Shown: in pieces, positions 1 to 37,808 of the stretch
How positions within the stretch are numbered: the stretch's first letter is position 1
Layout: each line of letters opens with the position of its first letter
NCBI GenBank assembly: GCA_003557865.1
Contig: PWNK01000086.1
Span: forward strand, 1 to 37,808
Direction of reading: 5' to 3'
DNA length: 37,808 nucleotides
From: Desulfonatronovibrio sp.
GTDB taxonomy: Bacteria > Desulfobacterota > Desulfovibrionia > Desulfovibrionales > Desulfonatronovibrionaceae
The notes under the pieces: model-generated
The model's database searches: none
Seen by the model: only the letters and a program-made list of their open reading frames with translations
Told to the model about the DNA's origin: nothing
Position numbers and translations under genes: made by a program

Positions 1-1647
1 CCACCCATGGTGCCTGAGCCAGTAGTCAACAGCCTCAGGATCTTCTTCCAGATGCTCAGGCATCAGCCCTACAACCTGGGAAGTTCCGGTTTTTCCTCCA
101 ACCGTTATGTCTTTTGTTTGCAGCCTTCTGGCTGTACCCCGTTGCCCCTCCACGGTCTCCACCATAGCCTGGAACACAAAGCTTCTTGCGGCCTCACTCC
201 AGGGCAAAGGCTGTGGATCAACCCTTTCTTCATCAAGAAGAAGGGCCGGCTTGTATAAAATCCCCCCGTTGGCTACCGCTGCGACAAATCTGGCCATCTG
301 CAGCGGGGTGACCAGGGTGAATCCCTGGCCGATGGACAGGTTATAATTGTCCCCTCGCCTCCAGCCATCATTGAATCTTTGTCTTTTCCATTCCCTGGTG
401 GGAATAAGGCCTGATCTCTCGTGGGGGAGATCAATGCCTGTGGGCCTGCCGAACCCGCTTCCAACGGCAAACTCGCTGATTTTGTCAACACCAAGCCTGT
501 CACCGAGCTGGTAATAATAAACATCACAGGATTCAACCAGGGATTTTTCCATGTCTACCCATCCATGTCCCTTCCAGCACCTGAATACCCTGTTCCCCAG
601 CCGGAGAGAACCAGAACAATACACCCTGTCCCGGGTCCTGACCTCAGGTTCCATATGGCCCAGGCCGGCCATAATCAACTTAAAGACCGATCCAGGCGGA
701 TAAGCGCTCTGAATGCTCCTGTTCTGCAAAGGATGATGGGGATTGTTTAACAGCTCCTGCCAGTCGGCACGGGATATCCCGAAGACAAACTTGTTGTTGT
801 CATACCCGGGCGAGCTGATCAGGGCCAGTACTTGACCTGTATGAGCATCAAGAACAATTAATGATCCCGATTGTCCTTCCATTAATTCAAAGGCCCTTTG
901 CTGTATTCCAAGATCAATGCTCAGCCTGATGCTCTTCCCGGGTTCAGGTTCAACAAGCACTTCTTCATGCAAAGTCCTGCCTGATGCGTCAACCTCCAAT
1001 TGCCTCAGACCTCTTTTCCCCCTGAGCACTTTCTCCTTGGTCAACTCCAGTCCCTGCTTGCCCACATTGTCTCCCAGACGAAGCCCTGGATCTCTTTTGA
1101 GTTCTTCCTCATTGGCCCTGGCAACATAACCCAGGACATGGGAAAGTACTTCTCCCTGGAGATATTTTCTTCTGGGCTGAACAACAATTTTCACTCCGGG
1201 CCAGTATGGTGATTCGGTTTCAACTCTTGTCAGCACATCAAAGGAAAGGTTGGAAGCAATAATCTGATTTTCAAATGATCTGACCATATTCCGGCCTCTG
1301 GCAAATTCATCATGGATCTGAGACTGCTCCATCCCGGTCCAGATGCCGATCTGATCAAGAGTTGACTTGATGTCCGGACAGTCTTCCCTGATGATAGCCA
1401 GACTGTATGAAGGCTCGTTAACCGCCAGAAGCTCTCCGTGTCGGTCCAGGAAAAGACCTCTGGGCGCATATATCTGCTGCCGTCTCTGGACATTATCCTG
1501 GGCTTTCTGAGAGAAAAAGTCTCCCTTATATATCTGAAGATACCACAGCCTGACTGAAAAAACACAGAAAAGAGAAACTATCAGAAAAAGCAGGAGATAA
1601 GAACCGAACTTTTCATTGAATATGCTTTCCTCTTTAAACAGGCTCAT
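1..1647 (-). CDS. mrdA: Penicillin-binding protein 2 (transpeptidase), C-terminus runs off the left edge
   Basis: Manual minus-strand translation from ATG at 1647: MSLFKEESIFNEKFGSYLLLFLIVSLFCVFSVRLWYLQIYKGDFFSQKAQDNVQRRQQIYAPRGLFLDRHGELLAVNEPSYSLAIIRE; SxxK motif in ...IQSAYPPGSVFKLIMAGL. Next to mreD. Missing from the ORF track, apparently because it is truncated. Confidence 0.93.
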   Translation of the reverse strand, partial: MSLFKEESIFNEKFGSYLLLFLIVSLFCVFSVRLWYLQIYKGDFFSQKAQDNVQRRQQIYAPRGLFLDRHGELLAVNEPSYSLAIIREDCPDIKSTLDQIGIWTGMEQSQIHDEFARGRNMVRSFENQIIASNLSFDVLTRVETESPYWPGVKIVVQPRRKYLQGEVLSHVLGYVARANEEELKRDPGLRLGDNVGKQGLELTKEKVLRGKRGLRQLEVDASGRTLHEEVLVEPEPGKSIRLSIDLGIQQRAFELMEGQSGSLIVLDAHTGQVLALISSPGYDNNKFVFGISRADWQELLNNPHHPLQNRSIQSAYPPGSVFKLIMAGLGHMEPEVRTRDRVYCSGSLRLGNRVFRCWKGHGWVDMEKSLVESCDVYYYQLGDRLGVDKISEFAVGSGFGRPTGIDLPHERSGLIPTREWKRQRFNDGWRRGDNYNLSIGQGFTLVTPLQMARFVAAVANGGILYKPALLLDEERVDPQPLPWSEAARSFVFQAMVETVEGQRGTARRLQTKDITVGGKTGTSQVVGLMPEHLEEDPEAVDYWLRHHGW

Positions 1648-2095
1648 GGATTAAATACTTCTTAAAAAAAATATAAGTCGAGGCCCAGACCCCCAGATAA
1701 ACTCCGGTCTGAACCACAACCCTTTCAATGCTGAATCCCCAGGCCAGGACGAGATCCTGAAGGGAGGCCAGGGCCGCAATGACCCAGGCGTTGAAAATAC
1801 TCAGAAACAAAAAGAGAAATGCGGTAAACAAAACATTGTTGACTTTTAAAAACGCTCCCCCACAGAAAAAAAAAGCAGCAAGCCCCAGGTAGGAGAGAAT
1901 TACTGTCCCAAATGCCAGCCCTCCGGTGCCCTCCTGTATCAGCATCCAGGCCAGGGCAGCCCAGACGGCAGGCTTGTACAGGCCGAACTGAAGCATGACA
2001 ACCAGGCCAGGGGAAAGAAAGTCGGTTGATGGGAAAAAAAACTGGGCCCAGACACCCAGAAAAGTAAATATAATTAGAAATCCTGCCAGCTTCAA
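1634..2095 (-). CDS. mreD: Rod shape-determining protein MreD (TTG start)
   Basis: Hydrophobic 153 aa protein between mreC and mrdA; overlaps the mrdA start by 14 bp. Confidence 0.85.
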   Translation of the reverse strand: MKLAGFLIIFTFLGVWAQFFFPSTDFLSPGLVVMLQFGLYKPAVWAALAWMLIQEGTGGLAFGTVILSYLGLAAFFFCGGAFLKVNNVLFTAFLFLFLSIFNAWVIAALASLQDLVLAWGFSIERVVVQTGVYLGVWASTYIFFKKYLIHEPV

Positions 2096-4004
<1,909 letters not shown>

Positions 4005-4070
4005 TTATAAAGTTAGAATATGAGTCATGATCAACGAAAAAACATACCAGAATAAAATGCGCCAGGCAAC

Positions 4071-5012
4071 ATGCCTTTGAGACGGTTCTACATGCAGAAT
4101 TACAATACGCTATCAGCTTACTGGAAACAAAAATTCGGAACCAGGGTCTGGAAAATTCCGCTGGATGCAGGTCTTGACTGCCCCAACAGGGACGGGACAA
4201 TTTCTGTCAAGGGTTGCATATTCTGCAATGAACTGGGATCCGGAACAGGACTTGACCTTAATTGCTTATCCCTCAAAGATCAATACAATCTGTTCCGGGA
4301 CAAGCTGCTCTCAAGGCATGGCTCCATTAAATTCGCCGCTTATCTTCAGTCTTTTTCCAACACCCATTGTTCCCCAGAAAAACTGGAATCAATTTTAAGC
4401 CAGCTCAAAGACCTCCAAGACCTCAAGGTGTTGTGCGTAGGCACCCGGCCGGACTGCCTGGATGAAGAAAAAGTGCGCATCCTGGCTACTTTTCCCTGTG
4501 ATGAAATCTGGCTGGACCTCGGACTGCAGAGTTCCTGTGATGAAACACTGACCCTGATCAACAGGGGTCATCTTGCCCAGGACTTTTCCAGATCATGCGC
4601 TCTGGCCGCCTCAAAAAAGATCCTTGTCTGCGCCCATGTTATTGCCGGCCTTCCTGGAGAAACCCGTGTCCATTTTCTGCAGACCATAGACTTTGTCAAC
4701 AATGAGCCAGTCCAGGGCATAAAGTTCCATAATCTTTATATATGCAAGAACACAACCCTGGCCAGGTGGTGGCAGTCAGGACGGTATCTGCCTCAGGATA
4801 TTAATGACTACGCCCTTTGGACAGCCTCTGCCATCTCCCGCCTGCGCCCTGATATTATCATCCACAGGCTCACCGGAGACCCGGCCCCAGGGGAACTACT
4901 GGCCCCGCGGTGGGCATCCGGGAAAAACAGTATCCTTAATTCAATTCAAAGAGTCATGACTGAAAAAAATCTCTGGCAGGGCAAGCAATGGATAAATCCA
5001 TCAAGGTTGTAA
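4071..5012 (+). CDS. TIGR01212/YhcC-type radical SAM protein
   Basis: LDCPNRDGTISVKGCIFCNELGSG cysteine cluster and ...KFHNLYICKNTTLARWW... Confidence 0.85.
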   Translation: MPLRRFYMQNYNTLSAYWKQKFGTRVWKIPLDAGLDCPNRDGTISVKGCIFCNELGSGTGLDLNCLSLKDQYNLFRDKLLSRHGSIKFAAYLQSFSNTHCSPEKLESILSQLKDLQDLKVLCVGTRPDCLDEEKVRILATFPCDEIWLDLGLQSSCDETLTLINRGHLAQDFSRSCALAASKKILVCAHVIAGLPGETRVHFLQTIDFVNNEPVQGIKFHNLYICKNTTLARWWQSGRYLPQDINDYALWTASAISRLRPDIIIHRLTGDPAPGELLAPRWASGKNSILNSIQRVMTEKNLWQGKQWINPSRL

Positions 5013-5788
5013 AATCAGCTCAGCCCGTGGTGCGGGTCAAACTGACCCTGGCTTATGATGGAAGTGGTTTTCACGGGTGGCAGCTTCAGCCGGACGCACC
5101 TACAGTCCAGGGCTGTATTGAAAAAGCCCTGGAAAGAATCTGCTCCAGGCCGGTCCGGATCCACGGATCAGGCAGGACTGATGCCGGAGTTCACGCCCTT
5201 GGTCAGGTTGCCCACTTTGATCAGCCTGAAAACAAGGCCTCGGTACCCTGGCAGAAAGCCCTGAACGCCATCCTGCCTGACTCCATCAGAGTTACCCGCT
5301 CTCTAATTCTTGGTCCTGATTTTCATGCCCGATTCAGCGCAGTCTCCAAGACATACTGTTATAACCTGTGGCTGGAACCTGACTATGTTTTTCCCCAAAG
5401 GAGGAATTTTGTCTGGAAAACAGGCCCTCTTGATCTTGAATCCATGAAAAAAGGTTCGGACTTGCTTGTCGGAAAACACGATTTCAGGGCTTTTATGAAT
5501 TCAGGCACCGAGGTCAGAAGCACACAACGCAAAGTTACCGGCATATCCTTTATTCAAGGCCTCTATCCCCAGGAGCTTGCTGTCAGAATAACCGCTGACG
5601 GCTTTCTGAAGCAGATGGCCAGGAACATCATTGGCGCTCTTGTGTCCGTCGGCCGTCAAAAGAATCACTGGACCAAGCTTAGCAGGTTCCTGTCGGATAA
5701 AACAAGACCGCTGACACCGGCCACTGCACCGGCCAGGGGGTTATGCCTGGAAAAAGTGGAATATCCTGAAAAGTACCGGGCGCATTGA
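4988..5788 (+). CDS. truA: tRNA pseudouridine(38-40) synthase TruA
   Basis: LTLAYDGSGFHGWQLQPDAPTVQGCIEKAL..., GSGRTDAGVHALGQVAHF. Confidence 0.95.
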   Translation: MDKSIKVVKSAQPVVRVKLTLAYDGSGFHGWQLQPDAPTVQGCIEKALERICSRPVRIHGSGRTDAGVHALGQVAHFDQPENKASVPWQKALNAILPDSIRVTRSLILGPDFHARFSAVSKTYCYNLWLEPDYVFPQRRNFVWKTGPLDLESMKKGSDLLVGKHDFRAFMNSGTEVRSTQRKVTGISFIQGLYPQELAVRITADGFLKQMARNIIGALVSVGRQKNHWTKLSRFLSDKTRPLTPATAPARGLCLEKVEYPEKYRAH

Positions 5789-5820
5789 CTTTTTCTCAAA
5801 AATTATTAGCCTTAGAAACC

Positions 5821-6135
5821 ATGACCAAAGAACTGACTCAATCTCATGTATCAGCGCAATCCTTTGCTGATGATGAGCTTAAAGAGCCGCGAAGATTCAA
5901 GGTGTTGCTGCATAACGATGATTACACCACCATGGATTTCGTTATCCATGTCCTGAAAAAAGTGTTCAACAAAACAGAAGGCGAAGCCATGCAGATCATG
6001 ATGAACGTGCATAAAAACGGGACAGGAGTGTGCGGCGTTTATACGGCCGAAGTTGCAGAAACAAAAGTTATCACGGTCAAAAATTTGGCCAGAAAAGAGG
6101 GATACCCCCTGAAATGCACAATGGAAGAGGTATAG
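5821..6135 (+). CDS. clpS: ATP-dependent Clp protease adaptor ClpS
   Basis: RFKVLLHNDDYTTMDFVIHVLKKVFNKTEGEAMQIMMNVHKNGTGVCGVYTAEVAETK. The track ORF begins at 5785 (TTG); ATG at 5821 is preferred. Confidence 0.93.
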   Translation: MTKELTQSHVSAQSFADDELKEPRRFKVLLHNDDYTTMDFVIHVLKKVFNKTEGEAMQIMMNVHKNGTGVCGVYTAEVAETKVITVKNLARKEGYPLKCTMEEV

Positions 6136-8370
6136 ATGTTAAGCAAAGAACTGGAGAGAATAATTGCCCGGGCTATTCGTGAAGTCAAGGTTAGACACCA
6201 TGAATATCTGACCCTGGAACATATACTTTACGCTTATCTTTTGGATGACAAAGGAAAGGATGTGCTCTCAGGATGCGGCGTGGATCTGTTTAAGCTAAAG
6301 AATCAGCTGGAAAGATTTTTTCTGGACCATCTGGAAGTTATTCCTCCTTCCGGAGAAAGGGAAATCGTCCAGACTATCGGAGTGCAGAGAGTGATGCACA
6401 GGGCCCTGGGCCATGTCCAGTCAGCCGGAAAAAATATGATCCAGGCTGGAGACCTTCTAGCGGTCATGTTTGAGGAGGAGGAGGCTTTTGCAGTCTACTA
6501 CCTTCGATCTCAGGGACTGTCACGCCTGGATGTTTTGGAATATATTTCTCATGAAATGGAGTCAGACCTCCCAGGGTCAGCCTGTCCAGGATGCAAGCCT
6601 TCCAAGGATAAGACTGAAAAAAGTTTTCTGACCAGGTATACCGACAATCTGGTGAAAAAAGCACGAAAAGGGTATATTGACCCCCTGGTAGGCCGGGAAC
6701 TGGAGATGCGCAGAGTAATCCAGGTCCTTCTGCGTCGCAGAAAGAATAATCCCATCTTTGTTGGAGATGCCGGGGTTGGCAAGACAGCCATGGCTGAAGG
6801 ACTGGCCCTCCATATAGCAGACAAGAAAGTTCCGGATTCCTTCCTGAAAACAGATATCTACGCCCTGGACATGGGCTCCCTTCTGGCAGGCACAAAATTC
6901 AGGGGAGATTTTGAGGCAAGACTGAAAGGGGTCATTAACGAACTGAAACAAATTAACGGGGCCATCTTATTCATCGACGAAATTCATACTATTGTTGGAG
7001 CAGGTGCCACCAGTGGGGGTTCCATGGACGCTTCCAACATTCTAAAACCTGTCCTGGCTTCAGGGGAAATACGGTGCATTGGCTCCACTACATATGAAGA
7101 GTACAAAAACCATTTTGAAAAGGACAAAGCCCTTTCCAGAAGATTTCAAAAAATAGAACTTCCCGAACCAGGCATTCGGGAAAGCGTTGAAATCCTAAAA
7201 GGACTCAAGCCATACTATGAGGATTTCCACAATGTCAGATATAGACCATCGGCAATTGAGGCTGCGGTAGACCTTTCAGCCAGGTTTATAAACGACCGCT
7301 TCCTGCCTGACAAAGCCATTGACGTCCTGGACGAAGCAGGGGCAGTCTTTGTTCTGGAAGGGGCTCCCAGGGGGAAAAAACAGGTGACCCCGAAGGATAT
7401 TGAGAAGGTTATCGCCTCTATAGCCAGGATCCCAGCCAGGCAGATCTCCTCTTCAGACAAGAGCAAGCTGCTGGACCTGGATAAGGATCTAAAAAAAGTG
7501 ATCTTTGGCCAGGACACTGCCGTGGACACCCTGTCCAGGGCCATCAAGAGATCCAGGGCTGGCCTGCGCGAAGAGAACAAGCCCGTTGGAAACTTTCTCA
7601 TGATTGGCCCCACCGGGGTGGGAAAAACTGAACTGGCCAAGCAGCTTGCCGAGGTTCTCGGGGTCAAGTTCATCCGCTTTGACATGAGTGAGTACATGGA
7701 AAAACATGCGGTGGCCAGGCTGATAGGGGCTCCCCCTGGTTATATAGGCTTTGACCAGGGAGGCCTGCTGACTGAAGCTATCCGCAAGAATCCCTACAGC
7801 GTGCTCCTGCTGGATGAGGTTGAAAAAGCCCATCCGGACATGTTTAATATCCTGCTGCAGATAATGGACTATGCCACCCTCACAGACAATAACGGCAGAA
7901 AAGCTGACTTCAGACATGTGACCATCCTCATGACTTCCAATGCCGGAGCCAGGGAGATGAGCTCCAAAAGCATCGGCTTTGGTCAGGAATCCAGCAAGGA
8001 TACCGCGTCCAAAGGACTGACAGCGGTGGAAAAACTTTTCAGCCCTGAGTTTCGCAACCGCCTGGATGCTGTGGTAAGCTTTGAACCTCTAAGCCCTGCG
8101 GTTATGGAAATGATTGTGGACAAAAACATAAATGAGCTCAACCGTCAGCTAAGGGGGAAAAAGGTTACCCTGACCCTTTCCCGGCCGGCAAAATCATGGC
8201 TGGCGGAAAAAGGGCTCGACCCTTTGTTCGGGGCCAGGCCGCTTTCAAGGGTCATTCAGGAAGAGATTAAGGACCCTTTGGCAGAGAAGCTTCTTTTCGA
8301 AAACATAGATCAAAAGACATGCATAAAGGTTGAGCTGAACAAAAAGAAAAGCCGCCTGCAATTCAAGTGA
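6136..8370 (+). CDS. clpA: ATP-dependent Clp protease ATP-binding subunit ClpA
   Basis: Two AAA+ modules: [15 protein letters not shown] and [19 protein letters not shown]; Clp N domain; follows clpS. Confidence 0.96.
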
Positions 8371-9107
8371 GCACCTTTTTTCTGACAAGGGAACCGGTTT
8401 TTCCCCATCCAAGCCTGGCTGATCCTGACGGTCTTTTAGCCATTGGCGGGGGTTTAAGCTTGACCAGACTTGTTACAGCCTATTCCAAAGGCATCTTTCC
8501 GTGGTATGGTCCCGGTTCCCCCATTCTGTGGTGGTCTCCTGAACCACGGCTGGTGCTTTATTCCCACCAGTTTCACGTCCCCAGAAGTCTGCGCAGGGTA
8601 ATAAATTCCCAAAGATTCGTAATCACCGCGGACAAAGCCTTTGAAGCAGTCATTGAAAGCTGCTCCCGCGTGCCTAGAGGGGGAAGCAACGGAACCTGGC
8701 TCACCCCGGAAATGATCGATGCCTACACCAGGCTGCACCGGGCCGGACTGGCTCATTCCTTTGAAACTTGGAAAGGATCTCGTCTGGTTGGAGGAATTTA
8801 CGGCGTTGCGCTTGGAAAGGCGTTTTTTGGCGAATCCATGTTTTATCTTATTCCCAATGCCTCTAAAGTAGCCTTGTTTCATCTGATGATATATCTAAAA
8901 TCAAACGATTATCATTTTATGGACTGTCAGCAGACCACAAAGCACATGCTCAGGTTCGGGGCAAGGGAACTTTCAAGAAGAAAATTTCTGGAAGACCTGG
9001 ATGAAGCCATCAGTCAAAAAGGCATTTCCGGAATATGGGAATACCCTGCCTCATCGGAATCATTCCAGGAAGATCAAGCTTCTTCACCGGTCAGGATTGG
9101 AGAATGA
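8367..9107 (+). CDS. aat: Leucyl/phenylalanyl-tRNA--protein transferase
   Basis: FPHPSLADPDGLLAIGGGLSLTRLVTAYSKGIFPWYGPGSPILWWSPEPRLVL; FGESMFYLIPNASKVALFHL; GTG start overlapping the clpA stop. Confidence 0.95.
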   Translation: MSTFFLTREPVFPHPSLADPDGLLAIGGGLSLTRLVTAYSKGIFPWYGPGSPILWWSPEPRLVLYSHQFHVPRSLRRVINSQRFVITADKAFEAVIESCSRVPRGGSNGTWLTPEMIDAYTRLHRAGLAHSFETWKGSRLVGGIYGVALGKAFFGESMFYLIPNASKVALFHLMIYLKSNDYHFMDCQQTTKHMLRFGARELSRRKFLEDLDEAISQKGISGIWEYPASSESFQEDQASSPVRIGE

Positions 9108-9559
9108 GCGCTTAAATCGTAAAAGCCGTGTACAGGAAAGGCCAGGGGATAGCGGGGAACTCTTTCAAGCCTGATCCGGCCATAATTGTTGTTCTCCGGC
9201 ATCATGGATAACGGAGTAAGTCCTGCGGGCAATGGAAAAGGCAGCGGAGCGCTGTTGATGACTTTTAACTTCTGGAAGTACCTGGATTTGAGATAATCCA
9301 GAATGGAGTCACGCTCCTCAAGAACAAAAGACTCCAGAATGACCTGTCTGGAATTGATCATTTCGTTTTGAGCTTGTCCGGGCGACTTCTGAATAACCGT
9401 ATCCCAGTTATAGGCATCCTCTTCAGACGGATCCCATTGAGGCCTGTACAGGTGAATCTCAACGTCCTTTCTTCCTTTGAAGGACTTGATCACCATATTG
9501 AGCACAAAGGCTCTGGCCAGAGGCAGGCTGGATTCGGGAGGAATAATGTTGATTTCCAT
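9074..9559 (-). CDS. Conserved-looking hypothetical protein, 161 aa
   Basis: Open frame in a gap between recognised genes; converges with and overlaps the 3' end of aat by 34 bp. No family recognised. Confidence 0.6.
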   Translation of the reverse strand: MEINIIPPESSLPLARAFVLNMVIKSFKGRKDVEIHLYRPQWDPSEEDAYNWDTVIQKSPGQAQNEMINSRQVILESFVLEERDSILDYLKSRYFQKLKVINSAPLPFPLPAGLTPLSMMPENNNYGRIRLERVPRYPLAFPVHGFYDLSAHSPILTGEEA

Positions 9560-9573
9560 TATTGCACCATGTA

Positions 9574-9593
9574 AGGGGCGCAGAAGCGCCCCT
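9574..9593 (-). terminator. GC-rich hairpin downstream of adk (possible terminator)
   Basis: aggggcgc-agaa-gcgcccct inverted repeat; no good T tract follows on the minus strand. Confidence 0.3.
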
Positions 9594-9665
9594 GTTATGT
9601 CAGATGGTCATGGTCCACAAAAGGGGATTGACTGGTGAACAACCATAGTCTGCCCGGGACAATAG

Positions 9666-10337
9666 TTATACCAGTTGCTTGAGCAGAGTATCCTTAATTG
9701 AGTCAATGCTTCCCTCGCCATCAAGGTCAATATATTTAAAACCCTCCTTGCCAGCCAGGTCTTTGTAAAAATAGGCAGCAGCAAGGGTGCCTGTTTTATC
9801 ATCATAATAAATATCATGTCTCTTATCAATGGCCGCTTCATCCTGATCATCGGCCCTTGTCTTGAGTTCTCCGCCGCAGACCCGGCACTTGTCTCCGTCA
9901 GGCTTGATGGCGTCAATAAAAATATTATTGGGGTGGTTGGGATCATTGACGCAGAGCCGGCGTCCCATAATCCTGTTTTTGGCCACTTGTCTCGGCAAGA
10001 GAATTTCAACAACATAGTCGATTTTCATTCCGGCTTCATTCAGGGCTTCCCATAATTTTTTTGCCTGAACAATGTTTCTTGGAAAGCCATCCAGCAGCCA
10101 GCCTCCAGAGCCTTTCTCCTTGAGGGTTTCGAGCACCATTGGAATAGTAATCTCATCCGGAACCAGCTCACCCCGGTCTATATACTCCTTGGCTTTTTTC
10201 CCGAGATCGGTTCCCTGGCCGATGTGCTGCCTGAAGATAGCTCCTGACTCAATATGCGCCAGGTTGAACTTCTGTTTGACCAGGGAACCCTGAGTACCCT
10301 TACCGCTTCCATTTGGACCAAAAATTAGACTGTTCAA
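9666..10337 (-). CDS. adk: Adenylate kinase with metal-binding LID domain
   Basis: IFGPNGSGKGTQGSLV, DGFPRN; LID CVNDPNH...KCRVC has the spacing C-X5-H-X15-C-X2-C. Confidence 0.93.
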   Translation of the reverse strand: MNSLIFGPNGSGKGTQGSLVKQKFNLAHIESGAIFRQHIGQGTDLGKKAKEYIDRGELVPDEITIPMVLETLKEKGSGGWLLDGFPRNIVQAKKLWEALNEAGMKIDYVVEILLPRQVAKNRIMGRRLCVNDPNHPNNIFIDAIKPDGDKCRVCGGELKTRADDQDEAAIDKRHDIYYDDKTGTLAAAYFYKDLAGKEGFKYIDLDGEGSIDSIKDTLLKQLV

Positions 10338-10494
10338 TTTTAAACCTCCTTGTAAGAAATTTCACAAAATCTATCTGCTATAGCAATATCTGTCAACAAA
10401 TCCCTTGCTTTCTTTTTTTCTTAAGCCCAAGCCTGAACAGATACTCCTGCAAAACAACATTTTTTGGCCTGGATGACAGACAACAAAAGACTGA

Positions 10495-12357
<1,863 letters not shown>

Positions 12358-12363
12358 ATTTCC

Positions 12364-13179
12364 ATGCAGGATTTGTTCAGCCAAAGCAGAAACAATCTTT
12401 TTTTCATCCTTGGTCCATGCGTTCTGGAAAGCCTGGATCTAGCCCTGGAAATTGCCCTGGAAATATCCTCCATGGCCCATGACCTGGGAGCCTCTGTAAT
12501 TTTTAAAAGCTCTTTTGATAAGGCCAACCGAACTTCCATCAGCAGCTTTCGCGGACCAGGCATGTCCCGGGGACTGGAATGGCTGGCTGTAATCAGGGAA
12601 AAGACAGGTCTACCGCTGATCACTGACATCCATACACCTGAACAGGCCGGGCCGGCGGCTGAAGTGGCTGACGTGATTCAGATCCCGGCCTTCCTTTGCA
12701 GGCAGACTGATATTCTTCTGGCTGCTGCTTCCACAGGCAGAATTGTCAACGTCAAAAAGGGACAGTTTATGGCCCCCTGGGATATGACTCAGGTGGTTTC
12801 AAAGATTGAGTCCATGGGTCATAACATGATCTGGCTGACAGAAAGAGGAAGCTCTTTCGGTTACAACAACCTGGTGGTTGACTTCAGATCACTTCCTGTC
12901 ATGAAAAAACTGGGGTATCCGGTGATCTTTGACGCCACCCATTCAGTTCAGCTGCCCGGAGGCAAAGGCGAGTCATCAGGGGGGCAGAGAGATTACGTCC
13001 CCTTGCTGGCCAGGGCATCAGTAGCGGCAGGGGCCGACGGTGTCTTCATGGAAGTCCACCCTTCCCCTGATGCGGCACTGTGCGACGGTCCCAATTCCTG
13101 GCCCATGGACAGACTGAGGGGCTTAATCAGCAATCTGCTTAACATCAGAAAATGCGTCCCAGCCCAGACAACCATCTGA
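12364..13179 (+). CDS. kdsA: 3-deoxy-8-phosphooctulonate (KDO-8-P) synthase
   Basis: [50 protein letters not shown]. Confidence 0.95.
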
Positions 13180-13547
13180 TCTCAGCCAGCCCCCAAGAAG
13201 TTAATCCAGGATAAGTGAAGACCATGAAGATGCCCATAACTCTCGGACTTTTCTGTCTTTCCGAAACTCAAAGGATCTGAGCGCCGGGTCCCATGTCATC
13301 TGAGGCCAGCCTGGGTCCTGTAACCTGGACCTTTCAGGGTGACTTCTCCATAACCATAAGAAAAAAGCATCCCCGGAAATATTTTTGGTATCCACCTATA
13401 ATCAAAACTATTCATATCCAATTGTCACCAGCCCGGTTCTTTCCATCCGGCTTGTTCTTTTCAATGCTGTGCGTACAATTCCCGGCCTGGGGGGCTAATT
13501 TTTCTTCCGCCCTGACCATGAATATTTTAACCTGAACAGGAAATATT

Positions 13548-14084
13548 ATGAATGAAAACATTTCGCGGGTTGCCGCCCGGATAAAATTGCTGATAATGGA
13601 CGTTGATGGAGTTTTGACTGATGGCGGTCTCTATTATGATGCACAGGGACAAATCACTAAAAGATTTAATGTCCAGGACGGGCTGGGAATCAAGCTCGCC
13701 CAGGCTGCAGGCTTAAACCTTGCCGTTGTCACCGGCCTTTCTTCCCAGGCAGTGGAGTCAAGGATTAAAGAGCTGGGCATCAGACACTACTTTCATGGTC
13801 ACACTGACAAGCTTCCCCTGGTCAGCAAACTGGCAGACCATGAAAATATTAAACTTGAGGAAATTGCATACCTTGGAGACGACTGGGTTGACGCGGAGGC
13901 CATGCTCAGCGTGGGACTGCCCATGGCCGTGTCCAATGCCCAGCCGGAAATAAGGAACATTGCCCTCTGGACAAGCCAAAATGAGGGTGGACACGGAGCC
14001 GTCAGGGAGGCTATCATGTATATTCTCAAGTCTAATGGAGCATATGAAAGACAATGGCGCAAATGGAACTCGCTAAATTACTAA
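13548..14084 (+). CDS. kdsC: KDO-8-phosphate phosphatase (HAD family)
   Basis: LLIMDVDGVLTDGGLYYDAQGQITKRFNVQDGLGIKLAQAAGLNLAVVTG. Confidence 0.9.
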   Translation: MNENISRVAARIKLLIMDVDGVLTDGGLYYDAQGQITKRFNVQDGLGIKLAQAAGLNLAVVTGLSSQAVESRIKELGIRHYFHGHTDKLPLVSKLADHENIKLEEIAYLGDDWVDAEAMLSVGLPMAVSNAQPEIRNIALWTSQNEGGHGAVREAIMYILKSNGAYERQWRKWNSLNY

Positions 14085-14626
14085 GAAAATCCGCACCTCT
14101 ATTATTCAGCGCAGCAGTCCTGTCTCTTCTTTTTCTCATCTTCTGGCAAAGAGGCCCCATGCCCAGGATTGCTGAAACCTTTCATCACCTGGAAGTTGAC
14201 ATGAACATCCAGAAATTCGGACTGATCCATGGTGAGGGTGGTGAAAGCAGCTGGGAGCTGGTTTCTGAAAGTGCCGGCTACCTCAGGGAGGAAGGAATAT
14301 TTATACTGGACAACCCGGTCATAACCTACCATACCAGAGGCAGTTCCGGGCCCCTGCTCATCCGAGCCTCTAATGGCCGGGCCAGCCAGGGTGATAACAC
14401 CATTCACCTCTGGCCAGATGTCCAGGCCACTCAAAACGGGCTGACCGTCAATTCGGATAAAGCGACTTATACCGGGACTGATAACCTAATCCTTCTTGAA
14501 GAAAACGTTGTCTTCAACGGCCGGGGGATCACTGTCAACAGTTCACAGGCCACCATCAGCCTGGAGGATGAGCGGATTGAGGCCACAGGAGAAGTTAAGA
14601 CAAGCCTTCATCAGGCAGGGCCGTAA
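14054..14626 (+). CDS. lptC: LPS export ABC transporter periplasmic protein LptC
   Basis: Single N-terminal TM; position between kdsC and lptA; LptC-like repeats (SDKATYTGTDNLILLEENVVFNGRGITVNSSQA). Confidence 0.83.
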   Translation: MAQMELAKLLRKSAPLLFSAAVLSLLFLIFWQRGPMPRIAETFHHLEVDMNIQKFGLIHGEGGESSWELVSESAGYLREEGIFILDNPVITYHTRGSSGPLLIRASNGRASQGDNTIHLWPDVQATQNGLTVNSDKATYTGTDNLILLEENVVFNGRGITVNSSQATISLEDERIEATGEVKTSLHQAGP

Positions 14627-14703
14627 CCGGGTCCAGCTTGCAATATCAGGTCCATTATTTTAAATGATTACAGGTCGTGGATTCAGGTTTGCAGAACAGA
14701 CAC

Positions 14704-14848
14704 CTAACGCTACAGCGACACTTTATTTAAGCTGAAAGGGGACTGGCTCTTTTGCCGCCGGATAGTCCGACAGTTTTACCGTTTAAGGTCGGCAAAAGTG
14801 CCTGTCCCCGGTGGCCGATAATTAACACAAAGTGTCGCTGTAATGTTA
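14704..14848. repeat. MITE/REPIN-like nested inverted-repeat element, copy A
   Basis: Outer TIR tacagcgacacttt (left, from 14711) / aaagtgtcgctgta (right, to 14842). Inner imperfect hairpin 14738-14757 / 14790-14809 (ggggactggctcttttgccg / cggcaaaagtgcctgtcccc, 18/20 paired). Confidence 0.85.
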
Positions 14849-14916
14849 AAAACTATTCTGTCTGCTTCCTGACTATATGATGAATTTACAACTTATTACA
14901 TCAATCAGCATTTGAT

Positions 14917-15429
14917 ATGAAAACACTTTCAGCAGGCATATTGTTCTTTTCATGGTGTTTACTGTTCAGCTCCCCATCCTTTGGTCTGAACCAGGGTCAG
15001 GACCAGCCTACGGACATCAGTTCCCACAAAATGACTTACTCAGGCCAGGATAACCTGGTAGTCTTTAAGGGGAATGTTCACGTTCTCAGGCCTGATTTCC
15101 AGTTATGGTCCGATGAACTGCATGTCTTTCTCAAACCCGGACCGGACAGTGATTCCCCGGGTCAGCAGGAAAATATTGAAAAAATTGTGGCTTCAGGAAA
15201 TGTCCGGATCCAGAGCAATGACCGTACTGGCTACAGTCAATTGCTGACATATTTCCCTGATACCGGGACAGCCAGGCTGGAGGATAATCCCAGACTGGTT
15301 GAGGGGCAAAACAGCGTAGAAGGTGAGACCATAATCCTCAACATGTACGAGAACACATCTGAAGTACTGGGGGGGCCTGAGAAAAGGGTAAGGGTAATCT
15401 TCCATTCAGAATCCAGCGCCGGGGAATGA
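14917..15429 (+). CDS. lptA: LPS transport periplasmic protein LptA
   Basis: DISSHKMTYSGQDNLVVFKGNVHVLRPDFQLWSDELHVFL...; signal peptide; between lptC and lptB. Confidence 0.88.
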   Translation: MKTLSAGILFFSWCLLFSSPSFGLNQGQDQPTDISSHKMTYSGQDNLVVFKGNVHVLRPDFQLWSDELHVFLKPGPDSDSPGQQENIEKIVASGNVRIQSNDRTGYSQLLTYFPDTGTARLEDNPRLVEGQNSVEGETIILNMYENTSEVLGGPEKRVRVIFHSESSAGE

Positions 15430-15436
15430 AACCAGG

Positions 15437-16159
15437 GTGGATACTTTCAGGGCCATTGAAGTTTACAAGCAGTACGGTAAAAGGCTGGTGGTCAGAGGAA
15501 TCTCTCTGGACATTAGAAGAGGTGAAATTGTTGGCCTTCTGGGCCCCAATGGAGCTGGAAAAACCACCACTTTTTATATGCTGGTGGGAATTATTTCTCC
15601 AAGCAGAGGCAGGGTAATCCTTGACAATGAGGATATTACCGGTCTTTCCCTGCCCAGACGTTCCCGGCTGGGAATAAGCTATCTGCCCCAGGAGAGTTCA
15701 ATATTCAAAAAACTTACCGTGCAGGAAAACCTCATGCTCATTCTTGAATACACTCATCCCGGAAAAAAGGAACAAAAGGAAAAGGCGGATGAGTTGATGA
15801 CGGAACTGGGGATATCCAGGCTGGCCCATCAAAAGGCCTCTCTGCTTTCAGGAGGCGAAAGAAGACGCCTGGAGATTGCCAGGGCTCTGATAAAGAACCC
15901 CAAATATATCCTCCTGGATGAACCTTTTGCCGGAATTGATCCCATAGCTGTTGACGATATCCAGAAAATAATTCTGAGACTCAAGAAAAAAAACATCGGC
16001 ATCCTCATTTCCGATCATAATGTCAGAGAGACTCTGACAATCTGTGACAGGGCATCCATAGTTTACGACGGCCAGGTCATACTCGATGGAACGCCGTCTG
16101 AGATTATTTCAGACACAAAGGCCAGAACAGTATATCTTGGAGAATCTTTCCGTTTGTAG
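15437..16159 (+). CDS. lptB: LPS export ABC transporter ATP-binding protein LptB (GTG start)
   Basis: GLLGPNGAGKTTTFYMLVGII, LSGGERRRLEIARALIKNPKYILLDEPFAGIDP. Confidence 0.95.
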   Translation: MDTFRAIEVYKQYGKRLVVRGISLDIRRGEIVGLLGPNGAGKTTTFYMLVGIISPSRGRVILDNEDITGLSLPRRSRLGISYLPQESSIFKKLTVQENLMLILEYTHPGKKEQKEKADELMTELGISRLAHQKASLLSGGERRRLEIARALIKNPKYILLDEPFAGIDPIAVDDIQKIILRLKKKNIGILISDHNVRETLTICDRASIVYDGQVILDGTPSEIISDTKARTVYLGESFRL

Positions 16160-16430
16160 CAGCAGCTCTGAGAATCTTTAGTTTTTTTCAGCACTGTTGC
16201 CATCTGGAGAGTCTTTCTTTTTTCGGGGATGAATCTTCCGGTTTTGTGAATCTCTCCGCAAACTGGTTCTTTTACCTTTTGGCAGGAATATCAAGCAGTT
16301 ATTATAAGGCGCAGCTCAATATCTTGACAGGTGATTTTGCCGAGTGACCTTTGTGCTTGTCTATCTTTCATTTATCCCTTACGGTTTCAAGGATGAACAT
16401 TACCTTTAACCTTCGCAACTGGAAATAATT

Positions 16431-17867
16431 ATGGCCCTGGAACTGAGACAGAACCTCAAGCTTACGCAGCAGCTGGTGATGACTCCGCAGCTTCAGCAGG
16501 CCATCAAACTTCTTCAGCTCTCCAGGCTGGAGCTGCTTGAGGTTGTTCAGCAGGAGCTTCTGGAAAACCCCATGCTGGAAGAAAACCAGCCCCTTGTGGA
16601 TGAAGAAAAGGACAGGGATGTCCTCAGCGACAAGGAACAGGGAAACAAACTCAGCTCTGAAGAAAAGGAAATGGTCACCAACGCGGATTGGGAGGACTAT
16701 CTGGGCCACTTTTCCAGCACATCCAAACAGGCTGGATCCCGAGAATGGGAAGCTCCAGAGGAAATGCAGAGCTATGAGACCAGATTCTCCTCAAAGCCAT
16801 CCCTGCAGGGGCACCTGCTGTGGCAGCTCTTCCTGCAGAATTTCACCGACCAGGAAGTGATGCTCGGTGAGGAGATAATCGGCAACATTGATTCCAGGGG
16901 ATATCTTAAGGCAACCACTGCAGAACTTGCGCTCTCATGCTCGGTTTCTGAGTCGGCTGTGAAAAGTATTCTGAAAAAGATCCAGAACTTTGACCCTGTT
17001 GGTGTGGCTGCAAGGGACATCAGAGAATGCCTGAAGATCCAGCTTGAGTCCCTCAATGAAACTGATCCCATCCTCATGGAACTGGTCAACGTGCACCTGG
17101 AAGATATTGAAAGAAACAGGCTGGCTCCTTTGCTCAAGAAATTCAAAATCAGCAAAGATCTTCTTAAGGAATACATTGATGTTCTGCAAAGCCTGGATCC
17201 GTTCCCGGGATCCAGCTACGGAACTGAAGACGTAGTGTACATCAGCCCGGACATATATGTGTACAAGTACGAAAATGATTTTGCCATAGTCCTGAATGAA
17301 GAAGGCCTGCCGGCTATTCATCTGAGCCCCTATTACCAGGAAGCGGCCAGAGGTAACAGCAGCAGCAAAAAAGATAATGATTATATCCAGGAAAAAACCC
17401 GCTCGGCAGTCTGGCTCATGAAGAGCCTGCATCAGCGCCAGCGTACTCTTTACAAAGTCATGGAGAGCATTCTCAAGTTTCAGAGAGAGTTTTTTGAGCA
17501 GGGAGTAAGCAAGCTTAAGCCCCTGATTCTCAGAGAAGTTGCTGAAGACATCAGCATGCACGAGTCAACAGTCAGCCGGATCACCACCAGCAAGTATGTT
17601 TCCACGCCTTTTGGGATTTTTGAGCTCAAATTCTTTTTCAACAGCGCGCTGACCATGGACAGTGGAGGACTTGTAGGATCCGAGTCGGTCAAGGATGCCA
17701 TCAAACAAATGGTGGCTGATGAGGATCCGCAAAAGCCGCTGAGTGACGACACCATTGCCGGCAATCTGAAGAAAGAACTCCAGGTGAACATCGCCAGAAG
17801 AACAGTTGCCAAGTACAGGGCAGCCCTGAACATCCCCTCTTCAGCCAGAAGAAAGAAATTTTTCTAA
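16431..17867 (+). CDS. rpoN: RNA polymerase sigma-54 factor
   Basis: MALELRQNLKLTQQLVMTPQLQQAIKLLQLSRLEL; RpoN box ARRTVAKYRAALNIPSSARRK. Confidence 0.97.
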   Translation: MALELRQNLKLTQQLVMTPQLQQAIKLLQLSRLELLEVVQQELLENPMLEENQPLVDEEKDRDVLSDKEQGNKLSSEEKEMVTNADWEDYLGHFSSTSKQAGSREWEAPEEMQSYETRFSSKPSLQGHLLWQLFLQNFTDQEVMLGEEIIGNIDSRGYLKATTAELALSCSVSESAVKSILKKIQNFDPVGVAARDIRECLKIQLESLNETDPILMELVNVHLEDIERNRLAPLLKKFKISKDLLKEYIDVLQSLDPFPGSSYGTEDVVYISPDIYVYKYENDFAIVLNEEGLPAIHLSPYYQEAARGNSSSKKDNDYIQEKTRSAVWLMKSLHQRQRTLYKVMESILKFQREFFEQGVSKLKPLILREVAEDISMHESTVSRITTSKYVSTPFGIFELKFFFNSALTMDSGGLVGSESVKDAIKQMVADEDPQKPLSDDTIAGNLKKELQVNIARRTVAKYRAALNIPSSARRKKFF

Positions 17868-17901
17868 TTTCACCCATTTGTCATTTCAAAGGAGGATATA
17901 C

Positions 17902-18447
17902 ATGAAGATTAAATTCAATTTTAAAAACTTTGAACCTTCCGAACACCTGAAAAAATACGCCGCTGAAAGATATGACAAGCTGTCCAAATATCTGCACGAT
18001 ACAGATGTGGCTGAACTACAGGTAAACCTTGAGGTTGAAAAATTCAGACATATAGCCGAAGTTATTTTAACCGCCAAGGACATGCACATCTCAGCCACTG
18101 AAGAGACCGAGGATATGTATTCCACTGTTGATCTCAGCCTGGATAAACTTGAAGCTCAGCTTCGCAAGCAACGGGAAAAGGTCAAGGATAAGAAGAAAAA
18201 AATCAGAGAGAAACAGGTCAGGATGGACATCATAAACTTCGGGCCTGTTGAAAGTGGCTCCAGGGAGCCGAGAATCGTGGCCACGGACCAGTACGAACCT
18301 AAGCCCATGCCCCTTGAGGAGGCAGCAATGCAGCTGGAATCGCTGAACTATGAATTCCTTGTTTTCCTGAACGCCGAAACTGAGCGCGTCAACGTGGTTT
18401 ACAGGCGCAAAAACGGTGATTTTGGGTTCATTGATCCGGGTGTATAG
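17902..18447 (+). CDS. hpf: Ribosome hibernation promoting factor (long form)
   Basis: MKIKFNFKNFEPSEHLKKYAAERYDKLSKYL; C-terminal AAMQLESLNYEFLVFLNAETERVNVVYRRKNGDFGFIDP; RBS aaaggagg upstream. Confidence 0.92.
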   Translation: MKIKFNFKNFEPSEHLKKYAAERYDKLSKYLHDTDVAELQVNLEVEKFRHIAEVILTAKDMHISATEETEDMYSTVDLSLDKLEAQLRKQREKVKDKKKKIREKQVRMDIINFGPVESGSREPRIVATDQYEPKPMPLEEAAMQLESLNYEFLVFLNAETERVNVVYRRKNGDFGFIDPGV

Positions 18448-18565
18448 ACGCGCCTGACAAAAGTCTGGTTGCAGAAGCTAAAGACCAGAGGACCCAAGAA
18501 TCAAAGATTTATCAGGCTGGTTTTTAAGGACTTGAACCTGTTTTTGTGTTTTTCAAGTTACATCA

Positions 18566-18727
18566 TAACACTACAGCGACACTTTATTTAAGTTGGAAGG
18601 GGACTGTCCGGCACTCACTTAAGCAGGAAATATTTACAGAAAGCTTGGGAAAAATCAGCTTAAGTGGGTGCCGGACTGTCCCCGGTGGCCGAGGCGAGAA
18701 TTTACACAAAGTGTCCCTGTAGTGATA
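18566..18727. repeat. MITE/REPIN-like nested inverted-repeat element, copy B
   Basis: Outer TIR ctacagcgacacttt / aaagtgtccctgtag. Inner hairpin 18599-18626 / 18656-18683 (25/28 paired). Same orientation and same boundary sequences as copy A (ctttatttaag...gaagggg; gtccccggtggccga). Confidence 0.85.
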
Positions 18728-18779
18728 ATAATTCAATATTTCGAGTTGTTGCAGTTGCACCTGCACGGCTGAATTTAAA

Positions 18780-19229
18780 ATGAACCTAGCACAATATATC
18801 AATATTGATCACATTTTAGCCGATCTTTCAGCCAGAACCAAAACCCAGGTTTTGGCTGAACTCATTGAGCCGCTGATAATCAGTCACTCATTCCTGGACC
18901 GGGACAAGGTGTTTGGTGTTCTCAAAACCAGGGAGGACCTCGGCACTACCGGTATTGGGGATGGAGTGGCCATTCCGCACGGCAAGATTGAAGAACTGGA
19001 TGAAGTACTGATTGCGGCCGGTCGGAGCAGGGAAGGCCTGGATTTCTCCGCTCTGGACCATAAACCTGCTCATATCTTCTTTCTTGTTTTGGCCCCGGAG
19101 AAAGGAGCAGGCAAGCACCTGAAAATACTAGCTTATATTTCAAGGCTCCTCCAGGATCAATCCTTCAAGGAATCTTTTATGAACGCCCAAGGCAGGGACG
19201 AAATATGGGACTTGATAACCAGGACCTGA
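18780..19229 (+). CDS. ptsN: PTS IIA-like nitrogen-regulatory protein PtsN
   Basis: TREDLGTTGIGDGVAIPHGKIEELDEVLIAAGRS; downstream of rpoN-hpf. Confidence 0.93.
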   Translation: MNLAQYINIDHILADLSARTKTQVLAELIEPLIISHSFLDRDKVFGVLKTREDLGTTGIGDGVAIPHGKIEELDEVLIAAGRSREGLDFSALDHKPAHIFFLVLAPEKGAGKHLKILAYISRLLQDQSFKESFMNAQGRDEIWDLITRT

Positions 19230-20137
19230 AAAAATCTCCTTATCAGGTCAAGGAAGATAATGAGCGCTTTTATCCCCTGATTATTGTTACCGGTCTGTCT
19301 GGAGCCGGGAAAAGCACCGCTCTTAACGTCTTTGAAGACCTTGGGTATTTTACTGTGGACGGCCTGCCTGTCAGCCTTGTGCCCTCGGTACTGGGTCTTT
19401 TCGCCAGGGAAAATCCCAGAAACTACCGTGGTCTTGCTCTGGGTATGGACCTTCGTCAGTCTGATTTTGCTTCTGAATGGGAAAAGGTCAGAGATGACCT
19501 CAAGGCTTCCAGAATTCAGCTCCAGATTATCTTCCTGGAAGCTGCGGAAGGCATACTGGTGCGCAGATATGCCACTACAAGAAGACCCCACCCCCTGGAG
19601 TCCCGGCACCTCGGCCTTGAACAGGCTCTGGACAAAGAAAGAGAAATCCTGGACATGGTCCGTTCCGACGCCCATCTGGTCATTGATACTTCCGGCTTTT
19701 CCATTCATGATTTAAGAAGAGTCCTTCAGGAAAAGTGGGAATGTCTTGGCCGGTCTTTCTCTGGAATGCGGATTCATCTCATTTCATTCGGCTTCAAATA
19801 CGGGGTGCCATCTGAAGCAGACATGGTTTTTGACTTGAGGTTTCTGCCCAATCCTTTTTTTGAACCTTCTCTGAGCAGGATGTCCGGAAAAGATAAGGCT
19901 GTTGTTGATTACGTTCTGGCACAGAATCCTGGATCGGATTATATTATACATACCAGGGAGTATCTGGCCTTTCTAATCCCCCTGGTAGTCAAGGAAGGAA
20001 GGTACAGGCTGACCATAGCCTTCGGATGTACGGGTGGACGGCACAGGTCGGTCGCAGTGGTGGAAAACATGTCGAGTTTCTTTCAGGATAAAGGCTACCT
20101 GGTCTCAACCGAACATCGGCATTTTAACCTGGGATAG
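19205..20137 (+). CDS. rapZ: RNase adapter protein RapZ (YvcJ-like nucleotide-binding)
   Basis: IIVTGLSGAGKSTALNVFEDLGYFTVDGLPVSLVP; FGCTGGRHRSVAVVE. Confidence 0.95.
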   Translation: MGLDNQDLKKSPYQVKEDNERFYPLIIVTGLSGAGKSTALNVFEDLGYFTVDGLPVSLVPSVLGLFARENPRNYRGLALGMDLRQSDFASEWEKVRDDLKASRIQLQIIFLEAAEGILVRRYATTRRPHPLESRHLGLEQALDKEREILDMVRSDAHLVIDTSGFSIHDLRRVLQEKWECLGRSFSGMRIHLISFGFKYGVPSEADMVFDLRFLPNPFFEPSLSRMSGKDKAVVDYVLAQNPGSDYIIHTREYLAFLIPLVVKEGRYRLTIAFGCTGGRHRSVAVVENMSSFFQDKGYLVSTEHRHFNLG

Positions 20138-20196
20138 GCCGGGCCCTTTAATCCCCTATCCTTAAGCGTGATAGACACTTGGGTGACAGCAGAAAA

Positions 20197-20619
20197 ATGA
20201 TCGGAATAATCCTGGTTTCCCACGGCAATTTTGGCCGGAGCCTTCTGGATGCGGCCTTAATGATCATGGGCAGTGATGATAATTGTGCGGCCCTGGGGGT
20301 TGACGTTTCCAGACCCATGAACCAGATAATTGAAGAACTCCAGCAAAAGGTAAGGGAAATGGATAAGGGTCAGGGAGTGCTCATTCTGACCGACATGTTC
20401 GGGGGGACTCCCACCAACATCAGCCTTTCCCTGCTGGGCAACAGAAAGACTGAAGTTATTACCGGGGTAAACCTGCCCATGGTTCTCAAAGCCCTTGGCG
20501 GGAGGGACAAAAAGCTGCAGGACCTCGCCCAGGAAGTCAAGGGTGCGGGCAAACAGGGAATCCTGGTGGCAGGTGACGTTCTCAAGCGTCCTGCCCCAGG
20601 ATCTCATAAAAAGGCATAA
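20197..20619 (+). CDS. PTS mannose-family EIIA
   Basis: MIGIILVSHGNFGRSLLDAALMIMG..., VLILTDMFGGTPTNISL. Confidence 0.9.
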   Translation: MIGIILVSHGNFGRSLLDAALMIMGSDDNCAALGVDVSRPMNQIIEELQQKVREMDKGQGVLILTDMFGGTPTNISLSLLGNRKTEVITGVNLPMVLKALGGRDKKLQDLAQEVKGAGKQGILVAGDVLKRPAPGSHKKA

Positions 20620-20626
20620 TTAATAC

Positions 20627-21091
20627 ATGTTCTGGGTACGCATAGATAATCGCCTGGTTCACGGACAGGTTATTGAAACCTGGATACCCTTCACCGGAAC
20701 CAGAAATCTTCTGGTGGTCGATGATGAACTGGCCCGAGATCCAGTCAGGCAGGAAATCATGAGTCTGGCTGTCCCCCAAAGCATAGAAATTCATTTCAGC
20801 CCGGTCAACGAAGCTGCGGAGCTTACTGAAAAAGAATTCGCCAACCGCATGTCCTCCCTTTTTGTGCTTTTTTCCAAGTGCGCAGATGCCAGGCAGGCTT
20901 TTGAAAAAGGCCTGCAGTTCAGATCATTGAATATCGGCAACCTGCATTACGGGCCTGGAAAAGTTCAGGTCTGCTCTCATATCGCCTTGAGCAGAGATGA
21001 TCGCACCTGTCTTAACTATTTCAGTAAAAAAGGAGTGGGCCTTGACTTCAGGTGCGTACCCCACAAACAGATTCAGGTGGAAGCATGGTAA
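20627..21091 (+). CDS. PTS mannose-family EIIB
   Basis: WVRIDNRLVHGQVIETWIPFTGTRNLLVVDDELA. Confidence 0.92.
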   Translation: MFWVRIDNRLVHGQVIETWIPFTGTRNLLVVDDELARDPVRQEIMSLAVPQSIEIHFSPVNEAAELTEKEFANRMSSLFVLFSKCADARQAFEKGLQFRSLNIGNLHYGPGKVQVCSHIALSRDDRTCLNYFSKKGVGLDFRCVPHKQIQVEAW

Positions 21092-21788
21092 ATATTGAGC
21101 ACTTGGGTGTAGGCTGGACTGTTATCCTGAGCGGTTTTTTTTTGCCCTCTTTTCCCTTTCACGTTTCACGCTAAACACGAGTCTTGCTGAAAGACCCCTG
21201 GTAATAGGTTTTGTTATCGCCGTTCTGACGGGTCAAGTCTTTCCGGTAATGTATATCGCTGCCTTTTTCGAGCTTCTCTGGATAGACCTTATCCCTGCAG
21301 GAACCTTTATCCCACCCAATGCCATCTTCTGTGTCCTGGCCACCATGACCATTGTAGAAATCTTCAGTCTTGAACTTCCCTCACAGATTTTCCCGGTCAT
21401 GCTAGCCACCATTCCCGTGGCTTTCTTGTGTTCATGGCTGGAGGGCATCCAACGCGATACCCAGAACAGCAATTATAATCTAATCCTGCAACAGAGCAGA
21501 AAAACTGCTGAAAACTACAAGCCCGGAATAATGATTGCCGGTTCCGTCCTTCAAATCCTGCTCATTTACCTGGCCCTGGGACTCTCTGGAATATATGGAC
21601 TGTATCTGATAACCGAAAAAATTCAGCTTTATTTGCCTGCTACAGATGATCTATCCTGGGGTCATCTGCTCATGGCGGCTTCCATCAGCGCCCTGGCTGC
21701 ATTGAGGATCAAAAAAGCTTATTTTTCTCTGGTCTTCGCCCTTGTCCTGATATCCGTTTATCTGGCCTGGGAAATAATTGCTTATTGA
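21085..21788 (+). CDS. PTS mannose/sorbose-family EIIC, frame interrupted at T9 tract 21135-21143 (slippage, frameshift, pseudogene or sequencing error)
   Basis: Frame 1 from ATG 21085: MVNIEHLGVGWTVILSGFFLPSFPFHVSR*. Shifting by one at the T run gives ...LSGFFFALFSLSRFTLNTSLAERPLVIGFVIAVLTGQVFPVMYIAAFFELLWIDLIPAGTFIPPN..., joining the track ORF 21249..21788. Confidence 0.8.
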
Positions 21789-21792
21789 GGCA

Positions 21793-22098
21793 TCATAGGC
21801 CCACCCCTCCCGAAATACCCAACACGCATGCCCTGAGGTGCTCATGAGCTTTTTTTCTTTTTCTGAATGAAGAAAGATCGCCAAGCAGCCCGTCAACCGT
21901 CTTATCATCCACCATGGCCTGGACCACTGTGAAGTTGCCGGGACAGACCTGATTGCCGCAGTGCTTTCCGTCCTGTCCCTTGCCCTCAACCATGGGATAA
22001 CGCACATAGTCAGAAACCCCGTTTTCATCCAGAATATGTTCAATGTGCTCGGTATACTCAAACCTGAAGGAAATATGAACAAACTTCATCTTGACCAC
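21793..22098 (-). CDS. Small PG0541-like transporter-associated protein downstream of RND pump
   Basis: 101 aa, MKFVHISFRFEYTEHIEHILDENGVSDYVRYPMVEGKGQDGKHCGNQVCPGNFTVVQAMVDDKTVDGLLGDLSSFR; position immediately downstream of the RND permease gene. Confidence 0.65.
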   Translation of the reverse strand: MVKMKFVHISFRFEYTEHIEHILDENGVSDYVRYPMVEGKGQDGKHCGNQVCPGNFTVVQAMVDDKTVDGLLGDLSSFRKRKKAHEHLRACVLGISGGVGL

Positions 22099-22156
22099 CT
22101 TGGTTTAATTACAAGACAGCAGTCAGCCTCTGTTTTTTCCCTGAAGCTGCAGACAG

Positions 22157-25100
22157 TTACCTGCTGAAGATCCTTAAAATGAAATTCTGCAGCTGATCAT
22201 AAAGGGTATAAACAACAGGAATGACAATGAGCGTCAGGGCAGTGGAGGTAAAAAGCCCGGCCACGATGGAGATGCCCAGAGGTGCTCTTGCTTCTCCTCC
22301 CGTTCCAAATCCCAGAGCAATGGGCGTCATGCCCAGAACAGTGGAGAGGGCGGTCATAAGCACCGGCCTGAAACGTTCCCTGGCGGCCTCCTGAGCGGCA
22401 TCAAAGGGTTTTCTTCCTCTGGCCACCAGGACGTTGGTATAGTCAATCAGCAGGATTGAATTTTTGGTAACCAGGCCCATGAGCATTATCAGCCCGATAA
22501 AGGCGAAGACATTGAAGCTCATGCCAGTCAGCCACAGAGAACCAAAAGCCCCCACTGTGGCCAGGGGCAGGGAGGTCATTATTGTCAAGGGATGAACGAA
22601 AGACTCGAACTGAGCGGATAAAACCAGATAAATAAAGATTATGGAAAAGATTATGGTAATTGTCAGATAATAGAATGACTCCTGGAATACCTGAGACATC
22701 CCGGCCAGTTCATAATCGGCCTGTGGGGGAAGCTCCACAGACAGGTAGTCGGCCAGGACATTGACCGCGTCACCCATGGCTACACCTGGAGGGGTCGACG
22801 CGGAGATGGTAGCGGACCTCATTCTGTTGAAACGGTGTATCTCACTGGGTCCCACCGTTTCTTCAAATGTGATCAGGCTGTCCAGGGAAATCAGCCTGTC
22901 CTTGGAGCCGCGCACATAAATATTTCGAAGCGCTTCCGGTGTCATGGAGCCCCTTCCCAGGACATCGGTAATAACGTCATACCGTTCCGACAGCCTTTCT
23001 ATCTTGGAAATCTCTACTTCACCCAGAATATACCGCAGGGTCTCGGACACAGTCTCCACAGATACCCCCAGTTCCGAGGCCCTTTCCCGGTCTATGGACA
23101 CATCGATCTGAGGCTTGTTCAGCTCCAGGTTGGTCCGCACCCCTACAAAAAATTCAGGTTTCTGACGCATCCAGTTCATGACCTGTTCCTGCAGCTCATC
23201 CAGTTCAACCAGATCAGGATTCTTGAGAACAATTTCTATGGGAGATCCTCCCACCCCCCCGGGGGTGAGTTCCAGGACAAAGGCCCGACCGTCAGGAATT
23301 GAGCCTAGAATTCCTCTGAACTTCTGCATGACTTCACTCTGATGCAGCTCCCTGTCCTGCCTTGGAGTGAGGGTAACAAAGGATATCCCACGGTTGGGCT
23401 GTCCAGGGCCGGCAGGTCCGAGTCCAACAGCCAGAAACTGGTGACTGACATCAGGGTCCCTGGCAAGCTCTGCCTCAATTTTACGGGCAAAACGGTCCAT
23501 ATCTCTGATGGTTGAACCTTCCGGAGTCTCAAAAACGAGCATAAAGCGAGACCTGTCCTCGTCGGCCTGGAACTCCTGGGGTATGCTCAGAAGAGCGGCA
23601 ATTCCCAGTCCAAAGGCCAGCAGGGCCACGCACACCACAAGTCCCCTTCTTTTGAAGGCCCCGCGCAGTATCCAGACGTAAATATTTTCCAGGCCCTTGA
23701 GATGCCGCTCGGACATCTGGTATAAAAAACTTTTGCGTCTCTTGTATTTAAGGACCCTGGAGCAGAGCATGGGGGTCAGGGTCAGGGCCACAAAAGTGGA
23801 AGCAAAGACCGTGACCGTGACTGTCAGTCCGAACTCAAAGAAAAACCGCCCGACTATCCCTCCGGTAAAGGCTACGGGAATAAAGACCGCAGCCAGGGCG
23901 AGGGAATTGGCCACCGCAGGGAATGCCACTTCAGTGGTTCCCACCCTGGCAGCGGGTGTGGCATCCGCACCGTTTTCCATATGGTAGAAGCTGCGCTCCA
24001 AAACCACGATGGCATCATCGACCACAATGCCTATCACCAGAATAAGGCCGAGCATGGTCAGCACATTGATGCTGAAGCCCATGATATTGATAAAGGCCAG
24101 ACCGATTACAAGAGAGGTGGGAATAGCCAGGGCCACTACAATGGTGCCCCTTGCGCTGCGGAGAAAGGCCAGGACGACGAAGATAACCAGAAAAGAAGCA
24201 ATGATGATGGTTGTCTGCAGATCCCTGATATTTTCCTTGATATAAGTGGAAGCGTCCATGGCCAGTCGGTATTCAAGGCCTGGAGGAAAATTGATTGACA
24301 AGTCTTCAACCCTGGACCTGACCAGTTCAGCCAGTTCAACAGTATTGGCCCCGGTCTGCTTGACCACACCCAGGCCTATGGAAGGCTCCCCCGAAAAACG
24401 GGCCAGTTGCCGGTCACTTTCCACTCCGTCCTCTGCCTGGCCAACGTCGGACAGTCTCACGGGTGATCCCTGTCTATAGGCAATGATCAGGTCATTAAAA
24501 GGAGCAGCTTCTGAAAACTGGCCTCTGGTGCGAATCAGAAACTCCCTGGAAACCCCTTCAATACGTCCTGAAGGAATATCCACGTTTTCTCTGCGGATGA
24601 CATTTACAACATCCTGAACTACAAGATCGTATGCAGCCAGACGCTCAGGATCAAGGCGAATCCGCACGGCGTAGTTTCTGGCTCCACCAACCATGACCTG
24701 CCCCACGCCGCGCAGGGTTTCAAGCTGGGGTTTCAATACGTTATCCGCGTACTCAGTCAGCCGGATTTCATCCCATCTCTCATCGCCTACCAGGGCGATC
24801 CACATGATGGCCTGGGAATCAAGGGAAAGTTTGCGCACAATGGGTGATTCCGCGTCCCGGGGCAGCATCCTTCTGGCCCGCTCCACTGCATCCCGAACAT
24901 CCTGGGCCGCGAGATCCTGGTTACGCCATAATTCAAATTCAGCCACCACTTGGCCCAGACCATCTCCAGCATTAGAGATCAGGTCCTTGAGACCCTCTAT
25001 GGTGTTTATCTCCGCTTCAAGAGGATCAATTATCTCCTGTTCGATTATCTCCGGAGCCGCACCAGGAAACACAACCGAAACGCTGACCACAGGGAATTCC

Positions 25101-25216
25101 ACGTCCGGATTTTCCTGAACCGGCATCTGAAGAAAGCCGTAGACTCCAAAGATAAAGAATGCCAGAAAAATGACGATGGTCATCACCGGCCTGCGGATAC
25201 AAAAATTCCAGATCAT
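22157..25216 (-). CDS. RND efflux transporter permease (AcrB/HAE1 family)
   Basis: 1019 aa; RPVMTIVIFLAFFIFGVYGFLQMPVQENPDVEFPVVSVSVVFPGAAPEIIEQEIIDPLE; VDDAIVVLER. Confidence 0.95.
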   Translation of the reverse strand: MIWNFCIRRPVMTIVIFLAFFIFGVYGFLQMPVQENPDVEFPVVSVSVVFPGAAPEIIEQEIIDPLEAEINTIEGLKDLISNAGDGLGQVVAEFELWRNQDLAAQDVRDAVERARRMLPRDAESPIVRKLSLDSQAIMWIALVGDERWDEIRLTEYADNVLKPQLETLRGVGQVMVGGARNYAVRIRLDPERLAAYDLVVQDVVNVIRRENVDIPSGRIEGVSREFLIRTRGQFSEAAPFNDLIIAYRQGSPVRLSDVGQAEDGVESDRQLARFSGEPSIGLGVVKQTGANTVELAELVRSRVEDLSINFPPGLEYRLAMDASTYIKENIRDLQTTIIIASFLVIFVVLAFLRSARGTIVVALAIPTSLVIGLAFINIMGFSINVLTMLGLILVIGIVVDDAIVVLERSFYHMENGADATPAARVGTTEVAFPAVANSLALAAVFIPVAFTGGIVGRFFFEFGLTVTVTVFASTFVALTLTPMLCSRVLKYKRRKSFLYQMSERHLKGLENIYVWILRGAFKRRGLVVCVALLAFGLGIAALLSIPQEFQADEDRSRFMLVFETPEGSTIRDMDRFARKIEAELARDPDVSHQFLAVGLGPAGPGQPNRGISFVTLTPRQDRELHQSEVMQKFRGILGSIPDGRAFVLELTPGGVGGSPIEIVLKNPDLVELDELQEQVMNWMRQKPEFFVGVRTNLELNKPQIDVSIDRERASELGVSVETVSETLRYILGEVEISKIERLSERYDVITDVLGRGSMTPEALRNIYVRGSKDRLISLDSLITFEETVGPSEIHRFNRMRSATISASTPPGVAMGDAVNVLADYLSVELPPQADYELAGMSQVFQESFYYLTITIIFSIIFIYLVLSAQFESFVHPLTIMTSLPLATVGAFGSLWLTGMSFNVFAFIGLIMLMGLVTKNSILLIDYTNVLVARGRKPFDAAQEAARERFRPVLMTALSTVLGMTPIALGFGTGGEARAPLGISIVAGLFTSTALTLIVIPVVYTLYDQLQNFILRIFSR

Positions 25217-25244
25217 CTATCTTGACCTCTGGCCCTAACCAGTC

Positions 25245-26486
25245 CTAACTAACTTTCCGCGGGCTGTTAAAGGACCCGCCTGATACTTTTATGTCCTCAG
25301 CCCAGTCCGGGCCGGACTCTTCAATCACTCTGACCCGCATACCGTGATTAAGATTCATATGCCCGGATACAACCACCATATCACCCGGAACCAGCCCTTG
25401 GAGTATTTCAACAGCCCCGGGCATCCTTGTCCCGGTGCGCACCACTCTGCTTTTCACTTCTTCTGAGTCCCTGTCATAGACAAATACCAGGTAGCCGTCC
25501 CTTGTGGCCACAAGGGATCTCTCCGGAATAATCAGGGCCCCGTCCCTGTATCCCAGTACAAGGATCACTGATGCGAAAGACCCGGGTCTGAGAATGTTCT
25601 GTTCATTACTGATGCTGGCCTTGATTTCCAGACTTCGACTTGATTCATGAACCGATGGGCTCACATAACTGACCATTCCGGAAAATTTATGTCCCTGATG
25701 GGCGGACACTTCAATGAGCACCTCCTGTCCCAGTTTCACTTCTGCCGAGTATTTTTCAGGAACCGTAAAGGATATCTCCAGCCTGTCGGTCTGATACATG
25801 GCGGCCAGTATCTGTCCAGTGGAAACAAACTGACCCGGATCAACCACCCTCTGTGAAATATAGCCTGAAAAAGGGGCCTTGATCAAAGTATCCACCAGGT
25901 CTTCCTGACTCAGCCTGACCTGGGCGGTCAGTCTTGCTATCTCTGCTGAAACGGCATCCATCTCTGTTCTGACCTGGTCGAATTCATTTTCAGAAATCAA
26001 GTCCTGTTCAAACAGCTCCCTGAAACGATCATAACTGCGCCTGGAATTCTCAAACCTTACTCTGGCCTGCTCCAAAGCAGCCTGACTGGACTTGAGGCGT
26101 TGTCTGTGCTTTTCTTCTTCAATTTCAAAAAGAAGTTTGCCCTGCCTTACAAAACTGCCTTCCTCAAAATAAACCTTCCTTATTCTGCCGGCAGCTTCAG
26201 GTTTTATTTCAACGTGCCGGACCGGCCTGACGCTCCCGATTCCCCGGACTGTCTCCTGGAGGGTCGTGACCACTGCCGGAGCAATTTCAACGGCCATGGG
26301 CTGTCTCTGCTCCGGTGTTTCATCCACATGCTCTTCAGCGGGTCTCAAAAATAAATAGGCCAGTCCGGCAAGCAGCAGCAGAAAAAAAGTCCATGGACCG
26401 AAAATCTTTGCAAAAATTCCTTTTCTGGAATCCATTGAGCTGCTTTCATCCGGGTCACCATCGTGCTCGATCATCTGTCTCTCCAC
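25245..26486 (-). CDS. RND efflux periplasmic adaptor (membrane fusion) protein
   Basis: GIGSVRPVRHVEIKPEAAGRIRKVYFEEGSFVRQGKLLFEIE; upstream of the RND permease. Confidence 0.93.
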   Translation of the reverse strand: MERQMIEHDGDPDESSSMDSRKGIFAKIFGPWTFFLLLLAGLAYLFLRPAEEHVDETPEQRQPMAVEIAPAVVTTLQETVRGIGSVRPVRHVEIKPEAAGRIRKVYFEEGSFVRQGKLLFEIEEEKHRQRLKSSQAALEQARVRFENSRRSYDRFRELFEQDLISENEFDQVRTEMDAVSAEIARLTAQVRLSQEDLVDTLIKAPFSGYISQRVVDPGQFVSTGQILAAMYQTDRLEISFTVPEKYSAEVKLGQEVLIEVSAHQGHKFSGMVSYVSPSVHESSRSLEIKASISNEQNILRPGSFASVILVLGYRDGALIIPERSLVATRDGYLVFVYDRDSEEVKSRVVRTGTRMPGAVEILQGLVPGDMVVVSGHMNLNHGMRVRVIEESGPDWAEDIKVSGGSFNSPRKVS

Positions 26487-26501
26487 AATACAGGGTTCGG
26501 T

Positions 26502-27053
26502 CTACAAGCTGAAAGAACTTTCATATAGTTCATCCAGAGCCTGCCTGCCGTTGCTCTCCAGAAACCTGGTTCCGGTTCCGGTAAAATGCCGCTTTGAAAT
26601 CAGCGGGACCTGCACCTTCTGCCACTCTTTTTCCACCCACCTGAACCAGGCGTCTTGAACCTGGTCAAAGACAAAGAGCGGTTTGTTGCAGATCTTTGCG
26701 TATTCAGCTCCCCAACCTGTGCCTCCTTTAACTGTCAAGTCATCCAGAATCTGTCCAACAACGAAAATTTCCATTCCGCTGGCAACCTGCCAGCAGACAG
26801 TCTGCAGAACCTTGCGAAAAATCGGCGCCCTGGAGTAATTCCTGTTCATGAGGCTGGAAACATAAGTGATGCTCACGTCCTTCCTGGCAAGCTCTTCACT
26901 TGTCAGGTAACGGACCCCCCTGGTTCTTTCCACGACATGCCCTTCAAAACTGAAGTTGACTTCATCAAGACCATACTTTTCAGCCAGTTCTCCAAAACAT
27001 GACTCAGCGCCCCTGGCGCCACCACTGTAGAGTATAAAATCTTTTTTTTCCAT
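26502..27053 (-). CDS. SLOG-like Rossmann nucleotide-binding protein, stand-alone
   Basis: MEKKDFILYSGGARGAESCFGELAEKYGLDEVNFSFEGH...; VGQILDDLTVKGGTGWGAEYAKICNKPLFVFDQ. ATG 27053 has RBS aaggagcgcaga. Confidence 0.6.
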   Translation of the reverse strand: MEKKDFILYSGGARGAESCFGELAEKYGLDEVNFSFEGHVVERTRGVRYLTSEELARKDVSITYVSSLMNRNYSRAPIFRKVLQTVCWQVASGMEIFVVGQILDDLTVKGGTGWGAEYAKICNKPLFVFDQVQDAWFRWVEKEWQKVQVPLISKRHFTGTGTRFLESNGRQALDELYESSFSL

Positions 27054-27131
27054 TCTGCGCTCCTTAAACAACCGACTGTTAAAAATTAAATTCCATGTAT
27101 CTGTTCACCACATTTCTCTACTTTCAGATAA

Positions 27132-27303
27132 AGCCTGCATCCTGATTTGTTTTCGCCATTGCTGCTTGTTTGATCAGCCATGAGCCCGTTAGTCAAAATC
27201 ATGGACAAGGAAACCTCAAAGCTACTTGAATAAATTAATGGTTTTGACTTACGGGCTCATGCTGGGAGTTTGCAGCAACAGAAAACAAATCAGGATGCAG
27301 GCT
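27132..27303. repeat. Long imperfect palindrome
   Basis: Outer arms agcctgcatcctgatttgttttc (27132-27154) / gaaaacaaatcaggatgcaggct (27281-27303), perfect over 23 bp. Inner arms 27179-27202 / 27238-27261 pair 22/24. ~35 bp loop. Confidence 0.9.
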
Positions 27304-27380
27304 GACATCGCAGCATGGTGAATAGTTACAATTCCTGAAGAATCTGCCGGATATAAACCCTCTTGCAGGGCTCATCAGAT

Positions 27381-28775
27381 TTATTTCATAAGGGTCAGGC
27401 TGACGATTTCTCCCCTGGTTAAAAACCTGACTGGAACCCCGGAGACACCAGCTCCTGAACTGGTATATCCCTGCATGTCGCCCAGCTTCCAGAATCCCTG
27501 GGCCATGAACCTGGGTGACCGGGAATGGGTAAATACCGGTCCGATTTTGGGAAGCTGGACCTGTCCTGCATGAGTATGTCCGCATAAATAAAGATCCATG
27601 CCTTTCTCTGCTGCCTGGCTGAACATTTCCGGAGAATGGCACAAAAAGATCTTGAAGGAATCTTCAGGGACATTTTGGGAAGCCATTTCCACATTAGCGC
27701 AGTTGTAATAGTGAGGATCATCCACACCGATCAAATAAATGCTCTGACCGTTCTGGGTAATTTCTGCTGAATCATTGAGCAGAACCCTGACTCCAATTTT
27801 TTCCATTTCCGGAACCATCTCCAGACAGTCATGGTTGCCCAGAACCGCGTAAATTCCATGCCGGCTGCTGATTTTGGAGACAATCACTGCAAAAAGATCC
27901 AGACATTCCCTGTAGTCTCCATAGGAAGACATGCGTAAATCACCTCCGAATATGCACAGGTCAGGGGATTCTCTCTCAAGTATCCTGCTGACTGCCGGCA
28001 ATAGTTCCTTAAGACCGTCAATATGCAGATCGGAAAAATAGATAACGTTATAATTATAAAATGCTTCAGGAAGCCTTGGTAAAGTCACCAGTCTGTTTAC
28101 AAGCTTTATGTCCAGGGCGTTTTTCCTTCCCTGTTCAAACAGTCCGGTTGCAGTGAAAAAAAACTTTATGATCCGATGATAGTAAATCGCTTCTTCAAAA
28201 TGCACCACCGGCTGAAGATGCTTAAATTGGGGAGAACATGAGCTGATCTCCTTGAACCTGGTCTTGGCCTTCAGGTCCCTGGGGTACCATGGGAAGGGTT
28301 CCTGGAGCAGAATTCTCTTGTAGAAAACAGATCCGAAATAAGCACCAATGCAAAACATCACCGTAAGAACCAGGGCTCTGGTCAGACCAATTTGAAAATA
28401 TGGAATGAAAACCAGAAACGGGAAGAACCCTTCAAAGAACTGGTCCAGAACAGGGAAGTTATTGCCGCTTGGCCTGTTAAGCCTTCTTTTTATAAAACTG
28501 GAGACCAGGTCTCCTCCCATGCTGAGCAGGGCTGCGCTAAAACCCAGCCAGACCGGAAACCCCAGAGCCAGGGCCAGCAGTGAGCCGGCCAGAAGCGCAC
28601 CGAAAAGGCCCCTCCAGGTTTTGTGCGGACCAAAAAGTGGCTTATCATCTTGATATAACCTGCCGCAATCAATGGGTGCGTTAAATCTGTCCTCAAGAAA
28701 AAAAGCCAGGAGAGGAGGAGTGAAGTTTGCCAGCCATAACAGCAGAAGTATCTGAATATCTGGATAGAGAATCAT
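27381..28775 (-). CDS. Fusion: CDP-archaeol synthase-like (CarS/DUF46) membrane domain + metallophosphoesterase
   Basis: N-term: ANFTPPLLAFFLEDRFNAPIDCGRLYQDDKPLFGPHKTWRGLFGALLAGSLLALALG...GGDLVSSFIKRRLNRPSGNNFPVLDQFFEG. C-term: YFSDLHIDGL, FGGDLRMS, VLGNHDCLE, LCHSPE, LYLCGHTHAGQ. Confidence 0.85.
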   Translation of the reverse strand: MILYPDIQILLLLWLANFTPPLLAFFLEDRFNAPIDCGRLYQDDKPLFGPHKTWRGLFGALLAGSLLALALGFPVWLGFSAALLSMGGDLVSSFIKRRLNRPSGNNFPVLDQFFEGFFPFLVFIPYFQIGLTRALVLTVMFCIGAYFGSVFYKRILLQEPFPWYPRDLKAKTRFKEISSCSPQFKHLQPVVHFEEAIYYHRIIKFFFTATGLFEQGRKNALDIKLVNRLVTLPRLPEAFYNYNVIYFSDLHIDGLKELLPAVSRILERESPDLCIFGGDLRMSSYGDYRECLDLFAVIVSKISSRHGIYAVLGNHDCLEMVPEMEKIGVRVLLNDSAEITQNGQSIYLIGVDDPHYYNCANVEMASQNVPEDSFKIFLCHSPEMFSQAAEKGMDLYLCGHTHAGQVQLPKIGPVFTHSRSPRFMAQGFWKLGDMQGYTSSGAGVSGVPVRFLTRGEIVSLTLMK

Positions 28776-28975
28776 TCAGGCAACCACTTGGCAGCTGGCA
28801 TCAGGTAACTTGGGCTGGACACTGGGCAGACTTTCAGAGCTTTTCTTCTTTTTCATCAAATGCTGTCATATCATAACTGAAAAAGGACAGGGCGGTCTTC
28901 TTTTTTCATCTCTGTCTGCTGACTTGTTCCCCTGGATAGTCAGCCATGCTGATAATGCACAGGACATAATCATCA

Positions 28976-29011
28976 AAAACAGGACAGCCACCAGCAGAAC
29001 CGGTGGCTGTC
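28976..29011 (-). terminator. Rho-independent terminator of the cytochrome c gene
   Basis: Minus strand: gacagccacc-ggttctgct-ggtggctgtc followed by ctgttttt. Confidence 0.7.
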
Positions 29012-29103
29012 AGTACTTGGCAGATAAAACATCAGGGCACGGCCTGGCAGGAGGATCTACTGAAAAAACATACTCCTCCAGTCCCATGGACACGGAAGGA
29101 TGA

Positions 29104-29538
29104 CTATCTCTGGTGACAACCGATGCATGTGGTTGGAGCGTTTTCCACTTCCATGTGACAACCCGTCATGCACATCTCATGGTAGGCATCTTCAAAATAA
29201 TAGATATCACCCTGCATTCTGGTTCCGGCCATGATCACGTTTTCCACGGGTTCATTGTGCGCCATGTCATGGCATCCAAACTCCATACAGCCCATGAAAG
29301 TGTCCCCTGTATGGTGACAGATATCACAATCATACTCAAAGTGCACGTCGTGGGAGAAAGGAACCGGGGCCAGTCTTCTTTCCCCGTATTTCTCTTCATA
29401 TTCTACGGGGGGAAACAACAGCATGTCATCGGGATAGTTGCCTTCATGCTGATATGTCAGCCCTGCATAAAGTGCCGGGATCACCAGAAATCCCAGCACA
29501 AATACACATAGCGTACCAATGAGCAAAGATTTTTTCAT
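29104..29538 (-). CDS. Class III (c3-type) multiheme cytochrome c
   Basis: 144 aa, N-terminal signal/anchor, PFSHDVHFEYDCDICHH, CMEFGCH, CMTGCH, CIGCH. Confidence 0.85.
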   Translation of the reverse strand: MKKSLLIGTLCVFVLGFLVIPALYAGLTYQHEGNYPDDMLLFPPVEYEEKYGERRLAPVPFSHDVHFEYDCDICHHTGDTFMGCMEFGCHDMAHNEPVENVIMAGTRMQGDIYYFEDAYHEMCMTGCHMEVENAPTTCIGCHQR

Positions 29539-29590
29539 TACCGCCTACCTCCTTATTTTTGTACATTGTGATGTTGGGAACAATGTCTCA

Positions 29591-29620
29591 TAGCTAGGAT
29601 ATGATTGATTACTCTGTCAA
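29591..29620 (-). promoter_or_regulatory. Candidate sigma-70 promoter for the cytochrome c gene
   Basis: Minus strand TTGACA (29615-29620) - 18 nt - TAGCTA (29591-29596), upstream of the gene starting at 29538, with RBS aaggaggt near the ATG. Confidence 0.45.
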
Positions 29621-29888
29621 GTAATTCTGCATGCTCCCTTTTACCGGCAGCCTGCTGTTCATGGCGGAATAACGGCTGAATCAAAAACAGAAAATCCGGC
29701 ATTCACTTGAGTTGTCAATGATAACTCAGACCATAAAATCTATTCATTTAAGTGCGTACCGGGTGCATGAACAAAAAAATGCAAGGTCGCAGAACAGTTA
29801 AAGATACGTTAGGATTTGAACTTTTCAGAGCAACCCGCCAATAGAGAGACTTTCCACAGCCCGCAAAGGTAGGCAGACATTATTTAGA

Positions 29889-29916
29889 ACGGACCCCCCA
29901 GAAAAAAGAGGTCCGT
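29889..29916 (-). terminator. Possible terminator downstream of the 94-aa gene
   Basis: acggacc...ggtccgt inverted repeat immediately after the stop of 29925..30209; weak T tract. Confidence 0.4.
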
Positions 29917-29924
29917 CCATTAAA

Positions 29925-30209
29925 TCATATCTTCTCAGGCAGCAGCCGCTGGGCATCATCTAGTGAATCCGCCAGCTGGACCACAGTTTTAAAATCATTC
30001 TGCCTGGCGGCCATGAGAATCTGGTTGGCCAGATGAGCATAGTCCTCGGCTTCTCCAATCCAATCCTCATCAGCCAGCATGGGCATCATTCGGGCAAGCC
30101 GCGTAAACTCCTGCAGGGTTTCAAGTTCGGGTAGAGCATTGATTTCAATACTACCGGTAATATCCGAGTATACTTTTTCAAGTTCGGTTTTCAGCGTCCT
30201 GAAATCCAT
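29925..30209 (-). CDS. Hypothetical protein, 94 aa, co-oriented with slipin
   Basis: Open frame 33 bp downstream of the slipin gene, same strand. Confidence 0.6.
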   Translation of the reverse strand: MDFRTLKTELEKVYSDITGSIEINALPELETLQEFTRLARMMPMLADEDWIGEAEDYAHLANQILMAARQNDFKTVVQLADSLDDAQRLLPEKI

Positions 30210-30242
30210 CTCAGCACCATTAGTCCTGATCCTTGCGGTGTG

Positions 30243-31034
30243 CTAACTCTTTTCCGGTGCAGCCGGATCAGGAAACGGATGAGCCGGTCCTCCGACCGCC
30301 TGCCTTAAAACGTTGAACATGTCCAGGGGGATGGGTATGACCGTGGAGTTGTTGGCCTGAGAGGTCATCTGGAGCATGGTCTGGAGATATCTCAACTGAA
30401 GGGCTGCAGGATAGCTGGATATTATCTTGGCTGCATCAGCCAGCTTGGCGGCTGCCTGATATTCTCCTTCGGCAGCAATAACCTTGGCCCTTCTTTCCCT
30501 CTCCGCTTCAGCCTGACGAGCCATGGCTCTTTGCATCTCCTGGGGAAGGTCGATGTACTTGATTTCCACAGAGGTCACCTTTACCCCCCAGGCATCGGTC
30601 TGCTCATCAATGATATTCTGGATCTTCATGTTCAGCTTGTCCCTCTGGGACAGGATCTCATCAAGCTCGGCCGCACCACAGACGCTTCTCAGGGTTGTCT
30701 GGGAAAGCTGGGAGGTGGCATAATGAAAGTCTTCCACTTCCAGGATAGCTCCCTGAGGACTGACTATCCTGTAGTAAACAACCGCACTGACTTTTATGCT
30801 CACATTATCCTGGGTTATCACTTCCTGATGAGGCACATCCAGGGTGACAATCCGCAGCTGAGTCCGGACCATCTTATCGAGCACGGGGATAAGGATGATA
30901 AGTCCTGGTCCCTTGACGCTCAAAAAACGCCCAAGCCGGAAAACAACGGCCCGCTCATACTCGTTGAGGATCCTGATAGCATTCATGAGAAAAAGAACTA
31001 CCAGAATCAGAATTGGTAATGCATAGGTAAGCAT
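30243..31034 (-). CDS. SPFH/stomatin family slipin
   Basis: [89 protein letters not shown]. Confidence 0.95.
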
Positions 31035-31087
31035 GAAAACCTCCTGGAAAATTGGTTGGCTTTAGTGTGAAAAAAATATTTATATGG

Positions 31088-32377
31088 TCAGGGTTTTACA
31101 TGAAGGGTAATCCCTTCAATTTTTTCAATTTTGACATCCTTGCCAGGCAATATTTCCATTGGTTCAGAAGATCTGGCCTTCCATATTTCTCCCCTGACCC
31201 TGACATGGCCCTCATCACCCTCCCAGTTGATGACCCTTGCAGTCTCGCTTTTAATGCCAGTATCACTGGTCTTGGGAGAAAACTGCGACTTTCCGATAAG
31301 ATAGGCCAGTAACAGCAGAAGCAGGGTCAGGATGGTAATGATGGGCAGAAAGGTCATAACAGGCAGTTGAAAATATGGATAAACAGGATCAAACAGAAAC
31401 AGGGAACCAAAAAAGAAACTAACCAAAGCCGCCACCGTTAGCAAGCCGAATGTGGGCACATTGACCTCAAGAATTATAAAAATAAACCCCAGAATCAATA
31501 ATAATATACCGGTGACATTAGTGGGCAGAACCGACAGGGAATAAAGCCCCAGTACCAGGCAGAATGCCCCGGTAACACCTGGAAAGATGGATCCCGGATT
31601 GGAAAACTCAAAGAAAAGTCCGGCCATGCCTGCCAGAAACAGCAGATACGCAATCTGGGGATGCAGCAGCCAGGAAAGAATCTTGTATTTCAGTCCTGGT
31701 TCAAAAACAACTATTTCAATGTCTCCAGGCTCAAAAAATATTTCCTGACCCTGAACCTCAACTCCTCTTTTGCCCATCTGGACAAGCAAATCATCCTGAG
31801 AGCTGGCAATAAGATCAATAACCCTCAGCTGAAGGGCCTCCTCAGCGTCCAGGTTGGCGCTTTCCAGAATCGCGGACTCGTACCATTCAACATTTCTCCC
31901 CCGTTCCTGGGCAACGGACCTTATAAGGCTCAAAAGTTCATTAACAATTTTTTTGGACATGGTGTCATCCGGTTCACCCCCGGATATGTCAACTGGAGAC
32001 GCAGATCCTATGGTTGTCTGAGGGCTCATGACCGCGAGGTCAGCTGCGGCCACCAGGAATACCCCGGCGGAAGCCGCCCTTGCTCCTGAGGGGGCCACCC
32101 AAACCGTTATGGGCAGGTCTGAGTTAAGCATAAGTTTGACCATGTTGCGCATGGATTCGGCCAGACCTCCGGGGGTATCAAGACGGATTACAAGGCTGAT
32201 GTACGATTCTTCACTGGCCTGATTAAGTGCCGACTGCAGCAGTTCCTCCTGGGCGGGGGTGATCGGTCCGTCGATGTCGACAGTCAGCACCCTGTGTTTG
32301 TCAGGGTTCTGGGCTGGTATGGAATGAACCGACAATAAAAGGACTGAGATAATTATAAGAATTTTATAAATTTTCAT
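31088..32377 (-). CDS. NfeD family membrane serine protease (long, ClpP-like domain)
   Basis: LVIRLDTPGGLAESMRNMVKLMLNSDLPITVWVAPSGARAASAGVFL; C-terminal NfeD OB domain; paired with slipin. Confidence 0.93.
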   Translation of the reverse strand: MKIYKILIIISVLLLSVHSIPAQNPDKHRVLTVDIDGPITPAQEELLQSALNQASEESYISLVIRLDTPGGLAESMRNMVKLMLNSDLPITVWVAPSGARAASAGVFLVAAADLAVMSPQTTIGSASPVDISGGEPDDTMSKKIVNELLSLIRSVAQERGRNVEWYESAILESANLDAEEALQLRVIDLIASSQDDLLVQMGKRGVEVQGQEIFFEPGDIEIVVFEPGLKYKILSWLLHPQIAYLLFLAGMAGLFFEFSNPGSIFPGVTGAFCLVLGLYSLSVLPTNVTGILLLILGFIFIILEVNVPTFGLLTVAALVSFFFGSLFLFDPVYPYFQLPVMTFLPIITILTLLLLLLAYLIGKSQFSPKTSDTGIKSETARVINWEGDEGHVRVRGEIWKARSSEPMEILPGKDVKIEKIEGITLHVKP

Positions 32378-32393
32378 TTTTTTTCCGTAATAA

Positions 32394-33032
32394 TTAATAT
32401 TTGGGTGGGGAGAATTGTTTCAAAACATTCCAGACCAGATATTTCAACAATCTGTTGTCGGGCAAAAGAGAGTCAAAATCAGGCAGGGAGATAATCTGGA
32501 GACCATCCAGTGAATGCTGACCATAGGAATACTTTCGATCTCCAAGCAGGACATGAAAGGCTTTTGAACCGAAAATAAAAGCATACACCGGCTTTATTAG
32601 CTTTAGCCCGCTGAAAAAAAGATCAGAGTCCGGGACCGCATGGTTACGCTTCAGGCTCGAAAGAGGCCAGAAGGTATAGTTCATTTTGTTCCACTGCAGA
32701 TTGTTTATAATATTAGTAATTAAGTCCCCTCTGGGATTTGTAAATCCCTTCTGTATATCTTCGGGCAGATTGAAATAGGACCAGACACAATAAGCAGGTC
32801 TTCTGTACTCCAGTAAAACTGAAGACAGGGCATGGGCTGCACTTTCCGGCAGATGCGGTTTTGCGGTGGTTTGACCATGGCCGGTGAACCGGAGTTGCTC
32901 ATGACCGGCCATTACAGGTACCGGTTCAGGAGAAGTATCCACACAGTGGGTTTGCTCTTGGGCAGAAAGCACATGCCTGATGCCCCTTGCCCTGAGGACA
33001 GACTGATAAAAGCCTAAATCAGAGAGATCCAA
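32394..33032 (-). CDS. Hypothetical protein, possibly uracil-DNA-glycosylase-like fold
   Basis: 212 aa, overlaps the coaBC 3' end by 19 bp; LKLIKPVYAFIFGSKAFHVLLGD resembles UDG-superfamily segments, weakly. Confidence 0.6.
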   Translation of the reverse strand: MDLSDLGFYQSVLRARGIRHVLSAQEQTHCVDTSPEPVPVMAGHEQLRFTGHGQTTAKPHLPESAAHALSSVLLEYRRPAYCVWSYFNLPEDIQKGFTNPRGDLITNIINNLQWNKMNYTFWPLSSLKRNHAVPDSDLFFSGLKLIKPVYAFIFGSKAFHVLLGDRKYSYGQHSLDGLQIISLPDFDSLLPDNRLLKYLVWNVLKQFSPPKY

Positions 33033-34234
33033 TCAACCAGCCTCCAGGCGATATCCGCCTTGGCAAGACGGGGCCAGGACTCTGTCCGGCCATTGCGGTC
33101 CATGACCATGACCTGATTATCAATGCTGCCGAAAGGAGTGCAGCCGGGCTGCACCAGGTTGGCCACCACCATGTCCAGATCCTTGTCTTTCAGCTTCAGC
33201 CTGGCATTGGACTCCAGGTCTTCTGCCTCGGCTGCAAAACCCACCACCAGCTGCCCCTGTCTTTTGCAGGAGGACAGGGATGCCAGGATATCCGGGTTTG
33301 AATTCATTTCAAGCTGGAAGGTTTCAAGCTTGTTCTTTTTAAATTTTGGAGCAGGGCAGGGTGAGGGAACAAAATCAGAAACAGCCGCGGAAAAAAAACC
33401 GGCTTCACAGCTGTCCCACACCGATTGGCAGGCATCCAGCATGTCACGGGCACTCACCGTAGATATGGATTCAAATTCAGGCAGCCTCAACAGACGATCC
33501 ATGGGTCCATGCACAAAAAACACCTTTGCCCCGCGCAGCCAGCAGGCCATGGCCAGAGCAAGACCCATTCGCCCTGATGAAGGATTGCTGAAATAACGGA
33601 CCAGGTCAAAATATTCGTGGGTGGGACCAGCTGTTATCAGAACATTTTTTCCGGCCATGTCCTGCGGGGATATAGCCCGAAGAACATGGTAGTAGATCTC
33701 GGCAGTGGGAGCCAGACGGCCCTGTCCCTGGTCTCCGCAGGCAACTCTGCCCTCCTGAGGGTCGATTATCCGGTGCCCCCTGGACTTGAGCAGCTCAACA
33801 TTGTGGACGGTTGCCTGGTTATGCCACATACCAGGATTCATGGCCGGACAGAAAAAAACCGGCTTGCTGAAGGCCAGAATCTGGGTCGAGAGCAGATCGT
33901 CGGCCAGACCATGGGCGGACTTGGCGATAATGCTGGCCGTGGCCGGGATAACCATAAACGCCGCGCATGACTGAGCCGGGGCCAGATGGGCGTAAGGATC
34001 CAGGGGGTCATCATCCCTGGAGCTGTAAACCGGATCAGCGCCCAAAGCGCTAAGGATCAGAGGACCAAGAAAGTTTCGGGCCGAGCAGGTCATGGTCGCC
34101 CCGCAGTCAACCAGGGATTCCTTCAAGAGGCGCAGTAAATCCAAAGCCTTGTAGATGGCGACACTGCCTGTAAGTCCAAGATGAACTCTCTTGCCGCTTA
34201 AGATGGTGAACAGGGGATAATGATCAGGGAGCAT
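33014..34234 (-). CDS. coaBC: Bifunctional phosphopantothenoylcysteine decarboxylase / phosphopantothenate-cysteine ligase
   Basis: VHLGLTGSVAIYKALDLLRLLKE; FCPAMNPGMWHNQATVHNVELLKSRGHRIIDP; NVLITAGPTHEYFDLVRYFSNPSSGRMGLALA. Confidence 0.96.
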   Translation of the reverse strand: MLPDHYPLFTILSGKRVHLGLTGSVAIYKALDLLRLLKESLVDCGATMTCSARNFLGPLILSALGADPVYSSRDDDPLDPYAHLAPAQSCAAFMVIPATASIIAKSAHGLADDLLSTQILAFSKPVFFCPAMNPGMWHNQATVHNVELLKSRGHRIIDPQEGRVACGDQGQGRLAPTAEIYYHVLRAISPQDMAGKNVLITAGPTHEYFDLVRYFSNPSSGRMGLALAMACWLRGAKVFFVHGPMDRLLRLPEFESISTVSARDMLDACQSVWDSCEAGFFSAAVSDFVPSPCPAPKFKKNKLETFQLEMNSNPDILASLSSCKRQGQLVVGFAAEAEDLESNARLKLKDKDLDMVVANLVQPGCTPFGSIDNQVMVMDRNGRTESWPRLAKADIAWRLVDWISLI

Positions 34235-34368
34235 GAGAAATCCAGTTCCTCCAGGACATTAAAATGTATCCCCTGTCCGGAATATTTTGACCTGAAAACT
34301 GAAAGCAGCATGAGAAACCCTTAAACCCCACGACAGAAATGTTACCCGGCAAAGACTTCATCACAGAC

Positions 34369-34818
34369 CTAACTTGCTGTGGTCAGTTTGGGGGAAATCC
34401 AAATCTGTAGTTCTGAAGTGAACTGCCTTGGAACTATCCGGATAATGCACAGCCTGTCAGGTTTATCAAAGGCGAGCATATATGTGCTGTACTTGATGGA
34501 GTTCAGCAGCCGCCAGCCTTCATTGGCCATGCTGATCTGAAAATAGTTAAACAGGGAATCACTGTCGACTCTGCCCGTAAAGTTGAGCATGCCGGACCTG
34601 ATATTCTGAGATTCAAAAAGAATGGAGTCCTTGGGATTAATCTTCATCTCCCTGGGAATAGGAATGTCGTCAAAGTCGTAATAGATATGCGTGACGGCCT
34701 CGCTTTCCGGAGGAAGATCAAGGGGCTGAAAGGCTGCGTCGTTTTCAGACTTGCCTCTCATGTTAGCGCAACCGGCCACAAACAGAATCAAAACCAGAAG
34801 AATAATTCTTTTAAGCAT
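34369..34818 (-). CDS. Putative lipoprotein
   Basis: MLKRIILLVLILFVAGCANMRG: signal peptide plus lipobox. Confidence 0.75.
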   Translation of the reverse strand: MLKRIILLVLILFVAGCANMRGKSENDAAFQPLDLPPESEAVTHIYYDFDDIPIPREMKINPKDSILFESQNIRSGMLNFTGRVDSDSLFNYFQISMANEGWRLLNSIKYSTYMLAFDKPDRLCIIRIVPRQFTSELQIWISPKLTTAS

Positions 34819-34827
34819 GCTTTCCTC

Positions 34828-36663
34828 CTAGTAATCCTCAAACATTTCCTGGTCCTGGGCCAGGCCTTCCTGGATTTTAACCAGTTCATCAAAACGGATA
34901 TCCGCTCCGAGGATCCCCACTATCTCGTCATCACCGGTAAATATTGGAGTAGAAGCTGTCAAGCAAAGCTTGCCGGTAAAAAACGACTTGTAAAAATCAG
35001 TTATATGCAGCTTGCCGGTCTTAACCGGACGAATAAACCATTCCCTGTCAGAAAGGTCTGCATTTTCCGGAACTGAGCGGTACTTTGATATGTCACCAAT
35101 ATCGCTGACATTCCACGTCAAGAGGCATCCATTTATATCCGTGACGTACATGTACTGGATAAAAGGATACTCGCTCAAGAACTCATTTAATGCAAGGTCA
35201 ATATCATCCTTATCCATGTTGCTCATAGCCGGGTTTGTAGCCAGCTCTATCATGATGTTCTTAAGCACCTTGTGGGCGAGATCCTTAAGCTGATCAAAGG
35301 ATGACATGAAGAGATCCGGGATATATCTGCGCACAAGTTTCTGCATCTCTTCATGGGAATAGTTGGTGGTCCTTCCCCTGGCATATGAACCCATGATCTT
35401 GTCGTATATCTTTTTCACAGCCGGATGCCGCTTGTCCACCTTCTGCTCATCAGCCAGATTCAGGTTGTGGTTGATCCAGTAGGCGACACCAGCGCGTCCG
35501 GTTTTGTCAGTGACGATGATGGGCACATCCCTGTGCAGAATCTGCCTTGTGTTGAAAATATTATATATCTCCTCATTTTTCAAAAGGCCGTCCACGTGGA
35601 TACCCGCACTTGTGGCGTTGAAGTCCCTGCCGGCAAATGGATAATTGGGAGGAATCTCCACCTTGAGATGTTTCTCAAAATACCTGGCCAGTTCAGTTAT
35701 GGCCGGGGTGTAGGCTGCGTCGTCATCACCGGTAAGAGAAATATACTCAATAACCAGGGCTTCCAGGGGAGCGTTTCCTGTTCGCTCCCCAAATCCGAAC
35801 AGGGTCGAGTTCACGGCTGAACAGCCATATATCCAGGCGGTGGTGGCATTCACAAACCCCTTGTGAAAATCGTTATGACCGTGCCATTCAAGCCACTCAC
35901 TTGGGACCTGTGCTTCATCGGTAAAGGTGCGCACGATTTTGGGCACACTTCTGGGCAGGGAGGCTCCTGGATAAGGAACCCCGTAACCCATGGTGTCACA
36001 AAGCCTGATTTTAACCGGAAGACCTTTCTGGCGGGAAAGATCCATCATTTTCTGAGCCAGGGGAACGCAGAAGCCGTATATGTCCGCCCTGGTTATATCC
36101 TCAAAGTGGCACCTGGGTGTTATCCCCCAGTCCAGAGCTGCTTCAACCAGTTTAAGGTAGTCATCTCCAGCCTGCCTGCGCGATTTTCCCAGCTTGAGGA
36201 AAATATGGTAATCAGAAACAGAGGTCAGCATCCCGGTTTCCTTGAGTCCCATTTCTTTAACCAGCTTCAGGTCTTCCTTGTTGGCCCTGATCCACCCGGT
36301 GATCTCCGGGTACTTGAATCCCTTTTCAAGACACGCCTGAACAGCCCTCTGATCCTTGTCCGAATACAGAAAAAATTCACTCTGACGGATAAGGCCTGAA
36401 TGCCCCCCCAGCTTATGCAGAAGTTCAAATATATCAGATATCTGCCGGGCTGTAAAAGGAGGCCTTGCCTGCTGTCCGTCCCGAAAAGTTGTGTCCGTAA
36501 TGAATATTTTCTCCGGAGGTCTGGGCATTATAAAGGAATCGTCAAAAGCCACCCTGCAGATGTTGTTATAAGGATAAAGCTCCCTCAGCAGCTCGGGCTT
36601 TTGAACATCCTGGAAATCATATTTCTGCCTGGCAGGGTTTTTATGAAACAGTGAATCAAACAT
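34828..36663 (-). CDS. Re-citrate synthase-like (HMGL/isopropylmalate synthase family) with C-terminal Cache/PDC-like domain
   Basis: ITDTTFRDGQQARPPFTARQISDIFELLHKLGG...IRQSEFFLYSDKD...PEITGWIRANKED...HFEDITRADIYGF...CDTMGYGVPYPGASLPRSVP...EWHGHNDFHKG...GFGERTGNAPLEA. C-term: YMYVTDINGCLLTWNVSD...DREWFIRPVKTGKLHITDFYKSFFTGKLCLTASTPIFTGDDEIVGILGADIRFDEL. Confidence 0.88.
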   Translation of the reverse strand: MFDSLFHKNPARQKYDFQDVQKPELLRELYPYNNICRVAFDDSFIMPRPPEKIFITDTTFRDGQQARPPFTARQISDIFELLHKLGGHSGLIRQSEFFLYSDKDQRAVQACLEKGFKYPEITGWIRANKEDLKLVKEMGLKETGMLTSVSDYHIFLKLGKSRRQAGDDYLKLVEAALDWGITPRCHFEDITRADIYGFCVPLAQKMMDLSRQKGLPVKIRLCDTMGYGVPYPGASLPRSVPKIVRTFTDEAQVPSEWLEWHGHNDFHKGFVNATTAWIYGCSAVNSTLFGFGERTGNAPLEALVIEYISLTGDDDAAYTPAITELARYFEKHLKVEIPPNYPFAGRDFNATSAGIHVDGLLKNEEIYNIFNTRQILHRDVPIIVTDKTGRAGVAYWINHNLNLADEQKVDKRHPAVKKIYDKIMGSYARGRTTNYSHEEMQKLVRRYIPDLFMSSFDQLKDLAHKVLKNIMIELATNPAMSNMDKDDIDLALNEFLSEYPFIQYMYVTDINGCLLTWNVSDIGDISKYRSVPENADLSDREWFIRPVKTGKLHITDFYKSFFTGKLCLTASTPIFTGDDEIVGILGADIRFDELVKIQEGLAQDQEMFEDY

Positions 36664-36748
36664 AGGTCCTCCTTATCGGAATATGATACGGGGGTTTTTT
36701 ATAATACAGGCCGGAATCAGGAGCAAGGAAATAAAAAAGATGACTGTC

Positions 36749-36778
36749 AAAAAAAAGCCCCGGTCTGAGGACCGGGGC
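36749..36778 (-). terminator. Rho-independent terminator downstream of the LysM lipoprotein gene
   Basis: Minus strand gccccggtc-ctca-gaccggggc followed by tttttttt. Confidence 0.92.
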
Positions 36779-36809
36779 CTTGAAGAACATCTATCTATAA
36801 GGATATCAG

Positions 36810-37310
36810 TTAAAAACCCCAGCCCAGTTCAGCTCTGATGTCAGCAGGAAGGTTGGCTGCATGGGGCGGAAGGTATGGACGCGGGGCTCCGGCCATTCTT
36901 CGGCTTTCCTTGAGCTGGTCAAGCTGGTATGCTCTGGGGATCTGGAAAACCTGATTGGGAAAAATCAGATCCGGGTTGTTGATCTGATCACGATTAGCCT
37001 TGAAAATCAAAGGCCACATAAACGGATCATTATAGATCTGCTGATACTCCGCAATCCACCACAGGCACTCTCCCTTGACCACGGTATGTGACGTGGGCAG
37101 CTGAGCGTAGTTACGCTCATAAATATCTCTGGCGGTAGGCTGAGGCGGAGCTGTGGGCTGAGGTGCAGGGGTCGGGGTAATTATGGGGGCAGGCTGCTCA
37201 ACCGCAACCTCCGGCTTTGGCGGCTCAGGCTCAGCAGTAACCGGTTTTTTGGCGCAGCCAAAGCTGAGCACGGCCAGCAATAGCACCGAAAACATAATAA
37301 AACGTTTCAT
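36810..37310 (-). CDS. LysM-domain lipoprotein
   Basis: MKRFIMFSVLLLAVLSFGCAKKP lipobox, Pro-rich linker, HTVVKGECLWWIAEYQQIYNDPFMWPLIFKANRDQINNPDLIFPNQVFQIP. ATG 37310 (RBS ggaagg) preferred over the track start 37397. Confidence 0.88.
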   Translation of the reverse strand: MKRFIMFSVLLLAVLSFGCAKKPVTAEPEPPKPEVAVEQPAPIITPTPAPQPTAPPQPTARDIYERNYAQLPTSHTVVKGECLWWIAEYQQIYNDPFMWPLIFKANRDQINNPDLIFPNQVFQIPRAYQLDQLKESRRMAGAPRPYLPPHAANLPADIRAELGWGF

Positions 37311-37380
37311 TCCTTCCTCCCTTGATAAGTTTAAAAAAATGTGGTCATATTTTAATACATCAAACTTAAAGACATTTTTT

Positions 37381-37806
37381 TTAAAAGTCAAGCTCAACTC
37401 TTTGGCGGGCCAACTCCGCCTCCTTCAGCCACCCGCCCTGTTCCAGACTCAGGGCGGCCAGACGATAAAGCTTGGCTGGATCATGCGTATAAATGCCCTG
37501 AATGAGCTCATCATAGGAAGACTTGAAAACATCCCTGACCAGATTTTCCCGGGCGAAGAAAAATCTGGCCAGGTGCGGATTGTCCTCATGAGCGGGAAGG
37601 AAGATGACAAACAGTCTCCTGCAGTGGAAAAGGATAAATCTGATCCTGGAAACCTCACGCTCAATGCTCTCGCAGGTTTGCTGCAGGACTGTTAACAGTT
37701 CCTTGCCGATGAGCATTTCTTCAGGAGAAAGACTGGTTTCACTGTGCATCATCTCAAACCAGGGCCGATAGTTTTCCTGCTGGTAAGAATCCTCCCTGAG
37801 CTTCAT
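37381..37806 (-). CDS. Hypothetical protein, 141 aa (5' end at window edge, may extend)
   Basis: Open frame upstream of and co-oriented with the LysM gene. Confidence 0.55.
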   Translation of the reverse strand: MKLREDSYQQENYRPWFEMMHSETSLSPEEMLIGKELLTVLQQTCESIEREVSRIRFILFHCRRLFVIFLPAHEDNPHLARFFFARENLVRDVFKSSYDELIQGIYTHDPAKLYRLAALSLEQGGWLKEAELARQRVELDF

Positions 37807-37808
37807 GC

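What the first reader, a model, noticed from the sequence alone, without database searches (positions are those of the whole stretch)
34828..36663. Re-citrate synthase-like enzyme fused to a Cache/PDC-like sensor domain
The N-terminal ~460 aa match by eye the Re-citrate synthase branch of the isopropylmalate/homocitrate synthase family (TTFRDGQQARPPF, IRQSEFFLYSDKD, CHFEDITRADIYGF, EWHGHNDFHKG). This branch is biochemically known from Clostridium kluyveri and implicated in Desulfovibrio. The C-terminal ~150 aa read like a Cache domain (DREWF...TGKLHITDFYKSFFTGKLCLTASTPIF...IVGILGADIRFDEL), normally the extracytoplasmic sensor of chemoreceptors and kinases. No TM segment separates the two, so the Cache fold would be cytoplasmic and could provide allosteric ligand control of citrate formation.
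Basis: partly seen in the sequence, partly recalled or inferred. Interest (0 to 1): 0.68.

Follow-up and report, generated by a model that had tools for sequence, protein, structure and literature searches.

The report
Citrate-making enzyme with built-in sensor domain
This bacterium's only detectable citrate-making enzyme carries at its end, inside the cell, a small-molecule sensor domain of the kind normally found outside cells on chemotaxis receptors; the pairing is ancient, widespread in anaerobes, keeps most of a known amino-acid-binding pocket, and so may let a nutrient tune the entry to the citric acid cycle.

Summary
Window 34828-36663 (-) encodes a 611-aa protein: an isopropylmalate/homocitrate synthase-type (DRE-TIM) barrel, with all putative catalytic residues kept, plus a C-terminal Cache/PDC domain (residues ~470-598). 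No transmembrane segment, so the Cache is cytosolic. AlphaFold and Foldseek confirm both folds. The barrel is most likely a Re-citrate synthase: the genome has no Si-citrate synthase, has separate LeuA and CimA, and has aconitase and isocitrate dehydrogenase. Across 296 genomes of the phylum the enzyme and Si-citrate synthase avoid each other (28 both, 119 and 127 one only). Relatives sit beside aconitase, IDH or sucCD. The fusion is no curiosity of this genome: it dominates in Desulfobacterota and occurs in Nitrospirota, Spirochaetota, Omnitrophota and others; Planctomycetota and Bacillota relatives lack it. The Cache pocket is constrained: 124 of 130 relatives keep at least five of six positions of the published amino-acid-sensor motif, 22 keep all; the window keeps five. 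Best reading: an allosteric, carboxylate- or amino-acid-responsive citrate synthase, like LeuA or homocitrate synthase but with a chemoreceptor-type sensor. Ligand and sign of regulation are untested. I found no paper describing it. New variant of a known kind.

The parts
34828..36663 (-). Re-citrate synthase-like enzyme with C-terminal Cache domain, 611 aa, 70.0 kDa
   Evidence: ORF; Pfam; mass; conserved full length in relatives
35749..36507 (-). HMGL-like (DRE-TIM barrel) catalytic domain, residues 53-305
   Evidence: PF00682 106 bits; AF2 + Foldseek to homocitrate/isopropylmalate/citramalate synthases
36469..36492 (-). TTFRDGQQ motif, residues 58-65 (R61, D62)
   Evidence: R61, D62 invariant in 56 fused relatives; role from knowledge of the family
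35869..35889 (-). EWHGHND motif, residues 259-265 (H261, H263, probable metal ligands)
   Evidence: invariant in 56 fused relatives; role from knowledge of the family
35596..35598 (-). H356 in AGIHVDG, probable catalytic-base position of the DRE-TIM family
   Evidence: invariant; role by homology to LeuA
35401..35610 (-). homocitrate synthase post-HMGL subdomain (HCS_D2-like), residues 352-421
   Evidence: PF22617 22.2 bits, below its cut-off of 27
35221..35301 (-). linker helix leading into the Cache domain, residues 455-481
   Evidence: AF2 helices 455-475 and 478-481
34870..35256 (-). cytosolic Cache/PDC domain, residues 470-598
   Evidence: PF02743 and PF22673 above cut-off; AF2 of the domain pLDDT 91, pTM 0.85; Foldseek to KinD, Tlp3, PctA/B/C
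35035..35046 (-). Cache pocket R540-x-W542-F543 (PctA R126, W128, Y129; KinD R131)
   Evidence: R 55/56, W 56/56, F 56/56 in relatives; alignment to PctA and KinD
34990..34992 (-). Cache pocket Y558 (PctA Y144)
   Evidence: Y or F in 54/56
34900..34902 (-). Cache pocket D588 (PctA D173, ligand amino-group contact)
   Evidence: D in 56/56
36810..37397 (-). upstream neighbour: LysM-type lipoprotein, in the same place before the enzyme in five other sampled loci; context only

Best explanation
It is the organism's Re-citrate synthase (acetyl-CoA + oxaloacetate -> citrate, using a DRE-TIM barrel unrelated to ordinary Si-citrate synthase), regulated by a cytosolic Cache domain at its C-terminus. 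A small carboxylate, most likely an alpha-amino acid, is proposed to bind between R540/W542 (carboxyl side) and Y558/D588 (amino side). Binding would change how the Cache sits on or dimerises with the barrel and so raise or lower citrate formation. Citrate is the start of 2-oxoglutarate and glutamate synthesis here, so feedback inhibition by a downstream amino acid (glutamate family) or by aspartate, which shares oxaloacetate, is the natural first hypothesis, as leucine does for LeuA and lysine for homocitrate synthase. Shown here: domain identities, predicted folds, absence of TM segments, conserved catalytic and pocket residues, phylogenetic spread, exclusion with Si-citrate synthase, gene neighbourhood. 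Inferred: enzymatic reaction, ligand binding, regulation, ligand identity.
For: Domains above Pfam cut-offs. AF2 of the whole protein pLDDT 88.9, barrel nearest to homocitrate synthase structures, E 4e-25; Cache alone pLDDT 91, pTM 0.85, nearest KinD sensor E 2e-8, then Tlp3, PctC, PctA, PctB, DctB. All putative catalytic residues invariant. No PF00285 citrate synthase in the genome; aconitase and Iso_dh families present; LeuA and CimA are other genes. Order level: fusion only 38, Si only 14, both 3, neither 6, p=8e-7; phylum level: Re only 119, Si only 127, both 28, neither 22, p=5e-32 (genomes not independent). Neighbours: Re-CS>aconitase and/or IDH in Syntrophorhabdales, some Desulfovibrio, Nitrospirota, Bacillota; Re-CS>sucCD in anammox Planctomycetota. 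Pocket: W542, F543, S560, L566, D588 invariant and R540 55/56 although mean Cache column identity is only 48-62%. Published motif [YFWL]x4[RK]xW[WYF]..[YF]..D (PMC11237719): 22 of 130 relatives full, 102 all but the first aromatic, 6 neither; 48 of 26600 shuffles have the core.
Against: No enzymology, no ligand. The window itself has A535 where the amino-acid motif has an aromatic, so it is not a canonical amino-acid sensor; KinD, the closest fold, was crystallised with pyruvate, so the ligand may be a non-amino carboxylate. Six relatives lack the core motif, including both 72.9-kDa proteins of family f35. 28 genomes hold both enzymes. Sequences of the biochemically proven Re-citrate synthases (C. 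kluyveri, S. aciditrophicus) could not be fetched, so orthology to them is inferred. Pocket residues are partly inherited: chemoreceptor Cache kin have the same core.
Confidence: 0.55

Rival explanations
1. Re-citrate synthase, but the Cache domain is a structural or oligomerisation module that binds no ligand; it was captured from a receptor and kept because it holds the oligomer together.
For: Cache/PDC domains often dimerise (general knowledge); homologues lack it in Planctomycetota and Bacillota; tree allows repeated loss.
Against: Ligand-contact positions are among the most conserved columns of an otherwise variable domain.
Confidence: 0.25
2. The Cache senses a non-amino carboxylate (pyruvate, acetate, citrate, 2-oxoglutarate, lactate) and reports carbon supply rather than amino-acid end product.
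For: Closest fold is KinD, with a pyruvate-bound entry and R131A mutants, its Arg aligned with R540 (numbering inferred); first aromatic of the amino-acid motif missing in the window and most relatives.
Against: D588, the amino-group contact of amino-acid sensors, is invariant in 56 relatives and 22 relatives have the full amino-acid motif.
Confidence: 0.3
3. The barrel is an isopropylmalate, citramalate or homocitrate synthase, not a citrate synthase.
For: Same superfamily; best NCBIfam hit is nifV homocitrate synthase; Foldseek top hit is homocitrate synthase.
Against: NCBIfam scores far below cut-offs (140 vs 463); separate LeuA and CimA in the genome; exclusion with Si-citrate synthase and aconitase/IDH neighbours.
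Confidence: 0.07
4. The protein is a signalling protein: the Cache reports metabolite level and the barrel is secondary.
For: Closest non-fused Cache kin lie on chemoreceptors.
Against: No signalling output domain; catalytic residues invariant; sole citrate synthase candidate.
Confidence: 0.03

Closest known systems
Re-citrate synthase of Clostridium kluyveri / Syntrophus aciditrophicus
   Same: Same branch of the DRE-TIM synthases by size, motifs and genomic role. From memory of its abstract (paper not held), the S. aciditrophicus enzyme was purified as a tetramer of ~73-kDa subunits, the size of Cache-bearing forms (relatives calculate to 71.2-72.9 kDa), so a Cache-bearing form has probably been assayed without the domain being noted.
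   Different: Cache-less forms in Bacillota and Planctomycetota end ~150 residues earlier; no regulation through a Cache described in any paper found.
LeuA (2-isopropylmalate synthase) and Sulfolobus homocitrate synthase with RAM domain
   Same: DRE-TIM synthase with a C-terminal domain that gives amino-acid end-product control.
   Different: Their regulatory domains are LeuA_dimer or RAM folds, not Cache.
dCache_1AA amino-acid sensors (PctA, PctB, PctC, Tlp3)
   Same: Same fold, same R-x-W-[FY] / Y / D pocket positions.
   Different: Those are double, extracytoplasmic and drive chemotaxis; this is single, cytosolic, on an enzyme, and in the window lacks the first aromatic.
KinD sensor domain (B. 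subtilis)
   Same: Closest solved fold (E 2e-8); conserved Arg and D-x-Y-x-S-x-x-T-G stretch.
   Different: Extracellular part of a histidine kinase; lacks the Trp.
YkuI_C
   Same: An intracellular, C-terminal Cache family (PMC4822843).
   Different: On an EAL signalling protein; only the chemoreceptor kin, not the enzyme, match its model.
C-terminal Cache chemoreceptors of related genomes (L174, L176-L179)
   Same: Nearest non-fused Cache kin found; Cache follows the signalling domain; same core motif.
   Different: Output is chemotaxis; the Cache tree separates the two groups at 99.

Membership tests
Re-citrate synthase | DRE-TIM (HMGL-like) catalytic domain with its conserved R-D, HxH and catalytic His | tested here: met
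Re-citrate synthase | not LeuA, CimA, NifV or LysS by curated cut-offs | tested here: met
   all NCBIfam scores far below cut-off; LeuA and CimA are other genes of the genome
Re-citrate synthase | stands in for Si-citrate synthase in genomes with aconitase and IDH | tested here: met
   28 of 147 genomes in the phylum sample have both
Re-citrate synthase | sequence clade with the characterised C. kluyveri and S. aciditrophicus enzymes | tested here: inconclusive
   those sequences were not among the loci fetched; papers not held
Re-citrate synthase | makes citrate with Re stereospecificity from acetyl-CoA and oxaloacetate | not testable with these tools
   needs purified enzyme
Cache superfamily | sequence match over curated cut-off | tested here: met
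   dCache_1 48.9 vs 45; MCP-like_PDC_1 42.1 vs 27
Cache superfamily | PDC/Cache fold | tested here: met
   AF2 and Foldseek
Cache superfamily (usual form) | extracytoplasmic, flanked by TM helices, coupled to a signalling output | tested here: not met
   no TM; coupled to an enzyme
dCache_1AA amino-acid sensor | motif [YFWL]x4[RK]xW[WYF]-[YF]-D | tested here: not met
   window has 5 of 6 positions (A535 at the first); 22 of 130 relatives have all six
dCache_1AA amino-acid sensor | double Cache module | tested here: not met
   only profile positions 32-159 of 240 matched; single domain in the model
dCache_1AA amino-acid sensor | binds L-amino acids | not testable with these tools
   needs ITC or thermal shift

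The most novel reading that the evidence does not exclude
A cytosolic Cache domain acts as an allosteric amino-acid (or small carboxylate) receptor on a central metabolic enzyme, making citrate entry in Desulfobacterota and several other anaerobic phyla directly ligand-gated: a chemoreceptor sensor used in the way ACT, RAM or LeuA_dimer domains are.
Probability: 0.5. Interest if true: 0.78.

Novelty: new variant of a known kind. Interest (0 to 1): 0.63.

Why it matters
Cache domains are described as the main extracellular sensors of prokaryotes, with signal-transduction outputs apart from small exceptions (PMC4822843). Here one is built into a cytosolic metabolic enzyme, conserved over several phyla with its pocket largely intact. 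If it binds a ligand, it would show how anaerobes that lack Si-citrate synthase control carbon entry to 2-oxoglutarate and glutamate, extend the Cache superfamily to enzyme allostery, and give a soluble, assayable system for Cache signalling. It also suggests that assays of the Syntrophus-type enzyme should be repeated with candidate effectors.

Tried and rejected
Assembly or frameshift fusion: rejected, full-length homologues in most relatives. Homocitrate, isopropylmalate or citramalate synthase: rejected on cut-offs and on separate LeuA/CimA. Membrane-anchored sensor: rejected, no TM. Single clean gain of the Cache: not shown; the label needs 3-4 changes on the tree and holding all Cache-less enzymes together is marginally rejected (p-AU 0.041), root unsure. 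Plasmid search for Cache-less relatives gave only distant Deinococcus (36-39%) and LeuA hits. Papers on the S. aciditrophicus, C. kluyveri and Dehalococcoides enzymes and the 2022 amino-acid-sensor paper are not held. Literature searches for a citrate synthase/Cache pairing found nothing relevant.

Full report
Observation. Window 34828-36663 (minus strand) encodes a 611-aa protein. Pfam finds an HMGL-like domain at residues 53-305 and, above curated cut-offs, dCache_1 (470-598) and MCP-like_PDC_1 (523-594). There is no transmembrane stretch (best 19-residue hydropathy 0.87).

Catalytic half. NCBIfam places it in the isopropylmalate/homocitrate/citramalate synthase group but far below every equivalog cut-off (best nifV 140 bits against 463). 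The same genome has an unmistakable LeuA and an unmistakable citramalate synthase elsewhere. It has no Si-citrate synthase, with the caveat that the assembly is 87% complete, and it has aconitase-family and isocitrate/isopropylmalate dehydrogenase-family genes. R61, D62, H261, H263, N297 and H356 are invariant in 56 fused relatives. AlphaFold (pLDDT 88.9) gives a barrel closest to homocitrate synthase structures.

Genomic test of the citrate synthase role. Among 61 genomes of the order, 38 have only the fusion enzyme, 14 only Si-citrate synthase, 3 both, 6 neither (Fisher p 8e-7). In 296 genomes drawn over the phylum: 119 only this enzyme, 127 only Si-citrate synthase, 28 both, 22 neither (p 5e-32; genomes are related, so p overstates). 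In 92 neighbourhoods the gene precedes aconitase and/or isocitrate dehydrogenase in Syntrophorhabdales, some Desulfovibrio, Nitrospirota and Bacillota, and sucCD in anammox Planctomycetota; in much of Desulfobacterota it follows hisS and aspS. This is what a citrate synthase substitute should look like.

Cache half. AlphaFold of the domain alone with 56 sequences gives pLDDT 91, pTM 0.85. The top Foldseek matches in the PDB are Cache/PDC sensors: KinD (E 2e-8, including the pyruvate-bound entry and R131A mutants), Tlp3 with branched-chain amino acids, PctC with GABA, PctA with Met, PctB with Gln, DctB with succinate. By sequence the nearest solved chains are Tlp3, PctA and KinD. R540 aligns with PctA R126 and, by my numbering of the chain, with KinD R131.

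Pocket. The published amino-acid-sensor motif is [YFWL]x4[RK]xW[WYF]..[YF]..D, where the first aromatic, Arg and Trp hold the ligand carboxyl, and the second aromatic and Asp hold its amino group (PMC11237719; also PMC10104139). The window has A-R-W-F-Y-D, five of six. Among 130 fused relatives 22 have all six (mostly Desulfovibrio-type), 102 have all but the first, 6 have neither; composition-preserving shuffles give the five-position core in 48 of 26600. W542, F543, S560, L566 and D588 are invariant and R540 is 55/56, while mean Cache column identity is 48-62% depending on the alignment and columns used. This argues for a retained ligand, but chemoreceptor kin share the core, so part of the conservation is inheritance.

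Spread and origin. The scan of GTDB contigs and one search show the Cache in nearly all Desulfobacterota sampled and in loci labelled Nitrospirota, Spirochaetota, Omnitrophota, Lentisphaerota, Fibrobacterota and UBP15; Planctomycetota (anammox), Bacillota, Chloroflexota and Elusimicrobiota relatives end right after the catalytic part. The tree needs only 4 changes of the label (3 in a thinned set). Re-CS Caches separate from chemoreceptor Caches with support 99. The closest non-fused Caches found are C-terminal domains of chemoreceptors, some without any TM segment, so a Cache placed after the output domain exists in related bacteria independently of this enzyme. Most loci are from MAGs, so single-phylum assignments, notably the one labelled Betaproteobacteria, may be binning errors.

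Mechanism. Related synthases are feedback-regulated by their amino-acid end products, several through C-terminal domains (LeuA, homocitrate synthase; established knowledge). The economical reading is that this enzyme does the same with a Cache domain, with an amino acid of the glutamate or aspartate family or a small carboxylate as effector. Binding, sign and ligand are not shown. The main rival, a purely structural Cache, is disfavoured by pocket conservation but not excluded.

Novelty. The enzyme kind is known. From memory, the Syntrophus enzyme was purified with subunits near 73 kDa, which fits a Cache-bearing form (relatives calculate to 71.2-72.9 kDa), but that paper is not held and its sequence was not fetched. 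Searches of the held literature found no description of a citrate synthase with a Cache domain. A 2016 survey describes Cache families as principally extracellular except Diacid_rec and YkuI_C, with signal-transduction outputs apart from SMP_2 (PMC4822843). I therefore rate it a new variant of a known kind, of solid interest because it is directly testable.

Noticed in passing
L174:55-1698, L176:843-2372, L177:2357-3859, L178:406-1956, L179:391-1830 (genomes of the same order): Chemoreceptors without any transmembrane segment whose Cache domain is the last domain, after MCPsignal; the same kind with N-terminal TM helices in L175, L180-L185. Candidate cytosolic Cache chemoreceptors with the core amino-acid motif.
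   Followed up: partly
L072-L112, L138, L155 (many loci): Conserved gene order hisS-aspS-Re-citrate synthase in much of Desulfobacterota (aspS near 40, hisS near 24 of 92 loci); reason unknown, possibly an aspartate/oxaloacetate link.
   Followed up: partly
window 36810-37397: LysM-type lipoprotein directly upstream of the enzyme, in the same position in distant loci L077, L083, L084, L100, L110.
   Followed up: partly
L077 and L084 (family f35): These fused enzymes have a C-terminal extension beyond the Cache (72.9 kDa) and have lost the second pocket aromatic; their sensor may be silent or changed, and several genomes of this family also hold Si-citrate synthase.
   Followed up: partly
G002:C79:4158-5990 and G002:C94:4911-6740: Two copies of the fused enzyme (both 88% to the window) in one genome of the same genus; may be contamination (5% reported).
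   Followed up: no
L186:1492-2790 (Deinococcus wulumuqiensis plasmid pDrdI): Cache-less relative (36% identity, annotated pyruvate carboxyltransferase) divergent from and next to a citrate/2-methylcitrate synthase gene on a plasmid.
   Followed up: no
L135, L136, L141, L142, L146, L150, L153: In anammox-type Planctomycetota the Cache-less enzyme is followed by sucC and mostly sucD, linking it to TCA-cycle genes.
   Followed up: partly
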